DNA of 64,000 bases from Bacteroidota bacterium (GTDB taxonomy: Bacteria; Bacteroidota; Bacteroidia; Chitinophagales; LD1): NCBI GenBank assembly GCA_018267385.1, contig JAFDYN010000019.1, positions 1 to 64,000 on the forward strand, read 5' to 3'. Under the pieces are notes generated by a model. That model was given only the letters and a program-made list of their open reading frames with translations. It ran no database searches and had not been told where the DNA came from. Made by a program: the position numbers and the translations under genes. Each line of letters starts with the position of its first letter. Within the stretch, counting starts at the first letter, position 1. Below are positions 1-64,000 of the stretch, in pieces.

Positions 1-438
1 CATAGCCTGGAGCACATATACGCCTGGTGCGAGGCCGGAGAGGTCGGCGCCTGATGCCTCGTAGTCTCCGCTGTAGACCTGCTGGCCTACCATGTTAAAT
101 ACATAGATGTGTATATTGTCGTCCAGTGATGCTACATGCACCCGCGTAGAAAACGGGTTAGGATATACGGTAGCTGCCTCAGATGGGGCCTCTGTGATAC
201 CCGTAGTTTCTTCCGTATTGACTATAGAGCGGCTGGCCACCAGAAATCCCTGTGATACACCGGCGTCTCTGGTCTCTACCATACCTACTACCGGTTCACC
301 TACAGATATCAGCATCTGTATGCTGCCCGGAGTACCTATGGTACCCCCTGCGGAGTTTAAGACCATCCGGCCGGTAGACTGCGCAAAGGAGGCTGCAGCC
401 AGCATGGATGATAAGATCAAAAGGTAGGTTTTTTTCAT
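1..438 (-). CDS. T9SS type A sorting-domain protein, 3' end outside window
   Basis: The minus strand is open from an ATG at 438 to the window edge (146 codons), so the stop lies beyond base 1. The product begins MKKTYLLILSSMLAAASFAQ, a typical Sec signal peptide ending in the SFAQ cleavage site common in Bacteroidota. The middle contains the GxPGSIQMLISVGEP-like segment of short surface proteins, and from about residue 95 a YPNPF motif opens a type IX secretion C-terminal sorting domain, running into NMVGQQVYSGDYEA and LAPGVYVLQ. The domain is nearly complete at the edge, so the whole protein is probably only slightly longer, about 150-155 residues. It is expected to be exported by Sec and then attached or released at the cell surface by the T9SS. 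No catalytic domain is visible; its specific role is unknown. Confidence 0.8.
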   Translation of the reverse strand, partial: MKKTYLLILSSMLAAASFAQSTGRMVLNSAGGTIGTPGSIQMLISVGEPVVGMVETRDAGVSQGFLVASRSIVNTEETTGITEAPSEAATVYPNPFSTRVHVASLDDNIHIYVFNMVGQQVYSGDYEASGADLSGLAPGVYVLQAM

Positions 439-630
439 TGTTTATGTTTTTCTTACTCACGTTTACGCGGAGCTGTTTCATTTTGTTTCAGATAAAAGGA
501 AAAACCTGTTAAAAAATAGTTTTTCTCCTACTAGTTCATTGATTGAAAATCATTGATTTGAGAAAGAGAAGCAGGGCTTGAGAGATATTATATTAATATT
601 GCAGGATAACCAATCTCCCGGCTCCCTCCC

Positions 631-1947
631 TTGAATAAACTCTTTACGCTAATGGTATGGGTCTCGCTGTGCCATTCCGCTATAGCGCAGATCACGGCTA
701 CTGACACCATCCGGCAGCAGCGATGGAATATCCACTTTCAATCTACGGTCATAGGCCAGTGGCATCCGGCTTTTGCTGATCCATATAGCGGGCAGAATAG
801 CCTCCGCTCTCATGAAGGGGCCAAGGTCTCTATCACTACTACTCTATTTGCCGGAGTGAGGCTGTGGAAGGGGGCAGAGTTTTATTTCAACCCTGAGATA
901 TCGGGCGGTGAAGGACTGAGCCAGGCGCTCGGAGTGGCCGGAGCGCTGAATGGAGAAACATTTCGTGTAGGATCTGCTACCCCCAAGGTCTATGTAGCGC
1001 GCCTCTTCCTGCGCCAGTATATAGCACTCAGCAAAGAATATGAGTGGGTAGACAATGACTTTAACCAGCTACATGTGAAGCGGCCTGTGTCTTACCTCTC
1101 CTTTCTGGTGGGCAGGATCAATATAGCCGACTACTTTGACAATAATAGTGTAGCGCATGATGCGCGGCGGCAGTTTCTCAACTGGTCACTGATGGGTGCC
1201 GGTGCCTGGGACTATCCGGCCAATACGCGTGGCTACACCTATGGGTTTGTGGCAGAGTGGAAACACAAACAGTGGGGGCTGAGGTATTCTTTTGCCACGC
1301 TGCCCAAATCTGCCAATGCATCTAATATGAACTATGATCCGCGTCTGGCGCTGGCTCACGTACTGGAGGCAGAGGGCGGCTGGAAACTAAAGAATGGGCT
1401 GACAGGTACGGTGCGACTGCTCGGTTTCCTCAATGTGGCCAATATGGGTAGCTATCAGCTCGCTACCCTGATGGATACACCTGATATCACCGCTACGCGG
1501 AAATACTCTCGCAGCAAGGCTGGTTTTGGTATCAATGCCGAGCAGCAGGTCACACCGGAGGCTACGGTCTTTGCCCGCTATAGCTGGAATGACGGGCAGA
1601 ATGAGACGTGGGTCTTCACCGAGATAGATAATTCATTCAGCGCGGGTGCCATGACCAGCGGCAGATACTGGAAACGCCCGCTGGATAATATCGGCCTGTC
1701 TGTCGTGACCAACGGTATTTCAAAAGCACACCGCGACTATTTAGCCAAAGGCGGTTATGGCTTTATCATAGGTGATGGCAGGTTAAACTACGCGCAGGAA
1801 TTTATCACTGAGTTATATTACTCCTTTGCCGTGTATAAGGATTATATCTTTATCACGCCGGACTACCAGTTTGTACTGAATCCCGGCTATAACAAAGACC
1901 GTGGCCCTGTCAATGCCTTTGCCGTGAGGCTACATGCGGAGTTTTGA
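631..1947 (+). CDS. OprB-like carbohydrate porin
   Basis: A 438-residue outer-membrane protein. It begins at TTG 631 (MNKLFTLMVWVSLCHSAIAQ, a plausible signal peptide); the next in-frame ATG at 652 would leave a poor signal sequence, so TTG is preferred. The mature part alternates short strands rich in Tyr, Trp and Phe, ends in a C-terminal aromatic residue (HAEF), and carries the pattern GRINIADYFDNNSVAHDARRQ followed by NWSLMGAGAWDYPANTRGY that is seen in OprB-family carbohydrate-selective porins annotated in Bacteroidota. Such porins form a beta-barrel for diffusion of small solutes; the substrate cannot be read from the sequence. The gene is single, convergent with the propeller protein on its right, and shares a bidirectional terminator with it. 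Confidence 0.7.
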   Translation: MNKLFTLMVWVSLCHSAIAQITATDTIRQQRWNIHFQSTVIGQWHPAFADPYSGQNSLRSHEGAKVSITTTLFAGVRLWKGAEFYFNPEISGGEGLSQALGVAGALNGETFRVGSATPKVYVARLFLRQYIALSKEYEWVDNDFNQLHVKRPVSYLSFLVGRINIADYFDNNSVAHDARRQFLNWSLMGAGAWDYPANTRGYTYGFVAEWKHKQWGLRYSFATLPKSANASNMNYDPRLALAHVLEAEGGWKLKNGLTGTVRLLGFLNVANMGSYQLATLMDTPDITATRKYSRSKAGFGINAEQQVTPEATVFARYSWNDGQNETWVFTEIDNSFSAGAMTSGRYWKRPLDNIGLSVVTNGISKAHRDYLAKGGYGFIIGDGRLNYAQEFITELYYSFAVYKDYIFITPDYQFVLNPGYNKDRGPVNAFAVRLHAEF

Positions 1948-1950
1948 TTT

Positions 1951-1980
1951 TTATTAACCGCAAAAGCGCGGAAACGCAAG
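1951..1980. repeat. Short copy of GCGCAAAGACGC-type intergenic repeat
   Basis: Just after the porin stop lies TTAACCGCAAAAGCGCGG followed by AAACGCAAG. This is the same sequence family as the larger decayed stretches at 58.9-59.2 kb and 60.03-60.12 kb (there GCGTCTTTGCGCCTTCGCG, read on the other strand). These fragments are widespread non-coding repeats; on one strand they translate to phrases like RKGAKTQR, which explains spurious small proteins in databases. Confidence 0.5.
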
Positions 1981-2027
1981 AAATATAAATGACCGCCAGG
2001 GAGAAGATATGATCTATCTAAGAGCAA

Positions 2028-2068
2028 AAGCAGAAAGCCCCATCTGATAGAGATGGGGCTTTCTGCTT
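2028..2068. terminator. Bidirectional rho-independent-type terminator
   Basis: Perfect 18-bp stem: arms 2028-2045 and 2051-2068 (AAGCAGAAAGCCCCATCT and its complement) with a 5-base loop. It lies between the convergent porin (stop 1947) and propeller protein (stop 2095) genes and can serve both; the AAG/CTT ends give short A/T tracts rather than long T runs. Confidence 0.75.
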
Positions 2069-2094
2069 GGGATTGGTTTTTAGGTGGACGGGTC

Positions 2095-3516
2095 TTATTC
2101 TTTCACGAGTTTCAGGGTTTGAGTAGCGCCGGTGGCGGTAGTTACTTTTACCAGATAGATACCAGCGGCAAAGCTGCCTGTGTGGATCTGGGTAGCTGCC
2201 TGATCATTCAGCTCAGCAGTGGCTACCTGCTGGCCTGTTACGTCTGTCACGCTGATGGTGGCAGTGATACTCTGGTCAAAGCGCACGTTGAAAAGGTTGC
2301 TCATCGGATTCGGATACACTGTCATGGTGTGGCCGTCCAGCTCGCTGATGGCATTATTGCTACCCTGGCCATCATATTTCGCTACGAAGCGGCTGCCGCT
2401 TGTATTTTGATTGCCGCCGGCCACATACCACAGGTTGTGAGCGTATATCATTGTATTGATGCCTGCATTATCCTGCGCCAGATTGTCATAGTGGCCGAAG
2501 TTTGACCATGAGCTGCCATTCCATTTTTCTACTACGCTATGTGCGGTATTAGCATCTATCAGCTCGCCTGCAGCGTATACATTGCCGGAGCCGTCTACTA
2601 CTACGCTCTTGACCGGATTGTCCAGTACGCCGGCGCCAAAAGAGGCGGTGCCACCGAGCTCGCTCCATGTACTGCCATCATAGTGGGCTACATAGTATTT
2701 GCCGCCTGCATCGCGAAACGTACCTGCTACATAAACATTGGAGCCACTGACAGCGATCGTATTGCCATAATCTCCAAAAGGAATATTGAGTGCGCCGGAC
2801 CCTGCGCCCACCTCTGACCATGAGCTGCCGTTAAACCTGGCCAGGTATGGATGGCCCGTACTGATGGTCCCATTAGTAAAGTTACCTGTCGCGTAGACAT
2901 TGCCCGAGGCATCGACAGTCATAGCTGTGATAGCATTATTGGCATTGAGGGCATTGGATGCGCCTCCCACCGTGGTCCATGCGGTGCCGTCCCACTTCAT
3001 TACCTGATAGTAGATATTAGAGCCAGAGAGGAAGGCGATCTCACCCGCCGCATAAATATTGCCCTGCGCATCTGATGCGATGCTGCTGATACTCTGTACC
3101 AGCGTAGCGCCAAAACCGGAACTACCTCCGAGCTCAGTCCAGGCAGAGCCGTTCCATTTGGCTACATAGGCCATGCCTCCGGCGTCGGTAAAGTGCCCCC
3201 CTGCATAGATATTGCCCGAAGGATCGCTGCAGATGCTAGAGATGTCGCCATTGGCACTGAGTGCACTGCTGCCCGTGCCTAGTTCTGCCCAGGTCGTGCC
3301 ATTCCATTTGGCTACATACTGATTAGAGCCGGCATCCAGAAACTGGCCAGCGGCGTAGATATTGCCGGAGGGATCAGCACACAGCGTATTGATGTCATAA
3401 GAGCCTGCGGCGATGGTATCGTTACCGGTGCCGAGCTGTGTCCACTGCGCCTGCGCACCCGCGCCGATCAGCATGGCCGCACCGATGAGGATGGAGGGTA
3501 AAGTTTTGAATTTCAT
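2095..3516 (-). CDS. Seven-bladed propeller protein with T9SS type A sorting domain
   Basis: A 473-residue secreted protein; ATG 3516 is chosen because it starts MKFKTLPSILIGAAMLIGAG, a clear signal peptide, while the open frame upstream is not signal-like. The body consists of seven repeats of about 50 residues, each with WNGxxWxELG..., a variable loop, then DPSGNIYAAGxF...YVAKW. Seven such units are what a closed seven-bladed beta-propeller needs. The last ~75 residues hold YPNPMSNLFNVRF, VTDVTGQQVATAEL and AAGIYLVKV...LKLVKE, a type A T9SS sorting domain. It therefore is predicted to be displayed or released at the cell surface. Function is unknown; propellers of this sort often mediate binding to proteins or glycans. 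Single gene, sharing a terminator with the porin. Confidence 0.8.
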   Translation of the reverse strand: MKFKTLPSILIGAAMLIGAGAQAQWTQLGTGNDTIAAGSYDINTLCADPSGNIYAAGQFLDAGSNQYVAKWNGTTWAELGTGSSALSANGDISSICSDPSGNIYAGGHFTDAGGMAYVAKWNGSAWTELGGSSGFGATLVQSISSIASDAQGNIYAAGEIAFLSGSNIYYQVMKWDGTAWTTVGGASNALNANNAITAMTVDASGNVYATGNFTNGTISTGHPYLARFNGSSWSEVGAGSGALNIPFGDYGNTIAVSGSNVYVAGTFRDAGGKYYVAHYDGSTWSELGGTASFGAGVLDNPVKSVVVDGSGNVYAAGELIDANTAHSVVEKWNGSSWSNFGHYDNLAQDNAGINTMIYAHNLWYVAGGNQNTSGSRFVAKYDGQGSNNAISELDGHTMTVYPNPMSNLFNVRFDQSITATISVTDVTGQQVATAELNDQAATQIHTGSFAAGIYLVKVTTATGATQTLKLVKE

Positions 3517-3627
3517 GTCTTTTGTGTTTAAGTGATAAATGTTTTTGCGACACAGCAAAGGAACGCAGTATCACGCTGGAGGGGAAGGACAGATAAGGCG
3601 GTTACTTACCGGCCATGAGCGGCGGAT

Positions 3628-3667
3628 TTTGTTTGTTCGTTACCCCTAGGCGCAGCGAACAAACAAA
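3628..3667. repeat. Perfect hairpin repeat, copy A
   Basis: Arms 3628-3639 (TTTGTTTGTTCG) and 3656-3667 are a perfect 12-bp inverted repeat around a 16-base loop holding CCTAGG. It is the variant of copies B and C in which GTTC units have become GTTT. It is one of three such hairpins clustered around the RAYT gene. Confidence 0.75.
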
Positions 3668-3692
3668 CAAATGCAGGGCGGCTGTATGTGAC

Positions 3693-3742
3693 AGTCAATA
3701 GGGCGATGCCCTATCCTGAAGGCGGGTCGCCCCTTTGGGGCT
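3693..3742. repeat. RAYT-associated palindromic half-unit
   Basis: AGTCAATAGGGCGATGCCCT followed by ATCCTGAAGGCGGGTCGCCC and CTTTGGGGCT. It contains the small palindromes TAGGGCGATGCCCTA and AGCCCCAAAGGGGC (in reverse). Near-identical copies occur at 4272-4321, 4391-4440 and 5206-5254. Confidence 0.8.
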
Positions 3743-3758
3743 GCTCCATGGGGCGATC

Positions 3759-3806
3759 TTTGTTCGTTCGTTCGTTACCCCTAGTGTGAGCGAACGAACG
3801 AACAAA
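3759..3806. repeat. Perfect hairpin repeat, copy B
   Basis: Arms 3759-3774 (TTTGTTCGTTCGTTCG) and 3791-3806 form a perfect 16-bp inverted repeat with a 16-base loop TTACCCCTAGTGTGAG. Same orientation as copy A. The arm is made of tandem GTTC units, so arm length probably varies by slippage with both arms kept complementary. Confidence 0.8.
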
Positions 3807-3830
3807 AATGGAGAGATGTATCGGGGGGCA

Positions 3831-4109
3831 TTATCTCTTATTCTCTATTACTACTACTTTATTCTGGTACTTAGAGATCATTTTGCGCAGGGCCTTCTGG
3901 ATCTCGGCCGGGGTATGGTGTGGGTAGCGGCGGTACACCTTGTGCAGGGCGGCATTGAGGTCCAGCACAAAGGCGGCAGTGGCGCTGTCAGCTTTAGCGC
4001 TTACGTTCTTGTCAGTAAACAGACTATCATATGGTACTATGATCTGGTGTGCCCTCATGATGGTCTCCAGTATCGGCTCAAACTCTTTTTCTATCTCTTC
4101 CAATGTCAT
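3831..4109 (-). CDS. Hypothetical 92-residue protein
   Basis: Reads MTLEEIEKEFEPILETIMRA and onward to KYQNKVVVIENKR. It is charged, mostly helical, with no signal peptide or membrane segment. The open frame extends upstream to 4277, but that extension is hydrophobic, lower in complexity and looks non-coding, so ATG 4109 is chosen. It sits between palindromic repeats and the RAYT gene, all on the minus strand. I do not recognise the family. The predicted helices around residues 5-20 and 65-85 with a central YDSLFTDKNVSAKADSATAA stretch give no functional clue. Could be a genuine small cytoplasmic protein; coding status is moderately supported by composition only. Confidence 0.45.
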   Translation of the reverse strand: MTLEEIEKEFEPILETIMRAHQIIVPYDSLFTDKNVSAKADSATAAFVLDLNAALHKVYRRYPHHTPAEIQKALRKMISKYQNKVVVIENKR

Positions 4110-4271
4110 GTCGGGGTTTTGCGCATAGTTAAAAACATTGGGTACACTTATAGGAGGCACAAAAAACAACAAGGAGGAAACTTTGGTAAAAACAACAATT
4201 TTATATGTGTTTATTTCAATAAATGTGCGCTGAAGGAGGGTGAAGAATAATCTGTTAAAATAGGGTGGGAT

Positions 4272-4321
4272 AGTCAATAAGGCGATGCCCTATCCTGAGG
4301 CGGGTCGCCCCTTTGGGGCTT
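4272..4321. repeat. RAYT-associated palindromic half-unit
   Basis: Second copy of the half-unit (AGTCAATAAGGCGATGCCCT ... CCCCTTTGGGGCT), directly followed ten bases later by a full unit at 4331-4440. Confidence 0.8.
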
Positions 4322-4330
4322 CTTGCATTC

Positions 4331-4440
4331 AGCCCCAAAGGGGCAGTTCGCCTTTGTAGCGTGGGGCATCGCCCTACGTGTTTGGGGCTTAGTCAATAGG
4401 GCGGTGCCCTATCCTGGAGGCGGGTCGCCCCTTTGGGGCT
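4331..4440. repeat. Full RAYT-associated palindromic unit
   Basis: Begins AGCCCCAAAGGGGCAGTTCG, continues GTAGCGTGGGGCATCGCCCT and ACGTG, then joins the inverted half AGTCAATAGGGCGGTGCCCT ... CGCCCCTTTGGGGCT. The two halves are roughly complementary (AGCCCC...GGGGCT ends; GGGGCATCGCCC versus GGGCGGTGCCC), so the unit is a paired palindrome like a BIME. It ends 21 bases before the stop codon of the transposase. Confidence 0.8.
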
Positions 4441-4461
4441 TGTCTGGATGGCGGCAGGTGT

Positions 4462-4914
4462 TTATTCCCAAAAGTATTTTTCGTCATAATCAACGTCATA
4501 CTTTTTGAGGAGTTTGCGGCATTCTGTCTGGTAGGATTGTACCGCATGATGTTTCTCCTGGTCGCGGATGTAATCTGCCACCTTTTGTACCTCGGTGTAT
4601 CCTACAGAGAAAGCAGCGTAGCCATCCTGCCAGTAGAAGGCTGCATAGTCGTCTCCCTTTGATTTGATCCAACGGCTGGAGTACTTTTTAATATCCTCCA
4701 GCAGCTTCATCACGGTGATCTTGCGGGACAGGATACAAAGGATGTGTACATGATCTGTATAGCCGCCTATCTCCACCGGCTGGCAGTCTCGTTCGCGGCA
4801 CAGGGCGCCTATGTAGCTGTGCAGGTCATCTTTGATCGTATCATCTATCGTGGCCTCCCGGTGTTTTGTGCTGAATACGATGTGCAGGTAGATTCTCGTC
4901 AATGATTGTGGCAT
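4462..4914 (-). CDS. REP-associated tyrosine transposase (IS200/Y1 family)
   Basis: A 150-residue single-domain Y1 transposase: N-terminal LTRIYLHIVFSTKHRE strand, the HUH metal-binding motif at H55-V-H57 within GGYTDHVHILCIL, and the catalytic tyrosine at Y115 in VQKVADYIRDQEKHH, the sequence typical of REP-associated transposases (RAYTs) and of IS200/IS605 TnpA. Length matches the family. Both catalytic motifs are intact, so it may be active as a single-strand endonuclease and ligase. Palindromic units flank it on both sides (4331-4440 and 4962-5047), with more copies within 1 kb. In RAYT systems the enzyme nicks its REP hairpins and may spread them; that this enzyme acts on these repeats is inference from position. 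No tnpB partner is present. Confidence 0.88.
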   Translation of the reverse strand: MPQSLTRIYLHIVFSTKHREATIDDTIKDDLHSYIGALCRERDCQPVEIGGYTDHVHILCILSRKITVMKLLEDIKKYSSRWIKSKGDDYAAFYWQDGYAAFSVGYTEVQKVADYIRDQEKHHAVQSYQTECRKLLKKYDVDYDEKYFWE

Positions 4915-4961
4915 TCTCTAAGATATGGAAATATCAAATCGGATACATGGTGAATGCATTT

Positions 4962-5047
4962 AGCCCCAACGGGGCGTTACGACTATAGCGTGGGGCATCG
5001 CCCTACGTGTATTTTTTCTGGGGGGATAGTCAATAGGGGCGGTGCGG
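4962..5047. repeat. RAYT-associated palindromic unit, second half truncated
   Basis: Begins AGCCCCAACGGGGCGTTACG, continues GCGTGGGGCATCGCCCTACG and TGTATTTTTTC, and enters AGTCAATAGGGGCGGTGC before losing similarity. So the second half is cut after about 18 bases, unlike the full copies. It starts 48 bases upstream of the transposase start codon. Confidence 0.75.
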
Positions 5048-5060
5048 ATCAGGCTTGTAT

Positions 5061-5108
5061 TTTGTTCGTTCGTTCGCTGCGCCTAGGGGCAACGAACGAA
5101 CGAACAAA
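5061..5108. repeat. Perfect hairpin repeat, copy C
   Basis: Arms 5061-5076 and 5093-5108, perfect 16-bp inverted repeat of TTTGTTCGTTCGTTCG. The loop CTGCGCCTAGGGGCAA is the reverse complement type of the loop in copy A, so copy C is inserted in the opposite orientation. It sits exactly at the truncated end of the 4962-5047 unit. Confidence 0.8.
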
Positions 5109-5138
5109 AAATCCGGACGTAGGTGATCCGGATACTTT

Positions 5139-5254
5139 AGCCCCAACCGGGCGTTACGACTTATAGCGTGGGGCATCGCCCTACGTGTATTTTTTCGGGG
5201 GGTGAGTCAATAGGGCGATGCCCTATCCTAATGGCGGGTCGCCCCTTTGGGGCT
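5139..5254. repeat. Full RAYT-associated palindromic unit
   Basis: Complete paired unit of about 116 bases: AGCCCCAACCGGGCGTTACG, GTGGGGCATCGCCCTACGTG, a T-run, then AGTCAATAGGGCGATGCCCT and CGCCCCTTTGGGGCT. It abuts the stop codon of the outer-membrane protein gene at 5271. Confidence 0.8.
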
Positions 5255-5270
5255 TAGCTGCAAATAGATA

Positions 5271-6083
5271 TTACTTCAATCTGGCCTTGAAATTGAGCCC
5301 CACGTGTAGCTCTGCATAGGGCCTGAAGGCGCTACCTGTCAGGGTCTCTAAGTGAAATGGGGTACCCTCGGCCCAGACGATAAGCTGCAGGTGCTGTCTG
5401 AGTGGCTGCCTGATGCCGACGCCAAAGGAAGAAACATTGGCGCCCAGCCCTATCTGCTGAAACGTCCCCGCCTTGTAGTACCGGTAGGATACACCCCCGC
5501 CATACTTCCACCCGCGTCCCTGATAGGATACAAACTCGGGAGCCAGGGTCCACTGAAAGAATGACTGAAAGCGATGGCCAAACGTCCAGCGCAGTCCTAC
5601 GGGCAGGGCAAGCTTTATCATTGAGCCATTATTGATGTGTAGCTCCTCATACCCCAGATCGTATATCTGCCTGCCCGATACCTGCCCTACAGCGACATGC
5701 GCACCCAGCAGCAGCGAGAAAACGCGGCCATACGGCACGAGCTCTGCGGCGATATGAAAGCCACCTCCCTGTATCGGGGCCTCGTGCTGACGGATATCGT
5801 AGGCCAGGTAGGAGGCCGTCGCCTCTACACGCAGCTGCCCTCTGTAGATGTGCGAGGTGTACCAGTGCGATGCGGGTATGAGCGTGGTATAGGCTATGAG
5901 GCTATCCGCTATGCGGTAGGTGATCCTATCCTCCGCGCGGAAGTCATGCCATTTGCCCTCATTGGTATTGACTGTTTTGCCCTGCAGGCGGGTACTGTCG
6001 CGCAGGACCATCAGCTCCTCCCGCCTCTGAGCAGAGAGCAGTGTGCTGCATAAGATCATGGATAGTAAAATGCCGGTCCTCAC
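5271..6083 (-). CDS. Hypothetical outer-membrane beta-barrel protein
   Basis: 270 residues, starting MRTGILLSMILCSTLLSAQ, a signal peptide. From about residue 95 the sequence alternates hydrophobic and polar residues in strand-length stretches (GGGFHIAAELVPYGRVFSLL, GVSYRYYKAGTFQQIGLGAN, HLQLIVWAEGTPFHLE) and ends AYAELHVGLNFKARLK, as in small outer-membrane beta-barrels. The N-terminal 75 residues include a segment REELMVLRDSTRLQGKTV that may be periplasmic. No known family is recognised. Single gene; palindromic repeats lie immediately downstream of its stop and could act in termination or mRNA stability. Confidence 0.6.
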   Translation of the reverse strand: MRTGILLSMILCSTLLSAQRREELMVLRDSTRLQGKTVNTNEGKWHDFRAEDRITYRIADSLIAYTTLIPASHWYTSHIYRGQLRVEATASYLAYDIRQHEAPIQGGGFHIAAELVPYGRVFSLLLGAHVAVGQVSGRQIYDLGYEELHINNGSMIKLALPVGLRWTFGHRFQSFFQWTLAPEFVSYQGRGWKYGGGVSYRYYKAGTFQQIGLGANVSSFGVGIRQPLRQHLQLIVWAEGTPFHLETLTGSAFRPYAELHVGLNFKARLK

Positions 6084-6213
6084 ATCCTTACTTTATGTCT
6101 CTAAGATAATAGGATGGGTAGCAATGGCCAACTTTATCTTGAAATAAAGGTGAGGGATGCTGTTGCGCTGGTTGCTGGTCAGGCGACCAGCAACGGCGGG
6201 AAGGGAGTAGCAT

Positions 6214-7464
6214 TTAATTAAAATGTCTCAATGTATTTTTTAAAGTACTCATCGCAATTTTTTCTGGATCAGGGAAAAGAAAATTTTTATCTACACCTAA
6301 TTTTTTCAGTCTTTTAAGAATATATGGTCGTAGTGATTTATTTATGTTTAAACAATTAGAAAAACTGTAATCTTCTTGCTCGTTTTCATCATATTGATTT
6401 CTGGCGATATGTTCGATAGGAAAATTTGCTGAACTGTTCCAAATGAAAACGCCTTGCTGATTCACGATGTTAAGGTTATTATTAAGATGAAAAGATATTA
6501 TACCATCATTTTTGATTTCTGAAAAATATAGGAGAGGAGAAGATATAATATTATCGACTTTAGTTAAGGTTGCCATTAGAGGCCGTCCATGAGTAAGTAA
6601 CGTGACATTTTCAACTACATCGTCTGTTATAGACGCATCGATTATAGCTTCGGCTACATTCGCCTTTTGCATCCTTTCTCGTAATATTTTTTCAACCTTG
6701 GGTTTTAAACGCTGCATCCCTTCTTTTGCAGCTTCGATTATTTCGTCACCAGCACGTAGGTGTTTTTCTTCGATATAATAGACTGAAAAGTAATTGTCAA
6801 TTTCTCTTTTAGGCAGAGTTTTCTGCAATTTATAGGCGCCAAAATATAATGCATTTGCAAAGCTATACGTCCAGTCTATTAATGGTGTCGGACATCCATA
6901 ATGTTGTAGAAAACTTAAAATGGAAAGGTCGTTTTCTGGATCAAATTTGACATTCGAAAAATATTTTTGGAGTATATGCCCTTGTTCATTTTTAGAATTG
7001 TCAATCATCTTCTTTATAAAGTCGAGATGGTTTATTTCTTGGTTATAGAGCTTTCTTTCAATCCAGAGTCGTTGCAAGGAGCTATATAACCTGTACTTCG
7101 CCTCATCCACGCCTCTGAATAGAGTCTCTGGTTTTTGATGTAATTCAGCAAATATTTTTTCGAAATCCTCTACTGTATCAATATTTGTTTGATTAAAGAA
7201 AATTTCCTTTTGAATAAATGCTTTATACTCCGACAAGAAGCTTTTATCAGTAGAGGGAGAATCCAGTAAAGTTCCGACATAAGAGTTGATAGCCGACCTA
7301 ACCAATGAATTTACAGTTTCATCAATCACTTTGCCCGTTTCATCACATTTCACCAGCAATAATCCTTCTAATAACTCTTTAAATTTTATTCTCTCGTACC
7401 CGCCATCTTCAAGATGCTCCTTGAAAAGCTTTACCTTAAAGTCTAAATCCCAATTGAATTCCAT
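6214..7464 (-). CDS. FRG-domain protein
   Basis: 416 residues, no signal peptide. The FRG domain is visible as its namesake F116-R-G118 (ETLFRGVDEAKYRLYSSLQR), and HYGCPTPLIDWTYSFANALY around residues 189-208, the conserved H-G-x-PTPLLDWT core of the family. The remainder is charged and helical with a C-terminal SLRPYILKRLKKLGVDK segment. FRG proteins are of unknown enzymatic activity; the family is spread among phages, integrative elements and toxin or defence loci. The gene is much AT-richer than its neighbours and is inserted between an outer-membrane protein and nrdJ. The nrdJ terminator lies just 19 bases upstream of its start codon, leaving almost no room for a separate promoter, so its expression route is unclear. 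Confidence 0.8.
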   Translation of the reverse strand: MEFNWDLDFKVKLFKEHLEDGGYERIKFKELLEGLLLVKCDETGKVIDETVNSLVRSAINSYVGTLLDSPSTDKSFLSEYKAFIQKEIFFNQTNIDTVEDFEKIFAELHQKPETLFRGVDEAKYRLYSSLQRLWIERKLYNQEINHLDFIKKMIDNSKNEQGHILQKYFSNVKFDPENDLSILSFLQHYGCPTPLIDWTYSFANALYFGAYKLQKTLPKREIDNYFSVYYIEEKHLRAGDEIIEAAKEGMQRLKPKVEKILRERMQKANVAEAIIDASITDDVVENVTLLTHGRPLMATLTKVDNIISSPLLYFSEIKNDGIISFHLNNNLNIVNQQGVFIWNSSANFPIEHIARNQYDENEQEDYSFSNCLNINKSLRPYILKRLKKLGVDKNFLFPDPEKIAMSTLKNTLRHFN

Positions 7465-7478
7465 TGTCCCGTTTTTAA

Positions 7479-7511
7479 GAAAAAAGCCCCATCTCTCACG
7501 AAATGGGGCTT
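7479..7511 (-). terminator. Terminator of nrdJ
   Basis: Arms 7484-7492 and 7503-7511 (AAGCCCCAT / ATGGGGCTT) with a 10-base loop; on the minus strand it is followed by a run of T (plus-strand A at 7481-7485). It lies 32 bases after the nrdJ stop codon and before the FRG gene. Confidence 0.8.
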
Positions 7512-7542
7512 CTGTTATTTGTATTGTCTAATGTCTCAGAGA

Positions 7543-10500
7543 CTATGAGCAGCCCATGCTGTTGCCGCAGTTGAGGCACTTGTAGCAGGTACCGGAGCGG
7601 AGGGTGATGTTGCCGCACACGTTGCACGGTGGGGCATCGCCGCCCATATCCTTGAGGTGGTTATTGAGATTGCTCAGGGCTGGCTGAGAGGCGAGCTTCA
7701 TCACCTTTACCTCTTGTGCCGGCTGTGCCTTAGGCTTCTCTATCATCTCAGGGTGTACAGGCCTTACGGTGTCTTCTTCTATATCTGTGGTGAGGTCCAG
7801 GGTGCTCACCTCGCGGCTGGCCAGCTCACTAGGAGTGACATGCACGAGGTCTGTGCGGCCCAGGTACTCAAACGCCAGGAGGCGGAAGATATAGTCTACG
7901 ATAGAGCTTGCATTCTTGATATTCGGGTGGTCTACCATACCACTCGGCTCAAAGCGGGTGAAGGTGAACTTATTGACAAACTCCTCCAGCGGCACGCCAT
8001 ACTGCAGGCCTATGGATACGGAGATAGCAAAGCAGTTCATCAGTGAGCGGAAGGATGCGCCCTCCTTGTGCATGTCGATGAAGATCTCACCGAGGGTGCT
8101 ATCGCTGTACTCGCCTGTGCGTACGAAGACGGTCTGTCCGCCCACCTTTGCCTTTTGGGTAAAACCATTGCGGCGGTGAGGCAGGGCCTTCTTCTCTACG
8201 ATGCGGGAGAGGGCACGCTTGAAGCTGGTGTCTGTAGACTCCTGCATCAGCACGCGGGCAGCCTCGAGCACCTGCTCAGGGGTCAGCTTGCTAAACATCT
8301 CTGTAGGAGCTGCCTCAGTAGCTGATGCTGTAGCGGCAGTGCTTGACTTCTCTTCTTTCTCCTCGTCCTTCTTGTTGGAGAGTGGCTGGGAGAGTTTGCA
8401 TCCGTCGCGGTAGAGGGCGTTAGCCTTCAGGCCGAGCTTCCAGGAGAGCTCGTATGACTGCTGGATATCTTCTACAGTAGCTTCATTTGGCAGGTTGATC
8501 GTCTTGGATATCGCACCGCTGATGAATGGCTGCACAGCGCCCATCATCTTGATGTGGCCGTGTGCATGGATGAAGCGGGTGCCCTTGGTACCGCACTTAT
8601 TGGCAGTGTCAAATACCGGCAGGTGCTCTTCCTTGAGATATGGTGCGCCCTCTACGGTCATGGCGCCGCAGATATATTCATTAGCTGCCTCGATATCCGC
8701 CTTGCTGAAGCCCAGCTCGCGGAGGAGGTTAAATTTGCCGCTATTGTACTGCTCTGCCGTGAAGCCAAGGCGCTGCAGGGTAGCCTCGCCGAGGCTGTAT
8801 ACGTTAAACGCGAAGGTCACGTCAAACGCAGCCGGCAGGCCAGCCTCTATCTTCTCGATATCTGTATTGTCAAAGCCCTTGGCGCGGAGCGAGTCAGGGT
8901 TGATAGCCGGGCATCCGTACAGGCTGCCGTGGCCCTTGGCATATTTCACGATAGCATCTACCTCAGATGGTGCGTAGCCGAGGTTCTTTAGCGCGTATGG
9001 CACTGACTCGTTCACGATCTTGAAGTAGCCACCACCAGAGAGCTTCTTAAACTTCACCAGCGCGAAGTCTGGCTCTACACCTGTAGTATCGCAGTCCATG
9101 ACCAGGCCGATAGTACCGGTAGGTGCTATCACCGTGGTCTGGGCATTGCGGTAGCCATACTTTTCGCCGAGCTGGAGTGCCTCGTCCCACGCATTGCACG
9201 CGGCTGTGAGCAGATAGTCAGGGCACTGGCGCTGGTCTATGCCTACCGGCTTCACGTCCAGTCCTTCGTAGGTCTCAGGGCTGGCATTGTATGCTGCATA
9301 GCGGTGATTCCTCATCACGCGCATCATGTGTTTCTTATTGCGCTCGTAGCCGGCAAATGGTCCGAGTACAGAGGCCATCTCTGCCGATGTCTTGTACGAT
9401 GTACCGGTCATGATAGCCGTGATAGCACCGCCTATCGCGCGGGCCTTGTCACTGTCATAGGCTATGCCTGATACCATCAGCAGGGTGCCGAGGTTGGCAA
9501 AACCGAGACCGAGTGTGCGGAACTCATATGACAGCTGGGCCACCTCCTTGGACGGGAACTGTGCCATCAGTACGGAGATCTCCAGTACCATAGTCCAGAT
9601 GCGGCTCATGTGCTCGAAGCCCTTGACATCCAGTGTCAGGGTATCTACATCATAGAACTTCATCAGGTTAAAGGAAGCCAGGTTGCAGGCTGTATTATCC
9701 AGGAACATATACTCCGAACATGGGTTAGACGCGCGGATAGGGCCATCCTCTGGGCAGGTGTGCCACTCATTGATCGTCGTGTCAAACTGTACACCCGGAT
9801 CAGCGCAGCGCCATGCAGCCATACCTACCTTGTCCCACAGTTCGCGGGCAGGGATCGTGCGCATGGTGCGGCCATCGGTGCGGGCCTTGAGCGCCCAGTT
9901 GCCACCCTCTTCCAGCGTCTTGAAGAAAGAGTTTGGTACGCGTACAGAGTTATTGGAGTTCTGGCCGGCTACCGTGCGGTATGCCTCGCCTTCGTAGTGA
10001 TTGCTATAGCCTGCATCGATGAGGGCCTTTACCTTGTCCTCTTCTTTCATCTTCCACTCTATGAAGTCTACCACCTCCGGGTGATCCAGGTCGAGGCAGA
10101 CCATCTTGGCCGCACGGCGGGTAGTACCGCCGGACTTGATAGCACCGGCTGCGCTGTCACCTATCTTGAGGAAGCTCATGAGGCCTGATGAGGTACCGCC
10201 ACCGGAGAGTTTCTCACCCTCGCCGCGGATGCCGGAGAAGTTTGTACCTACGCCTGAGCCATATTTGAAGATACGGGCCTCACGTGTCCAGAGGTCCATG
10301 ATACCGCCTTCATTCACCAGGTCATCTGTCACAGACAGGATGAAGCAGGCGTGTGGCTGCGGACGCTCGTATGCTGAGGTAGATTCTGACAGTTTGCCGG
10401 TATCAGGGTCTACATAGTAGTGGCCCTGTGGCTTGCCGGCTATACCATATGCAGTATAGAGGCCGGTATTAAACCATTGAGGGGAGTTTGGCGCTGCCAT

Positions 10501-10905
10501 CTGGCCCAGCAGGGAGTATACCAGCTCATCATAGAATACAGATGCATCCTTAGATGAAGCGAAGTAACCATACTTCTCACCCCACTGCCTCCAGCAGTCT
10601 GCGAGGCGGTGTGCCACTTGTTTAATAGAACGCTCGCCACCCAGGCTGCCATCTGCCTGAGGTACGCCGGCGCGGCGGAAGTACTTTTGTGCTAATATAT
10701 CTGTAGCTACCTGGCTCCACTGGGCCGGCACCTCTACATTATGCATTTCAAATACTGCGTCACCGGCAGGATTTCTGATCACCGAGCTGCGCAGCTCATA
10801 TTGGAAGAGGTCGTATGCTGATACACCATCTTTAGTGTAATATCTGTCGACGGCTAGTCCTTTCTGGCCGGTGGATTGGCCTTTTGCTGTTGTTTTCTTT
10901 GCCAT
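7543..10905 (-). CDS. nrdJ: Adenosylcobalamin-dependent (class II) ribonucleotide reductase
   Basis: A 1120-residue class II ribonucleotide reductase that reduces ribonucleotides to deoxyribonucleotides using coenzyme B12. Visible landmarks: N-terminal HACFILSV cysteine (about residue 188), the glycine-rich loop [57 protein letters not shown] holding the active-site cysteine, [20 protein letters not shown] with the GTI loop, and a C-terminal cysteine-rich tail [20 protein letters not shown] typical of the long NrdJ form. Full length. Oxygen-independent radical generation lets the cell make dNTPs at any oxygen tension, at the cost of needing cobalamin. Upstream are two DnaA-box-like sites (11080-11102) and no recognisable cobalamin riboswitch. 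Single gene with its own terminator. Confidence 0.96.
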
Positions 10906-11254
10906 AATCTTTAAGGGTATATTTAGAGTCTATTATTGTATTGTTAAGTGGTAGATATCTGCTGTTTGGTATCCCGAATTTATTCCTGTCAGGAAAATAA
11001 AGCCAGTGCTTTTATCAACAAACTTTGTGCAAAGGGTAGCCGATAAATATCAAATCATGGACAGTCCTTGATTTCAGCCTGTGGAAAAGACAAAGTGGAT
11101 AAAATGGGGAAAAAATAAGTTGGTTTTCTTGGGTTTATGCGGACCCCTTGACAGGCCTGCATAAACGTTAAATCCCGATATTTTTCTGCACCTTTACGGT
11201 TACAAAGATACTGCTTATTTCTGAGAGAGGTGCCTGCCAGTCAGTGTACTCCAT
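10906..11254. other. Divergent intergenic region between nrdJ and pcrB-like gene
   Basis: 349 bases without a gene. It must hold both divergent promoters. Seen: TATCTTTG on the minus strand at 11203-11210 (a TAnnTTTG match, but lacking a clear -33 element), DnaA-box-like sites at 11080-11088 and 11094-11102, and an AT-rich stretch after them (GGGGAAAAAATAAG). I looked for a B12 riboswitch box and an NrdR palindrome and found neither. Confidence 0.4.
11080..11102. promoter_or_regulatory. Two DnaA-box-like sites upstream of nrdJ
   Basis: TGTGGAAAA (11080-11088) and AGTGGATAA (11094-11102), each one mismatch from the DnaA box TGTGGATAA and spaced 14 bases start to start in the same orientation. 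The second is identical to a site in front of dnaA (50593-50601). DnaA control of ribonucleotide reductase genes is known from E. coli nrdAB; here it is inference. Confidence 0.4.
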
Positions 11255-12001
11255 ATGATAGAAAACCGAAACATGACCGAAACCGTCTACTCACAGCTCA
11301 GTACCACCCGCAGCCAGCTGGCAGTGCTCATAGACCCTGACAATCAGACCCGGGATAGCCTCCGCGACATGACCGACCGGATCAACTCAGCGCGGGTAGA
11401 TATGGTACTGGTGGGCGGCAGCCTGCTGCTGGAGGACCGCTTCGAAGAAACGATCCGGCTACTGAAGAAAGAGACATCCGTACCGGTGGTCATCTTCCCT
11501 GGCAATAACTACCAGGTGAGCCGCTCGGCAGACGCCCTCCTGCTGCTCAGTCTGATCTCCGGCCGCAACCCGGAATATCTGATAGGTCAGCATGTGGTGG
11601 CCGCGCCGCATATCCGCGAGTCCGGCCTGGAGGTGATACCGACCGGGTACATGCTTATAGATGGCGGCAGGGTATCTACCACCTCCTATATGACCCAGAC
11701 CGTGCCGATACCTCATGACAAGGCCGATATAGCCGTAGCTACCGCCATGGCCGGCGAGCTGCTGGGCCTGCGTGCTATCTATCTGGAGGCCGGCAGTGGG
11801 GCCAGGCAAAGCATCCCTACGGAGATGCTGACGGCCGTCAGAAAGGCCATCTCCATACCCATCATCACGGGTGGGGGGATACGTACTCCTGAGCAGGCCG
11901 AGGCGCTGGCACAGGCAGGCTCCAATCTGATAGTGGTCGGTAACGTACTGGAGAAGCAGCCCGAGCTGCTGCTAGAGATATCACTGGCGGTGCATGGGTA
12001 G
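11255..12001 (+). CDS. Geranylgeranylglyceryl phosphate synthase family protein (PcrB-like)
   Basis: 248 residues with a TIM-barrel prenyltransferase pattern: LAVLIDPDNQ near the N-terminus, VDMVLVGGSLL, VPVVIFPGNNYQVSRSADALL, LEVIPTGYMLIDGG, YLEAGSGARQSIPTEML, PIITGGGIRTPEQAEAL and NLIVVGNVLE. These are the phosphate- and prenyl-binding segments of the GGGP synthase/PcrB family, which joins a polyprenyl diphosphate to glycerol-1-phosphate. Bacteroidota members are known and their lipid product is less settled than in archaea. ATG 11255 or ATG 11273 (MTETVY) could be the start; both precede the first conserved segment. It diverges from nrdJ and is followed at 27 bases by a small secreted protein gene. 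Confidence 0.85.
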   Translation: MIENRNMTETVYSQLSTTRSQLAVLIDPDNQTRDSLRDMTDRINSARVDMVLVGGSLLLEDRFEETIRLLKKETSVPVVIFPGNNYQVSRSADALLLLSLISGRNPEYLIGQHVVAAPHIRESGLEVIPTGYMLIDGGRVSTTSYMTQTVPIPHDKADIAVATAMAGELLGLRAIYLEAGSGARQSIPTEMLTAVRKAISIPIITGGGIRTPEQAEALAQAGSNLIVVGNVLEKQPELLLEISLAVHG

Positions 12002-12027
12002 CCTTTAAATCAAAGACAATCATAAAT

Positions 12028-12384
12028 ATGAAAACCGTACTCTATTCCAGTCTCTTATACGCCTTTATCTTTGGCATGACTACAGCCACGGCACAGCAAG
12101 CCAAAGAGTTTTGTGTCATGAAGGTGACTATAGCCCACACTAGCGCCATGAGTCCTATGGATAGCCGGATAGTTATTTCTAAAGGTAATGCAGATAAACC
12201 AGTGGTAATAAGTTTAGCCGGTTTCGGTATGCAACGATTTACAGCCGAAGACGAAAATCAAAACAATGTCAAGATCAACCAAGCCTTTGCGGAGCTGTAT
12301 ACAGAGGGTTACAAGCTGATCAGTACTGCATCCTTTCCCTTACCTCAGGTTGTAGAAGGTTACACTTATATCTTTGAGAAGTAG
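12028..12384 (+). CDS. Hypothetical secreted protein
   Basis: 118 residues starting MKTVLYSSLLYAFIFGMTTA with a cleavage-like TATAQQ, so exported. The mature part is about 95 residues, with alternating strands (FCVMKVTIAH, SRIVISKGNADKPVVISLAG) and an aromatic C-terminus YTYIFEK. I do not recognise a family. It follows the PcrB-like gene by 26 bases and precedes a two-helix membrane protein by 14 bases, so the three may be cotranscribed. Confidence 0.6.
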   Translation: MKTVLYSSLLYAFIFGMTTATAQQAKEFCVMKVTIAHTSAMSPMDSRIVISKGNADKPVVISLAGFGMQRFTAEDENQNNVKINQAFAELYTEGYKLISTASFPLPQVVEGYTYIFEK

Positions 12385-12398
12385 AGCATTCCTTTCTA

Positions 12399-12626
12399 AT
12401 GGTTTCCAAGAAAGCCAAGCGGCTACTGCTTGATATTGCGGGCTGGGTACTAATAGCTGCGGCATGGATGTGCACGTGGGGATATGTGTGGTATCGCACG
12501 TGCCAGAGTTTGCTGGGACCGGATAACGCTCATCCGCTATGGACTGTGGCGATCATTTTAGTTGGTGCAGTTTTATTGGGAGTGATCATCGGGCTATGGT
12601 CAAGGCGAAAAAGTAAAGATATTTGA
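12399..12626 (+). CDS. Small two-helix membrane protein
   Basis: 75 residues. A basic start MVSKKAKRLLLD is followed by a hydrophobic helix (AGWVLIAAAWMCTWGYVWY), a polar linker with NAHPL, a second helix (WTVAIILVGAVLLGVIIGLW) and a basic tail SRRKSKDI. The positive ends suggest both termini are cytoplasmic. Unknown function; close spacing to the preceding secreted protein gene suggests a shared transcript. Confidence 0.55.
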   Translation: MVSKKAKRLLLDIAGWVLIAAAWMCTWGYVWYRTCQSLLGPDNAHPLWTVAIILVGAVLLGVIIGLWSRRKSKDI

Positions 12627-12659
12627 GCTGGTATCAGGCGCTGATCAATGGAGGAACCA

Positions 12660-13247
12660 CTACCATTTATACCATATAAATAACCAGGTCAGTAATAATT
12701 TGACAGGCCAAAAGAGAATACCGAGAATGAAGTCCATCAAAAAACCTATAACAGGCACCAGTGCATAAAGCCACCACCTATACCGCATCGTAAACCTTCC
12801 GGATACCAGTGCCCGCCATGCCCGGGTCACGACTTCCCTGTCATACCAGAGGATAGCCAGGTCGCAGCCTAGCATACCTGCCAGCCGGACCGGCAGCGCC
12901 ATACCAAACATGCCCATGGTAAAGCATACATCTATCAGGAAGATATGGGCCAAAACTGGCAGCAGTACCAGTGCTCCGATCAGGCGGGTGCGGGGAATGA
13001 TGATCAGGATAGCACCTCCTATCTGTGTCAGGCCTACCACCCAATTGAAGAGATGGCTACGCCCAAAGAGGTGCCAGGCCAGATGGAATGTGTCTACATC
13101 CTTCAGCGGTTTGGATAGGATGGCTGTATCCCAGATGCCAAACTGCTCCCCGGTAAGTTTCGAGATGCCGTAGTCTGTCATATAGATGGCCAGGTACCAC
13201 CGTAGACAGAGGATGAGGTAGGCGTAGGCTTGTTCCTTTCGTATGCT
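12660..13247 (-). CDS. DoxX-like integral membrane protein
   Basis: 195 residues from ATG 13247 (MSIRKEQAYAYLILCLRW); an alternative GTG at 13274 would add nine residues. There are about five to six hydrophobic segments, with RWYLAIYMTDYGISKLTGEQF near the start, a pattern resembling DoxX-family proteins (first helix, then a conserved G-x-x-K-L segment), followed by NWVVGLTQIGGAILIIIPRT and LIGALVLLPVLAHIFLIDVCF. DoxX proteins are poorly characterised membrane proteins linked to terminal oxidases or redox control. The C-terminal 40 residues are two closely spaced hydrophobic stretches. Convergent with the small membrane protein on its left (33-base gap). Confidence 0.5.
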   Translation of the reverse strand, partial: SIRKEQAYAYLILCLRWYLAIYMTDYGISKLTGEQFGIWDTAILSKPLKDVDTFHLAWHLFGRSHLFNWVVGLTQIGGAILIIIPRTRLIGALVLLPVLAHIFLIDVCFTMGMFGMALPVRLAGMLGCDLAILWYDREVVTRAWRALVSGRFTMRYRWWLYALVPVIGFLMDFILGILFWPVKLLLTWLFIWYKW

Positions 13248-13360
13248 CATAGCTGTGATAAACGCCCGAGACACAAAAGATTGCGAAGGGGTTAAAGTAT
13301 AAACAGAGGATTAAGACTTTTTAAGTTTTCTGCATTCCCGCCCACCTGACCTGCCCCCGA

Positions 13361-13792
13361 TCACTTGCAGTCACAGGCAAACTCATCATCCCTGTCTATA
13401 CAGGTCACCACCTTTACCTCGTTGTCACATTTTGCGAAGACAATGCGGAGTCGGATGTGGTCGCTATTGCGCTCGTCCTCTATGGCATAGGCAGGGCAGC
13501 GGCCGGGTTCTTGTTTGCTCTTGGCTTCGTTGATATGGCCCTCGCGCAGTACCTCACGGATATCCGCCTCTGAGATATGGCGGCAGGACATCCGGCAGCG
13601 GGCGTGCTTGGTGTAGATGAGTTTGGTATCGGGGTCTATGAGTGTCTGGTGGCCCTCAGTAGCAGGCGCCGATGGCTCCAATTGCCTTGAGGGAGCTACT
13701 TGTTGCTGCTCTTCCTGGCGTTTGGCTGCGGGATCGCATGCCGTCAATGCTAGAAAGAGAAGAGAAAATACAATAAGATACTTGTAATTCAT
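13361..13792 (-). CDS. DUF4258 lipoprotein
   Basis: 143 residues. The signal ends in a lipobox LALTAC, so the mature protein starts at Cys19 and is anchored by lipid. A low-complexity linker rich in Gln, Pro and Ala (residues 25-50) leads to a DUF4258-type domain: IYTKHARCRMSCRHISEADIREVL, a central SKQEPGRCPAYAIED, and a C-terminal RLRIVFAKCDNEVKVVTCID ending ACDCK. The spacing of Cys residues suggests disulfides or a metal site in the periplasm. DUF4258 domains share a fold with some mRNA-interferase toxins, but a lipoprotein form would not reach cytoplasmic RNA, so a toxin role is unlikely. Divergent from the histidine kinase gene. Confidence 0.7.
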   Translation of the reverse strand: MNYKYLIVFSLLFLALTACDPAAKRQEEQQQVAPSRQLEPSAPATEGHQTLIDPDTKLIYTKHARCRMSCRHISEADIREVLREGHINEAKSKQEPGRCPAYAIEDERNSDHIRLRIVFAKCDNEVKVVTCIDRDDEFACDCK

Positions 13793-13875
13793 TGTTGATC
13801 AGTGTTTAATATGATATAGGTCATTTGACTTGTTGCAACCCTGCTCTTACTTTATCGAAAATACATTTAAAAAGA

Positions 13876-16545
13876 ATGAGTCGGGAAAGCGAATCTCTCT
13901 CCGGGTCCATCACCGATATACTCCATGCCATGGTAGAATATGGTAATGACATTATCACCATTTTTGACGGTCAGGGGAGAGTCATTTTCAGTACCACGTC
14001 CCATATCACAGTATTCGGCTATGAACCGAGAGATATCTTCACTCCTGAGGCTACTGAGCTGATACATCCTGATGACAGGGACTCCATTCTTGCTACTTTT
14101 CGCGAAGTGCTGAATACGCCATCTGTCAGGTTTCACGCACGCTGGCGCCACCGGCATCTCGATGGGCGCTATCTCTGCATAGAGGGTACCGCGATCAATA
14201 AGCTCGATGACCCCAGGATCCGGGGCGTGATCTGCAACTACCGGGATATATCAGGACATGTAGAGGCAAAACTCCAGCTGGAGCAGGCAAATGCGGAGCT
14301 GACCAGGGTCTTCAATAATATAGACGAGGTGATCTATAGCGCACGTCGCAATCCCTACCAGATCATGCAGTGGTCAGAAGCATGCTACAAAGTGTACGGA
14401 TATACCTCTGAGGAATTTATCAGGAGAAGCTACCTGTGGTATGAGCTGATCCTGCCTGAAGACAAGCACACAATAGATGACCTGAATGACATGATGCTGA
14501 CCGGTCAGGTCAGTACCGTGGAGTATCGTATCAGGCACAGAGACGGGCGCATACGCTGGATAGAGGCATGTGTCACCCCCACTCTGAATGACAAAAGAGA
14601 AATAGTACGGGTAGATGGAGTGAACCGGGACATCACTGAGCGCAAAAATGCACAGCAGGCGCTGCGCGATAATGAGCAAAGGTTCAGGGCACTCATAGAA
14701 AAAAGCAAAGACGGTGTCGCCCTGGCGGATAAAGATGGTGTCATCCAATATGTGAGTCCAGCTATCACCGCTATTTTGGGCTATACACAGGCCGAATTGC
14801 TGGGTCAGACGGCTGCTGTATTCCGCCACCCTGATGCCACCGGTGAGGCGAAAGTAGAAAAGGCTCAAATACCTCCGGGCGGCAGTATCTCGCGTGTACT
14901 ACGGGCACGCCACAAAGATGGCTCATCCCGCTGGGTAGAGATCACTGCTACCAATCAGTTTGACAATCCGGCGGTAAAGGCAATGGTCACTAACTTTCGT
15001 GATGTAACCGCACAGAAGCAGGCAGAGGAGCGGCTGCAAAACAGTGAGAAGAGATTTCGCGCCCTGATAGAGAATAACAAAGAGGGACTGGCACTGTCTG
15101 ACCGGGAGCGGCGGTTCATCTATATCAGTCCGTCTGTAGTGAATATCATGGGGTACACAGCCGCGGAGATGGTGGGGACCACTGCACAAGACCTATATCA
15201 TCCAGATGATAAAGCGGCTATCAACGATCTGGTGATGCAGATCATAGACGGGCGGCAGCTATCCGCTACCACACAAGTACGGATCAGGCACAAGGATGGA
15301 AACTACCGCTGGATAGAGTTGATGCTTAGTAATCAGTTTGACGATCCGGCCATACAGGCCATGGTCACTAATTTTCGTGATATCACAGTACGTGTGCAGG
15401 CTACAGAAGCACTGGCCCATAGCGAGCAGCGATTCAAGTACCTGATAGAGAAAAACCAGGATATCATAGCCCTCTCGGGCAGTGATGGCAATATCAGCTA
15501 TATGAGCCCATCGGTAGTAGAGGTGCTGGGATATAGGCCCGAAGAGCTGGTAGGCACCTCTGCGCTGGAGCTGATGCATCCGGAGGAACTGCCTGCCAAT
15601 ATCGGGCACCTGACCTGGTGCAATGAGAATCCGGGCAAGGCTATGTTTATGATCCTGCGTCTGCGGCACAGAAACGGCAACTGGCTCTGGATGGAGGCCA
15701 GCTCTATCAGCCACCTGGACAGCCCCGCAGTCAATGCCATAGTGTCAAACCTGCGTGATATAACCGAGCGCAAAAAGATACAGGACGAACTGTTTGAGCT
15801 GAACCGGTCTCTGGAGGAGAAGGTAAAAGAAAGGACAGAGCAACTGGAAGAATCCAACCGTGCCCTGGAGTCATTTTCATCTCTCGCGGCGCATGACCTG
15901 CAGTCTCCACTGCGCGTACTGGCAGGATATGTAGGCCTGCTAAGGAGAGAATACGAGCAAGAACTACCCACAGATGCACATACCCTCATGGATGTGATAG
16001 TGAAGCAAACCGGCAGGATGAAGCAATTGATCACAGATCTGCTGGCATTTTCGCGTGCCTCGCATGCAGCTCTGGATCGTGAGCCTGCCGATCTGACGCA
16101 TATGGTGCAAGAGAAGGTAGATGAGCAGCTGATGGCGCTCACCGGGCAGCCTATGCCTGAGATAGTGCTACATGACCTCGGCACCTCAAACTGTGACGCC
16201 GGCCTCATGAGGGAGGTTTGGGCCAATCTGGTATCGAATGCCATCAAATACTCTAACAAGAGCGAGAAGCCGCGTGTAGAAATAGGTGTGCGCCACTCTG
16301 ATGAGGGTGCTGTGTACTATATTTCTGATAACGGTGTCGGATTTGACATAAAGGCTGCCGAAAAGATGTTTCAGCTATTCCAGCGTATGCATAGTAGCTC
16401 AGACTTTGAAGGGACAGGCCTCGGCCTGGCACTGGTCAAGAATATTGTCAATAAACACGGCGGCCGGATATGGGCGGAGTCTGCGCCGGGTCAGGGAGCT
16501 ACTTTTTTATTTACACTCCCAGAGGCCTCACTTGATCACGCCTAG
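13876..16545 (+). CDS. Soluble multi-PAS sensor histidine kinase
   Basis: 889 residues from ATG 13876 (MSRESESLSGSITDILHAMV); the frame is open upstream to a TTG at 13825 but that extension lacks similarity. No membrane segment is visible, so it is a cytoplasmic sensor. Five consecutive PAS/PAC units of about 125 residues fill residues 10-640, recognisable by repeated RHRDG, MVTNFRDIT and ERK or ALRDNEQRFRALIEK junctions; units 3, 4 and 5 are close to one another and look like internal duplications. A coiled coil (EEKVKERTEQLEESNRALE) precedes the HisKA domain with phospho-acceptor H673 in SLAAHDLQSPLR, then an HATPase domain with NLVSNAIKYSNKS, DNGVGFDIKAAEKMF and GTGLGLALVKNIVNKHGG. No response regulator is adjacent, so it is orphan. 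Its 3' end overlaps kbl by 18 bases. Confidence 0.9.
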   Translation: MSRESESLSGSITDILHAMVEYGNDIITIFDGQGRVIFSTTSHITVFGYEPRDIFTPEATELIHPDDRDSILATFREVLNTPSVRFHARWRHRHLDGRYLCIEGTAINKLDDPRIRGVICNYRDISGHVEAKLQLEQANAELTRVFNNIDEVIYSARRNPYQIMQWSEACYKVYGYTSEEFIRRSYLWYELILPEDKHTIDDLNDMMLTGQVSTVEYRIRHRDGRIRWIEACVTPTLNDKREIVRVDGVNRDITERKNAQQALRDNEQRFRALIEKSKDGVALADKDGVIQYVSPAITAILGYTQAELLGQTAAVFRHPDATGEAKVEKAQIPPGGSISRVLRARHKDGSSRWVEITATNQFDNPAVKAMVTNFRDVTAQKQAEERLQNSEKRFRALIENNKEGLALSDRERRFIYISPSVVNIMGYTAAEMVGTTAQDLYHPDDKAAINDLVMQIIDGRQLSATTQVRIRHKDGNYRWIELMLSNQFDDPAIQAMVTNFRDITVRVQATEALAHSEQRFKYLIEKNQDIIALSGSDGNISYMSPSVVEVLGYRPEELVGTSALELMHPEELPANIGHLTWCNENPGKAMFMILRLRHRNGNWLWMEASSISHLDSPAVNAIVSNLRDITERKKIQDELFELNRSLEEKVKERTEQLEESNRALESFSSLAAHDLQSPLRVLAGYVGLLRREYEQELPTDAHTLMDVIVKQTGRMKQLITDLLAFSRASHAALDREPADLTHMVQEKVDEQLMALTGQPMPEIVLHDLGTSNCDAGLMREVWANLVSNAIKYSNKSEKPRVEIGVRHSDEGAVYYISDNGVGFDIKAAEKMFQLFQRMHSSSDFEGTGLGLALVKNIVNKHGGRIWAESAPGQGATFLFTLPEASLDHA

Positions 16546-17715
16546 TTTCCTGCCCACCTTTTCAAAAGCCGCGATCGCCTTGTCCAGGTGCTCCTGTTTA
16601 TGCGCAGCAGAGAGCTGCACGCGGATACGCGCCTGCTCCTTTGGTACTACCGGGAAGAAGAACCCTATCACATAGATACCTTCTTTCAGCATCTCATCTG
16701 CAAAGACCTGAGACAGCTTGGCATCGTAGAGCATGACAGGTACGATGGCAGACTCGCCATCCTTGTAGTCCAGGCCGAGTTTCTTCAGGCCTGTTTTAAA
16801 GTAATTGACATTCCACTCCAGTTGGTCGCGCAGCGCAGTGCTCTCGCTCAGCATGTCAAATACCTCTATGGCCGCACCTGCTATGGATGGTGCCAGCGAG
16901 TTGGAGAAAAGATACGGTCGCGAACGCTGCCGCAGCATGTCTATGATCTCTTTCTTGCCGGTGGTGAAGCCCCCCATCGCGCCACCGAGCGCCTTGCCCA
17001 ACGTACCGGTGATGATGTCTACACGGCCCAGCACATGGCGCAGCTCTACAGAGCCGCGGCCCGTCCTGCCTATGAATCCGGTGGCGTGGCTCTCATCTAC
17101 CATGACCATGGCATTGTATTTATCTGCCAGGTCGCAGACCTTATCGAGCTGTGCCACATAGCCATCCATAGAGAAGACACCATCTGTCACGATGATGCGG
17201 TTTTTCTGTGCCTGTGACTTTTTCAGGCACTCCTCCAGCTCTGCCATGTCATTATTGGCATAGCGGTAGCGTACGGCCTTGCACAGGCGCACGCCGTCTA
17301 TGATAGAGGCATGGTTCAATGCATCAGAGATGATCGCGTCATTTTCGTCAAATAGTGGCTCAAAGACACCGCCATTGGCATCGAAGCAGGCAGCATAGAG
17401 GATCGTATCCTCGGTGCCGAGAAAGGAGGCGATCTTTGCCTCCAGTTCTTTATGTATATCCTGCGTACCGCAGATGAACCGCACCGAGCTCATGCCAAAG
17501 CCATGCGTATCGAGGGCCTTCTTCGCTGCCGCTATCACACGCGGGTGAGAGGAGAGGCCGAGATAGTTGTTTGCGCAGAAATTGATCACCTCGCTGCCGT
17601 CCTGCAGCCTTATCACTGCGTCTTGTGGCGTGCTGATGATGCGCTCGCGCTTGTAGAGACCGTTTGCATCGATATTTTGCAATTCTTCCGTCAGCTTATC
17701 TTTGATCGTGTACAT
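16528..17715 (-). CDS. kbl: Glycine C-acetyltransferase (2-amino-3-ketobutyrate CoA ligase)
   Basis: 395 residues, PLP-dependent alpha-oxoamine synthase family. It begins MYTIKDKLTEELQNIDANGL and shows INFCANNYLGLSSHP, SVRFICGTQDIHKELE, DALNHASIIDGVRL, VDESHATGFIGRTGRG with Asp207, and the PLP lysine K241 in TGTLGKALGGAMGG. This close match to Kbl indicates cleavage of 2-amino-3-ketobutyrate with CoA into glycine and acetyl-CoA, the second step of threonine breakdown. Length is that of the family. The threonine dehydrogenase (tdh) partner is not in this window. The tail overlaps the histidine kinase gene by 18 bases on the opposite strand with no room for a terminator between them. Confidence 0.93.
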   Translation of the reverse strand: MYTIKDKLTEELQNIDANGLYKRERIISTPQDAVIRLQDGSEVINFCANNYLGLSSHPRVIAAAKKALDTHGFGMSSVRFICGTQDIHKELEAKIASFLGTEDTILYAACFDANGGVFEPLFDENDAIISDALNHASIIDGVRLCKAVRYRYANNDMAELEECLKKSQAQKNRIIVTDGVFSMDGYVAQLDKVCDLADKYNAMVMVDESHATGFIGRTGRGSVELRHVLGRVDIITGTLGKALGGAMGGFTTGKKEIIDMLRQRSRPYLFSNSLAPSIAGAAIEVFDMLSESTALRDQLEWNVNYFKTGLKKLGLDYKDGESAIVPVMLYDAKLSQVFADEMLKEGIYVIGFFFPVVPKEQARIRVQLSAAHKQEHLDKAIAAFEKVGRKLGVIK

Positions 17716-17959
17716 GTCTTTTTGCTTTGAGGAGGCTAAGGTAGAAATAAGCCGAATACCTCAGCAGCTAAGCTTGCAGTTGTATCATTAAACGGCAAGG
17801 TGTAAAGGAGCACGAACACGGAAAACAAACTGCCCGTTTGCCTTGTTATAGGAAGCGAAAATGATCGGATTTTGATACCTGCTTAATTTGAATCATTCTA
17901 AATAAGCGGCCGTTCGCGCAATAAAGGTTTAAAATCCTTTCATTTGTCAGACTGTACAT

Positions 17960-17967
17960 TAATTTTG
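17960..17967 (+). promoter_or_regulatory. Candidate -7 element of sdhCAB promoter
   Basis: TAATTTTG matches the Bacteroidota TAnnTTTG element and lies 29 bases upstream of the sdhC start. A TTTG at 17943-17946 is only 13 bases away, shorter than the usual ~19-base spacing, so the -33 element is uncertain. Confidence 0.45.
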
Positions 17968-17996
17968 GCACCGCATTAACAAAAATCTAACACAAG

Positions 17997-18713
17997 ATGT
18001 CTGCTGCTACGCACAAATCTTCAGCCCTCTTCAAATCATCACTAGGCAAAAAATACCTCATGGGCCTGACGGGACTTTTCCTGATCAGCTTCCTGCTGGT
18101 ACACTGCTTTGTGAATGCGATGGTATTTTTTGACAGGTCGGGCTCCCTATTTAATGAGTATGCTCACTTTATGGGTACCAATATTATCATCCGTATCATG
18201 GAGGTGGTACTCTTTGCCGGCCTGCTGCTGCATATCATAGATGGCCTGATGCTGTACTTTCAGAATCGTGCTGCCCGCCCGCAGGGTTATGCCTACAATA
18301 AACCAAACGCCAACAGCTCATGGTACAGCCGCAGCATGGCCATACTCGGTACGCTGCTGCTCACGTTCCTGATCATGCATTTGGCGCATTTCTGGGTTCA
18401 CAGCAGGTTTATGGAGGACAATATGTTGAAGCAACCGCATCCTGATTTCAAAACGGATATGCTTAATCTGTATAGCTTAATGGTGGATACATTTAGCAAT
18501 CCTATCGTGGTTGTTATATATGTACTGGCGCAGGTAGCGCTGGCCTACCACCTGCTGCATGGTTTCTGGAGTGCCTTCCAGTCACTGGGCCTCAATCATA
18601 CCAAGTATAATAATGCGATCCACATGGCGGGTACCGCCTTTGCCATCGTGATACCGTTCATTTTTGCCCTGATGCCGATCGTGATCTATCTGCGCACCAT
18701 CGGCGTGATGTGA
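17997..18713 (+). CDS. sdhC: Succinate dehydrogenase cytochrome b subunit
   Basis: 238 residues of the Bacteroides/Wolinella-type fused cytochrome b subunit. After a short N-terminus (SSLGKKYLMGLTGLFLISFLLVHCFVNAM) there are five transmembrane helices with histidines suitable for two hemes: LVHCF, LLHIIDGLMLYFQNRA, MHLAHFWVH and YHLLHGFWSAFQSLG. This anchor passes electrons from the SdhAB head to menaquinone. First gene of sdhCAB, 63 bases before sdhA. Confidence 0.92.
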   Translation: MSAATHKSSALFKSSLGKKYLMGLTGLFLISFLLVHCFVNAMVFFDRSGSLFNEYAHFMGTNIIIRIMEVVLFAGLLLHIIDGLMLYFQNRAARPQGYAYNKPNANSSWYSRSMAILGTLLLTFLIMHLAHFWVHSRFMEDNMLKQPHPDFKTDMLNLYSLMVDTFSNPIVVVIYVLAQVALAYHLLHGFWSAFQSLGLNHTKYNNAIHMAGTAFAIVIPFIFALMPIVIYLRTIGVM

Positions 18714-18735
18714 TTTTGAAAATAAAAAGTGTATT

Positions 18736-18760
18736 GTCTCAATACTTAATACTCACTACT
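18736..18760. repeat. Short AT-rich repeat flanking sdhA, left copy
   Basis: GTCTCAATACTTAATACT followed by CACTACT. It matches the reverse complement of 20717-20741 at 22 of 25 positions, so sdhA is bracketed by an inverted pair. Confidence 0.5.
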
Positions 18761-18776
18761 CAATACTAATCAAGAT

Positions 18777-20711
18777 ATGGCTTTAGACTCAAAAATACCT
18801 GAGGGAAAACTCCAGGAAAAGTGGGAAGAATACAAGGAGCACGCCAAGCTCGTAAACCCTGCCAATAAGCGTAAGGTAGAAGTGATAGTAGTAGGTACAG
18901 GCCTGGCCGGTGCCTCTGCCGCCGCTACACTCGCTGAGCTGGGCTACAAGGTGAAGGCATTCTGCTTTCAGGATTCGCCGCGGCGCGCGCACTCTATCGC
19001 GGCGCAGGGCGGTATCAACTCTGCCAAGAACTACAAGAATGACGGTGACTCTGTTTACCGCCTTTTCTACGATACGATCAAGGGTGGCGACTTCCGCGCC
19101 CGCGAGGCCAATGTCTACCGCCTGGCGCAGGTGTCTACGGACATCATAGACCAGTGCACGGCCCAGGGCGTACCTTTTGCCCGTGAATATGGCGGCCTTT
19201 TGGACAACCGTTCCTTTGGCGGTGCGCAGGTATCGCGTACTTTCTACGCGCGGGGCCAGACCGGCCAGCAACTCCTGCTCGGTGCCTATCAGGCGCTGGA
19301 GAGGCAGATAGGCCTCGGCAATGTACAGATGTACTCCCGCCATGAGATGGTAGATGTGGTGATCATAGATGGCAAGGCACGCGGTATCATAGCGCGCAAC
19401 CTCATCACCGGTAAGCTGGAGAGGTACTTTGGTCACGCAGTGGTGCTCGCATCCGGTGGCTATGGCAATGTATTTTACCTGTCTACTAATGCAATGGGCA
19501 GCAATGTGACCGCCGCTTGGAAGGCTCACAAAAAGGGCGCTTACTTTGCCAATCCATGCTACACCCAGATACACCCTACCTGTATACCCGTATCAGGAGA
19601 CTACCAGTCTAAGCTGACGCTGATGTCTGAATCCCTGCGTAATGACGGCCGTGTATGGGTGCCTAAGACCCGTGAGGATGCCAAGGCTATCCGCGAGGGC
19701 AAGAAACGTGCAGAAGACATCAAAGAAGAAGACCGTGACTACTATCTGGAGCGCAAGTATCCATCTTTCGGCAACCTCTGCCCGCGTGATATCGCATCAC
19801 GCGCAGCGAAGGAAGCATGTGATGATGGCCGCGGTATCGTGCCATCGGGTTTCGGTGTGTTCCTGGATTTTGCTGATGCTATCAAGCGCCTCGGTATAGA
19901 TACGGTCAAGGCCCGCTATGGCGAGCTCTTCCCTATGTACCAGAATATCACCAATGAGGATCCGCTGAAAACGCCGATGAAGATTTACCCTGCCGTACAC
20001 TATACGATGGGTGGCCTCTGGGTAGACTATGAGCTGATGACCTCTATACAGGGCCTGTACTGCCTCGGTGAGGCCAACTTCAGCGATCACGGCGCTAACC
20101 GCCTCGGCGCCTCGGCGCTAATGCAGGGCCTGGCAGACGGCTACTTCGTCCTACCATATACTATCGGCAATTATCTCTCTGCAGAAATATTCACTAAGGC
20201 CATCCCTACGGACCATCCTGCGTTTGAGGAAGCGGCCAAAGCTGCTGATGAGCGCATGAAGAAGTTGCTCTCTATCAATGGCAAGCAAACCGTGGAGGAT
20301 ATCCACCGCAAACTCGGCAAGATCATGTGGGAGTACTGCGGTATGGCGCGTAATGCTGAGGGCCTGACCAAAGCCCGCAAGCTGATACAGGAGCTGCGCG
20401 AAGAGTTCTGGAAAGATGTGAAGGTAACAGGCGACCAGAATGACTTTAACCCTGAGCTGGATAAGGCTGGCCGTGTGGCAGACTTCCTCGAGCTGGGTGA
20501 GCTGATGGTGATAGACGCGCTGAATAGGAACGAGTCTTGTGGTGGTCACTTCCGCGAGGAGTACCAGGAGCAGGGCGAGGCCAAGCGTGATGACGCCAAC
20601 TATCTCTATGTAGCAGCCTGGGAGTTTAAAGGTGTAGGTGCCGATCCTGAGCTGCACAAAGAAGACCTGAAGTATGAGAATATCAAGCTGCAGGTACGGA
20701 GCTACAAATAG
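18777..20711 (+). CDS. sdhA: Succinate dehydrogenase flavoprotein subunit
   Basis: 644 residues. The FAD-binding Rossmann motif [19 protein letters not shown] sits near residue 38, followed by [15 protein letters not shown] where the histidine normally carries covalent [17 protein letters not shown], the catalytic region with HPTCIP and [27 protein letters not shown]. These define the flavoprotein of succinate dehydrogenase/fumarate reductase (Bacteroides type, about 640 residues). It oxidises succinate to fumarate in the TCA cycle on the cytoplasmic face of the inner membrane. Middle gene of sdhCAB. Confidence 0.95.
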
Positions 20712-20716
20712 TAGTA

Positions 20717-20741
20717 AGTATTTAGTATTAAGTATTAAGAC
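20717..20741. repeat. Short AT-rich repeat flanking sdhA, right copy
   Basis: AGTATTTAGTATTAAGTATT followed by AAGAC; inverted copy of 18736-18760 (22 of 25 matches). It occupies the sdhA-sdhB spacer just after the sdhA stop codon. Confidence 0.5.
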
Positions 20742-20768
20742 AAAGCGAAAGCGATATAAATCAGAGAT

Positions 20769-21521
20769 ATGAAACTTAATCTCAAAGTCTGGAGACAAAA
20801 CAATGCGAATGCTGCAGGCAAACTGGTAGACTATACTGTAGATGGCCTGAATCCGGATATGTCCTTTCTGGAGATGGTAGACGTGCTCAATGACCATCTG
20901 GTCAAGAAGGGCGAGGAGCCGGTGGCGTTTGACCATGACTGCCGCGAAGGTATCTGCGGTATGTGCAGTATGTATATAGATGGCCGTGCACACGGTCCGC
21001 AGCATGCGGCTACTACCTGCCAGCTCTACCTGCGCTCCTTCAAAGATGGTGATACCGTGCACGTAGAGCCGTGGAGGTCCAGGGCATTCCCTATCGTAAA
21101 GGACCTCGTGACAGACCGCTCGGCATTTGACCGTATCATAGCGGCCGGTGGCTTCATCAGTGTGAATACCGGCCAGGCGCGGGATGCCAATAACCTGCCT
21201 GTAGACAAGCATGATGCTGAGAAGGCGATGGACGCTGCCGCCTGCATAGGCTGCGGTGCCTGCGTGGCTGCCTGCCCTAACGGCGCTGCGATGCTCTTCG
21301 TATCTGCCAAAATATCTCAACTCGCCCTCCTGCCACAAGGCCAGCCTGAGCGAGACCTCCGTGCCCTGCGCATGGTGGAGCAGATGGATGCAGAAGGCTT
21401 TGGCAACTGCTCTAACATCGGCGCCTGCGAGGCAGAGTGCCCTAAGGAGATCAAGCTGACCAACATCGCTCGCATGAACCGTGACTTCCTCGCGGCATCT
21501 GTGGGTAGCGAAACGGAGTAA
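20769..21521 (+). CDS. sdhB: Succinate dehydrogenase iron-sulfur subunit
   Basis: 250 residues. The N-terminal half has the plant-ferredoxin cysteine motif [20 protein letters not shown] with a later TTCQLY for the [2Fe-2S] cluster; the C-terminal half has [15 protein letters not shown] and [16 protein letters not shown] for the [4Fe-4S] and [3Fe-4S] clusters. It relays electrons from SdhA to the heme subunit SdhC. Last gene of the operon; the toxin-antitoxin pair follows behind its own promoter-like element. Confidence 0.95.
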
Positions 21522-21542
21522 AGGATTTTACGGGTTTATCTG

Positions 21543-21550
21543 TATTTTTG
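21543..21550 (+). promoter_or_regulatory. Candidate -7 element of the toxin-antitoxin pair
   Basis: TATTTTTG, a full TAnnTTTG match, 15 bases upstream of the antitoxin start codon. The -33 region is a weak GGATTTTACGGG. It would let the pair be transcribed independently of sdhCAB. Confidence 0.45.
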
Positions 21551-21565
21551 GAGTAAAGCAGTGTT

Positions 21566-21805
21566 ATGGACTTTACACAATACATAGATGCGGATAACCT
21601 ATCTCCAGACTTTCTGGATTATCTCAAATCTACTTTTAAGGGAAAGAGAATCAGGCTCACGGTAGAAGCAGAACCGGATGAGACTGAATATCTCATGTCT
21701 AGTCCGACTAACCATAAGCGGCTTCTGAAGTCTATCAAGAATGTAGAAAAGGGTAAAAACCTGAAAACACTTGATAAGGATCTTCTAAAGAAGCTTGGTA
21801 TATGA
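21566..21805 (+). CDS. Antitoxin of a YoeB-type toxin-antitoxin pair
   Basis: 79 residues. The N-terminal 45 residues (DADNLSPDFLDYLKSTFKGK) look like a small DNA-binding or dimerisation part; the C-terminal half has DETEYLMSSPTNHKRLLKSI, which resembles the toxin-neutralising tail of YefM/RelB-type antitoxins. It overlaps the toxin gene by four bases (ATGA at 21802-21805), the standard arrangement for translational coupling. The N-terminal half does not look like a classical YefM fold by eye. It likely binds its own promoter together with the toxin. Confidence 0.8.
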   Translation: MDFTQYIDADNLSPDFLDYLKSTFKGKRIRLTVEAEPDETEYLMSSPTNHKRLLKSIKNVEKGKNLKTLDKDLLKKLGI

Positions 21806-22065
21806 AAAGTGTACTGCTGGAAGAATCTGCTTTAGAGGACTTGCAATTCTGGGCTAAGAATGATATCAAGCTTCTTAAAAGGATTGTGGAAGTTTTGGCT
21901 GATATTCAAAAATCGCCTTACGCAGGTATTGGAAAACCTGAACCTTTAAAACATCAATACAAAGGATACTGGTCACGAAGAATAAATGACGAGCACAGGC
22001 TTGTTTACACCGTGACTGATGATTCCATCATCGTTATTGCCTGCAGATATCATTATTCTAAATAA
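21802..22065 (+). CDS. Txe/YoeB family mRNA interferase toxin
   Basis: 87 residues with the full YoeB signature: GIGKPEPLKHQYKGYWSRRINDEHRLVY followed by IIVIACRYHYSK. The residues equivalent to the E. coli YoeB active site appear present: E47 (KPEPLKH), R66 (EHRLVY), H84 and Y85 (CRYHY). YoeB-type toxins bind the ribosomal A site and cleave mRNA at the codon being translated. The frame is intact. It ends five bases before the next start codon (22071), so it may be cotranscribed with the amidotransferase gene. Confidence 0.92.
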   Translation: MKSVLLEESALEDLQFWAKNDIKLLKRIVEVLADIQKSPYAGIGKPEPLKHQYKGYWSRRINDEHRLVYTVTDDSIIVIACRYHYSK

Positions 22066-22070
22066 TCCTC

Positions 22071-22769
22071 ATGAAAAAGATCACCATCGGCGTCACTGTC
22101 ACCGAAGCCCGCTACGAAAACTATCCTAAATGGATCAAAGGAGATGATGATAGCATCAGCATCATAGAGCTATCTGCTGAAAACCAGAACTGGGACGAGA
22201 TAGAGGACTGTGATGGTATCTTGCTCACAGGCGGGGTAGATATGCACCCGCAGTTTTATGACAATAAGGAGCTGCGCTATCCTCATGCGCCAAAGGAGTT
22301 CAATACCGCACGCGATGAGTTTGAGATGCATGTCTTTGAGACCGCGCTGAACTTTGAGCATCCGATACTCGCCATCTGCCGCGGCCACCAACTGGTGAAT
22401 GTAGCTCTCGGCGGCAACCTGATACAGGACATAGGCGATGCTGCCAATGAGATACACAAACGCGGAGAAGAAGACAAACAACACGGCATCACTACAGAGC
22501 CGGGCACACTGCTCCATGAAATAAGCGGCAACTCTGGTACCATCAATAGCGCCCATCATCAGGCCATCAAAGACCTGAGCGATGAGCTGATAGCTAATAG
22601 CCACTCCGCAGATGGCATCATAGAAGGCGCGGAATGGAAAGACAAAGAAGACAAACCCTGGCTGCTCACGGTGCAGTGGCACCCGGAGCGCATATCCGAC
22701 AAGGAGACCAATCCCTTCTCGCACAATATCAGGGAGGCGTTTCTAAAGGCAGTACGTGCTACTGTTTGA
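22071..22769 (+). CDS. Class I glutamine amidotransferase-like, gamma-glutamyl-GABA hydrolase type (PuuD-like)
   Basis: 232 residues. The catalytic triad of the family is visible: nucleophile C103 in PILAICRGHQLVNVALGGNL and H204, E206 in VQWHPE. CDGILLTGGVDMHPQFYD is the oxyanion-loop region typical of PuuD/gamma-glutamyl-gamma-aminobutyrate hydrolases (peptidase C26), which release GABA from gamma-glutamyl-GABA in putrescine breakdown. Other C26 members cut different gamma-glutamyl bonds, so the substrate is inferred. It lies just upstream of a succinate-semialdehyde-type dehydrogenase, which fits a GABA route to succinate. Only five bases separate it from the toxin gene. Confidence 0.8.
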   Translation: MKKITIGVTVTEARYENYPKWIKGDDDSISIIELSAENQNWDEIEDCDGILLTGGVDMHPQFYDNKELRYPHAPKEFNTARDEFEMHVFETALNFEHPILAICRGHQLVNVALGGNLIQDIGDAANEIHKRGEEDKQHGITTEPGTLLHEISGNSGTINSAHHQAIKDLSDELIANSHSADGIIEGAEWKDKEDKPWLLTVQWHPERISDKETNPFSHNIREAFLKAVRATV

Positions 22770-22820
22770 AATATCACCTATCTCTGGAATGGGCCGGTTA
22801 AACTAGTCTGATCTCCTGCA

Positions 22821-22848
22821 TTGCGTATTTGTCTATGCACTATATTTG
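22821..22848 (+). promoter_or_regulatory. Promoter of the aldehyde dehydrogenase gene
   Basis: TTG at 22821-22823, 17-base spacer, TATATTTG at 22841-22848: a good Bacteroidota -33/-7 pair. The start codon at 22921 leaves a leader of about 65 bases that includes a short C/G-rich stretch (CCCTTCGGGGAGGGTAGGAG). Confidence 0.6.
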
Positions 22849-22920
22849 CACGCAAATTTATTCATCATCGCTCTCCGGTTCTTTCCCTTCGGGGAGGGTA
22901 GGAGGGGTTAAACTCCATAC

Positions 22921-24285
22921 ATGAAGATCGTCAATCCGGCTGACGGCAAGGTCATAGCCAATGTCAAGGAAGATTCTAAAAAGTCTATCACTACCAAGCT
23001 CGCCACCCTGCGCAAAGGCCAGGAGAAATGGGCCAAGGTGCCACTCGCCAAGCGCGTAGCTGTGCTGCAGAAATTTGGCAAGCTGCTCGAGAGCAATATC
23101 AAGGAGTGCGGTGCCATACTCACCTCAGAGGTGGGCAAGCCGCTGCAGCAATCATACAATGAAGTGAACGGGGCGCATGCACGTATCAAGTGGCTGACCG
23201 AGAATGCCACAAAGTACCTGAGTGATGAGGTGGTGAGCAATGCTCCGGGCATGACAGAGAAGATCTCATACGAGCCGCTCGGCGTAGTGTGCAATATTTC
23301 CGCGTGGAACTATCCCTACCTGGTGGGTACAAATGTATTTGTACCTGCGCTGCTCGCGGGTAATGCAGTACTGTATAAGCCATCAGAATTCTCTACGCTC
23401 ACCGGCCTGCAGATAGAGAAGCTGCTGAAGAAAGCCGGTGTGCCAGATGATGCCTTTCAGGTAGTAGTAGGAGCGAAGGAGCAGGGTGAGATACTGCTCG
23501 ACCTGCCGCTGGATGGTTACTACTTTACTGGCTCGTACAAGACTGGTGACTACATCTACAAGCGCGTAGCGCCAAAGATGGTACCATGCCAGCTGGAGCT
23601 GGGTGGTAAGGATCCGCTCTATGTAGCGGATGATATCAAAGACATAGCTGCTGTGGCAGCAGGTACTGCTGATGGAGCTTTCTACAATAACGGCCAGAGC
23701 TGCTGCTCTGTAGAGCGTATCTACGTGCACAAGAAAGTCTATGACAAGTATGTGGAGGAGTTCGTACGCGAGGTGAAGGGCTACAAGGCCGGCAACCCGA
23801 CTGAGCCGGGTGTCTACATCGGAGCGATGACGCGCGCTGCACAGCTCGATGTGCTGGACGCACAGGTGAAAGACGCAGTGAAGAAAGGCGGCAAAGTAGT
23901 GACAGGTGGCAAGCGCATAGCTGGCAAAGGCAACTACTATGAGCCGACGGTGATCCTCAATGCGAATAACAAAATGGCAGTGATGCAGGAGGAGAGCTTC
24001 GGTCCGGTGATCGGTATCATGAAAGTGAATAGCGATAAGGAAGCACTGGAGCTGATGCAGGATACGCAATATGGCCTCACAGCCTCTGTCTATAGTGCTG
24101 ATGAGAAGCGCGCCGAGAAGATTCTCTCTGCTGTCAACTCCGGCACCGCCTATTGGAACTGCTGTGACCGCGTGAGCGCGGGCCTGCCTTGGAGCGGCAG
24201 GAAGCATTCTGGCTTTGGTGCTACGCTGTCACACCTGGGACTGCGCGCGTTTACCAAACCTAAGGGCTATCACTTGCGTGGTTGA
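22921..24285 (+). CDS. NAD(P)-dependent aldehyde dehydrogenase, succinate-semialdehyde type
   Basis: 454 residues of the aldehyde dehydrogenase superfamily. Seen: SAWNYPYLVGTNVFVPALLAGNAVLYKPSE (cofactor fold), FTGSYKTGDYI, general base E226 in LELGGKDP, nucleophile C261 in NNGQSCCSVERIYVH, ESFGPVIGIMKV and a C-terminal SAGLPWSGRKHSGFGATLSHLG. The compact N-terminus (MKIVNPADGKVIANV) and length fit the short succinate-semialdehyde dehydrogenase-like group. A role in turning succinate semialdehyde into succinate is supported by the neighbours (PuuD-like gene, sdhCAB) but not provable from sequence; other aldehydes are possible. Own promoter; terminator at 24361-24394. Confidence 0.85.
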   Translation: MKIVNPADGKVIANVKEDSKKSITTKLATLRKGQEKWAKVPLAKRVAVLQKFGKLLESNIKECGAILTSEVGKPLQQSYNEVNGAHARIKWLTENATKYLSDEVVSNAPGMTEKISYEPLGVVCNISAWNYPYLVGTNVFVPALLAGNAVLYKPSEFSTLTGLQIEKLLKKAGVPDDAFQVVVGAKEQGEILLDLPLDGYYFTGSYKTGDYIYKRVAPKMVPCQLELGGKDPLYVADDIKDIAAVAAGTADGAFYNNGQSCCSVERIYVHKKVYDKYVEEFVREVKGYKAGNPTEPGVYIGAMTRAAQLDVLDAQVKDAVKKGGKVVTGGKRIAGKGNYYEPTVILNANNKMAVMQEESFGPVIGIMKVNSDKEALELMQDTQYGLTASVYSADEKRAEKILSAVNSGTAYWNCCDRVSAGLPWSGRKHSGFGATLSHLGLRAFTKPKGYHLRG

Positions 24286-24340
24286 TTTGAAAATCCGAAG
24301 ATGTGCTGATTTGAAAATGAAATACAAACAGCAGTCTGAT

Positions 24341-25285
24341 CTATACTGAAGTTTCTAATGACTCCCTCTGGCTATCGGAGGGAGTTGTTTTTTTATCCCT
24401 GCCTATGAGGCGCAGGGCTGAGTCTTTTGCCACGCGCAGCGAGCGGAAGTAGCTACGGAAGATGTCGCGTATGTAGCCGTCTTTATTGAATTCATTATCC
24501 GGCAGGCCAAACTCGATCTGCTGCGTAGTATCCGGCTGATAGTAGGTGCCAAACAACCGATCCCAGATAATAAAGGTCACGCCAAAGTTGCGGCCGTAGT
24601 GCTCTGGATTCTTGCTGTGGTGGATGCGGTGTGCGGCAGGTGATACGAGTATATATCGGCCCAGCCAGCCCCAGTCCGAGTGTATCTGTGAGTGTGTCAG
24701 CTTCTGGTGTGCCTGATGCACGAGATTGACCAGGAGATAGGTCTCAGCAGGTACGCCCATCAGCACAAATACGATCATGGAGAAGAAGTCAGTCAGCACA
24801 CCTTCTGCCGCATGGCTGCGAAAGGATGTCAGGATCGTCATATCCTCTGCCGAGTGGTGGAAACGGTGCAGCTCCCACACCCAGCCCAGGTGATGGCGAT
24901 AGTAGTGGATCACATAGTCACGCAGGTCTGTGATGAGCAGCATGATAAAAAACTGTACCGGCACGCTCGGTATCATGGCGATCAGGTGAAAGCTGACGTG
25001 CTTCATCACCTGGCCGTAGATGAAGTAGAAGATACCTACATAAAACAACAGGCCGGCCAGCTGCGTGAGGCCGGTAAGAAAAAACAGGAACGAGAAGATG
25101 TCGTTATGAAGTACTTTGCCACGTGTGGCGAGCTGATAGATAGACGACCTGCGCCAGCCCACAGATAGCGCCTCTATGACAAGGCATGCCGCTGTGACCC
25201 CGATGGTCAGGAGCATGGCCTGCCACGGAAAGTTGTCATAGTGCGCCACACTATTAAACTTCTGTATGAAATAGTCAAGAGACAT
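24341..25285 (-). CDS. Sterol desaturase / fatty acid hydroxylase family protein
   Basis: 314 residues from ATG 25285 (MSLDYFIQKFNSVAHYDNFP). The frame is open further upstream but would overlap the divergent comEC gene, so this start is chosen. Four to five hydrophobic segments and the eight-histidine di-iron pattern are visible: HYYRHHLGW, ELHRFHHSAEDMT, LVHQAHQKLTHSQIH and SPAAHRIHHSKNPEHYG. Members hydroxylate or desaturate lipid chains in the membrane; the substrate here is unknown. The downstream end carries a terminator for the opposite gene within its coding sequence. Divergent from comEC, start codons 88 bases apart. Confidence 0.85.
   Translation of the reverse strand: MSLDYFIQKFNSVAHYDNFPWQAMLLTIGVTAACLVIEALSVGWRRSSIYQLATRGKVLHNDIFSFLFFLTGLTQLAGLLFYVGIFYFIYGQVMKHVSFHLIAMIPSVPVQFFIMLLITDLRDYVIHYYRHHLGWVWELHRFHHSAEDMTILTSFRSHAAEGVLTDFFSMIVFVLMGVPAETYLLVNLVHQAHQKLTHSQIHSDWGWLGRYILVSPAAHRIHHSKNPEHYGRNFGVTFIIWDRLFGTYYQPDTTQQIEFGLPDNEFNKDGYIRDIFRSYFRSLRVAKDSALRLIGRDKKTTPSDSQRESLETSV
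24361..24394 (+). terminator. Terminator lying inside the convergent gene's coding end
   Basis: Arms 24361-24368 and 24378-24385 (ACTCCCTC / GAGGGAGT), nine-base loop, followed on the plus strand by TGTTTTTTT. It terminates the aldehyde dehydrogenase transcript, yet falls within the last codons (DSQRES) of the sterol-desaturase gene on the opposite strand, whose stop is at 24341. Confidence 0.7.
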
Positions 25286-25373
25286 CTGTCCTATAAAAAT
25301 AACCAATCCCCGTGGCAAGCCGAAATGGTGGAATTTGGCAAGAGGAACGGATTTGCCTACCTTGCCGGTAGCG

Positions 25374-27515
25374 ATGCAGCACACCCGCTCCGTGTGGAAC
25401 CAGATGCCTATGGTCAGGCTCCTCTTGCCCTTTATGATGGGCATAGGTATTGGTATTGCTTCTTCTCAGTTACTGTTTCCTGCGCTTGTAGTACTGTCGC
25501 TGTCTGCGGCAGTTTTGATATGGTATCACCTGCAGGAGGATATCGCCTCCGTCTACCGTTGGCGCTATGCCGCGGGTGTGGGCATCGGGTTTATGATGTT
25601 CGCTCTCGGCTATGCCGTGGCCTGGCTACATACAGATACAAATGACCAGTATCATCTCGCTCACCTGTCTGTAGCTGCCCAGGGATATGAAGGGGTGATA
25701 ACGGAGCCGCCCGTGCTGAAAGATAAAACTGTCAATGCCCTGATAAACATTACTGCCATATCTACGGGCGATACGGTATTGCCATCCAGCGGCAAAGTGC
25801 TCGCCGCGATTGCGAGAGATAAGCAAAGCGAGGGGCTGCATTATGGAGATAAGGTCATTTTCCACGGAGTGGTAAAGGAATATGATCTGCCTAAAAATCC
25901 CGATGAGTTTGACTACAGGCAGTATCAGGCACTGCATCACATCTACCACCGCGTATATCTCAGAGATGGTACCTGGCAGGTGACCGGAGGGGATGGGGGA
26001 AATGTATTGCTGACGCATATCTATGCTGTCAGGGCCTACTTTCTCTCGCTGATCAAAAAATATGTGCATACCGAGGGAGAACTGGCCGTGGCTACAGCCC
26101 TCACGCTCGGCTATCGCGACTATGTGACGGACGATGTGATGCAGGCCTACTCCGCCAGTGGCGTGCTGCATGTGCTCAGTGTGTCAGGACTGCATGTGGG
26201 CGTCATGTACTTTGTGCTGAATCTGCTGCTCGGTTGGATGGATAGGAAGCGGCGCACAGAGATAGCAAAGGGCATCATCGTGATCATGGTCATGATCTTC
26301 TATGCCGGCCTCACAGGGCTGAGCCCGCCGGTGCTGCGCTCTGTCTGGATGTTTTCGCTGATCACGGCAGCAAAGCTGCTGGACCGGGATGTGAGCATTT
26401 ATAATGTGCTTGGTGTGTCCTGCTTTGTCCTGCTGGTATGCGATCCTTATTATATCGCCGATGTTGGTTTTCAACTCAGCTATATAGCTGTAGCTGGCAT
26501 TGTTCTCATTTATCCGATGATCTTTGGCATGGTAGAAGATACCGATCTGATAAAAAGGAATATCCCCTACGTATCCCATTCAGTCAACTGGCTCTCGCGC
26601 TGGACCTGGGGGCTGATAAGCGTCTCCCTCGCTGCACAGATCGCTACACTGCCTGTCAGCCTCCTGTACTTTCATAATTTTCCTACTTACTTCCTGCTGG
26701 CCAACCTCGCGGTGATACCCTTGAGTAATTTTGTGCTGGTGGCCGGTATGCTGCTCTTTTGTGTAGGATGGCTGCCATATCTCTCAGATGCCATCGGCTG
26801 GCTCTTTGATCATCTGCTTATATGGACCAATGAGGCCGTATACGCCATAGACCGTATGCCGCATGCTTTGACCAAAGGCATCATGATCAGCGCGCCAGAG
26901 ATGATTTTGCTATACACCTTTATAGCCTTTTTCTTATGGTTTATGTATAGCCGCAGGGCCACGGTACTCATCGCTGCGCTCTGTTTATTGCTCGTGATTT
27001 GTACTGCTTTCTCATACGATACTATACGCCATGACCGGCTAAATGAGATATGCATCTACTCTGTCAGAGGGCAAAAGGCGATCAGCGTGATCAGTCGCGG
27101 TACGGTAGTCTATGACTTTGATACCGCTGTGCTGCATAATGAAAAGACGATGCGATATCATATACGTGATCACTGGTATGCATCAGGGATCGGGCATGAG
27201 CTATGCATGGATAGTACCAGGGGATGTATCACGCTGCCATATGGCAAAATATATACCGCTGCGGGCAAGCGCATCATGATCGTAGACAAGGCGGCCACTT
27301 CCTTGCCCTCTGCTGCCATAAATACAGACGTCATGGTGGTTTCATCGGGGTTTACAGGCTCAATACTCATGCTGCGCGGTTATGCGCACTGGAGGCAGTT
27401 AGTTTTTGATACTTCTGTCAAACCCTGGCAACTCAAGAAATGGAAAGAAGAGTGTGATGAGGCGGGCCTGCCATATCACGATTGTACAGCAAAGGCTTTT
27501 GTAGTGCGCTGGTAG
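25374..27515 (+). CDS. comEC: ComEC/Rec2 family competence membrane protein
   Basis: 713 residues from ATG 25374 (MQHTRSVWNQMPMVRLLLPF); a TTG at 25335 is possible but less likely. N-terminal hydrophobic segments enclose a periplasmic OB-like region (GVITEPPVLKDKTVNALINI, KVIFHGVVKEYDLPKNPDEF), then the ComEC channel domain with YSASGVLHVLSVSGLHVGVM, GLTGLSPPVLRSVWMFSLI and DVGFQLSYIAVAGIVLIYP. The C-terminal 170 residues are polar and lack the metallo-beta-lactamase motifs found in long ComEC forms, as is usual in Bacteroidota. The protein moves single-stranded DNA across the inner membrane in natural transformation. Ends four bases from riboflavin synthase (convergent). Confidence 0.9.
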   Translation: MQHTRSVWNQMPMVRLLLPFMMGIGIGIASSQLLFPALVVLSLSAAVLIWYHLQEDIASVYRWRYAAGVGIGFMMFALGYAVAWLHTDTNDQYHLAHLSVAAQGYEGVITEPPVLKDKTVNALINITAISTGDTVLPSSGKVLAAIARDKQSEGLHYGDKVIFHGVVKEYDLPKNPDEFDYRQYQALHHIYHRVYLRDGTWQVTGGDGGNVLLTHIYAVRAYFLSLIKKYVHTEGELAVATALTLGYRDYVTDDVMQAYSASGVLHVLSVSGLHVGVMYFVLNLLLGWMDRKRRTEIAKGIIVIMVMIFYAGLTGLSPPVLRSVWMFSLITAAKLLDRDVSIYNVLGVSCFVLLVCDPYYIADVGFQLSYIAVAGIVLIYPMIFGMVEDTDLIKRNIPYVSHSVNWLSRWTWGLISVSLAAQIATLPVSLLYFHNFPTYFLLANLAVIPLSNFVLVAGMLLFCVGWLPYLSDAIGWLFDHLLIWTNEAVYAIDRMPHALTKGIMISAPEMILLYTFIAFFLWFMYSRRATVLIAALCLLLVICTAFSYDTIRHDRLNEICIYSVRGQKAISVISRGTVVYDFDTAVLHNEKTMRYHIRDHWYASGIGHELCMDSTRGCITLPYGKIYTAAGKRIMIVDKAATSLPSAAINTDVMVVSSGFTGSILMLRGYAHWRQLVFDTSVKPWQLKKWKEECDEAGLPYHDCTAKAFVVRW

Positions 27516-27518
27516 CTT

Positions 27519-28109
27519 CTAGCTTTTGAAGTTCATCAGTCTCGCTACATACTTTCCTACGATATCAAATTCAAGGTTGACCTTCGTGCCCGGCTGTACC
27601 TCATGGATATTTGTGTGCTCATAGGTGTAGGGGATGATGGCTACTTTAAATCTATCATCCACCGCATCAAAGGCTGTCAGGCTCACACCATTGATACAGA
27701 TCGAGCCTTTCTCTACGATGATGTTTTGCGCCGTGGGCGTATAGCGAAATTCATATAGCCAGCTCCCATTTTCATCTTTCGCAGACAGGCACTCGCCGGT
27801 CTGGTCCACATGCCCCTGCACGATATGCCCGTCAAAGCGGCCGTTGGCAGCCATACAGCGCTCTATATTGATCACCTGCCCCTCGTGTAGCTCGCCGAGG
27901 TTGGTCTTGCGCAGTGTCTCTTCTATAGCGGTCACGCGATGCCTGCCCGGAGCCAGCTCCACCACTGTCAGGCAGATGCCATTGTGCGAGACACTCTGGT
28001 CTATCTTTAGCTCGCCTGAGATAGGTGATGCGACCCAGAGCTCCAGATTGCCTTTGTCATGTGTGATGCCGGCGGCAGTACCTGTCGCCTCTATGATACC
28101 AGTGAACAT
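27519..28109 (-). CDS. ribE: Riboflavin synthase, alpha subunit
   Basis: 196 residues, full length. Starts MFTGIIEATGTA, the hallmark N-terminus, and shows two repeated lumazine-binding halves: SVSHNGICLTVVEL with ETLRKTNLGEL, and GSICINGVSLTAFD with HTNIHEVQPGTKVNLEFDIVGKY. The enzyme dismutates two 6,7-dimethyl-8-ribityllumazines to riboflavin. It starts four bases after the stop of the large CHU_C protein and is probably on the same transcript, an unusual pairing of a flavin enzyme with a surface protein. Ends four bases before the convergent comEC stop. Confidence 0.95.
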   Translation of the reverse strand: MFTGIIEATGTAAGITHDKGNLELWVASPISGELKIDQSVSHNGICLTVVELAPGRHRVTAIEETLRKTNLGELHEGQVINIERCMAANGRFDGHIVQGHVDQTGECLSAKDENGSWLYEFRYTPTAQNIIVEKGSICINGVSLTAFDAVDDRFKVAIIPYTYEHTNIHEVQPGTKVNLEFDIVGKYVARLMNFKS

Positions 28110-28113
28110 TTCT

Positions 28114-30861
28114 TTATTTACCTCTTATCAGATGGATGAAGCCGCCACCGTTTTTCTGTGGCAGTGGTTTGCGTACCTCGCCGCGCAGGCCCAGCTCCCA
28201 GTAGTAGCCGGAGTAGTAGTAGACACCCTCAGAGAGCTCTTTGCCGGATTTCTGGTCTTTGCCATCCCACCGCAGCTCAGGGTCAGTGGTCTCAAATACT
28301 TTCTCACCCCAGCGGGTAAATACCTTAAACTCCACTCTTGAGACAAAACGGTATGGATGTCGTGGGGTGAAGAGGTCGTTCGCTCCATCGCCATTTGGCG
28401 TGAAGGTATTGGGTAGCTCGTAGTTGGGACAGTCATCTATACAGACCCGGTTTACTTTGGCGCTTTCATTATTGTGCCTGTCTACAGCGGTCACTATATA
28501 GCAGCCGGCTATATTCAGGTCCAGTATGTGGTTGTACGTCGTATTGGCTATGCCTGATACAGAGTCTATCAGCGTCATGGCACCGGAGTCGGGGGCATAG
28601 TAGATGCGGTACTTGATCGTATTGGAGGCGCAGGAGTCTGTGAAATTTTCCCAGCTCAGGTAGTTGATATAGTAGAAAGTATCCGGTGCGGGATTCGTAC
28701 AGTTGTTAGTGACAGACACCAGTGGCGGGCATGGTGGTATGGTATCTATAGGTACACCGCATTTGATCTCAGAGAGGTTGATGAGCGGCTTTTTGATCAG
28801 GCTGCTGGTGTAGTGGCCATAGGCGCTCACATAGTAGCAGTAGGTAGAGTCATTGGTCAGGCCGGTATCTATATAGGACGATACATCTGTGGTCCCCACG
28901 TAGTGGAAGACTGTGCTGCTCGTATCGCGGCGGTATATCTGGAATGTATCCTGCGTCCACGGCACATTATAGTCCCATGTGAGGCGTATCTTGCTATCGC
29001 TCGGATGCAGCTGCAGGTATACTGATGAGGCGCTGCTGGTGCCGCCCACAGTATCGCCTGTAGAGTAGAAGAGTACCTTGTAGGTGTATGGAGTATCGGC
29101 TGTATTCAGCAGCGTATCAGTATAGGTAGTGTCTATCAGCGAGGCAAAGTCAGGACGTGTCACGCTATTGATGAGCGCTGCAGAGCCGATCGTATATCCG
29201 GGATTGCGGTACAGGTCAAAACGGTACGGCGGTGGATTGAGCACCGTATCCAGTCCTCCTATGCCCGCCTTTGGTTTTGTCCATTCTACATACATCTTGC
29301 CGAGGGATGGATCTGTCTCCAGTACACTCACATTGGTGATCACCGGCACATCATATGGTAGCGAGTCGCAGGTCTCATTAGACGGCACGCTTACCACCAT
29401 ATCATACTCATATTGCCCGTTGGGAGATTTGCGCGAGAAGTGCGCCAGTATACGATAGCAGAGCTCCTGGCCGCCTACTGCAGACTGATCCAGATAGGTC
29501 GTGTCAAATATCTTATCGGCTATCATGCTGTAGCCGCGGCCTGCCAGTCCGGTCTCGCAGTAGTCTGGTATGAACGGATTGCTGCCTACACGCTTCCATA
29601 CGGAGAAGCCCCGGAAGGTGCTGATACTGTCACATAGGTAGGAGTGCCATGCCAGGCGTATCTTTTTTGAGTTGATACCGGAGTGCAGATTGAGCGGTGG
29701 CGGTGGTATGACCTGTATATTGAAGGTCTTGAGGTCAGCCAGGGGTATATGGTTATTGTCTACCGCCTTCACGAGCACCTGATAGGGCTGGCTGCGTATG
29801 TCCAGACAGACCGTATTCCATACCATGGTACCCGTAGCCGGGTTGCCGGTGACGGAGGTATAGGTGGCAGGGCTCAGGCTATCAGGCACCACAAAGGGGC
29901 CGCCATTGGCTGTCAGTGTCACTACCTGGCCGTGATCAGGATCCGTGGCAGAAAAACTGACTCGTAGCTGATCTCCTGCACGGATACAGGTATCCATCAG
30001 TTGGGCCACCTTTGGGGGATGGTTAGTATCAGCGTTTACTATGATCTGCATATCGCGGATGATGGTACTGAGCAGAAACCTGCGCCGGTACTCCCGCACG
30101 ATGAAAGCTACATTGTAAATACCCGTCAGCTGTGGCACCGCCCACATATACATGCCCGTGTGCCGGTCCAGCGTCTCCGTATCGCCCATCACATACGGAT
30201 TAGTATACGGAGAGAAATACCCCGGTACAGGATTGCCCAACCCCTGCAGCGGCACTATCTGTATAAAATCTAGGCTGTCACCATCAGGATCATAGGCCAG
30301 CGGATTGTGATAGAAGGTATCGTTCACGTTGGCAAAATCTATAGGAGGGTTGAGTAGTATAGGCGAGTGATTCAATCCTATATTCTGGATATTGGTAGGA
30401 TAGAAGATCGTATCCTCCAGGTAAAACTGCACATCTACGGAATTGCCGTTATTGATATTGGTGATATCAGAATTCCGGTTAGGGTCCGTCATAGATATCA
30501 CATAGAAATTATTGGGAGGAGATGGCGCACCCGGGTAGGTATGGATACCTATATACACATTCTTCTTGATGTCATTGCCCAGAGATTGGCCGCCCGGTAT
30601 TCCGCTAGGGCCATTGGGGCCATTGGTCCTGTAGATAATATCATCCGGGCTACCGTCACCCCAGTGTATAGGCAGGCTATCGCGATCTGCCTGGTAGCTG
30701 CTTTCCTTGGTATAGGTAGTGATGGTGGCCTTGATCGTATTGGAAGATATAAACTCATAGGTGATCTCACCGGCACGGTTGTGCGTAGCAGAGACGATGC
30801 CGGGTAGCAGAGCGAGGAGAATAAAGACGACCAGCGCTGGAAAGGAGGCGCGTTTGTTCAT
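28114..30861 (-). CDS. Large secreted protein with gliding-motility-type (CHU_C, T9SS type B) C-terminal domain
   Basis: 915 residues from ATG 30861 (MNKRASFPALVVFILLALLP, signal peptide ending VSATHNRAGEITYEF); an ATG three codons upstream is equally usable. The THNRAGEI start after the signal is typical of this class of large surface proteins. The middle is built of Ig/fibronectin-like segments (SATDPDHGQVVTLTANGG; RLAWHSYLCDSISTFRGFSVW; VEWTKPKAGIGGLDT; RLTWDYNVPWTQDTFQIYRR). The last ~90 residues, LPNTFTPNGDGANDLFTP then RWGEKVFETTDPELRWDGKD and SEGVYYYSGYYWE, form the CHU_C domain that serves as a type B T9SS sorting signal. Likely a surface adhesin or structural protein; no enzymatic motif. 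Follows the efflux adaptor gene by about 115 bases. Confidence 0.88.
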   Translation of the reverse strand: MNKRASFPALVVFILLALLPGIVSATHNRAGEITYEFISSNTIKATITTYTKESSYQADRDSLPIHWGDGSPDDIIYRTNGPNGPSGIPGGQSLGNDIKKNVYIGIHTYPGAPSPPNNFYVISMTDPNRNSDITNINNGNSVDVQFYLEDTIFYPTNIQNIGLNHSPILLNPPIDFANVNDTFYHNPLAYDPDGDSLDFIQIVPLQGLGNPVPGYFSPYTNPYVMGDTETLDRHTGMYMWAVPQLTGIYNVAFIVREYRRRFLLSTIIRDMQIIVNADTNHPPKVAQLMDTCIRAGDQLRVSFSATDPDHGQVVTLTANGGPFVVPDSLSPATYTSVTGNPATGTMVWNTVCLDIRSQPYQVLVKAVDNNHIPLADLKTFNIQVIPPPPLNLHSGINSKKIRLAWHSYLCDSISTFRGFSVWKRVGSNPFIPDYCETGLAGRGYSMIADKIFDTTYLDQSAVGGQELCYRILAHFSRKSPNGQYEYDMVVSVPSNETCDSLPYDVPVITNVSVLETDPSLGKMYVEWTKPKAGIGGLDTVLNPPPYRFDLYRNPGYTIGSAALINSVTRPDFASLIDTTYTDTLLNTADTPYTYKVLFYSTGDTVGGTSSASSVYLQLHPSDSKIRLTWDYNVPWTQDTFQIYRRDTSSTVFHYVGTTDVSSYIDTGLTNDSTYCYYVSAYGHYTSSLIKKPLINLSEIKCGVPIDTIPPCPPLVSVTNNCTNPAPDTFYYINYLSWENFTDSCASNTIKYRIYYAPDSGAMTLIDSVSGIANTTYNHILDLNIAGCYIVTAVDRHNNESAKVNRVCIDDCPNYELPNTFTPNGDGANDLFTPRHPYRFVSRVEFKVFTRWGEKVFETTDPELRWDGKDQKSGKELSEGVYYYSGYYWELGLRGEVRKPLPQKNGGGFIHLIRGK

Positions 30862-30975
30862 AAACCGCAAGTTAGCAAAATATAGACGGATAAAAGGGTT
30901 AAAAAGTAGTCAGCGCCTCGTTAAAACGAGTGTCACAGTATTGTCAGGAGACGGGCTTGGTATTAATAGGAAATC

Positions 30976-32325
30976 CTACTTACCGCCAGCCTTATACAGT
31001 TCCTTCTCACTCACCACCTGTATCTTGTCGCCATCTTCCAGCGTCTTGGATATCAGCTTAAATGGTGCCTTGATCACCATATCGCCTTCCTTGAGGCCGG
31101 AGGTGATCTCTATATTGGTGGCATCTTGTATGCCGGTGGTCACATTTACCATTTTGGCGGTACCGTTATTGGCTACAAAGACTACTTCCTGTACCTTCTT
31201 TTTATCCTTGGTATCGCTATCATCGTTGTCGCTGCTCTTGCTCACGGCATGGGTGCTGTCTTTTTTCTCCCGTGTGGTCACTGACTGTATCGGCACGGTC
31301 AGGATGTTGTTCTTGCTATTAGTACGGATATCTACCGTAGCAGACATACCGGGGCGGAAGGGATACTTCAGCCCGTGGCCCTCTTCGGTCAGGTGAGCAT
31401 ACGAGTCTTTGATGAGCTTCACCTTTACTGAGAAATTGATCGCCTGAGACGTAGACACTACGGCCGTGGAGGTAGAGCTCGAGTACGCTATCTCACTCAC
31501 CACCCCGAGAAACTTCTTGCTCTGGTAGGCGTCTACCTCCACAGAGGCGGTATCACCTACTTTTACTTTCAGTACATCATTTTCGCTCACGTCTACCTCG
31601 GCCTGCATGCGGTCCAGGTCTGCTATACGTATCAGCTCCGTACCTGCCATTTGTGCCGTGCCTACCACGCGCTCGCCCAGCTTCACGCTGCACAGTGATA
31701 TGATACCGCTCATGGGCGCATAGATGCGTGTCTTCACCAGGTTGTCATTGGCCTGCTGGAGTTGTGCCTCACTGCTGTTCACAGCATACTTAGACGCATT
31801 GAGCTGCTCCTGGCTGGTAGCCAGCGCGGTCTCTGCATTCTTCAGGTTATTCAGCGCCATGTCAAAGTCCTGATCGCTGATGATCTTTTCATCATGCAGT
31901 TGTTTCTGCCTGTTGTAGGTGATCACCGCCTGATCGTAGAGTATCTTATTGTTTTTGGCCGTGGCCTCTGCCGCCATCCGGTTAGCCCGTACCTGGCTCA
32001 CACCTGCCTGGCTCTGGCTCACTACAGACTCATAGATCACAGGGTTGATCTCCAGCAGCAGGTCGCCCTTTCGCACGCTGTCACCTTCTTTTACCAGCAG
32101 CTTGATGATCTCTCCTGATACCTCTGAGCTGATCTTGACCTCGGTCTCAGAGTGTATCTTGCCACTAGCGGTCACCGTCTCTAGGATGGAGCGTTTTTGC
32201 GCTTTCTCGGCAGCTACCTGCTCCCCGTCGCCTTTATGAAAGAGGCCGCTTTTGCCGCCGAGCACCGCTGCTATGATGATGAGGGTTACGACGCCTATTA
32301 CTATCCAGACTATCTTCTTGTTCAT
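30976..32325 (-). CDS. MacA-like periplasmic adaptor subunit of a tripartite efflux system
   Basis: 449 residues. A basic N-terminus and one transmembrane helix (IVWIVIGVVTLIIIAAVLGG) anchor it in the inner membrane. Then a lipoyl half (SGKIHSETEVKISSEVSGEI, LLVKEGDSVRKGDLLLEINP), a long coiled-coil hairpin (about residues 95-190), the second lipoyl half (KTRIYAPMSGIISLCSVKLG) and beta-barrel segments (ADLDRMQAEVDVSENDVLKV). A charged insert (SKSSDNDDSDTKDKKK, about residue 365) is unusual. It resembles MacA-type adaptors of ABC exporters. It lies eight bases after the tolC gene. No permease or ATPase gene follows; a MacB-like permease without ATPase is at 52303-53568. Confidence 0.88.
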   Translation of the reverse strand: MNKKIVWIVIGVVTLIIIAAVLGGKSGLFHKGDGEQVAAEKAQKRSILETVTASGKIHSETEVKISSEVSGEIIKLLVKEGDSVRKGDLLLEINPVIYESVVSQSQAGVSQVRANRMAAEATAKNNKILYDQAVITYNRQKQLHDEKIISDQDFDMALNNLKNAETALATSQEQLNASKYAVNSSEAQLQQANDNLVKTRIYAPMSGIISLCSVKLGERVVGTAQMAGTELIRIADLDRMQAEVDVSENDVLKVKVGDTASVEVDAYQSKKFLGVVSEIAYSSSTSTAVVSTSQAINFSVKVKLIKDSYAHLTEEGHGLKYPFRPGMSATVDIRTNSKNNILTVPIQSVTTREKKDSTHAVSKSSDNDDSDTKDKKKVQEVVFVANNGTAKMVNVTTGIQDATNIEITSGLKEGDMVIKAPFKLISKTLEDGDKIQVVSEKELYKAGGK

Positions 32326-32333
32326 TCGGGTTT

Positions 32334-33767
32334 TTAGTTTAGCGTGATGGGTTTTCCTTCGTAAAAGTCGAGCACTTTCACACTGAATATATAATTATAC
32401 TTAGCCTGCACAGCACTGCTCTGCGCGCGGGAGAGGTTTGATTTAGATATCTCCAGGTCATAGTTGGTAGCCAGGCCGGCGCTGTAGCGCTTGTTGGCAG
32501 TTTCAAAAGCTTTCTCTGATGCCTCCAGCGCTTTGAGGTTGGCACTGTACGTTTCTGCATTCCCCTTTGCATTGGCATAGCTCTGGTAGATATCGCGCTC
32601 CAGGTTATTGCGCACGGTCTGGAGGTTCAGCTTTTGCAGCTGCATTTGTAGTTTGCTATTGGCCATATTTGTCATACGCTGCCAGCCGCTCAGGATCGGC
32701 ACACTGAGGTTAAATGAAAACCCATTGGCAAGGTTGTTTTTAAACTGCGTGGGAAAGTCCACCGATTTAGTAGAGTAAGTGGTATAAGGTATGTACCCCA
32801 GCTCCACCCCCGTAGGCGAGTAGATCACCTGCTGCTGGGTCACTGCAGCGCCGGGCTGTGTAGCGAGGTTAAACCAGTTGTCATGTGTAAAGGCGCTCAG
32901 GGATATAGTAGGGCTCAGGGCACCTTTGGCTATCTTCATGCTATACATGGCGCTGGTCACGCGCGCCTGTGCCGCCTGTATAGTAGGCTGCGTACCCAGG
33001 GCATACTGGTAGATGTCATGCGCACTCACATTATCAAAGGTCATCACAGAGCCTATATTGATCTCTGGTGTGATGATATCAAAGGCTTGGTCGTCCGGCA
33101 GCTGCAGGGCTATCTTCAGTGTGATATTGGAGATCATCTCGGCGTTTTTCTGCGTGCTGAGAGAGGCCTGGTCACGCGCCAGCTGCGCCTGAAAGTCATA
33201 GATAGATGACTCCGGCATCGTGCCCGCGCGTATCTTGGCAGACTGCTGGTCCAGTTGGTTTTGAGAGATGTCTACCTGCTTTTGCGCCACCTTTACCAGT
33301 TCTTTATTCACCACCAGCTGCAGGAAGATATTGGTCACATTCAGCACGGTATTATTGACCGCGGCAGAGAGATCAAAGCTGGTAGCCTGCAGGTCATACT
33401 TGTTCTTCTCGATATTGTGTATCTGCTGCAGGCCGGTCCACAGGTTCAGGTTGCCTTGCAGGTTAGGAGAGAAGGACTGCGAGTTTTGCTTTACGTAGTT
33501 ATAAGTGGTCGGGTTGATCGAGTTACCAAAGTTAAAGTTGTAGCTGGCATTGGCTGAGATGGTGGGCATCAGGGCCAGCTTGCTCTGCAGGTAGTTGTTC
33601 TTGCTCATCCGCTTGTAGAGGTCTGCCTGCAGTACAGAGATATTATTCTCAGAGGCGTAGTGCAGGCACTCCTCCAGCGTCCAGAGGGTCCGTATAGGTG
33701 CCGCCTGCTGGGCACAGCTCAGCAGCACAGGCATACACAAAATGAACAGGGCGAGTAAACGTTTCAA
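32334..33767 (-). CDS. TolC family outer-membrane efflux protein
   Basis: 477 residues starting at TTG 33767 (MKRLLALFILCMPVLLSCAQ). The signal peptide ends in LLSCAQ, a possible lipobox. Two helical-hairpin repeats are visible, with LWTLEECLHYASENNISVLQ opening the first and DIYQYALGTQPTIQAAQARV opening the second; GLATNYDLEISKSNLSRAQS lies near the end, typical of TolC homologues in Bacteroidota. It forms the trimeric outer-membrane channel for the adaptor gene downstream. A TAnnTTTG element (TACTTTTG, minus strand 33787-33794) stands 20 bases upstream. Confidence 0.9.
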   Translation of the reverse strand: MKRLLALFILCMPVLLSCAQQAAPIRTLWTLEECLHYASENNISVLQADLYKRMSKNNYLQSKLALMPTISANASYNFNFGNSINPTTYNYVKQNSQSFSPNLQGNLNLWTGLQQIHNIEKNKYDLQATSFDLSAAVNNTVLNVTNIFLQLVVNKELVKVAQKQVDISQNQLDQQSAKIRAGTMPESSIYDFQAQLARDQASLSTQKNAEMISNITLKIALQLPDDQAFDIITPEINIGSVMTFDNVSAHDIYQYALGTQPTIQAAQARVTSAMYSMKIAKGALSPTISLSAFTHDNWFNLATQPGAAVTQQQVIYSPTGVELGYIPYTTYSTKSVDFPTQFKNNLANGFSFNLSVPILSGWQRMTNMANSKLQMQLQKLNLQTVRNNLERDIYQSYANAKGNAETYSANLKALEASEKAFETANKRYSAGLATNYDLEISKSNLSRAQSSAVQAKYNYIFSVKVLDFYEGKPITLN

Positions 33768-33786
33768 CGCTGAAAAATTTTGGAGT

Positions 33787-33794
33787 CAAAAGTA
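33787..33794 (-). promoter_or_regulatory. Candidate -7 element for the tolC-macA genes
   Basis: TACTTTTG on the minus strand, a TAnnTTTG match 20 bases upstream of the TTG start. No clear TTTG at the expected -33 distance. Confidence 0.4.
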
Positions 33795-34013
33795 ATTATT
33801 TTAACAACGAATAAGGGAGAGTTAAATTGGAAAATGACAATGGCTTCTTGGGATAAAAATCACCAGCCATGGTACATCTGTTCCCCAAGAAATGTAAAAT
33901 AACCGCCACTGTACATACTAAAAGGGTATGCGCGCAGCGTTACATTTTCAGTTGGCACGGATTTTACATTACAGGAATCAGGATGGCCTATTAAACCCCC
34001 ATCCATCAGCTAT

Positions 34014-34319
34014 ATGAATCTCAACTATAGTGCGACGACAGAGCAGCTCACAGAACTGATACAAATGGCCCAACATACCAGCACGCACCACCTGGTCATA
34101 GATTTTGACGGCGAGGTAGTGATAGACCCGGAGGTACACTTCCCCGATGTAGCGCTGGACAGGTATAAATTCAGCACGAGCATCATGGATGCCAGCCTGC
34201 GCAATGAGCAGACCGCACAGGCGCTCTATGCAGCACTCTATGTGATCTATGAATCTCTGGAGGAGCCTAAACTCCCGGCCTATGTGACCAGAGACGATGA
34301 TATGGGCATGGCGGCATAA
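34014..34319 (+). CDS. Hypothetical 101-residue cytoplasmic protein
   Basis: Reads MNLNYSATTEQLTELIQMAQ to DDDMGMAA. No signal or membrane segment. There is a strand-like HLVIDFDGEVVIDPEV, a basic-aromatic LDRYKFSTSIM and a helical RNEQTAQALYAALYVIYESL. I do not recognise a family. The upstream region has a spaced inverted repeat (ATGTAAAAT at 33892 and ATTTTACAT at 33961) and the gene is followed by a strong terminator, so it is an independent transcription unit and likely real. Confidence 0.6.
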   Translation: MNLNYSATTEQLTELIQMAQHTSTHHLVIDFDGEVVIDPEVHFPDVALDRYKFSTSIMDASLRNEQTAQALYAALYVIYESLEEPKLPAYVTRDDDMGMAA

Positions 34320-34380
34320 ACAGGCTACAACTACTCTATATAAATGTCAGCAAGCGGATGCTATCACCCGTGGCGCTGAG

Positions 34381-34413
34381 AGAACCCCGGTCATCCGATC
34401 GGGGTTCTTTTTT
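34381..34413 (+). terminator. Terminator after the 101-residue protein gene
   Basis: Arms 34381-34389 and 34400-34408 (AGAACCCCG / CGGGGTTCT), ten-base loop, then TTTTTT. It lies 62 bases after the stop codon. Confidence 0.85.
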
Positions 34414-34539
34414 GGGGAAGGTAGTGAGAGTGCTCGATGGCTGTTACCCTCTCTTATTTTAGGAGAGGGCAGGGCGAGGTAAGGCGTCGAGCTGGTGGCT
34501 GTTAAAGTCTCCCTTCTGGGAGATTTAGAGAGTCGCGCG

Positions 34540-35070
34540 CTACCACCCAAATGCTTTCTCTATGCGCCTGAGCTGTGCCTCATGATGGCGAAAGTGCATA
34601 TTGCAGAGGCTGATCCACTCGGCAGTATTGAGGTATCCCAAAAAGGGGTGCCGCGCCCTGACAGCAGGGTCTGCCTGCGGTATGCGGTGGATATAGTCAG
34701 TGGCCAGGCCCCGTATCTCCAGCAGCCGCGAGCGCAGCTGGTCCATGCTCTCGGGCATCCTCGGCTCCACGGCTACCTGATCAGGCATCCGCACGCGCAC
34801 TGTCGGCATCTTGCCTATCGTAAAAACAAGCAGCCCCTTCCAGTTTTTGCCTTTGTCTTTGACAGTGCCCTCGCCTGCCGTCAGGCACAGGTCTGCTTTT
34901 TTAAAGAAAAATCCCTTGGCGCTCATCCAGAGGTGTACATACACCTGGCCTATAGACCAGGAGCCGGGCGCAGGCTGCTGGGTGATCTGCTCATACGTGT
35001 AGCGGTCCAGCCTTTTGATATACTCGTCTATCACCCGGTGGGTCTTGTGCTCCAGTGCTGCGGTGTCCAT
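34540..35070 (-). CDS. DinB-like superfamily protein
   Basis: 176 residues from ATG 35070 (MDTAALEHKTHRVIDEYIKR); the frame upstream is open but not conserved-looking. Four-helix DinB-type pattern: N-terminal helix with LDRYTYEQITQQPAPGSWSI then GQVYVHLWMSAKGFFFKKAD containing the first metal histidine (HLW), and near the end NTAEWISLCNMHFRHHEAQL with HFRHHEAQL supplying two more. Metal-binding DinB folds include bacillithiol transferases and many uncharacterised enzymes. No neighbour suggests a substrate. Confidence 0.75.
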   Translation of the reverse strand: MDTAALEHKTHRVIDEYIKRLDRYTYEQITQQPAPGSWSIGQVYVHLWMSAKGFFFKKADLCLTAGEGTVKDKGKNWKGLLVFTIGKMPTVRVRMPDQVAVEPRMPESMDQLRSRLLEIRGLATDYIHRIPQADPAVRARHPFLGYLNTAEWISLCNMHFRHHEAQLRRIEKAFGW

Positions 35071-35167
35071 GTAGCGGGGTTTACTGACAAGATAGATAAA
35101 GCCCGCGCAAAATAAAAAAGTGCCCCGCAGACGGTGCACTCCAGTGTGAACAAAATATAATGGGGGA

Positions 35168-35917
35168 TCACTGATCAGCAGTAGCAGGTGCCAGAGGATC
35201 TACCGCATGGATGCCGCTGGCAGTAGCAGCGTACATATTGCTGTTATCCTTGTACACTTCTCCTTTGTAGGCTATAGATGGCTCGATGATCACCTCTTTA
35301 TTACCCTTGGTCATAGACTTGATGGTCTTAGAGAGGTTTTTGATATCTGCCGGGTCATTGATGCGGATGTGATTATCAGTATTGCAGCCGGAGCAGCTCG
35401 CTACTGCTACATCTACAGTCACAGCGGTAGGATCTACCTCTATCTTTTCCTGTACATCAGGTGTATTGAACTTTGGGCGTGTGAAAGTATAATTCACGGC
35501 TACAGCATCACCGTGGTCGGCATCTATCTGTACAGATACCTTCTTGGGAGAGGCGGTCTTCTCTACATTCTGGCTCACCTCCTGGCCATTGATCATGGTA
35601 GAGAGGCGTATGGTGTAGTTCTCCTCTGAGCCGAGCTTGGTATCGGCTGTATTGACATAGGCGCCTTTGCCGCTTGCTACGGTCTTACCTGCTTTATCTT
35701 TCACTTCATACTTGATGAGGAAGGAAGGCACCTCTATGATATCACCTGTGGCTTCATCCTTCACCGTATAGTGCATGTAGGAGTAGTCCCAGCTGTTTTG
35801 CGTGGTATTGAGATTTACAAACTCAAATTTAGAGGGCTTTGATGGTTCTGTGCCGCCGGCTATGGATGGCAGGGTACCTGCTATCAGGGCGATCAGTGCG
35901 ATGGTAAACTTTTTCAT
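35168..35917 (-). CDS. Secreted hypothetical protein, paralogue 1
   Basis: 249 residues from ATG 35917 with a signal peptide (MKKFTIALIALIAGTLPSIA). It shares a repeated architecture with the gene at 36084-36878: NSWDYSYMHYTVKDEATG, FLIKYEVKDKAGKTVASGKG, DTKLGSEENYTIRLST and KTASPKKVSVQ, then VDVAVASCSGCNTDNHIRI with a C-x-x-C. The strands suggest an Ig-like or adhesin-type extracellular protein. No sorting domain is evident. I do not recognise the family. 166 bases separate it from its paralogue; both are on the minus strand. Confidence 0.65.
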   Translation of the reverse strand: MKKFTIALIALIAGTLPSIAGGTEPSKPSKFEFVNLNTTQNSWDYSYMHYTVKDEATGDIIEVPSFLIKYEVKDKAGKTVASGKGAYVNTADTKLGSEENYTIRLSTMINGQEVSQNVEKTASPKKVSVQIDADHGDAVAVNYTFTRPKFNTPDVQEKIEVDPTAVTVDVAVASCSGCNTDNHIRINDPADIKNLSKTIKSMTKGNKEVIIEPSIAYKGEVYKDNSNMYAATASGIHAVDPLAPATADQ

Positions 35918-36083
35918 AATCAATGTTTAATACTGGGTCATACGTAGGAGGTCAGGTGGTGTTACGCAAAACAGGGACTATATGTTACAATCGGCCTGTT
36001 GTTTATGTTGATAGTCAGTGTATTATAAAATAAAAGCCCGCTACTGTTGGGGCAGCGGGCTTGCAGATATGTTGCGCGGTAGG

Positions 36084-36878
36084 TTATTCGCCTTCGCTCT
36101 CCGGCTCTGATGCAGTCGCATCGCCTATATGCAGTTCCTGTATCTTGGTCGGAGACACCTCAAAGTAGCTCTCGGCGTAGCGGTAGTAGCCATCCTTGGT
36201 AGTGACAGTAGGGCGCAGCATCACCTGTACCTTTCTGCCGCGGTCCATCATGTTGTTGATCTTTTGATCGAAGCTGCTGTAGCTGTCAGGGTCAGAGAGC
36301 GTAGCATGCGGAGAGCTCTCTGTGATACGGATGGTAGAGCAGTCGCGGCAGTTGGCCACGGTAGCCTCTACGCTCACAGATACCGCCTGCACGTTCAGCT
36401 TCTCATAGTCTGCCGGGCTGCTGTACTTAGGGCGCATCACTTTGTAGGCAAAGGAAGTGCCGTACTGCAGCAGTACCATTTTCTTAGGCGAGGCCTTGCG
36501 GTAGATAGACTGGGTGACGGCGTCCTTGTGCACATGGGCAGTGATAGCGATGGAGTAGTTTTCCTCAGACTCCAGCTTGGTATCATTGATGTCTACAAAG
36601 ATGCCCTTGCCGCTGGCTATCGGATTGCTGCGGTGGTCGCGCACCAGGTAGGTGATCTGCGAGGCAGGCACGCTGACCTCATGGCCGGCAGCATCAGTGA
36701 CGGAGTAGATGATAGAGGTATGGTCCCAGCTCGTCTCCGTAGCTTCGAGCCGCGCAAACTTATATCCACCCGTATTTTCTGTATGGTTTTTGGCCTCTTT
36801 GCCGGGCTTATCGCCCCTGGCGGAGGCGCTCATGCCACCGATAGTGGCCAGGAGCAGTATGAATAGAATCTTTCTCAT
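36084..36878 (-). CDS. Secreted hypothetical protein, paralogue 2
   Basis: 264 residues from ATG 36878 (MRKILFILLLATIGGMSASA, signal peptide). Aligns along its length with the preceding paralogue: TSWDHTSIIYSVTDAAGHEV, ITYLVRDHRSNPIASGKGIF, DTKLESEENYSIAIT, RKASPKKMVLLQYG, and VEATVANCRDCSTIRITES carrying the C-x-x-C. The C-terminus ends in acidic SEPESEGE. The pair comes from a local duplication followed by divergence. Function unknown; predicted periplasmic or extracellular. Confidence 0.65.
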   Translation of the reverse strand: MRKILFILLLATIGGMSASARGDKPGKEAKNHTENTGGYKFARLEATETSWDHTSIIYSVTDAAGHEVSVPASQITYLVRDHRSNPIASGKGIFVDINDTKLESEENYSIAITAHVHKDAVTQSIYRKASPKKMVLLQYGTSFAYKVMRPKYSSPADYEKLNVQAVSVSVEATVANCRDCSTIRITESSPHATLSDPDSYSSFDQKINNMMDRGRKVQVMLRPTVTTKDGYYRYAESYFEVSPTKIQELHIGDATASEPESEGE

Positions 36879-37018
36879 GACAAGGGGGTTTAATACCCTC
36901 ACGTACGAGAAATCATTTTATATGTTACGCTTTGCGTAAAAACCTGGCTGTTAATTATAATGAACGGCAGGGGGCAGATCGCGCACCTGCTGCTATCTCT
37001 TGGCCTTTTCTTGTATCA

Positions 37019-37066
37019 AGCCCTGAAAGGGCGGTACACCTTCGGTACAGGGCAACGCCCTGTGTG
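37019..37066. repeat. Palindromic intergenic element related in layout to the RAYT repeats
   Basis: AGCCCTGAAAGGGCGGTACA, CCTTCGGTACAGGGCAACGC, CCTGTGTG. Its layout (AGCCC..GGGCG, short spacer, then AGGGCAACGCCCTGTG) copies that of the half-unit AGCCCCAACGGGGCG ... GTGGGGCATCGCCCTACGTG near 5 kb, though the bases differ. It is probably another family of the same repeat type. Confidence 0.55.
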
Positions 37067-37080
37067 ATAGCAAACGAAGA

Positions 37081-37422
37081 CTACCTCGCGGAAGCCTGGT
37101 GCGCATCATCCAGCCGCTTCTGTATCTGCCCGGTCAGGATATGCCAGAACATGACAAAGTCTGACCCCAGGCTCCACAGCGGATAGGTGAAGGTGGCCGG
37201 CTTGTTCTTCTCTATAAAGAAGTGACCTACCCATGCGAAGCCATAACCCAGGAATGGGATAGCCGCAAAGAAATACCACCGCATGGTGACCAAGCCAGCT
37301 ACAAAGCTCGCGATCACCAGGCCCGTACCGATGAAGTGCAAGGTCCTGTTGACCGGGTCGCTATGCTCCCTGAGATAATATGGATAGAAGCTCCAGAAGG
37401 TCTTGTATTCTTTCTCTGCCAT
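37081..37422 (-). CDS. DUF962 (Mpo1-like) membrane protein
   Basis: 113 residues. Opens KTFWSFYPYYLREHSDPVNRTLHFIGTGL, the family's conserved H-x-x-x-x-N-R-x-x-H-x-x-G pattern, followed by hydrophobic segments and AWVGHFFIEKNKPATFTYPLWSLGSDF. The yeast relative Mpo1 is an iron-dependent dioxygenase acting on 2-hydroxy fatty acids; the histidines needed for it (H19, H29, H67) appear to be present. Whether bacterial DUF962 proteins do the same chemistry is inference. Single gene. Confidence 0.85.
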   Translation of the reverse strand: MAEKEYKTFWSFYPYYLREHSDPVNRTLHFIGTGLVIASFVAGLVTMRWYFFAAIPFLGYGFAWVGHFFIEKNKPATFTYPLWSLGSDFVMFWHILTGQIQKRLDDAHQASAR

Positions 37423-37501
37423 GGCGGTCTATTTTATTCCAATTTAGAAAGTCTGTGGCTATGCCGCAAACTTCGCATTTACATTTTTTTTGAACCGAAA
37501 G

Positions 37502-37544
37502 TTTGGAGGTATGGATTTCAATAGTAGCTTTGCAGTACAAAGTA
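37502..37544 (+). promoter_or_regulatory. Promoter with overlapping palindromic operator 1
   Basis: TTTG at 37502-37505, exactly 19 bases, then TAGCTTTG at 37525-37532: a textbook Bacteroidota -33/-7 promoter. The -7 box is also the left arm of CTTTG-CAGTA-CAAAG (37528-37542), continuing GTACTTTTA. The same palindrome with the same CAAAGTACTTTTA tail recurs at 38579-38597. The start codon follows at 37552. Confidence 0.75.
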
Positions 37545-37551
37545 CTTTTAG

Positions 37552-38214
37552 ATGACTCAGAAAACAGATCATTTGCAGCAGCTGGCCGAGATCAAGACCA
37601 TGATGGAGCGCAGCAGCAGGTTTCTCAGCCTGAGCGGCCTGTCAGGTGTATTTGCAGGTTTCTTTGCCTTGGCTGGCGCCGCGGCCTTTTACATCTTTGT
37701 CAATCAGCGCATCGGCTATGGCTATAGCGAGCTGGCCCACCGGCTGCCCATAGACCTGGATATGGACTTTTATACCTTCTGCTTTGTAGATGCGGGTGCT
37801 ACGCTCTTTCTCGCGCTGGCAGTAGGCAGCTACTTTACCGCCCGCAAGGCCAAAGAGGACGGCCAGCGCATCTGGGATCTCTCTGTACTCAGGTTTATGT
37901 TCAACCTTTTCATCCCGCTCGCTACAGGCGGATTATTTTGCCTGATATTGCTATTCAAGTATCATTGGTTTGGTATCATACCGCCCGCCACGCTGATCTT
38001 CTATGGTCTCGCGCTGCTCAATGGCTCCAAGTACACACTGGATGAGGTGCGCTGGCTGGGTATATCAGAGCTCATACTCGGGCTGATAGGCTGCCTGTAC
38101 CTGGGCTATGGCGTGACACTGTGGGCTATCGGTTTTGGCGTGCTGCACATAGTATATGGACTGATCATGTACATCAGGTACGAGGCCAAACCAAAAGAGA
38201 AGAAGTACTGGTAA
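37552..38214 (+). CDS. Multi-spanning membrane protein upstream of the winged-helix regulator
   Basis: 220 residues. A soluble helical start (DHLQQLAEIKTMMERSSRFL) is followed by about six transmembrane segments, e.g. LSGVFAGFFALAGAAAFYIF, DAGATLFLALAVGSYFTARK, LIPLATGGLFCLILLF-like, and SELILGLIGCLYLGYGVTLW, ending in a basic tail EAKPKEKKYW. No known catalytic motif. Its stop is 12 bases from the start of the winged-helix regulator, so they form an operon. It may be the membrane-side partner (sensor or effector) of the regulator; that is inference from gene order only. Confidence 0.75.
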   Translation: MTQKTDHLQQLAEIKTMMERSSRFLSLSGLSGVFAGFFALAGAAAFYIFVNQRIGYGYSELAHRLPIDLDMDFYTFCFVDAGATLFLALAVGSYFTARKAKEDGQRIWDLSVLRFMFNLFIPLATGGLFCLILLFKYHWFGIIPPATLIFYGLALLNGSKYTLDEVRWLGISELILGLIGCLYLGYGVTLWAIGFGVLHIVYGLIMYIRYEAKPKEKKYW

Positions 38215-38226
38215 GAAGATAGTGCT

Positions 38227-38526
38227 GTGAAAAATTTTATAGACAGGTTAAATAAGGCATTCGAAAACAGGATCAGGCTCGGCATCATGTCTGCGCTCAT
38301 GGTCAATGCGAGCGTGGATTTCCTCACGCTCAAGGAACTGCTGAATGTGACCGACGGCAACCTGGCCAGCCACATCACTGCGCTGGAGAAGCTGGAGTAT
38401 ATCGCCGTGAAGAAGGAATTTGTAGGCAAGAAGACCAAGACGACCTATGTAGCTACCAAGCTCGGCAAGATGGAGTTTAACCATCACCTGAAAGCCCTGG
38501 AGGATATGATCCGCCAGAGCGAGTAG
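38227..38526 (+). CDS. Winged-helix DNA-binding transcriptional regulator
   Basis: 99 residues from GTG 38227 (MKNFIDRLNKAFENRIRLGI). A compact winged helix-turn-helix: FENRIRLGIMSALMVNASVD, LTLKELLNVTDGNLASHITA as the recognition helix region, LEKLEYIAVKKEFVGKKTKT and TTYVATKLGKMEFNHHLKAL as the wing and C-terminal helix. It looks like the HTH_34/MarR-like 'winged helix DNA-binding' group. It lies between two copies of a CTTTG-N5-CAAAG palindrome, one before its own operon (37525-37544) and one 53 bases after its stop (38579-38597), the natural candidates for its operators. Confidence 0.9.
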   Translation: MKNFIDRLNKAFENRIRLGIMSALMVNASVDFLTLKELLNVTDGNLASHITALEKLEYIAVKKEFVGKKTKTTYVATKLGKMEFNHHLKALEDMIRQSE

Positions 38527-38578
38527 GCCGGGTGGCAAAATGAATGAGGAGGCACACCCTCCTGTTTTTTTGCCTTGC

Positions 38579-38597
38579 TACTTTGAATTGCAAAGTA
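38579..38597 (+). promoter_or_regulatory. Palindromic operator 2
   Basis: TACTTTGAATTGCAAAGTA: perfect 7-bp inverted repeat with a 5-base spacer, followed by CTTTTAAA. It shares CTTTG-N5-CAAAGTACTTTTA with operator 1. Positioned 19 bases before the start codon at 38616, where a -7 element would be expected. Confidence 0.7.
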
Positions 38598-38615
38598 CTT
38601 TTAAATAATATAAAA

Positions 38616-39116
38616 ATGGACAAGCAAACAATCCGCTATCGCAGACAGATCAGGTACATGATCATATTCTTTATGGTATCACTCACCATCAGTGGCCTCA
38701 CCGCTATGCCTGCGCGCGAGGGTGTGAGCTGGCTGGTCAGTGTGGTGCCGCAGTCATGGACCATGATACAGGCCTATCTCATGTCCGTACGCGAGGCCCT
38801 GTACCAGTGCAACTCTATGCTCTTCTACGGCTATGACTGGCTCGCCTTTGCGCACATCGTGATAGCGGTACTCTTCATCGGCGTCCTGCGCGACCCGGTG
38901 CGCAATATCTGGGTGGTAGAGTTTGGCATGATAGCCTGCGTCATGATCCTGCCTTTCGCCTTTGTGATGGGAGAGGTGAGGGGCATACCGGTGTGGTGGC
39001 GGCTGGTAGATTGCTCTTTTGGCGTGGTGGGTATCATACCGCTCTGGTTTGTGCGGGACCGCATCCGCAGGCTGGAGCATACCATCAGCATCGAGAGGCT
39101 CAATACTGTTTTCTGA
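38616..39116 (+). CDS. Membrane protein of unknown function
   Basis: 166 residues from ATG 38616 (MDKQTIRYRRQIRYMIIFFM). About four hydrophobic helices: MIIFFMVSLTISGLTAM, WLAFAHIVIAVLFIGVL, FGMIACVMILPFAFVMGEV and LVDCSFGVVGIIPLWFV, ending in a cytoplasmic-looking basic helix RDRIRRLEHTISIERLN. A stretch of RDPVRNIWVVEFG links helices 2 and 3. Directly downstream of operator 2, so probably controlled by the winged-helix protein. Family not recognised. Confidence 0.7.
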   Translation: MDKQTIRYRRQIRYMIIFFMVSLTISGLTAMPAREGVSWLVSVVPQSWTMIQAYLMSVREALYQCNSMLFYGYDWLAFAHIVIAVLFIGVLRDPVRNIWVVEFGMIACVMILPFAFVMGEVRGIPVWWRLVDCSFGVVGIIPLWFVRDRIRRLEHTISIERLNTVF

Positions 39117-39117
39117 T

Positions 39118-39321
39118 ATGTTCCGTCTCGCCAGGATGATCGTGACCCTCACTGCGCTGCAGTGGACCCGCAGTGCGCTGCAGCAGTCGCTCAGGCATGC
39201 GCGTCATACTGCTCCGCAGAAAGAAGAAACACGCAATCTCCATGATGACAAAGAACTGAAAAGAAAGATGCTCCTGGCCAGCACGCTGCACACGCTGCTC
39301 GGAGTTTTTTATAACGACTAA
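39118..39321 (+). CDS. Small hypothetical protein, 67 residues
   Basis: ATG 39118 lies one base after the preceding stop (TGA 39114-39116), suggesting coupled translation. Reads MFRLARMIVTLTALQWTRSA, a basic-amphipathic first half, then a charged stretch PQKEETRNLHDDKELKRKML and a hydrophobic tail LHTLLGVFYND. Unrecognised. Coding status rests on the tight spacing and plausible composition. Confidence 0.4.
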   Translation: MFRLARMIVTLTALQWTRSALQQSLRHARHTAPQKEETRNLHDDKELKRKMLLASTLHTLLGVFYND

Positions 39322-39374
39322 ATCCACCCCTGCATGAAGCATCGCTCTACCTAAACCAAAACACAACCATTATT

Positions 39375-40943
39375 ATGAAAAGAAATGACGTCCCTATCCT
39401 CGTGGCTACGGCGGCCTGGAGTTTCCTCTTCTATGAGCAGTCCGCTGGGCTCAATTACTTCCTCTTCGATCTGCTACTCATCATACTGCTGCTCGTGCGG
39501 GATGCGGCCCTGCTACGGCGGCTCACCTTTATAGCTGCGGCGGCGGGGTGTATCGTGTCTTCGTTTTTTGTGTTTTGGTACGGTACTACCCTGCCGTACG
39601 TAGCCAATCTGATCTCGCTCGTAGCGCTCGCAGGTTTCAGCATGGATCCTGAGTCGTCTTTTATCATTGCCTGGCTACAGTCGTTTTTCTCCATGTGCTG
39701 CGTGGTCATCTTTATGGCCTCAGATTTTATCATGCGCATCACCTCTCCCCGGGAGAATAGCACAGAAAGCCGCGCCATCCAGAAAGTACTCCTCGCCATC
39801 ATCCCTGTGGTCATCTTTTTTGTCTTCTTCTTCATCTACCGCGAGAGCAATCCCATCTTTGACCAGCTCGCAAGCCGTATCAATTTTGACTGGCTGTCTG
39901 CCGGGTGGGTGCTTTTCACCATCGGTGGTTTCCTGCTCATGTATGGCTTCTTCCGGCAGCGCATAGCTGCCAGCATACAGCAGCGTGACCACGCCACGCC
40001 AGACGACCTCGCTGTCATCACAGAGGAGCAAGATACCTTTTCACAATTCGCCAACGCAGATAACCTCGTCTACACCGGCGTGCTGCTACTCATCCTGCTC
40101 AATGGCCTGCTGTCAGTGGTCAACGGCCTCGACGTTTACTATCTCGGCATCGCACACCGCGTGCCTGCGGGCATCACCTATGCCCAGTTTCTGCACAATG
40201 GTACCAATGCGCTGATCCTCTCTATTATCCTTGCTATCAGCATCATTCTTTTCTACTTCCGCGGCTATCTCAATTTCTACGGTGGAAATAAATGGCTCAA
40301 ACTGCTCGCGCATCTATGGATCGCGCAGAATATCATCCTCGTGCTCTCCACCTGCTATCGCAACTACTCCTATATCGCCAGCTATGGCCTCACGCATAAA
40401 CGTATCGGCGTCTACGTCTATCTCGCACTTTGCATCGCGGGCCTCGTCACGACATTTATCAAGATACTACAGGCTAAGAACAACTGGTTTCTCTTCCGCA
40501 AGAATGCGTGGATCATGTATGCCATGCTGATCGCAGCCGTGCCGGTAGATTGGGATACGGTGATAGCAGATTTTAATATCAGCCACTTTCAGGAGGATAA
40601 AAAAATGGAGATAGACCAGCAGTACATGGTCAATCTCAGCCACGCCAATCTGGCGCAGCTATTCCGGTTCTATATAGTAGAAAATAAATCCCTCAAAACC
40701 CGGGAAGACTCCGTACAGGTGGCAGTGGCCGTCACGGCCCCCAATGCAGAGGCCATCATGGAGACCATAGCAGATCCAAATATTGAGATCAAAAAAGCGC
40801 TCTGGTCAAACTATCTCTACCTGGATCGACACTATAGCAAACACGACTGGCAAAGCACCTGCATCAGCAAGGACCGCAACCTGACGGACATCAAAGAAAT
40901 GATCCGCACGCATCACCTCACCTGCCCGGTCTCCCTCCGCTAA
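39375..40943 (+). CDS. DUF4173 membrane protein
   Basis: 522 residues with about ten to twelve transmembrane segments, e.g. FDLLLIILLLVRDAALLRRL, WLQSFFSMCCVVIFMASDFI, IIPVVIFFVFFFIYRESNPI and NLVYTGVLLLILLNGLLSVV with VNGLDVYYLG and the THKRIGVYVYLALCIAGLVT stretch typical of DUF4173. The C-terminal 140 residues are soluble, with ISHFQEDKKMEIDQQYMVN and SLKTREDSVQVAVAVTAPNA and a final SKHDWQSTCISKDRNLTDIK. Function unknown. It follows the 67-residue gene by 53 bases and precedes the DUF1361 gene by 18. Confidence 0.8.
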   Translation: MKRNDVPILVATAAWSFLFYEQSAGLNYFLFDLLLIILLLVRDAALLRRLTFIAAAAGCIVSSFFVFWYGTTLPYVANLISLVALAGFSMDPESSFIIAWLQSFFSMCCVVIFMASDFIMRITSPRENSTESRAIQKVLLAIIPVVIFFVFFFIYRESNPIFDQLASRINFDWLSAGWVLFTIGGFLLMYGFFRQRIAASIQQRDHATPDDLAVITEEQDTFSQFANADNLVYTGVLLLILLNGLLSVVNGLDVYYLGIAHRVPAGITYAQFLHNGTNALILSIILAISIILFYFRGYLNFYGGNKWLKLLAHLWIAQNIILVLSTCYRNYSYIASYGLTHKRIGVYVYLALCIAGLVTTFIKILQAKNNWFLFRKNAWIMYAMLIAAVPVDWDTVIADFNISHFQEDKKMEIDQQYMVNLSHANLAQLFRFYIVENKSLKTREDSVQVAVAVTAPNAEAIMETIADPNIEIKKALWSNYLYLDRHYSKHDWQSTCISKDRNLTDIKEMIRTHHLTCPVSLR

Positions 40944-40961
40944 CGCTAAACCAGAGACGAT

Positions 40962-41621
40962 ATGAACAACCAAAATAAAATAACACTCGCGCTGGTGTTC
41001 TTCAGCGCCTTCTGTGTCGGCATGGAGGTACTGCGCATGCACCTGTCAGATACTATCTCTTTCCGCTTCCTGGTATGGAACCTCATCCTGGCCTGGGTGC
41101 CGTATATCCTCGCGCAGCTCTTCGCCGTGCATGACCTGCGCAGGCAGGCCATCAGCGCTGTGGGCATACTTGCGCTGTGGATCCTCTTCCTGCCCAATGG
41201 CCCCTATATCATCACAGACCTCCTGCACCTGCGCCAGCGCGTAGTGATACCATTCTGGTATGATGTGCTGCTCGTGAGCAGCTATGCCTGGCTCGGTCTG
41301 CTGCTCTCGCTCCTCTCGGTACGTCAGATCCATCATAAACTCAAAGACCACTTTGCACCCCGAAAACTCTGGATCGCCCTGCCAGTCCTATTTCTCAGCG
41401 CAGGATACGGCATCTACCTGGGCCGGTTCCTGCGCTGGAATAGCTGGGATGTCTTCTTCCGCCCTATCTATCTACTGCGCCGCTCACTCACGGAGCTGGT
41501 GCATCCTTTCAGCCACCCGCAGCCACTACAGGTCACCGTCATCATCGGCCTCCTGCTCACGCTCAGCTACACCGTCTTTTATTTATCTCATCATCAAAAC
41601 GCAGACTATGAATCTCAATAA
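40962..41621 (+). CDS. DUF1361 membrane protein
   Basis: 219 residues with about six membrane helices. The DUF1361 pattern is recognisable: FRFLVWNLILAWVPYILAQL, WILFLPNGPYIITDLLHLRQ, VIPFWYDVLLVSSYAWLGLL and YGIYLGRFLRWNSWDVFFRP. The conserved W-N-L, P-N-x-P-Y-x-x-T-D and F-x-R-W-N-S-W-D motifs are intact. Biochemical role unknown. Its last 14 bases overlap the next gene (41608). Confidence 0.88.
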   Translation: MNNQNKITLALVFFSAFCVGMEVLRMHLSDTISFRFLVWNLILAWVPYILAQLFAVHDLRRQAISAVGILALWILFLPNGPYIITDLLHLRQRVVIPFWYDVLLVSSYAWLGLLLSLLSVRQIHHKLKDHFAPRKLWIALPVLFLSAGYGIYLGRFLRWNSWDVFFRPIYLLRRSLTELVHPFSHPQPLQVTVIIGLLLTLSYTVFYLSHHQNADYESQ

Positions 41622-42102
41622 TGTCTTCTCCCGCTCACTGATGTCTTCACTCGGCGGCGGGTTCCTGGTGTTCTTTATAGGTGTATCTGCCGTATTTTTT
41701 ATTACCTGCCTGCGAGACGAGGGAAATATTCTTGAGGCGGGGAGTTTGATATTTTTCATCGCATTTGCCATGTACGTGGTGTATTGGCCTATCCAGATCG
41801 CACTATCTATTATCCACCTGATCACAGCGCGTATGTGGGGTCAGCGTAGTAAGTACCCCACATCGTCGGTGATCATACAATCATTTTTGATAGGAGAGTG
41901 GCTATTGTACATGGCCATCTATCTCTTTCTGGCCTGGGCGTTTTACGGGCCGGAGGTCTGGATTGGCGTCTTCCTTTTTTCTATACCTTATATCATTTGC
42001 TGCAGTATCTCTGTCTATTACTTTCACAGGTATCTCACGCAGGCGATCATAGAGGAACAGGAAGCCAGCACAATACCCGCAGAAAATTCAATAGAATCAT
42101 GA
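41608..42102 (+). CDS. Four-helix membrane protein of unknown function
   Basis: 164 residues from ATG 41608 (MNLNNVFSRSLMSSLGGGFL), overlapping the end of the DUF1361 gene by 14 bases in another frame. Four hydrophobic segments: GGFLVFFIGVSAVFFITCL, LIFFIAFAMYVVYWPIQIAL, WLLYMAIYLFLAWAFYGPEV and IGVFLFSIPYIICCSISVYY, with an acidic tail IIEEQEASTIPAENSIES. No family recognised. Overlaps the next gene by four bases (ATGA), so it is translationally coupled on both sides. Confidence 0.7.
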   Translation: MNLNNVFSRSLMSSLGGGFLVFFIGVSAVFFITCLRDEGNILEAGSLIFFIAFAMYVVYWPIQIALSIIHLITARMWGQRSKYPTSSVIIQSFLIGEWLLYMAIYLFLAWAFYGPEVWIGVFLFSIPYIICCSISVYYFHRYLTQAIIEEQEASTIPAENSIES

Positions 42103-42620
42103 TCACGCTTTTCTTTCAAAGGCTGCTACGGGTGATCCGCATACTCATGACAGCAATGTTTATCCTGTGGTTAACCGGCTTTATCGTGCGGAGTTGCGGT
42201 CACTTCATCGTTACAGACGGGTCTGACGATTATTTTAAGCTCTCCAGCGGCTGCTTCCTGCTGCAGCTTTTAGTAATATATAAGCTGCGGGTGGATGATA
42301 CCCTGTTCATTTGGTTTCTCAAACTCGTTAGCATGTTCGCGCTTGCTCTGGCTGCCTGGGTCCTGATGATATTTTTGGCATTCGCTGATATGTGCTCCGA
42401 GAGTATAGATGCGACTCTGTTTGTGTCAAAGACGGACGCATCATCACAGATCATAGAAACAGACTTCGGTTGCGGCGCTACAGATACCAGCCCGGCGCAA
42501 ATAAATCATTGGCGAGCCATCAAGCTCTCCCCTCACATCTACTGGATACGCGAGCCTGTAGATACTGCTCACATAAATACCACACAGTGGCACCGCATAC
42601 AGCCTGTCTCACAGCCTTAG
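42099..42620 (+). CDS. Membrane-anchored protein of unknown function
   Basis: 173 residues from ATG 42099, sharing ATGA with the previous stop. The first 100 residues hold two to three membrane helices (ILMTAMFILWLTGFIVRS; FLLQLLVIYKLRVDDTLFIW; MFALALAAWVLMIFLAFADM). The remaining 70 residues are soluble and probably periplasmic: CSESIDATLFVSKTDASSQI, CGATDTSPAQINHWRAIKLS and IYWIREPVDTAHINTTQWHR. Unrecognised. Part of the same overlapping gene string. Confidence 0.6.
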   Translation: MITLFFQRLLRVIRILMTAMFILWLTGFIVRSCGHFIVTDGSDDYFKLSSGCFLLQLLVIYKLRVDDTLFIWFLKLVSMFALALAAWVLMIFLAFADMCSESIDATLFVSKTDASSQIIETDFGCGATDTSPAQINHWRAIKLSPHIYWIREPVDTAHINTTQWHRIQPVSQP

Positions 42621-42656
42621 CCTTCATCTATTTTATCATCACTCAAATTTCATTCG

Positions 42657-43121
42657 ATGACATTGTCATTCATGAAACTCATCGACATCAGCTTCCTGAT
42701 GGCTGGTCGCCTATTCGGCGGAAACAAGCTGACCGAGTCGCATGCTCAGCTGCGCACGCTGCCGCCCGGCACCGTAGGCCGCGAGATAGCTGATACGCTG
42801 GACCGCAAGGGCTACGAACTGCTCCCTTTCTTCGCAGACCACGATATGAAGCACATCGTGCTGGGTTATGATATGACCGAGGCAGATGAGCTGCGGATGC
42901 AGTTCTACATGATAGGGAATGGTAACCGTAGCCCCGCTTGTCTTTTGCCTACGCTGGGTAGTATCTTATTTTACCCCGGCCTATGGCGCGAGGTATCCTA
43001 TCATTTCAGACTAGGGAAGGCAGGGCCGCCTATCCGGCACCTGCGCCTGGCACACTGCCGTCATATGAAACTATCAGAGATACAGGCCACCTATGGCCGT
43101 GAGGAGCTAAAGGTCACTTAG
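42657..43121 (+). CDS. COQ4-like protein
   Basis: 154 residues (ATG 42657; ATG 42672, MKLIDI, is an alternative). It contains the COQ4 metal-binding signature HDxxHx11E: H62-D63, H66 and E78 in ADHDMKHIVLGYDMTEADEL, preceded by LPPGTVGREIADTLDRKGYE and followed by LRMQFYMIGNGN. In yeast and humans COQ4 acts in coenzyme Q synthesis. Bacteroidota use menaquinone, so a ubiquinone role is unlikely here and the true function is open. It is the last plus-strand gene of the membrane-protein block, 36 bases after its neighbour, and overlaps the convergent thioredoxin-fold gene by eight bases. Confidence 0.75.
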   Translation: MTLSFMKLIDISFLMAGRLFGGNKLTESHAQLRTLPPGTVGREIADTLDRKGYELLPFFADHDMKHIVLGYDMTEADELRMQFYMIGNGNRSPACLLPTLGSILFYPGLWREVSYHFRLGKAGPPIRHLRLAHCRHMKLSEIQATYGREELKVT

Positions 43122-44325
43122 CACTACCGCCGGATGCTGCTTCATCCTTCTTGATCGCATCCTTCAGCGCCTGTGCGGAGAGCGGGCTTACCTTCTCTTC
43201 TTTCGCCTTCAGGATAGCATAGTCACAGGCCTTGGTGGCTTCTGACTTATTGCCCAGCTTGTATTGCAGGTAGGCGTAGGTCGTGTTGTTAGTACTGTTG
43301 TTTTGCAGGTTTACTGCCTTGTAGGCCCACTGCATTGCCTTCTTGATGTATTTCTCTTCATTGGTATTGATATAGTACTGCCATGCTACATCATTCAGCA
43401 GTTTCGCATCATTGGGCGCGTACTTTTTGATGTATTCGCTCACATACTTGTCATACGTGTCTGCATTGGCAGTATTAAAGTAGTAGTCCATCTCCATTTT
43501 GGCGGCAGCCTGTTTCGCCTCTGCGCCGCCGGCCTTCTTAGTGAGGTCCAGCGCTACATTGAGGATCTTAGGGTCTGTCTTGCGGCGCGCTGTCTCTGCT
43601 GCGTCTTTGGCTATGGCTATTAGCTTCTGGTCATATGGTTTTGCACCCACTTTGGCTACGATGGCTACTTTGTCCTTCTCCAGTGCATCCAGGCCCGGAG
43701 ACTCGTAGCTATTCGTCATCTGATAGATGGTCATCAGGGTGCTCTCTTTAGGCCAGTTTTGCTTCTGCGCCTGAGAGAGATACTCTGCAAAGACAGCATC
43801 ATAGTTGCGCCCTGATGCCTTGAAGTTCTTCAGGTACTCTTCCATAAATGCCTGGCTGCGCGCTCCGGCAGCATATTTCTTATTGAGGTCATTCATGATA
43901 TCCGGCAGCGGGTCTGCAGCCTCGTGCGCATTTGCCATCAGCGTATTGGCATCTATCAGGCCCATCGTGCGCTTTTTCACAGAGCCATTCTGATCCAGCC
44001 AAAGCATGGTAGGGTAGGCTGTGATCTGGTAGCGGGTAGATACAGACGGGCCTTCGCCTTTTTCCATATCCATTTTGATATTGATGTAGTTGTTATTGAA
44101 ATATTCTCCTACCGCGCTATCCATAAAGGTCGTAGCAGACAGGCGCTTGCACGGGCCGCACCAGCTCGTATAGCAGTCTATGAAGACCAGCTTGCCCTCG
44201 CGCTTTGCTTTGTCCAGTGCATCCTGAAATGCGATCTCATGGTCAAACTCTATGCCTCCGGCAAAGGCCTGTGCAGCCTGCAGCGTAGCGAGTAGAATAA
44301 CGAGGGTCCTGATTGCTTTTTTCAT
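43114..44325 (-). CDS. Thioredoxin-fold periplasmic protein with helical C-terminal region
   Basis: 403 residues with a signal peptide (TLVILLATLQAAQAFAGG). A thioredoxin-like domain follows (residues ~30-140): FQDALDKAKREGKLVFIDCY then TSWCGPCKRLSATTF with the redox W-C-G-P-C-K motif, ISTRYQITAYPTMLWLDQNG with cis-proline YPT. The remaining ~260 residues are helical and tetratricopeptide-like, with VAWQYYINTNEEKYIKKAMQ, WAYKAVNLQNNSTNNTTYAY and YKLGNKSEATKACDYAILKA. This layout is common in Bacteroidota 'thioredoxin family proteins' of the envelope. It probably reduces or isomerises disulfides. Single gene. Confidence 0.85.
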   Translation of the reverse strand: MKKAIRTLVILLATLQAAQAFAGGIEFDHEIAFQDALDKAKREGKLVFIDCYTSWCGPCKRLSATTFMDSAVGEYFNNNYINIKMDMEKGEGPSVSTRYQITAYPTMLWLDQNGSVKKRTMGLIDANTLMANAHEAADPLPDIMNDLNKKYAAGARSQAFMEEYLKNFKASGRNYDAVFAEYLSQAQKQNWPKESTLMTIYQMTNSYESPGLDALEKDKVAIVAKVGAKPYDQKLIAIAKDAAETARRKTDPKILNVALDLTKKAGGAEAKQAAAKMEMDYYFNTANADTYDKYVSEYIKKYAPNDAKLLNDVAWQYYINTNEEKYIKKAMQWAYKAVNLQNNSTNNTTYAYLQYKLGNKSEATKACDYAILKAKEEKVSPLSAQALKDAIKKDEAASGGSAK

Positions 44326-44376
44326 ATCGCCAAAGTAAAAAAGACTGTTTTAAAGAAATGCTAAAATATTGGGGGC

Positions 44377-46461
44377 TCAGTGGACTACAGAGAGTTTGAC
44401 AGACCGGAGCTGCCGGCTGCCATCCATCATAGACAGGATATAGAGGCCATCGCTCATAGCTGAGAGGTCTATAGCTTCCGTTTGCAGGCCCGTACCGATG
44501 GCTACATCTTTATGCAATGCTATCCGACCGGTCATGTCCGTGAGTACATATTGTGCATCCATCGCCCGGTCAGACTTTATCAGCAGTGTTACATTGCCTG
44601 CTGCGGGATTGGGCGAAACGATCATATATGATATCTCATTAGTCTCAGAGATGCCGGTATAGTATACGCCTACAAAGGTATCTTTATAGCAGCCGGCGGC
44701 ATTGAGCACGCGGAAGCGGTACAATCCCGGCGTATCTATCACAAAGATATCGCTGGTCTGTATCGTGTCATTATTCATCTGGTACCAGAGCGTGTCTGTG
44801 CCTGCGCTCGCATTGATCACTACATTGCCATTACTCAGTCCGACAAAGGGTACTACATTCACACTATTGATCTGTATGGTGGTAGGCTGGTGTATCACAG
44901 CCGTGATCACCTTCTGACAGCCGCTGGTGTCTGTCACTGATAGCTGATAAAAGCCGGCAGGGGCGCTGGTCAATACAGGGGTGGTGTTTCCGTTGGACCA
45001 CAGATACTGCAGTGTGTTGCCTGGGCCTGCTGTAGAGTTTGTCTGTACACTGCCGCTCGAGTCGCCATGGCAGCGCACATTGTTCAGTGAAAATACTCCT
45101 GCAGAGAAATTACAATTATTACAGTTATACGCCCGCTCTGCCAGATAGGCATGGTAGAGATTTAACCTTCCGCCGCTGGTGGTCACATTGGCCAGGTCGC
45201 TGAGCGGGTCTACAGAGCGCAGCAGATAGTCACGCATGATCAGCGCGAGGGAGTCGGGATAGGCGAAGTAGTCATTCACCATGCCTACGCAGGCGTTGGC
45301 CCACATGGCGGCTATAGCACCAGCCACATGCGGCGATGCCATAGAGCAGCCGGATAGGTTTGCATAGCCGTTGCCGGGTACCGTCGACTTGATAGAGGTG
45401 CCCGGTGCACCCAGGTCTATGCTCACCGGCCCATAGCCCGCGCCGGTGTATTTCGTATCGTTGATGGTCGTATTGGTCACCGCTATCATCCAGGGGCTGG
45501 GGCACTCCGTAGGGATATCGCCTAGCACATCTACATTCCAGTTATTATTGGCCGTGGCCGTGGCGCTCAGGATGCCATAGTGGCCCATCGAGTCGTAGAG
45601 CGCGCACCAGATAGGATAGTCTATGGGATGGCCGCGGTCCACACCAAAGGAAGAATTAGTGGATACGATGAAAGCGCCCTTGGCACCGCTGGTCTGGTCG
45701 TACAGCTTGCGCATCTCTATCACATAGTCATAGGCGCGTACCACATCACTCTCTGTAGTAGACGATCCATCTATTGGCAGCACTTTGCAGCCCCAGCAGA
45801 CGCCTGCCACACCTATACTATTGTTGGTTTTGGCCGCTGCTATGCCGGCTACGTGCGTGCCGTGCTCATCCACTCCATCAAATATAGAGTCGTTATTCAT
45901 GTAGACATTCCAGCCACGGTAGTCATCTATATAGCCATTGCCGTCATCATCTATTCCATTGTTAGGTATTTCGTTTCGGTTCACAAAGAAGTTCAGGTCC
46001 TCATGATAGATATCAAAAGGATCATCTATGATCGCTATCACGATAGTATCGCCGGTGCGGGTCACATTGCTGTGATTGATATCCCAGGCCTGCGGCCCGC
46101 TGATGTCATAGCCGGGATGCGTCAGGTTTTGCATATTCCACTGCGTGGCAAAGTAGGCATCATTGGGCACCAGTGAGCGGCGCGTTACATTGTTGTGATT
46201 GTGCTGGGCGGCTATGATGTGCTGGTCAGCCTTGAGCCTGTCCAAGATGGACTCGTCCTCAGACTTGATCAGCCAGATATTCATAGTGGGGGAGAGGCAC
46301 TGCACCACCTCAGCATGATAGCTCTCTTTCAGAAAAGCCCGGCAGTCGGTATTACCCTTTAGCTGTATGATATATTGGCCCGGTATGGAGTAGTCCTCTA
46401 GCTGCGCAAAGGACAAAAATGCAATGGCACACAGCCACAGAGAGAGCAGGATCTTTTTCAT
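44377..46461 (-). CDS. T9SS-secreted subtilisin-like (S8) serine protease
   Basis: 694 residues: signal peptide (MKKILLSLWLCAIAFLSFAQ), a short pro-domain (GQYIIQLKGNTDCRAFLKES), then the S8 catalytic domain with D146 (VIAIIDDPFDIYHEDLN), H200 (DEHGTHVAGIAAAKTNNSIG) and S373 (LSGCSMASPHVAGAIAAMWA), all in good context; the usual GTS is here GCS. After the catalytic domain comes a PKD/SprB-like repeat (NNVRCHGDSSGSVQTNSTAG; GNTLQYLWSNGNTTPVLTSA) and a type A sorting domain (SPNPAAGNVTLLIKSDRAMD; LSAMSDGLYILSMMDGSRQL). So it is an extracellular protease exported by the T9SS. Independent gene. Confidence 0.93.
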   Translation of the reverse strand: MKKILLSLWLCAIAFLSFAQLEDYSIPGQYIIQLKGNTDCRAFLKESYHAEVVQCLSPTMNIWLIKSEDESILDRLKADQHIIAAQHNHNNVTRRSLVPNDAYFATQWNMQNLTHPGYDISGPQAWDINHSNVTRTGDTIVIAIIDDPFDIYHEDLNFFVNRNEIPNNGIDDDGNGYIDDYRGWNVYMNNDSIFDGVDEHGTHVAGIAAAKTNNSIGVAGVCWGCKVLPIDGSSTTESDVVRAYDYVIEMRKLYDQTSGAKGAFIVSTNSSFGVDRGHPIDYPIWCALYDSMGHYGILSATATANNNWNVDVLGDIPTECPSPWMIAVTNTTINDTKYTGAGYGPVSIDLGAPGTSIKSTVPGNGYANLSGCSMASPHVAGAIAAMWANACVGMVNDYFAYPDSLALIMRDYLLRSVDPLSDLANVTTSGGRLNLYHAYLAERAYNCNNCNFSAGVFSLNNVRCHGDSSGSVQTNSTAGPGNTLQYLWSNGNTTPVLTSAPAGFYQLSVTDTSGCQKVITAVIHQPTTIQINSVNVVPFVGLSNGNVVINASAGTDTLWYQMNNDTIQTSDIFVIDTPGLYRFRVLNAAGCYKDTFVGVYYTGISETNEISYMIVSPNPAAGNVTLLIKSDRAMDAQYVLTDMTGRIALHKDVAIGTGLQTEAIDLSAMSDGLYILSMMDGSRQLRSVKLSVVH

Positions 46462-46778
46462 TTACTACCGTATCAAATTCTGTCCTCTAAAGATACGGAA
46501 TAAAAGGCGCACAGATGACATAGCGTATCGGGTGAAGATCTGAATGTACTAAAGCGTCCGTTCTAGGAGGTTGGAGGGCCGGCTGTTTGTATTAGAAATG
46601 TATTTGCATTCTCCCGGCCTGGCGCAGTTTGTCGTGAGGAAATAACCGTATTGTATGGCAAGCCTGCCCGTCGGCATTAAGGTTGGGCCACGGTTGTTTT
46701 AGGCTAAGTGCACAAAGCCTTGATCTCTTGTTTGAAAGTAAGAGAATTGGGTTTCTACCTGGCAGGCATGAGTTCTAC
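46462..46778. other. Intergenic region without recognised gene
   Basis: 317 bases between the S8 protease start and the small secreted protein stop (both minus). A 7-bp inverted repeat CCGTATC (46468-46474) / GATACGG (46492-46498) just upstream of the protease start could be a regulatory site. Nothing else structured was seen. Confidence 0.4.
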
Positions 46779-47195
46779 TCATTTTACAGGATGGCAAATG
46801 ATCCTCTCAGACAATTTCATACTATAATAGCCATTACGCATTTTCAGGTAATCTGTCCATATTTTATAGGTTTCGCAGCGACACTTGTCTTTAGAGTATG
46901 CGGTATATATCATACGTGGACCGTGCATCCAGTTTCCCCAGCCCAAATCTACAACTTTAAAGCCCTGATCCAGCAATAGTGATTTCACCATTGTGCTATC
47001 TGCATCTGCTGGTATCATGCTTTTCATGACAGGGTAAAGTCCCCTGATCTCTACAGATAGCGTATCACAAAATTTTAGGTTATTTGCTTTTACTGCATTG
47101 AGAGAGCCTGCGTAGATCTTGGTGACAGCGCTATCCTGGCTTACACCATAAAAGCTGAAGCAGAGGCATGCGATAAGCAGGGCTGTAATCTTCAT
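46779..47195 (-). CDS. Hypothetical secreted protein downstream of kmo
   Basis: 138 residues starting MKITALLIACLCFSFYGVSQ, a signal peptide. The mature protein has LKFCDTLSVEIRGLYPVMKS, DQGFKVVDLGWGNWMHGPRM and KDKCRCETYKIWTDYLKMRN, with three cysteines and many aromatic residues. It starts one base after the kmo stop codon, so the two are cotranscribed. I do not recognise the family. Confidence 0.6.
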   Translation of the reverse strand: MKITALLIACLCFSFYGVSQDSAVTKIYAGSLNAVKANNLKFCDTLSVEIRGLYPVMKSMIPADADSTMVKSLLLDQGFKVVDLGWGNWMHGPRMIYTAYSKDKCRCETYKIWTDYLKMRNGYYSMKLSERIICHPVK

Positions 47196-47196
47196 T

Positions 47197-48540
47197 TTAC
47201 TGGCCCTCTATCCACTCTTTGGCCATAGCCAATACCTCTGCACTATCCCATCTCTCTGCTATATCCGGCAACGCCATCAGCTGGTCTAGCAGCGTGCTCT
47301 GGTGCGCCGCCTGGGCCTTTGCCCTGGCGTACGGTACCCGGTCAAAGGTCACCATAGAGTAGAGTGTATTGAACCGGCCCGGGAAATGGGCAGCAATATG
47401 CTTTTCGATCTTCAGCCGTAGCTGAAACTCCGGCTGGCCCGAGAGGTCGCGCATCTCTATATAATTGTAGAGCGCCAGGTCTGCTATGGCGTCTGCATTG
47501 GCTTTGCGTGCGTACTGATAGTTGTCCAGTGCTTTGGTCCAGTCGCCTCCGCTTGCTGTCAGTATATCATCCAGCACATCCACATCTTCAAAGCCGCAGT
47601 TCATACCCTGTCCGTAGAATGGCACCACTGCATGAGCCGCGTCGCCTATCAGCGCTGTGTGCTTATGCACCCATGGGAAGCACCGCATCGTGACCAGCGC
47701 ACCGGTAGGATTGTCAAAGAAATCATGCTCCAGTGTAGGCAGGTGCGGCAGCGCTGTAGGGAAATGCTTCTGGAAATATGCATTCACATCTGCAGGTGTC
47801 TTCAGATTGTCAAATCCATTCTCGCCTTTGTAAGAAGTGAATAGTGTTACCGTGAAGCTGCCATCTATATTGGGCAGCGCGATCATCATAAAGCTCTGGC
47901 GCGGCCAGATGTGCAGGGCGTTTTTCTCCAGCGCCCAGCCACCACCCGGCAGCGCGGGTATGGTCAGCTCTTTGTAGCCATACTCCTCATATGTCTGAGA
48001 GAAATTGAACTGCGGCGTCTTCTGCATCTCATATCTCACCGCAGAGAAAGCCCCATCTGCACCAAAGAGGTAGTCAGAGGCGATCGTATTCACATGGCCC
48101 GAGTGTATATGCGTGAAGCGCGCCGTTGTATTCTCAAAATCTACGTGGCTGCATACCTGGTCAAAGTGGAAGTGTATATCAGGATATTTTTCCGCTTCAT
48201 CTATCACGATACGGTTCAGCTCGCCGCGAGATACGGAGTAGATAGATTGCCCGTCCTTGCCGTACGGTATATATACCGTGCTGCCATCCAGGTTGTGAAC
48301 CATGCGGCCATTCATAGGTACGGCTATCTCAGCTATTTTATCGCTCAGTCCTATCTTGTCCAGTGCATGCCAGCCGCGGTTGCTCAGTGCGAGGTTGATA
48401 GAGCGGCCGCCTACGTAGCCGGCCTGGCGCATATCGGGCCGGCGCTCATATACATTTACTTTATGTCCGCGCTTGGCCAGGTAGCAGGCCAGTACGGAGC
48501 CTACCAGTCCGGCTCCGGCTATTGTGATCTTCTTGCTCAT
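47197..48540 (-). CDS. kmo: Kynurenine 3-monooxygenase
   Basis: 447 residues from ATG 48540 (MSKKITIAGAGLVGSVLACY); the open frame extends to 48651 but the FAD fold begins here. FAD-dependent hydroxylase: GAGLVGSVLACYLAKRGHKV (Rossmann), YERRPDMRQAGYVGGRSINL and ALSNRGWHALDKIGL, a stretch specific to KMO, YSVSRGELNRIVIDEAEKYP, and ALIGDAAHAVVPFYGQGMNC for the second FAD motif. It hydroxylates L-kynurenine to 3-hydroxykynurenine in aerobic tryptophan breakdown or NAD synthesis. Other kynurenine-pathway genes are not in the window. The downstream secreted-protein gene follows after one base. Confidence 0.92.
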   Translation of the reverse strand: MSKKITIAGAGLVGSVLACYLAKRGHKVNVYERRPDMRQAGYVGGRSINLALSNRGWHALDKIGLSDKIAEIAVPMNGRMVHNLDGSTVYIPYGKDGQSIYSVSRGELNRIVIDEAEKYPDIHFHFDQVCSHVDFENTTARFTHIHSGHVNTIASDYLFGADGAFSAVRYEMQKTPQFNFSQTYEEYGYKELTIPALPGGGWALEKNALHIWPRQSFMMIALPNIDGSFTVTLFTSYKGENGFDNLKTPADVNAYFQKHFPTALPHLPTLEHDFFDNPTGALVTMRCFPWVHKHTALIGDAAHAVVPFYGQGMNCGFEDVDVLDDILTASGGDWTKALDNYQYARKANADAIADLALYNYIEMRDLSGQPEFQLRLKIEKHIAAHFPGRFNTLYSMVTFDRVPYARAKAQAAHQSTLLDQLMALPDIAERWDSAEVLAMAKEWIEGQ

Positions 48541-48797
48541 GTTCTGTTCTCTTACTTCGGCAATATAGCGGGTCAAATGTGTAAAATATTTTTTGCAAAG
48601 CGGGGTGACAAAGATCTGACTTTGCCGGCATGCAGAGCAAACATTGGTCATCTTTCGGCCAGTCGCTCAGCTACACCTTTGTATATAGGTACTTATGAAT
48701 AAATAAGCAAAGCAAATACAACATGATACAGATGTAGCACCGTTTTTAGCAAATTAATTTTGGTGATTGTGAGGACAAATTTTACTTTGCCGCAGTG

Positions 48798-49547
48798 ATG
48801 AAGAAAAGTGGATACATATATATAGCAGCGCTGCTCCTGCTCAGCTCCTGCACCAGCCGCATGGCACCCGTGCAGTATAGCGCTACAGAGCGCAGGATGG
48901 CTGATTCTCTCAAAGGTTTTGATGCAAAGATGGCTGCCACTATCCGTCCCTACCGCGACTCTATGGACGCTGAGATGAACCAGGTACTCGTGGTGAGTGA
49001 TACGGTGCTGACCAAGCAGATGCCCGAGTCTGACCTGGGCAATATCCTCTCAGAGATACTCCTGCAGAAAGCAGAAAAATATGGCAAGCGCCATGTAGAC
49101 GTAGCCATGATAAATTTTGGTGGCATACGCCTGCCGCAGCTGCCAAAAGGCAACGTGACCCGCGGCCAGGCATTTGAACTCATGCCATTTGATAATCTCC
49201 TCGTGCTGCTGGAGCTCAATGGCGACCTGACACAGCAGCTCTTTGACCGGATGGCCGGTGCCGGTGGTGTGCCGCTGGCGGGTGCCCGCTACGTGATCTC
49301 AAAAGATAAGAAGGCCATCAACATCACCATTCAGGGAAAGTCTTTTGATCCGTCTAAGAAATACGTCTTCGCCCTCAGCGACTACCTGGCCAATGGCGGC
49401 GAGAAACTCGATATGCTCAAATCCGTACCACAGATAGAGACGGGCGTATTGCTGCGCGATATCTTTATAGAGGGATTCAAAGACATCCACGCGCGTGGAG
49501 AGCATCTGAGAAGTATCAAGGATGGGCGTGTTACCCTTCAGCAGTAG
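48798..49547 (+). CDS. Lipoprotein equal to the C-terminal domain of 5'-nucleotidase
   Basis: 249 residues from ATG 48798 (MKKSGYIYIAALLLLSSCTS), with lipobox LLSSC. The body matches the 5'-nucleotidase C-terminal (substrate-specificity) domain: LGNILSEILLQKAEKYGKRH, VDVAMINFGGIRLPQLPKGN, VTRGQAFELMPFDNLLVLLE, and SKKYVFALSDYLANGGEKLD. The catalytic metal domain is encoded by the next gene 33 bases on. Together they would make a periplasmic UshA-like nucleotidase/phosphodiesterase from two polypeptides, this one lipid-anchored. Confidence 0.88.
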   Translation: MKKSGYIYIAALLLLSSCTSRMAPVQYSATERRMADSLKGFDAKMAATIRPYRDSMDAEMNQVLVVSDTVLTKQMPESDLGNILSEILLQKAEKYGKRHVDVAMINFGGIRLPQLPKGNVTRGQAFELMPFDNLLVLLELNGDLTQQLFDRMAGAGGVPLAGARYVISKDKKAINITIQGKSFDPSKKYVFALSDYLANGGEKLDMLKSVPQIETGVLLRDIFIEGFKDIHARGEHLRSIKDGRVTLQQ

Positions 49548-49580
49548 TTTTTTTCATAGTGCCATGAATAGCGAAGAAGT

Positions 49581-50507
49581 ATGAACAGAAAAGAATTTAT
49601 CCGTAGCTCATCCGCCGCCGCAGCGCTGCTCGGTTTGGGCGCGTTTCCATTAGAGGCATTAGCGGCCGGCGATCTGCAGAAGATCACCATTCTCCATACC
49701 AATGATCAGCACAGCCGCATCGATCCTTTCCCTATGGATGGCACGAAGTACCAGGGCCTCGGTGGCTTTGCCCGCAGGGCAGAGGTCATACGCCAGATAC
49801 GTGCAAAGGAAAAGCACGTCATGCTGCTCGATAGCGGAGATATATTTCAGGGTACGCCATACTTCAATAAATATCACGGCGAGATAGAGATCCGCCTCAT
49901 GAATGATATGCAGTACGATGCTACTACCATCGGCAATCATGACTTTGACGGTGGCCTCGACAATCTGGCACTGCGTATGGACCAGGCGCACTTCCCCTTT
50001 GTCAATGCCAACTTCGGCGTGGACCACACTCCGCTGAAAGGAAAGCTGAAAGAATACAAGACATTCAGGAAGGGCCGCGTGAAGGTCGGCGTCTTTGGCG
50101 TAGGCATAGAGATGAATGGCCTCGTAGCAAAAAACATGTACGGCGATACGCAGTACAATGATCCCATCACAAATGCCAATCGCATCGCAAACATCCTGCG
50201 CCATGATGAAAACTGCGACCTCGTGATCTGCCTCTCGCACCTGGGCTATAAATATGACAATGCAAAAGTCTCTGATGAGGTACTGGCAAAATCTACGATG
50301 AATATAGACCTCATACTCGGTGGTCATACGCATACATTTTTTGACGCGCCGATGACATACAATAATGCAGAGGGCAAGACAGTCTTAGTAAATCAGGTGG
50401 GATGGGCCGGTATCTGCCTCGGCCAGATAGATTTCTACTTCGACCATAAAAATCGCAAGCAAACGGGCAACAATTCTCCCATAAAAATTGTACCTATAAA
50501 TAGCTAG
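49581..50507 (+). CDS. Metallophosphatase, N-terminal domain of 5'-nucleotidase
   Basis: 308 residues. The signal MNRKEFIRSSSAAAALLGLG resembles a Tat leader but has one arginine only. The calcineurin-like phosphoesterase motifs are all visible: ITILHTNDQHSRIDP, LLDSGDIFQGTP, TTIGNHDFDGGLDN, LVICLSHLGYKYD and LILGGHTHTFFDAP. These bind two metal ions. The partner with the substrate domain is the preceding gene. Products are expected to cleave extracytoplasmic nucleotides or cyclic phosphodiesters. Operon of two genes, followed by an AT-rich gap before dnaA. Confidence 0.92.
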   Translation: MNRKEFIRSSSAAAALLGLGAFPLEALAAGDLQKITILHTNDQHSRIDPFPMDGTKYQGLGGFARRAEVIRQIRAKEKHVMLLDSGDIFQGTPYFNKYHGEIEIRLMNDMQYDATTIGNHDFDGGLDNLALRMDQAHFPFVNANFGVDHTPLKGKLKEYKTFRKGRVKVGVFGVGIEMNGLVAKNMYGDTQYNDPITNANRIANILRHDENCDLVICLSHLGYKYDNAKVSDEVLAKSTMNIDLILGGHTHTFFDAPMTYNNAEGKTVLVNQVGWAGICLGQIDFYFDHKNRKQTGNNSPIKIVPINS

Positions 50508-50533
50508 GTTTTTTCTTTTCTACTCTTTCTTTT

Positions 50534-50601
50534 TGTGGATATTTTCATTAAATAAGAGGCAAACGCACAGCAAAAATTTTGTCAAAAAAACAAGTGGATA
50601 A
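50534..50601. promoter_or_regulatory. AT-rich dnaA leader with two DnaA-box-like sites
   Basis: Between 50508 and 50700 the sequence is strongly AT-rich. TGTGGATAT (50534-50542) and AGTGGATAA (50593-50601) are each one mismatch from the DnaA box TGTGGATAA, same orientation, with long A and T runs around. This may be an autoregulatory site or part of an origin region; two boxes are too few to claim oriC. Confidence 0.45.
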
Positions 50602-50700
50602 AAATTTCGTTCTACACTTTCTTTTTCACATTTTCACATCATCAACCAAATCGTAGTACTTTTCATTCACCCCCCAAGCCTAAAACAAACTGCACAGAGC

Positions 50701-52140
50701 ATGAAGGAGAAATCGGCATCACAAGTTTGGAACGCATGTCTGGAAATCATAAAGGACAATGTAAGCCAACAAAGCTTTAAAACGTGGTTCGAGCCGATAC
50801 GACCAGTAGAGATCAGAGAGAACGTGCTCACTATTCAGGTGCCATCACAATTCTTTTACGAGTGGCTCGAGGAACATTACGTCTCATTGTTGCGCAAAAC
50901 GATCAAACGCGAGTTGGGCAACGATGCACGCCTTGAGTATAGAATTGTAGTGGAGAATAGCAGCAGCAGTGCTCGTCCGTCTACGGTAGATTACCCGAAC
51001 TACAACACTGGACACAATGAAAACCCCGAGTCAAGTTTTCCATTGTTCCTGCAAGGTTCTTCTATCAAGAACCCTTTCATCATTCCCGGTCTCAAGAAGA
51101 TCAACATCGACTCGCAGCTCAATCCAAACCTCAACTTCGACTCATATGTCGAGGGTGACTGCAACCGTCTCGCACGCTCTGCCGGTTTCGCCGTAGCGCA
51201 GAAGCCCGGCGGCACAGCCTTCAACCCGCTCGTGCTATACGGTGGTGTAGGCCTCGGCAAGACACACCTCGCACAGAGCATCGGCAATGAGGTCAAGCAA
51301 AACTTCCCAAACAAGACCGTACTCTACGTATCGTCTGAGAAGTTTACCAACCAGTTCTTTGACGCGGTCAAGAATAACTCGGTAAACGACTTCGTACACT
51401 TCTACCAGCTCATAGATGTGCTGATCGTGGATGATATCCAGTTCTTCTCCAATAAGGAAAAGACACAGGACATCTTCTTCCATATCTTCAACCATCTCCA
51501 CCAGAGTGGCAAGCAGCTCGTGCTCACTACAGACCGCCCGCCGCGTGATCTGGAGGGCATAGAGGAGCGCCTTCTCAGCCGCTTCAAGTGGGGCCTCAGC
51601 GCAGACCTGCAGGTGCCGGATTTTGAGACCCGTATCGCCATCCTCGAGAAGAAGATGTATGCAGACGGTATCGAGCTCCCGCGCGAGGTAGTAGAGTTCG
51701 TAGCGTATAACATCAATACCAATATCCGCGAGCTGGAGGCAGCGCTCATATCGCTCCTCGCACAGGCCTCGCTGAATAAGAAAGACGTAGATCTCGACCT
51801 GGCCAAGAAGATCATCAAGAACTTCGTGAAGTCTATCAGTCGCGAGGTGTCTATAGACTACATCCAGAAGACCGTCTGCGACTACTACAATGTACCGATG
51901 GACCACCTCAAGGAGAAGACCCGCAAGCGCATGATCGTGCAGGCGCGCCAGCTCTCCATGTTCCTCGCCAAGAACTACACGAAGAACTCCCTCAAGGTCA
52001 TCGGCAAGCACTTTGGCGGCAGGGACCACTCCACAGTGATCCACTCCTGCCAGGCCGTGCAAAACCTGATCGACACAGACCAGGAATTCCGCGAGCAGGT
52101 ATCAGAGATCCAGAAGAAGATCCAGATGAGCATCTCCTAG
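50701..52140 (+). CDS. dnaA: Chromosomal replication initiator protein DnaA
   Basis: 479 residues. Domain I at the start (SQVWNACLEIIKDNVSQQSF, KTWFEPIRPVEI), a short linker with SSSSARPSTVDYPN, then domain III with Walker A GGVGLGKTH (residues 181-189), Walker B LIVDDIQFFSNKEKTQDIFF (from about 241), sensor I LTTDRPPRDL and arginine-finger region RLLSRFKWGL. Domain IV has YYNVPMDHLKEKTRKRMIVQ and the DNA-binding signature GGRDHSTVIHSCQ (about residues 439-451). All essential motifs are present. It melts oriC to start replication. Monocistronic, with a terminator at 52190-52222. Confidence 0.97.
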   Translation: MKEKSASQVWNACLEIIKDNVSQQSFKTWFEPIRPVEIRENVLTIQVPSQFFYEWLEEHYVSLLRKTIKRELGNDARLEYRIVVENSSSSARPSTVDYPNYNTGHNENPESSFPLFLQGSSIKNPFIIPGLKKINIDSQLNPNLNFDSYVEGDCNRLARSAGFAVAQKPGGTAFNPLVLYGGVGLGKTHLAQSIGNEVKQNFPNKTVLYVSSEKFTNQFFDAVKNNSVNDFVHFYQLIDVLIVDDIQFFSNKEKTQDIFFHIFNHLHQSGKQLVLTTDRPPRDLEGIEERLLSRFKWGLSADLQVPDFETRIAILEKKMYADGIELPREVVEFVAYNINTNIRELEAALISLLAQASLNKKDVDLDLAKKIIKNFVKSISREVSIDYIQKTVCDYYNVPMDHLKEKTRKRMIVQARQLSMFLAKNYTKNSLKVIGKHFGGRDHSTVIHSCQAVQNLIDTDQEFREQVSEIQKKIQMSIS

Positions 52141-52151
52141 GCCCCTCCCGG

Positions 52152-52169
52152 CCTCCCCAAAAGGGGAGG
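52152..52169. repeat. Small hairpin after dnaA
   Basis: CCTCCCC (52152-52158), AAAA, GGGGAGG (52163-52169): perfect 7-bp stem, 12 bases after the dnaA stop. Similar C/G-rich hairpins (TCTCCCTTCTGGGAGA near 34508; CCCTTCGGGGAGGG near 22889) occur elsewhere in the window. Confidence 0.6.
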
Positions 52170-52189
52170 AGACCACACGATAACTTTCA

Positions 52190-52222
52190 AAGCCTCGTCA
52201 CGCAAGTGCCGGGGCTTTTTTG
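52190..52222 (+). terminator. Terminator of dnaA
   Basis: AAGCCTCG (52190-52197) pairs with CGGGGCTT (52210-52217) using one G-U pair, 12-base loop, followed by a T run. Confidence 0.75.
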
Positions 52223-52302
52223 TGCGCCGTAGCAGGGGAGGGGAGCGCAATATCGTAGCACCATAGCAGATTTAGAATCTGATTCCCTACTTTTGCCTGC
52301 CG

Positions 52303-53568
52303 ATGGTACTCATCAAGATATTTCTCCAGAGCCTGCGTCTCTCTATAGAGGAGCTCCTCTCTGCGCGGCTGCGCTCCTTTCTCTCGCTCACGGGTATCAT
52401 GATCGGTATCCTCTGTATCATCTCCGTCTTCACTGCTACCAACTCCCTCGAGAAGAACATCAAGGACAGCTTTGATACCTTTGGCGGCGATATACTCTAC
52501 GTGCAGAAGTGGCCCCTTATCTTCACAGAGGACTACCCCTGGTGGCGCTTCTTCAACCGGCCCCACGTGAGCCAGGACGATCTGCGCCAGGCCAAGGAGC
52601 GCCTTAAACTAGCCGACGCCGTCGCCCTCGTCTCCTTCAACGGTGGCAAGACCGCCCACTACGGTGATGAAAGCATCGAGAAGGTCACCCTCACCGGCGC
52701 TACCTATGAGTATGATCACATCAAGGACCTCGAGTTCTCGCAGGGGCGCTACTTTACGCAGAATGAAGCCGACAACCCCACCTATGTCTGCATCCTCGGC
52801 TCGAGCGTGGCAGAGGCGCTCTTTGGCGGGCGCGAGAATGTAGAGGGAGAGTACATCCGCCTGGATGGCATCAAGCTCAAGGTCATAGGTGTATTCAAGA
52901 AGGAGGGCGACAACCTGATAGGCTGGACACTCGACAATATGGTCATGGTGCCCTACCCCGTCCTTAGTACCTTTGTAGACATGAGCAGCCCCGGCGGCGA
53001 GGACCCCCTCATGGCCGTGCGCCCGCTGCCCGGCGTATCTGTAGACGAGCTCACCTACGAGGTCAAAGGCGTCATGCGCTCCATACGCCGCCTCTCACCT
53101 ACCCAGGAGGACAACTTCGCCATCAACCAGATGAGCATGATCACTGACAAGATCTCCTCCCTCTTTGTCTTTGTCAACTTTGCAGGCTTTTTCATAGGCA
53201 TGTTCTCCATACTCGTGGGGGGCTTTGGCATCGCCAATATCATGTTTGTATCCGTCAAGGAGCGCACCAATATCATCGGCATCAAGAAGGCCCTCGGCGC
53301 GCGGCAGATCTATATCCTGTTAGAGTTTCTGCTCGAGGCCGTGCTGCTCTGCGTGATAGGTGGGCTCCTGGGCCTCGTGCTGGTCTACGGCCTGGCCTCC
53401 CTGGCCAACTACGCGCTAAAGGCCAATAGCTCCACCTTCGTCTTCTACCTCACCACCCGCAACGTGATGATAGGCCTCTCTATCTCTGTCGTGATCGGCA
53501 TCATAGCGGGCTTCATCCCTGCCTGGCAGGCCAGCCGCATGCGCCCGGTAGATGCTATCAGGAGCTAG
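52303..53568 (+). CDS. MacB-like ABC transporter permease
   Basis: 421 residues. First transmembrane helix after an amphipathic start (LRSFLSLTGIMIGILCIISV), then a periplasmic MacB_PCD domain (residues ~45-285; GGDILYVQKWPL, FSQGRYFTQNEADNPTYVCI, LFGGRENVEGEYIRLDGIKL), then three helices of the FtsX core: LFVFVNFAGFFIGMFSILVG, GGFGIANIMFVSVKERTNII with the coupling GIKKALGARQ, LLLEAVLLCVIGGLLGLVLV-like, and VMIGLSISVVIGIIAGFIPA. Ends in ASRMRPVDAIRS, a family hallmark. It would need a separate ATPase, absent nearby, and an adaptor such as that at 30976-32325. Confidence 0.9.
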   Translation: MVLIKIFLQSLRLSIEELLSARLRSFLSLTGIMIGILCIISVFTATNSLEKNIKDSFDTFGGDILYVQKWPLIFTEDYPWWRFFNRPHVSQDDLRQAKERLKLADAVALVSFNGGKTAHYGDESIEKVTLTGATYEYDHIKDLEFSQGRYFTQNEADNPTYVCILGSSVAEALFGGRENVEGEYIRLDGIKLKVIGVFKKEGDNLIGWTLDNMVMVPYPVLSTFVDMSSPGGEDPLMAVRPLPGVSVDELTYEVKGVMRSIRRLSPTQEDNFAINQMSMITDKISSLFVFVNFAGFFIGMFSILVGGFGIANIMFVSVKERTNIIGIKKALGARQIYILLEFLLEAVLLCVIGGLLGLVLVYGLASLANYALKANSSTFVFYLTTRNVMIGLSISVVIGIIAGFIPAWQASRMRPVDAIRS

Positions 53569-53633
53569 GCACTCCCGCATAGCAGAGCGGCACAGCTATC
53601 TGCCGTGCCGCCCATCACCTATATGGATGTCTG

Positions 53634-54530
53634 CTAATGACAGGTATGGCTCGTCTCCCAGGTGTCTACGTTATTGATAGCGGTCTCTACTGTGGCAGAG
53701 GCGGTGTACTGTGAGAACTGGGTCAGCTGGCCCAGGCGGGAGAGCCAGTTCTCTACCGTGGTGGCATCTGCGGTCACGCTGGCCGGCACGGTGATCTTGG
53801 GCCCGTAAACTTTCAGCGCGGCTATGAGCAGGAGGGCTTTCTTGCTATCACAGTCAGGGGTGTAGTACATGCTCACAGCGTCAGACTTGGTATAGGTATA
53901 GCCGCCTACGGTCACATTGGCGTCGCCGTTTGGCCATGCGGCCTCGCCGCTGTAGAGCAGCTGTACGGGCATCATGCAGGTGTCTGAGGTGCAGGTAGCG
54001 CGGCAGTAGCTCAGGTAGTAGGCGCTGGAGCAGGAGGCCCCGTAGTGTATGCTGCCCGCCCAGGCTGTCTGGCTGCTGCACCAGTTGGTGCGCACAGTAG
54101 CCTCGGCCATCACGCTAAAGCAGCTGCCTAGCGCCGCCAGCGGGATGGTATAGGTATAGCTGGTCACGGTGCCTGTCAGGTGCGTGCCATAGGGGAACTG
54201 GCTCACCACAGGCTGCCCATAGCGCACGGGCAGCAGGGCCAGGTCGCCTACATAGAGGCGCAGGTCCTCCAGGCGGTAGCCGCCGGTGGCTGTGTAGGTC
54301 ACGTAGAGGTTGGTGGCGTCATTGCTCACGGTCACGCTGCCGGCGGTCTGGCGCTGGGTGGTGCGCAGGGTAGCCACTACGGGTGTGCCGCAGGGTGTGG
54401 GGGTGGTGCACTTCAGCGCGCCGGTATTCTGCTGCTGCAGGGCATCGGGGGTGGAGATGGTCTCTTTGCGGCAGGAGACGGCGGTCAGCGCGAGGGCTGC
54501 CAGGAGCACAAGGGTCACAGTTGGTTTCAT
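53634..54530 (-). CDS. Hypothetical lipoprotein
   Basis: 298 residues. Signal MKPTVTLVLLAALALTAVSC ends in a lipobox (AVSC). A short Gln-rich linker (DALQQQNTGALKC) leads to a beta-rich region: VTVSNDATNLYVTYTATGGY, RLEDLRLYVGDLALLPVRYG and YTIPLAALGSCFSVMAEATV, then a cysteine-rich part (YYLSYCRATCTSDTCMMP). Ten or more cysteines suggest disulfides. The C-terminus (VENWLSRLGQLTQFSQYTAS) is helical. Family unrecognised. GC-rich compared with the HNH island next to it. Divergent from the HNH gene. Confidence 0.65.
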   Translation of the reverse strand: MKPTVTLVLLAALALTAVSCRKETISTPDALQQQNTGALKCTTPTPCGTPVVATLRTTQRQTAGSVTVSNDATNLYVTYTATGGYRLEDLRLYVGDLALLPVRYGQPVVSQFPYGTHLTGTVTSYTYTIPLAALGSCFSVMAEATVRTNWCSSQTAWAGSIHYGASCSSAYYLSYCRATCTSDTCMMPVQLLYSGEAAWPNGDANVTVGGYTYTKSDAVSMYYTPDCDSKKALLLIAALKVYGPKITVPASVTADATTVENWLSRLGQLTQFSQYTASATVETAINNVDTWETSHTCH

Positions 54531-54660
54531 GATGTATGGTTTATGTAATGCGAAGGTCGCGCTGCGGCGCGGCTCCGGAGGCGACCTGCGTCGTGTGCGG
54601 CTATGACTTTGGTCAGGTGGCCATGTGAAGAGGAACTAAGTAGCGCGCCGGTGGGGGCAG

Positions 54661-54702
54661 GTTCGTAGTCGCCAGCCGCAGGCCTGCCTTCGGACTACGA
54701 AC
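54661..54702. repeat. Palindromic repeat left of the HNH island
   Basis: GTTCGTAGTC (54661-54670) and GACTACGAAC (54693-54702) form a perfect 10-bp stem with loop GCCAGCCGCAGGCCTGCCTT plus CG. The same 42-base element in inverted orientation lies at 56252-56293. Confidence 0.75.
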
Positions 54703-54746
54703 AGCTTTATTTGATCTGAACTGCGGAGCGGGTACATATACGCACA

Positions 54747-54831
54747 CTCGCGGGACGCGAGCGAGGGAGACGGATGGTTCCAGCGAGGACGCTTGAACTT
54801 GCGGGGTACGAATCCTCGTCACAGACGAGGA
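54747..54831. repeat. Two short hairpins between the lipoprotein and HNH gene
   Basis: CTCGCG-GGA-CGCGAG (54747-54761) and TCCTCGTC-ACA-GACGAGGA (54813-54831), both perfect. With the 54661-54702 element they make a 170-base cluster of palindromes without coding signals; a short open frame across it on the minus strand is not a gene. Confidence 0.65.
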
Positions 54832-54896
54832 CTAGAGGAGGGCGCAAATAGGAGAATATCTAATAATTTGTAACTTCATGAGATTAGAATCTAAGT

Positions 54897-55838
54897 ATGA
54901 AGTTTTACATCGGTGTCACCGATAATAAATGGTTTAATTATTTAAGTCAGATCAACCCAGAAGATATAAACTTCTGGCAACCTGGAGGTTCAGTTAGTTT
55001 CAAGGCAGTTGAATCTGGCGCCCCTTTTCTCTTTAAATTAAAAAGTCCATTAAATGCCATTGGTGGCGTAGGCTTCTTTTCCAGTCATTCCTTCTTACCA
55101 TTGACAGTTGCCTGGGATATCTTTCAAAATAGAAATGGAGCTGCGACTTATAATGAGTTTAGCAATTCTATCTTAGCCTATAGAGTCGATAAGAGCAATG
55201 TAAATCCGACGATTGGATGTATTGTTTTGACGAATCCGATATTCTTTAAGAGGGAAGACTGGATTCCTACGCCAAGTAATTGGTCAAATAGTATAGTTCA
55301 AGGCAAATCTTATAATACAGAGGAGCTAATTGGGAATGAAATATGGAAAAGATTGGAGTTATTGCTCCAAAAATATTTACCCGCTACTATACAAGAGCCA
55401 TCCATTATTGGATCGCTATTAGAAGAACCATCTCCGAGATATGGCAAGTCTGTTCTAACAAAAGTAAGGGTAGGGCAAGGCGCATTTAGAGTATTAGTAA
55501 CTGACACTTATTCTAAGCGCTGTTCGATTACAGGTGAAAAGACCTTACCAGTTTTAGAGGCTGCTCATATTCAACCATATTCTGACTTAGGGCCTCATGA
55601 AATTTCAAACGGTATTCTTCTTAGATCGGATATTCACAAACTCTTTGACAATGGATATGTTACTATCACCAAAGATTTTAAAGTAGAAGTCAGCTCAAGA
55701 ATAAAAGAGGAATTTCAAAATGGAAGGGAATATTATCAATATCACGGCAAAGAATTAATGATACTTCCTCAAGAAGAAAAGCATCGTCCCAATAGTCTCT
55801 ATATTGATTGGCATAACAATAATATATATAAAGGTTAA
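54897..55838 (+). CDS. HNH restriction-type endonuclease (COG3440-like)
   Basis: 313 residues, AT-rich. N-terminal ~140 residues: FYIGVTDNKWFNYLSQINPE, INFWQPGGSVSFKAVESGAP, FLFKLKSPLNAIGGVGFFSS and a LAYRVDKSN...IGCIVLTNPIFF segment, a pattern I associate with the predicted-restriction-enzyme group and perhaps a PUA/EVE-like reader domain (inference). The C-terminal nuclease has RCSITGEKTLPVLEAAHIQP and SNGILLRSDIHKLFDNGYVT, giving H224, N238 and H247 of an HNH motif. Such fusions are candidates for modification-dependent DNA restriction. No methyltransferase gene is nearby, which fits that idea. The gene lies in a low-GC island between inverted palindromes. Confidence 0.85.
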   Translation: MKFYIGVTDNKWFNYLSQINPEDINFWQPGGSVSFKAVESGAPFLFKLKSPLNAIGGVGFFSSHSFLPLTVAWDIFQNRNGAATYNEFSNSILAYRVDKSNVNPTIGCIVLTNPIFFKREDWIPTPSNWSNSIVQGKSYNTEELIGNEIWKRLELLLQKYLPATIQEPSIIGSLLEEPSPRYGKSVLTKVRVGQGAFRVLVTDTYSKRCSITGEKTLPVLEAAHIQPYSDLGPHEISNGILLRSDIHKLFDNGYVTITKDFKVEVSSRIKEEFQNGREYYQYHGKELMILPQEEKHRPNSLYIDWHNNNIYKG

Positions 55839-55908
55839 GGACCTCTGGAACCAAGACAATTACATTGATATTTCTTTAAATTAACAGGGTGGTCTTGATT
55901 ACCTTAAT

Positions 55909-56184
55909 TCAAATTGTTGTTTCAAAACTAGGATTCCAGTTGTTTAGCGTCCCCATTGGTGTATTATGGAGGCCATTTAAGCCGTAAACAGCGAAAGATG
56001 TATCATCATCAATTATGCTTTCATCATACCTGAAAGTATTATCTGGCAAAACTCTTACATATTGATTTCTTATTTTAGGATTGATTGGAGCCACAATCCA
56101 TTCAAACTCCAAATTACTTGGTGTTTCTAATTTCCCCTCTTGTTTGAGTCTTTGAAGGGTTAGTTCAGCTTTTTCCTTTTTCAT
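55909..56184 (-). CDS. Hypothetical 91-residue protein in the HNH island
   Basis: Reads MKKEKAELTLQRLKQEGKLE from ATG 56184, then LEFEWIVAPINPKIRNQYVR, TFRYDESIIDDDTSFAVYGL and a C-terminal NNWNPSFETTI. A charged helix followed by strands; no signal peptide. The open frame continues ten codons upstream (MLFLNVNFVP) but this ATG fits better. AT-rich like the HNH gene and convergent with it (71-base gap). Family unrecognised; could be a companion of the endonuclease or simply another islander. Confidence 0.5.
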   Translation of the reverse strand: MKKEKAELTLQRLKQEGKLETPSNLEFEWIVAPINPKIRNQYVRVLPDNTFRYDESIIDDDTSFAVYGLNGLHNTPMGTLNNWNPSFETTI

Positions 56185-56251
56185 TGGTACAAAATTTACA
56201 TTCAAAAATAGCACTAATCCTCTATACTTGTATGTAAATATTCACACGCTG

Positions 56252-56293
56252 GTCGTAGTCCGAAGGTAGGCCTGAGGGATAGCGACTACGAAC
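56252..56293. repeat. Palindromic repeat right of the HNH island
   Basis: TCGTAGTC (56253-56260) and GACTACGA (56284-56291). Reverse-complemented it reads GTTCGTAGTCGC, a variable 8-base centre, then AGGCCTACCTTCGGACTACG, matching the copy at 54661-54702 at most positions with one indel. The two copies face each other around the HNH gene and the 91-residue gene. Confidence 0.75.
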
Positions 56294-56421
56294 ATTCAAC
56301 TATGCTCTGGCGGGCTTCTCCGGACCTCGTAGCCTGCACTCGTCTGCCTTGCCACGTTTGCCCTTCCTGCATCGCCTCTCTCGCACGCTGGTATGCCGGC
56401 GGCACCGTTTCTATCCATGTT

Positions 56422-57963
56422 TTAGAAGTGCATCGTACTACCCTTACCTGTCTTCTTCGCAAAGCGCACATCACCTTTATAATAGCGTTTGGTGTAGGGA
56501 ATGGTGACCTTCACGGCGGCGTGGACCTCTGCGTCATAGATGTATTTTTTGGCAAAGAAGGCCAGCATGTCCTGCGTACCTATGACCAGCGGCCCTGCGC
56601 GGAGGGTCATGCCCAGGCCTACATTGCCATAGACGTCTACGGACAGTGGCACGTAGGCGCCGAACCATTTATTCTCATACTTGCCCGTTGCGGTGAAGGT
56701 AGAGACCTGGTGGACCATATTCCCATTGGGCGACATCTGGGGTGAGATCACGGCGGAGCCCATCATACCGAGGCCATGCCAGATATTGTAGTCTATGAAG
56801 ACATTGAAGCGCGTGGGCAGCCACATGGTGAAGTAGCCCTTATTGTCTTGCAGCACGCGAAACCGTGAGCGGATCGTGTCGTCTACACTCTGCACACCAT
56901 TAGGAAACTGCGCCCCTGTGAGGTCCCAGTTCTGTATATCAGCGCTGAAGTTGCCACTGTACTCGCCGCGCTTGAGGCGTACAGCGCCGAAGTCTATGAT
57001 AGAAGCACCCACCGCGAGCTTATACGGCTTGGGCACAAATCCATACCAGGAGCCGCCGCAGTTCATCTCTTCGCCGCGGTCGTCTTTGTCAGGGCGCAGT
57101 TCATATATCACGCCGAGGTCGGTGGCTACAGTGGGGCGGGCGTATTTGTAGCTCAGCACATCCTTTGAGTATGATGGTAACGCCGATGTGATGGCTGATG
57201 CGGAATATTGATTGGAGGTGACGAGGCCCTCAGAGTAGGCGTAGGCGATATTGGTGCGGTTGATGCTGAGATTATTGACCTCGGGCCATTTGTAGTTGAT
57301 ATTGCTGGCATAGACATAGCCACCTACGAGTGGCTGGATCAGTTTCAGCGTACCACCCACCTTGATCACGGAGCCATTGCGGTCATAGACCAAGCGGGAG
57401 TAGGTGATACCGTAGTCATTCCACGCGAGTGTGCGAAAGCCCATGCGCTGTGCGCTGAGGCTCTGGCCTATGAAGTGCGTGACTGCATTGGCATCATTGC
57501 CCATACCGTAGAAGGCAGACCGGGCCAGCACTTCGCTCACGTTGTCACCATTAAAAATGAAATTGCTGTGATAGCTAAAGGCGATAGCATTCTTGTTTGG
57601 TTTCTTTTTCTTGCCAAAGGATACCATGAAGGATAGCGGCCCGGTGAGCTGATAGCCGGCATAGGCGTTTTTGTTGTTGCCATTGACGCGCTCATGCAGG
57701 TACCGGCTCTGAAAGTCCGGGTCACTGGCCAGCGAGGGGTGCATGAGCACACGACGGTCGAGGCCGATGTAGTTGTTATTGACCGCTGCGGAGATGCCGG
57801 CCAGATTGATGTCAGCCTGGTAGGGGCTATTGGCTATGGCAGGGTTGAAAGTGACCGTGGAGATACCCCCGTAGGCGCTACCCTCCATGCCCGTAAGGAA
57901 CTGCGCGTGCGAGGCGAAGGCGCTGCATAAGAGCAGGGCTGAGAGATGCAGTCGATGCTTCAT
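56422..57963 (-). CDS. DUF5723 outer-membrane protein
   Basis: 513 residues. Signal peptide MKHRLHLSALLLCSAFASHA, then TGMEGSAYGGISTVTFNPAI and ANSPYQADINLAGISAAVNN, the start typical of DUF5723 proteins. The rest is beta-strand rich (YAGYQLTGPLSFMVSFGKKK; GITYSRLVYDRNGSVIKVGG; NVGLGMTLRAGPLVIGTQDM; AVKVTIPYTKRYYKGDVRF), consistent with a porin-like barrel of the outer membrane (PorV/FadL-like overall layout). The C-terminus KKTGKGSTMHF ends in Phe. Role unknown. Single gene, divergent from the gene at 58368. Confidence 0.82.
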   Translation of the reverse strand: MKHRLHLSALLLCSAFASHAQFLTGMEGSAYGGISTVTFNPAIANSPYQADINLAGISAAVNNNYIGLDRRVLMHPSLASDPDFQSRYLHERVNGNNKNAYAGYQLTGPLSFMVSFGKKKKPNKNAIAFSYHSNFIFNGDNVSEVLARSAFYGMGNDANAVTHFIGQSLSAQRMGFRTLAWNDYGITYSRLVYDRNGSVIKVGGTLKLIQPLVGGYVYASNINYKWPEVNNLSINRTNIAYAYSEGLVTSNQYSASAITSALPSYSKDVLSYKYARPTVATDLGVIYELRPDKDDRGEEMNCGGSWYGFVPKPYKLAVGASIIDFGAVRLKRGEYSGNFSADIQNWDLTGAQFPNGVQSVDDTIRSRFRVLQDNKGYFTMWLPTRFNVFIDYNIWHGLGMMGSAVISPQMSPNGNMVHQVSTFTATGKYENKWFGAYVPLSVDVYGNVGLGMTLRAGPLVIGTQDMLAFFAKKYIYDAEVHAAVKVTIPYTKRYYKGDVRFAKKTGKGSTMHF

Positions 57964-58183
57964 ACATAATCCTTTTGAGTGAGATAAAGGTTGAATTATG
58001 TATCATGGTGTAGTCTGTTTGAGTGAATGTAGCCATCCCCAAAAGCTCCTGAAGGGGATCTAAAAGCAAAGACATCCGGAGATATATTAATACAACGTGA
58101 GAGGTAGTTTTTTTAGTATGGCCGGGTGAGGGCATGGCCGGGGGATTACCCCCAACTGTCCGTAGCTAAAATAAAACAATGCT

Positions 58184-58224
58184 GTCCGTAGATGAAGGCA
58201 GGCCAGTGGCAGGCTTCTACGGAC
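58184..58224. repeat. Palindromic element GTCCGTAGA
   Basis: GTCCGTAGA (58184-58192) and TCTACGGAC (58216-58224), perfect 9-bp stem, with GGCAGGCCAGTGGCAGGC in the loop. A third GTCCGTAG stands at 58158-58165. Same style as the GTTCGTAGTC elements at 54.7 and 56.3 kb. Confidence 0.65.
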
Positions 58225-58280
58225 CTTCCCGCTCAGTGCTGTCCACGGGGCTACAGACACTCATCCGGGCTACATTCCAG

Positions 58281-58308
58281 ATTCAGATCTGCCGCGGCGG
58301 ATCTGAAT
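58281..58308. repeat. Near-perfect 28-base palindrome
   Basis: ATTCAGATC (58281-58289), then T-GCCGCGGC-G, then GATCTGAAT (58300-58308); one mismatched pair only. Located 60 bases before the start codon at 58368. Could be an operator or a cruciform; no T run follows, so it is not a clear terminator. Confidence 0.65.
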
Positions 58309-58367
58309 GACGACATGCGGGAATCACAGGCATAAAACCCTACCTTCGCCTCACAGCAAAAGCCTCC

Positions 58368-58730
58368 ATGCTCACCTACCATCCCGACAATCCACTCAGC
58401 GCTTTCCTGCATCGTACAGGCATCATCACAGATGATAGCCGCATCTGCCGGTTTGCGGCGCGGGTGAGTATCACTACGGCGTCTCACAGTCTGGAGGAGG
58501 CGGAGGTGCCGGTGAGCGCTACGGTGGATGGGAGCAGGGACTTCGGGCGGCTCGGCTTTCTGGAGGCGCGGGTGAATGCGCTGCTGTATCCTACCGACTT
58601 TGATGCGAAGTGGCAGCGGTTCCGCTATGTAGATGATGCCTGCCTGCAGATCACCGGCACCCACCCCAAGAAGATGATCGGCCGCTACACCGTCACCATA
58701 AAGCCTATTCTAAACAGCCAGGCCGAATAG
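58368..58730 (+). CDS. Hypothetical 120-residue protein
   Basis: Reads MLTYHPDNPLSAFLHRTGII to KPILNSQAE. Segments SRICRFAARVSITTASHSLE, VPVSATVDGSRDFGRLGFLE and ARVNALLYPTDFDAKWQRFR suggest a mixed alpha/beta small cytoplasmic protein. No signal peptide or known motif. GC content and codon use resemble the core genes around it, supporting that it is real. Preceded by two palindromes (58184-58308). Family unrecognised. Confidence 0.5.
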   Translation: MLTYHPDNPLSAFLHRTGIITDDSRICRFAARVSITTASHSLEEAEVPVSATVDGSRDFGRLGFLEARVNALLYPTDFDAKWQRFRYVDDACLQITGTHPKKMIGRYTVTIKPILNSQAE

Positions 58731-58909
58731 ACCTACCTGACTCATCAGGCACCATCTCCGCCCGCACCCGCCCATTGCTGACATTCCCCCTTCAGAAAGG
58801 TCGCAGATCCCGTACCCATAGGTCGGAAGGGACAAAGGGGGATTCGACACACGTGCGCTACAGCGCTCTGCTACACCCAATAAACCGCCGTGCCCTACGC
58901 GTCTTTTTA

Positions 58910-59229
58910 GCATTCCTTAGAGTTCTTGGTGCCCTTCGTGTGCAAACCCTTTTTGCGTTTTTGCGTTTTCGCGAGCCATCATGTATTCGGCTGCTCTCTT
59001 CGCGCTCCCACTGTCGCGCGATTGTATCGCGTGACTACTCTGCATAGCGTTTTCAACGCGTCATGTTTTTGCGAGCCATCCTGCATTCCGCTTCTCCTTC
59101 GCGCCTTTGCGTGAAAACATTGCATTCGGCTATTCCTTTACATTCCCTTAAACCCTTTGCGCCTTCGCGAGAAATCTATTCCGCATTCCTTAGAGTTCTT
59201 GTGCCCTCCGTGTGAAAACCCTTTCCGCG
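58910..59229. repeat. Decayed intergenic repeat block with internal duplication
   Basis: GCATTCCTTAGAGTTCTTGG with GTGCCCTTCGTGTGCAAACC CTTTTTGCG (58910-58957) recurs at 59183-59229 with a few changes. Between them are GCGTTTTCGCGAGCCATCAT and GTTTTTGCGAGCCATCCTGC, and GCGCCTTTGCGTGAAAACAT / GCGCCTTCGCGAGAAATC. All belong to the GCGCAAAGACGC family also at 1951-1980 and 60030-60122. The stretch 58731-59253 holds no believable gene. Confidence 0.6.
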
Positions 59230-59253
59230 CTTTTGCGGTACACCCCACCATCA

Positions 59254-59907
59254 CTACAACTCAGCCCGCAAAAAATACCCATCCTCAAACAGCACCGCAG
59301 GCAGGTACGCAGGCGGCTTGCCATCAAAGAACGCGATAGGCGGTATCAGCGCCTTGTCAGGATACAGCGTGTTATACCTGCGCAGCTTCTCCATCGTGAT
59401 ATTCTGCTTCTTATTGGGCTGCTGCGCCTGCCCCTGCGCGGCAGCGGTCACAGCGCCCTCGGCCACGGCCTCCTGCGCTGCAGGCGCCGCCTGGGCAGGC
59501 ACCTCTACCACCACTGCCTCCGGCTCAGGGTCGGGCTGCGCATCCCAGCCCGCCAGCTCCGTCATATCCGGCTGCGGCGGCACGATATCCGCCTCCCTGT
59601 TCCACCCATAGTGGTGCTTCAGCATAAACGTGGCAAAATGCACCGGCATCTTGCCCGTGATCGCCTTATCCACTACCCGCGCCTCAAAGCGCTGCTGTAT
59701 CACCTTCATGAGAGAGATCACGGCATAGTGGCCGCGCCACTTGCGCCGCCAGTAGGCCCACACATCATCGTACACATGCGCCAGCGCGAGCGCATGGCCC
59801 AGGTAGTGGCAGTCCGGGCTGTGAGCGTATTGATCGATCGCTTCGAGCGTCTCCAGCGTCCGCTCCAGCGTCCACTTCACCGCATTCTGGTTTCCTTTGG
59901 TACCCAT
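59254..59907 (-). CDS. Phage DNA-packaging / terminase small-subunit-like protein
   Basis: 217 residues from ATG 59907 (MGTKGNQNAVKWTLERTLET). The opening KGNQNAVKWT and the later SPDCHYLGHALALAHVYDDV and WAYWRRKWRGHYAVISLMKV resemble small terminase or Gp3-type packaging proteins, which bind the phage genome end. The second half (residues 125-170) is a low-complexity linker rich in Ala, Glu, Pro and Gln (PEAVVVEVPAQAAPAAQEAV), followed by a C-terminal segment YLPAVLFEDGYFLRAEL. No large terminase, portal or capsid gene lies nearby, so it is a solitary remnant or a domesticated gene. Decayed repeats flank it on both sides. Confidence 0.5.
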   Translation of the reverse strand: MGTKGNQNAVKWTLERTLETLEAIDQYAHSPDCHYLGHALALAHVYDDVWAYWRRKWRGHYAVISLMKVIQQRFEARVVDKAITGKMPVHFATFMLKHHYGWNREADIVPPQPDMTELAGWDAQPDPEPEAVVVEVPAQAAPAAQEAVAEGAVTAAAQGQAQQPNKKQNITMEKLRRYNTLYPDKALIPPIAFFDGKPPAYLPAVLFEDGYFLRAEL

Positions 59908-59934
59908 AGGTTCATGTTTTTATTGAGAGAAAAT

Positions 59935-60012
59935 AGAGGCAAGAGGCAAGAATCAAGAATCAAGAATCTAGAGTCAAGAAGCAAGAGCCAAGAAGTTAAA
60001 AACAAGAAGCAA
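59935..60012. repeat. Degenerate short tandem repeat
   Basis: A run of AAGAATC, AAGAGGC, AAGAAGC and AAGAGCC-like heptamers on the plus strand immediately upstream of the packaging-like gene. Low-complexity DNA of this kind has no coding sense. Confidence 0.55.
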
Positions 60013-60029
60013 TAAGCCTTATTTTTTTA

Positions 60030-60122
60030 TTTTGCGTTTTCGCGTTTTCGCGAGACAAAAAATGTATTTGCTGTTCCCTTAGCGTCTTTGCGCCTTCGCG
60101 TGAAAACTTTTTAGCGGTTAAT
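60030..60122. repeat. Copy of the GCGCAAAGACGC-type repeat
   Basis: TTTTGCGTTTTCGCGTTTTC followed later by CTTAGCGTCTTTGCGCCTTC and GCGTGAAAACTTTTTAGCGG TTAA. On the minus strand it begins TTAACCGCTAAAAAGTTTTC, the same start as the copy at 1951-1980. Confidence 0.6.
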
Positions 60123-60345
60123 CCTCAGTGCTAATATATGCAAAATACGCCAATAAAGCAATTTGAACCCTCACAAAACCTATCCACAAAAATGAGGACA
60201 ATTCCCCCTCAAAAAACTTGCAAAACTCAACCTCCACCGACCCACACAAGCACAACAAAATACGTATGTAGCCGGCAAACATATCACCCCTCCCTCAGTC
60301 GAAAAACGACTTTAGAAAGGCAATGATATACCATATGGGCGTAGA

Positions 60346-60630
60346 TTAATATACTTCGTATATGTCGTCAGTATGAAATCCGACTGTTTTTAGCCTTTCA
60401 TTGTGCTTCTTATCACCCGCCAATATTTCTGCATACAGAACTCCAGATGTGTTTTTACCTTCCTTAATATTTGCCAACAGCTCCTCTTGTAATTCGTCAG
60501 AAACTATTAAGTCAATAGTTATCGAATTACCGTAGTCGTGATTGCTTTTAGAATCATATTTAAATGAAGGTGTTATTTGGTGTCCTTCAATTTTGCTGAT
60601 TTGATACAGCCTCTCTCTTGAAAATTTCAT
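60346..60630 (-). CDS. Hypothetical 94-residue protein, possible IS passenger
   Basis: Reads MKFSRERLYQISKIEGHQIT, then SNHDYGNSITIDLIVSDELQ, EELLANIKEGKNTSGVLYAE and a C-terminal LKTVGFHTDDIYEVY. Charged, AT-rich, no signal peptide or membrane segment. It lies in the same orientation as the transposase, after its terminator hairpin (60710-60734), and ends three bases inside the candidate left end of the element. IS1595-family elements are known to carry passenger genes, so this may be one. Family unrecognised. Confidence 0.5.
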   Translation of the reverse strand: MKFSRERLYQISKIEGHQITPSFKYDSKSNHDYGNSITIDLIVSDELQEELLANIKEGKNTSGVLYAEILAGDKKHNERLKTVGFHTDDIYEVY

Positions 60631-60709
60631 TTTAATGTATTTTTATAATACAAAATTATAAAGCGTTTTGCCATATACTCAAAAAATAATACACAAGCCA
60701 AAAACTAAA

Positions 60710-60734
60710 AATCCAGCCGTAGTTGCGCTGGATT
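60710..60734 (-). terminator. Terminator downstream of the IS1595 transposase
   Basis: AATCCAGC (60710-60717) and GCTGGATT (60727-60734) with a nine-base loop; on the minus strand it is followed by TTTTAGTTTTTGG. It lies 47 bases after the transposase stop. Confidence 0.65.
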
Positions 60735-60781
60735 AAAGTAAGTTTCTTTATGTCTGTGGGACTTATCCCGTTTGTGTCTCT

Positions 60782-61747
60782 TTATGCCATTGGCATTCCC
60801 AACTCACCTGCGTCCTCACCCTTACCTATGAGATCAGAATATCTCAGCCTGCCGTATGAGTTTTTAAGTACACCTGAAAATCTTTCACCGTCAGCTATTG
60901 CGCGAACGTTATAACGATAGGCATACTCATTGCAATACCTATCAAGGTGCTTAATAGATACGTGGTGTTGTATGCCTTTGATACCACGCTTAAACTGTGA
61001 CCAAAAGCCCTCTATATTGTTCGTATGGAAAGAGCCTTTAGCATACTCGCCACCTTGGTGATTAATGACTACATGGTTAAACTCAAAATGCAAGTCTTTA
61101 TAGCCGCCATGTGCATCTGTAATAAGAGCCTTTGCATTCTTACTAACCCTATCCTTGATAATCGGCTTTACGATTTTGCCAGCCTCACTTTCTACCTTAA
61201 ACGCTGTTACATTGCCATTACGCTCTAAAAGACCTACCATAGCTTGTTTCTCTAGCGTGCCGCGACCGAATTTCTCAGTAAGCTCCTTACGCTTCTTAGC
61301 GTGCTTGTTTTTTCTTTCACCACCGTAGTAGGTGGCATCTACTTCGATTTCACCCTCCAGCAAAGATGGGTTTTCTGCTTTCAGCATTTCACGAACGCGG
61401 TGTAGGATAAACCATGCTGTTTTCTGAGTGACATTGAGATCACGGGATAGTTGATGAGAGCTTATGCCTTTGCGGTGTGCTGTGATAAGATAAATTGCAG
61501 CGAACCATATACGCAGGCCAATTTTTGTGTTTTCGTAAATCGTCCCCGTAGTAACTGTGAATTTCTTTTGGCAGCCTTTCGATTTGCAACGATAGCCACG
61601 ATTAGTCTTATACGCACCCACGGCAGCACAGTGAGGACATACAGGCTCCCCGCCATTCCAAAGCTGTTGCTCCAGTAGCTTTACACAAGTCTCGTTATCC
61701 TTGTAGTAGTCCAGTATTTGTAGTACACTTTTGAATTGAGTTTGCAT
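60782..61747 (-). CDS. IS1595-family (ISXO2-like) transposase
   Basis: 321 residues, intact. An N-terminal zinc ribbon (PVCPHCAAVGAYKTNRGYRC, KSKGCQKKFTVTTGTIYENT) is followed by a helix-turn-helix (SSHQLSRDLNVTQKTAWFIL) and an RNase-H-like catalytic core with LEGEIEVDATYYGGERKN (first Asp), AKALITDAHGGYKDL (second Asp) and HTNNIEGFWSQFKRGIKGIQ (final acidic residue in the family's N-x-x-E-G-F-W motif). All three acidic positions are present, so it may be active. Closest known layout is ISXO2/ISPna2-type elements of the IS1595 family. Confidence 0.93.
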   Translation of the reverse strand: MQTQFKSVLQILDYYKDNETCVKLLEQQLWNGGEPVCPHCAAVGAYKTNRGYRCKSKGCQKKFTVTTGTIYENTKIGLRIWFAAIYLITAHRKGISSHQLSRDLNVTQKTAWFILHRVREMLKAENPSLLEGEIEVDATYYGGERKNKHAKKRKELTEKFGRGTLEKQAMVGLLERNGNVTAFKVESEAGKIVKPIIKDRVSKNAKALITDAHGGYKDLHFEFNHVVINHQGGEYAKGSFHTNNIEGFWSQFKRGIKGIQHHVSIKHLDRYCNEYAYRYNVRAIADGERFSGVLKNSYGRLRYSDLIGKGEDAGELGMPMA

Positions 61748-61821
61748 CTGTTTTCGTTTGATATATCAAAGATAATATTACGCCCACAATCTACCTAATT
61801 TAATTTGTTAAATCTGTGCGA

Positions 61822-61852
61822 TTGTCCGTGTGACAGACATTTTATAGATTTG
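61822..61852 (+). promoter_or_regulatory. Strong promoter in front of the small-RNA candidate
   Basis: TTG at 61822-61824, 20-base spacer, TAGATTTG at 61845-61852. A full TAnnTTTG match at consensus spacing, with no protein-coding gene downstream on the plus strand before the terminator at 62052-62073. Confidence 0.6.
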
Positions 61853-61857
61853 CATAA

Positions 61858-62073
61858 ACAAAAAAGCCCCGCAGGGCTTCAAACAGGCTGGATTGCCTGC
61901 CGAAGTATCCTACGAGACTTTCTTGCACAGAGAGGGTTGTAGCGTGACGGCTAATGTCTGCTATCCCGCTTCTGCCCACCATGAGGTTAGACCATGTGCT
62001 TAGTGCTACCTCTGCTATCCGCACCGTCTCCCAACGTTCGGAGTATCTTACAGCCCCTTTCGGGGCTTTTTTT
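61858..62073 (+). ncRNA. Candidate structured small RNA, about 215 nt
   Basis: Begins after a good promoter and ends at a rho-independent terminator (AGCCCC-TTTC-GGGGCT followed by seven T, 62052-62073). The 5' end AAAAAAGCCCCG (61860-61871) is the exact complement of CGGGGCTTTTTT at 62061-62072, so the two ends can pair over 12 bp; alternatively each end makes a local hairpin. Internal hairpins include CAGGC-TGGATT-GCCTG and GACGG...CCGTC. Two direct repeats are present: CGAAGTATCCTAC and CGGAGTATCTTAC, and TCTGCTATCCCGC and TCTGCTATCCGC. Any open frame in it is short. No known RNA family is recognised; a tRNA or 6S identity could not be supported. The opposite terminator at 61860-61880 also could end the minus-strand transcript from 62072-62845, so a long 3' UTR is the alternative. 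Confidence 0.5.
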
Positions 62074-62845
62074 ATTTCATGAACTGGAGCACATTCTGTA
62101 GCTGTTTTATGATCGCCTCCAAGTCATTCCTTTTCATATCATCAGGCACATGTAAGACCAACTCTTTGCCCCTGACATATACAGATAACGGTTTTAAACC
62201 AGCCGCAGGCTCAGGAGTGTGTATAATGGGTGTGTGCTGAACTACTGTAGCAGGCTTCTTACCTTTGACTTGCTCAGGTTTCTCGCTCTTTTTAGATTTA
62301 CCGCCTGTAGAAGCCTTTGCCTGCGTGGACTTTTCTTTTACTTGGGGTTCAGAGATGGTAATCTCTGCGTCTAAATTGAGGTGGCCGCTTGAATCAATCA
62401 ATCCAAGTAAATTGGCATTTTCAATAAACACTCTCGATGTTTCTTTAGCACCCTTCTCTGGGAAGTCATGGGTTCTGATAAGGACATGGCTAATCCCATC
62501 AGGTGTTATTTTCTTATGATTGAATTCATTAATTATTAGCTTGTATATATCAGGGAACGTAAAAGCATCCAAGAGTAGTTTTTCCTTCTCGCCCGGAGCA
62601 GGGTATTTAAGGGCCTTGCACTTCGCTCCGTCTATTGAATATCCTGATCCATAAACTGACGTAAGAAACCCATAATATTTTCCTGCTGACGCATATTCAT
62701 CAGCATACCTAATGGGAATGCCACCATGCTTTGCTAAATCTGGAAATTGAAGTCCCTTAGCATCTCCAAGGCTGTCAAATATCGAGAGACAAAATCTCTG
62801 TATTTCAGCAATCGTTCTTTTAGGGCCAGCAGGGCGTATCTTCAT
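62072..62845 (-). CDS. Hypothetical accessory protein, 257 residues
   Basis: Starts at ATG 62845 (MKIRPAGPKRTIAEIQRFCL); a TTG at 62866 would add seven residues. N-terminal ~150 residues look like a helical/winged-helix region (LGDAKGLQFPDLAKHGGIPI, YYGFLTSVYGSGYSIDGAKC, FTFPDIYKLIINEFNHKKIT, ETSRVFIENANLLGLIDSSG), reminiscent of DUF5343-type proteins but not certain. Residues ~170-215 form a basic low-complexity linker (KEKSTQAKASTGGKSKKSEK). The C-terminal ~40 residues (LSVYVRGKELVLHVPDDMKR NDLEAIIKQ) form a small strand-helix module. AT-rich, independent gene beside an IS and an RNA candidate; convergent with the RNA. Possibly mobile or defence-related; this is inference. Confidence 0.6.
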   Translation of the reverse strand: MKIRPAGPKRTIAEIQRFCLSIFDSLGDAKGLQFPDLAKHGGIPIRYADEYASAGKYYGFLTSVYGSGYSIDGAKCKALKYPAPGEKEKLLLDAFTFPDIYKLIINEFNHKKITPDGISHVLIRTHDFPEKGAKETSRVFIENANLLGLIDSSGHLNLDAEITISEPQVKEKSTQAKASTGGKSKKSEKPEQVKGKKPATVVQHTPIIHTPEPAAGLKPLSVYVRGKELVLHVPDDMKRNDLEAIIKQLQNVLQFMK

Positions 62846-63105
62846 ATATTGTAGTTTCTGATGCAAATATACAACAACCGTCCATAATTGTAAGTCTAAA
62901 GTTTGTGTTAGCTTTAACTAATGGATTATCAGCATATTAAATTTTATATTGTTTAAAACTAAGGTTCAAATTAAGGTCACATGACCTAAATGTAGTGCTG
63001 TTAATGTTGTAAATGAGATAGGTTTTAATGATGCTGAACTATGTAGAAGACTAGTTAGGATATAATGAAGTGCAGATGATAAAGTAAGTGCTATCTTTGT
63101 AATGT

Positions 63106-63255
63106 ATGGCGAAACTAAAGAAAGAAAGAGCCGAGAAGTATGAGCCGAAGATCAAACTCAAAGAGGGTGTTGAATTCGTAGACATTATTAATGCTTCTCT
63201 CGGACTAGCTAAAACAAAAAAGCCTGCTAAGAAATCAGCAGGCAAGAAGGGCTAA
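63106..63255 (+). CDS. Small lysine-rich protein, 49 residues
   Basis: ATG 63106 to TAA 63255, product MAKLKKERAEKYEPKIKLKE followed by GVEFVDIINASLGLAKTKK and a tail PAKKSAGKKG. The EKYEPKIKLKEGVEFVDIINAS core resembles small conserved proteins of Bacteroidota genomes and phages with a single globular strand-helix fold and basic ends. TATCTTTG at 63092-63099 is a full -7 match but only seven bases from the start, which would give an almost leaderless mRNA. The tail codons coincide with a hairpin (63222-63243) that on the minus strand forms a terminator. Suggested by composition; function unknown, nucleic-acid binding possible. Confidence 0.55.
   Translation: MAKLKKERAEKYEPKIKLKEGVEFVDIINASLGLAKTKKPAKKSAGKKG
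63211..63243 (-). terminator. Terminator of the HACD-like gene, overlapping a small gene
   Basis: GCCTGCT (63222-63228) and AGCAGGC (63237-63243), eight-base loop; on the minus strand the stem is followed by TTTTTTGTTTT (plus-strand 63211-63221). It lies 129 bases after the HACD-like stop codon. A perfect 17-base palindrome ATTAAAGTTACTTTAAT (63255-63271) lies between. Confidence 0.6.
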
Positions 63256-63371
63256 TTAAAGTTACTTTAATCCCTCTCTCAGAAGTACTACATCATTTAC
63301 GCCCATCTCGTATATCATTGCCTTTAGAAAGGGATAAAAATGCCTCGGATTTAAAAGACTTAAGGTGCCGG

Positions 63372-64000
63372 TCAGTGCTGCTCCGGGAGCTTTTTGCGGC
63401 GCTGCTGCCACATATATCTGTACAGCACAGGGAAGTAAACAATGTATGCCACAGCCAGTGCGCAGACGAAGATAGTATAGTACACAGGGCCTACGGCAAA
63501 GGTCCACTGATGGCCGAAAATATCACGGCCTGCGAGGCCGTAGGTGAGCAGCGGAGAGAGTATAATGAGCCACTCACCTGTGACACCCAGCGGATACAGT
63601 AGCACAAAAAATGAGTAGCGCATCCATAGCAGTATATGTGGCTCGCGGCCCAGCAGCCCGGCAAAGTAGAATGAGTACCGGATCAGCTCTGTGATGGTCC
63701 AGGCTATGGAAACGAGCAGCAGGCCGGCATTGATCCAGGAGAGGTATGGGTCGGAGAAAAACAGGTAAAGCAATACGACTACCAGAATGCGTGAAGCGAC
63801 CTGTGCAGCCGTAGAGCCTACAGGTGATCGTACGAGGCCTGTGGCTGCATGCACTACCTCCAGCAGTGCCAGGCCCTGCGCTATGGGCAGCAGGTAGGGC
63901 AGGATGACGATCCACATGGGAAACTGCCTGAAGGCACCGGGCAGCAATACGAGCGAGACCATGCTCACGCCATATGCCAGCCAGGCCAGAAAGGCGATAC
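63372..64000 (-). CDS. 3-hydroxyacyl-CoA dehydratase, HACD/PHS1 (PTPLA) type, 5' end outside window
   Basis: The frame is open from stop 63372 to the window edge (about 209 codons); an internal GTG at 63968 is not the true start because the reading continues with FLAWLAYGVS. Five to six membrane segments are seen. The family signature is strong: GLALLEVVHAATGLVRSPVG, AAQVASRILVVVLL, WTITELIRYSFYFAGLLG and WMRYSFFVLLYPLGVTGEWL, where the tyrosine (codon 63594-63596) and glutamate seven residues later (63573-63575) match the catalytic pair Tyr149/Glu156 of yeast Phs1. It ends PVLYRYMWQQRRKKLPEQH, like the animal proteins. In eukaryotes it dehydrates 3-hydroxyacyl-CoA in very-long-chain fatty acid elongation. 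The bacterial substrate is unknown. Confidence 0.88.
   Translation of the reverse strand, partial: IAFLAWLAYGVSMVSLVLLPGAFRQFPMWIVILPYLLPIAQGLALLEVVHAATGLVRSPVGSTAAQVASRILVVVLLYLFFSDPYLSWINAGLLLVSIAWTITELIRYSFYFAGLLGREPHILLWMRYSFFVLLYPLGVTGEWLIILSPLLTYGLAGRDIFGHQWTFAVGPVYYTIFVCALAVAYIVYFPVLYRYMWQQRRKKLPEQH

Follow-up and report, generated by a model that had tools for sequence, protein, structure and literature searches.

An enzyme gene embedded in short palindromic repeats raises the question of whether the repeats belong to that enzyme and, if so, what kind of enzyme it is. The stretch of Bacteroidota DNA analyzed here, 64,000 nucleotides long and referred to as the window, contains such a locus, a Y1 transposase gene with palindromes abutting it on both sides, and an earlier note had read it as a REP/BIME-RAYT system.

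The transposase belongs to class 1

The transposase gene (4462–4914, minus strand) encodes a 150-aa protein with a full-length Y1_Tnp domain (Pfam PF01797, E=5e-26), the HUH motif DHVH at residues 54–57, WQ at residues 95–96, and catalytic Tyr115 within the sequence YIRDQEKHH, in agreement with the description of a complete Y1 transposase with its catalytic motifs in the earlier note. The protein also matches the NCBIfam IS200 model, which carries the name IS200/IS605 transposase, with 74 bits against a cutoff of 55. Its AlphaFold2 model (pLDDT 86.6) has the TnpA proteins of ISDra2 and IS608 as its closest PDB folds (Z ~15), and the E. coli TnpA_REP structure 4er8 is the next closest (Z 10.5).

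In a published survey of Y1 transposases, subclass 1.2 is marked by the signatures DH[IV]H, WQ, and Y---Q--HH, a length of ~148 aa, and a low intragenomic copy number, while Y---NP is common to all class 2 members (PMC6006769, Quentin et al. 2018). All of the subclass 1.2 signatures, including the length, are present in the window protein, which has YIRDQEKHH where class 2 would have Y---NP. The gene occurs once in its own genome, with no near-identical second copy there, and as 0 to 6 diverged copies in relatives, a pattern that fits the low copy number of subclass 1.2 and not the multiple near-identical copies that are an IS property of subclass 1.1. By these sequence signatures we classify the protein as a TnpA_Y1 of subclass 1.2, that is, a class 1 IS200-like enzyme and not a classical class 2 RAYT, and the RAYT label in its class 2 sense has to be dropped. 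The same survey lists no REPs for subclass 1.2 and describes it as devoid of IS properties (PMC6006769).

Seven half-units surround the gene

The transposase gene is surrounded by 7 half-units of ~44 nt, scored here with R1, a covariance model built from 19 units of the own genome only. One full inverted pair (4331–4440) joins a type a unit with a TAGCG foot (4331–4376, plus strand, 65.6 bits) to a type b unit that adjoins the 3' end of the gene (4397–4440, minus strand, 69.5 bits), and the other (5139–5254) joins a type a unit (5139–5183, plus strand, 59.3 bits) to a type b unit (5211–5254, minus strand, 73.2 bits). A type a unit 48 nt upstream of the transposase start (4962–5005, plus strand, 70.8 bits) is part of a truncated pair that extends to ~5038, and two single type b halves lie on the minus strand at 4279–4320 (64.6 bits) and at 3699–3742, the latter with a GGATAGGGC foot and found both by R1 (68.1 bits) and by repeat search. 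This reproduces exactly the earlier count of two full paired units, one truncated unit, and two half-units. The repeat length of about 115 bases given at the same time is right for the inverted pair, while the basic unit is a 44-nt element with two hairpins. An eighth, solo unit (37009–37072, plus strand, 52.8 bits) is located in a gap between ORFs and overlaps none of 90 aa or longer.

The core motifs of the unit are found 10 and 7 times in the window, which is above chance, as none of 100 dinucleotide shuffles reached either number. Rfam gave no match in positions 1–12000 of the window. In the interval 3628–5254 there is also an unrelated GTTC-rich palindrome, here called H, which occurs three times: at 3628–3671 with CTAG at its tip, at 3759–3808 (DNA MFE −17.9 kcal/mol, z −6.2), and at 5060–5110. 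These form a repeat family separate from the 44-nt unit.

The unit has two hairpins and a strand-polar foot

The 44-nt unit is bipartite, with a hairpin A, a linker of ~14–15 nt, and a hairpin B that usually has TAGC at its 5' foot. Hairpin A has the form AGCCCC-NNA-GGGGCG with the core GCCCC-NNN-GGGGC, and hairpin B has the form GCGTAGGGC-ATC-GCCCTACG with the core CGTAGGGC-ATC-GCCCTACG. As single-stranded DNA, the unit at 4962–5005 folds into two hairpins (DNA MFE −12.2 kcal/mol), and the unit at 5211–5254 likewise gives two (DNA MFE −11.2 kcal/mol). Among 66 R1 matches near subclass 1.2 genes, double compensatory changes were found at all 13 base pairs, and the covariation score was 0.511 versus 0.150 when shuffled and no more than 0.125 with slid pairings, on a structure-fitted alignment that favors the structure.

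TAGC stands at the 5' foot of the second hairpin 40 times on the gene-ward strand versus 5 times on the other strand, and distal hairpins have a TAGC foot in 4 of 138 cases. Among the 4-mers at the gene-ward 5' foot it ranks first (40/117 hairpins), and the GT[AG]G of class 2 is not found in its place, with both GTAG and GTGG absent from the 15 commonest 4-mers at that position. The foot is a majority feature, the third position being G in 51 of the 66 model matches and A in 13. Near more distant subclass 1.2 genes (28–43% identity) there are other palindromes, with TAGC or TAAC present at 10 of 36 loci. The tag is therefore typical of the clade around the window gene, and the idea that TAGC marks the whole subclass is rejected for its distant members. 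Some distant subclass 1.2 genes (at L114, L089, L090, L107, L105, and L303) have long single palindromes, for example ATAGCCCACGGTTTAAACCGTGGGCTAT, which carry TAGC at one foot or at both and are similar to the class 2.4 REPs called 'double foot'.

Units are dispersed through the genome

R1 found at least ~29 copies of the unit in the 4.55-Mb genome, 7 of them at the gene, among 150 of 863 candidates, which were the ones scored. Away from the locus, 17 of 20 dispersed copies overlap no ORF of at least 90 aa, and some form BIME-like arrays of alternating orientation, as at C21:95046/95120 (−,+) and at C27:148683/148757/148829 (+,−,+; array C27:148683–148893). The family thus has two of the properties by which REPs and BIMEs are recognized, namely dispersed, multicopy, intergenic palindromes and pairs in alternating orientation, and the earlier reading, under which copies were to be expected elsewhere in the genome, is upheld on this point.

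Four class 2 Y1 genes are found elsewhere in the same genome, and this would be consistent with a different owner of the unit, a class 2 RAYT that is still present or has been lost, with the subclass 1.2 gene having merely landed in its cluster. However, three of these four genes have their own, different adjoining repeats, and the fourth has none. Four or more enzyme-repeat families are therefore present in this genome. Within the window, solo copies of class 2 RAYT repeats were noticed at 54659–54705, 56248–56277, 58172–58204, and 59009–59059, and these match the repeats flanking the RAYTs at C26:290176, C24:87503, and C21:73630.

Units accompany the gene across genomes and phyla

Within the family, six homologues at 51–72% identity all have units close by, and within the order units adjoin the gene at all 17 of the close homologue loci that were examined. 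We compared 148 genomes of the order, with an orthologue defined by a full-length identity of about 46% or higher. Units were present in 16/16 genomes with an orthologue versus 18/132 without (Fisher p=2e-12), and four or more copies in 14/16 versus 7/132 (p=9e-13), with unit counts that are lower bounds from 35 candidates scored per genome. As the earlier reading required, units are overall not equally common where the gene is missing, with the exception of the sister genome G021, which has 24 units and no subclass 1.2 gene. Units also occur in several other genomes in which no close orthologue passed this threshold (24–25 in G050 and G088; 6–14 in G122, G148, and G146), which counts in favor of ownership by a class 2 enzyme. 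G023 was considered as a further gene-less genome and rejected, its assembly being broken inside the repeat cluster.

For a wider comparison, 80 subclass 1.2 loci (~38–65% identical) were taken from a profile scan of GTDB genomes and chosen by protein similarity; their labels are Bacteroidota, Ignavibacteria, Planctomycetota, Verrucomicrobiota, Acidobacteriota, and others, some of which may be wrong where they come from MAG bins. Counted without any model, two-hairpin palindromes occur at 2.27/kb within 250 nt of the gene versus 0.05/kb beyond 2 kb, a difference of ~45-fold, and at least one is present at 51/80 loci. R1 itself recovers units beside these cross-phylum genes, and its matches near the gene have converging orientation in 38 of 49 cases and another orientation in 11. 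Flanks are more alike within a locus than between loci (median score 27.5 versus 10), and the cross-phylum model R2 has no match at 20 class 2 Y1 loci spanning 57 kb.

With units at all 17 close loci and at 51 of the 80 cross-phylum loci, subclass 1.2, described as REP-less, does have REP-like units. The lack of REPs is something reported for the subclass and does not belong to the sequence features that define it. We found no report of REPs for this subclass in the open-licence literature. Ownership of the units by class 2 RAYTs is largely refuted by their presence at every close orthologue of the subclass 1.2 gene and in many phyla, together with the 0 of 20 result for R2 at class 2 loci, and we consider it highly improbable.

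Alternatively, the palindromes could serve to regulate the transposase gene, as hairpins that act as terminators or in translation control, and recombine passively without being enzyme substrates. Their position against the gene on both sides is what this would predict, and mRNA hairpins have a known role in controlling IS200 transposases (PMC3733652). It does not account for units at many unrelated intergenic sites or for the genome-wide co-occurrence of units and gene, nor for a two-hairpin build and a strand-polar TAGC foot that are kept on both flanks, and we give it very little weight.

The gene is probably an old resident and the units appear to move little

The transposase gene is a single-copy, vertically kept locus. 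Beside it lies a small ORF (3831–4109, minus strand, ~92 aa from an internal ATG) that has no Pfam match. In G024 the transposase orthologue adjoins the same small ORF, there with 84% amino acid identity. The syntenic site in G021, with 81% and 95% identity on its two sides, retains the small ORF (97% amino acid identity), units, and H palindromes, and the transposase gene is missing. Since the G024 orthologue has this small ORF as its neighbor, an ancestral locus is probable, and G021 probably represents loss of the gene with inherited repeats. The orthologue pair G001–G010 shows strong purifying selection (dN 0.05, dS 0.71), an estimate from one pair because dS is saturated for most within-genus pairs.

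In the place of the gene, G021 has a toxin-antitoxin-like pair with a ParE/RelE-type look, named by inspection (L126, G021:C7 ~409.7–411 kb) and bounded by the same palindromes as the window locus. The small ORF is more conserved than its neighbor in G021.

At least 7 dispersed unit sites are common to the own genome (G000) and G021, and most G023 unit sites are common to G000 and/or G021. Because most sites are common to sister genomes, present mobility of the units looks low. At one shared site the number of tandem units is 2 versus 3 (C24:372437 in G000; C12:571108 in G021). In the tkt operon of G000, an inverted unit pair lies between tktN and tktC, and the matching contig of G023 also has a unit pair, while in G025 and G026 the pair is missing and tktN and tktC abut. 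Neither target-site duplications nor recent transposition events were observed. The empty tkt sites, at ~77% identity, are too diverged for exact insertion points and target-site duplications to be placed. In G024 (L146, G024:C21), the tktN/tktC junction that carries the unit pair in G000 is occupied by an unrelated insert of ~0.5 kb containing a small ORF, and the junction therefore seems prone to insertions.

These data bear on whether the locus could be an ordinary IS200/IS605 element with end hairpins, whose remnants or MITE-like non-autonomous copies would be the dispersed units. The NCBIfam name, the closeness of the fold to IS608 and ISDra2 TnpA, and the hairpins on both sides of the gene are all compatible with such an element. 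The end hairpins of IS200/IS605 elements lie on one strand, however, whereas the units flanking the gene are usually inverted (38/49). There is one gene copy per genome with no near-identical second copy, unit pairs and solos are found far from any gene copy, and syntenic retention in G024 and purifying selection in G001–G010 speak for a resident gene. We consider an ordinary IS element unlikely, though less so than the two alternatives above.

A proposed REP-type system built on an IS200-like transposase

Our preferred reading, with a probability of about 0.8, is that of a REP-type system built on a class 1 IS200-like transposase of subclass 1.2 instead of a class 2 RAYT. The earlier proposal of a REP/BIME-RAYT system is retained insofar as a REP/BIME-like family is centered on the Y1 gene and dispersed, and is corrected as to the enzyme. 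The data establish the class of the gene, the repeat and its dispersal, the co-occurrence of the two across species, the covarying structure, and the TAGC foot with its strand polarity. The 44-nt bipartite unit is probably the substrate of the transposase, and the TAGC foot probably plays the part of guide that the GTAG foot has for E. coli TnpA_REP (PMC6006769). By analogy with that enzyme, we infer recognition, cleavage, and past mobility along the following lines. The transposase would bind hairpin B with its TAGC foot in single-stranded (lagging-strand) DNA, the foot would pair with the cleavage site, and cleavage would proceed through Tyr115. Units could then be joined or copied into other intergenic sites and would pair up in inverted orientation, like BIMEs or REPINs.

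The system resembles the E. coli REPtron (TnpA_REP/RAYT, subclass 2.2, structure 4er8) in its HUH/Y1 fold (Z 10.5), its single-copy gene, the inverted-pair units on both flanks, the dispersed intergenic palindromes, and a tetranucleotide at the hairpin 5' foot. It differs in having Y---Q--HH rather than Y---NP, TAGC rather than GTAG, and two hairpins per unit, and its copies are far fewer than those in classical REP genomes. The subclass 1.2 of PMC6006769 agrees with it in all protein signatures, a length of ~150 aa, low copy number, and occurrence in Bacteroidota, but was published as having no REPs, whereas REP-like units accompany all close homologues examined here and flank the gene in many phyla. 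IS200/IS605 TnpA (IS608, ISDra2; subclass 1.1) is closest in fold (Z ~15) and class and also has subterminal hairpins, yet the system described here has no near-identical copies, has inverted units, and has no detected IS behavior. CGTC-tagged REPs, which have been reported from Bacteroidetes as well and have no known transposase (PMC3733652), are likewise small palindromes bearing a terminal tag other than GTAG, but their tag is CGTC rather than TAGC and their architecture is different.

A Y1 subclass described as REP-less thereby gains a likely DNA substrate. This gives a second, separately derived enzyme-repeat pairing that can be compared with E. coli TnpA_REP and GTAG, so that the open question of how REPs spread becomes testable with a different guide tetranucleotide. 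It also points to where many palindromic repeats of Bacteroidota, and of other phyla, may come from. In its broadest form, to which we give even odds, REP systems would have arisen a second time, from the IS200 branch, with subclass 1.2 driving TAGC-tagged two-hairpin repeats across Bacteroidota, Ignavibacteria, Planctomycetota, Verrucomicrobiota, and Acidobacteriota, and many unexplained palindromes there would be its products.

The H palindromes

The H palindromes are 47–50 nt long and GTTC-rich, with three at the window locus and more at the G021 syntenic site. They were considered as intrinsic terminators and rejected, because in both orientations the 3' side of the stem ends in an A tract. 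Four or five related palindromes were noticed in G000:C24 at ~118–122 kb (L174 4701, 6066, 6698, 7528, 8297), where they are spaced 0.6–1.6 kb apart between small unrelated genes, like the separators of a gene-cassette array.
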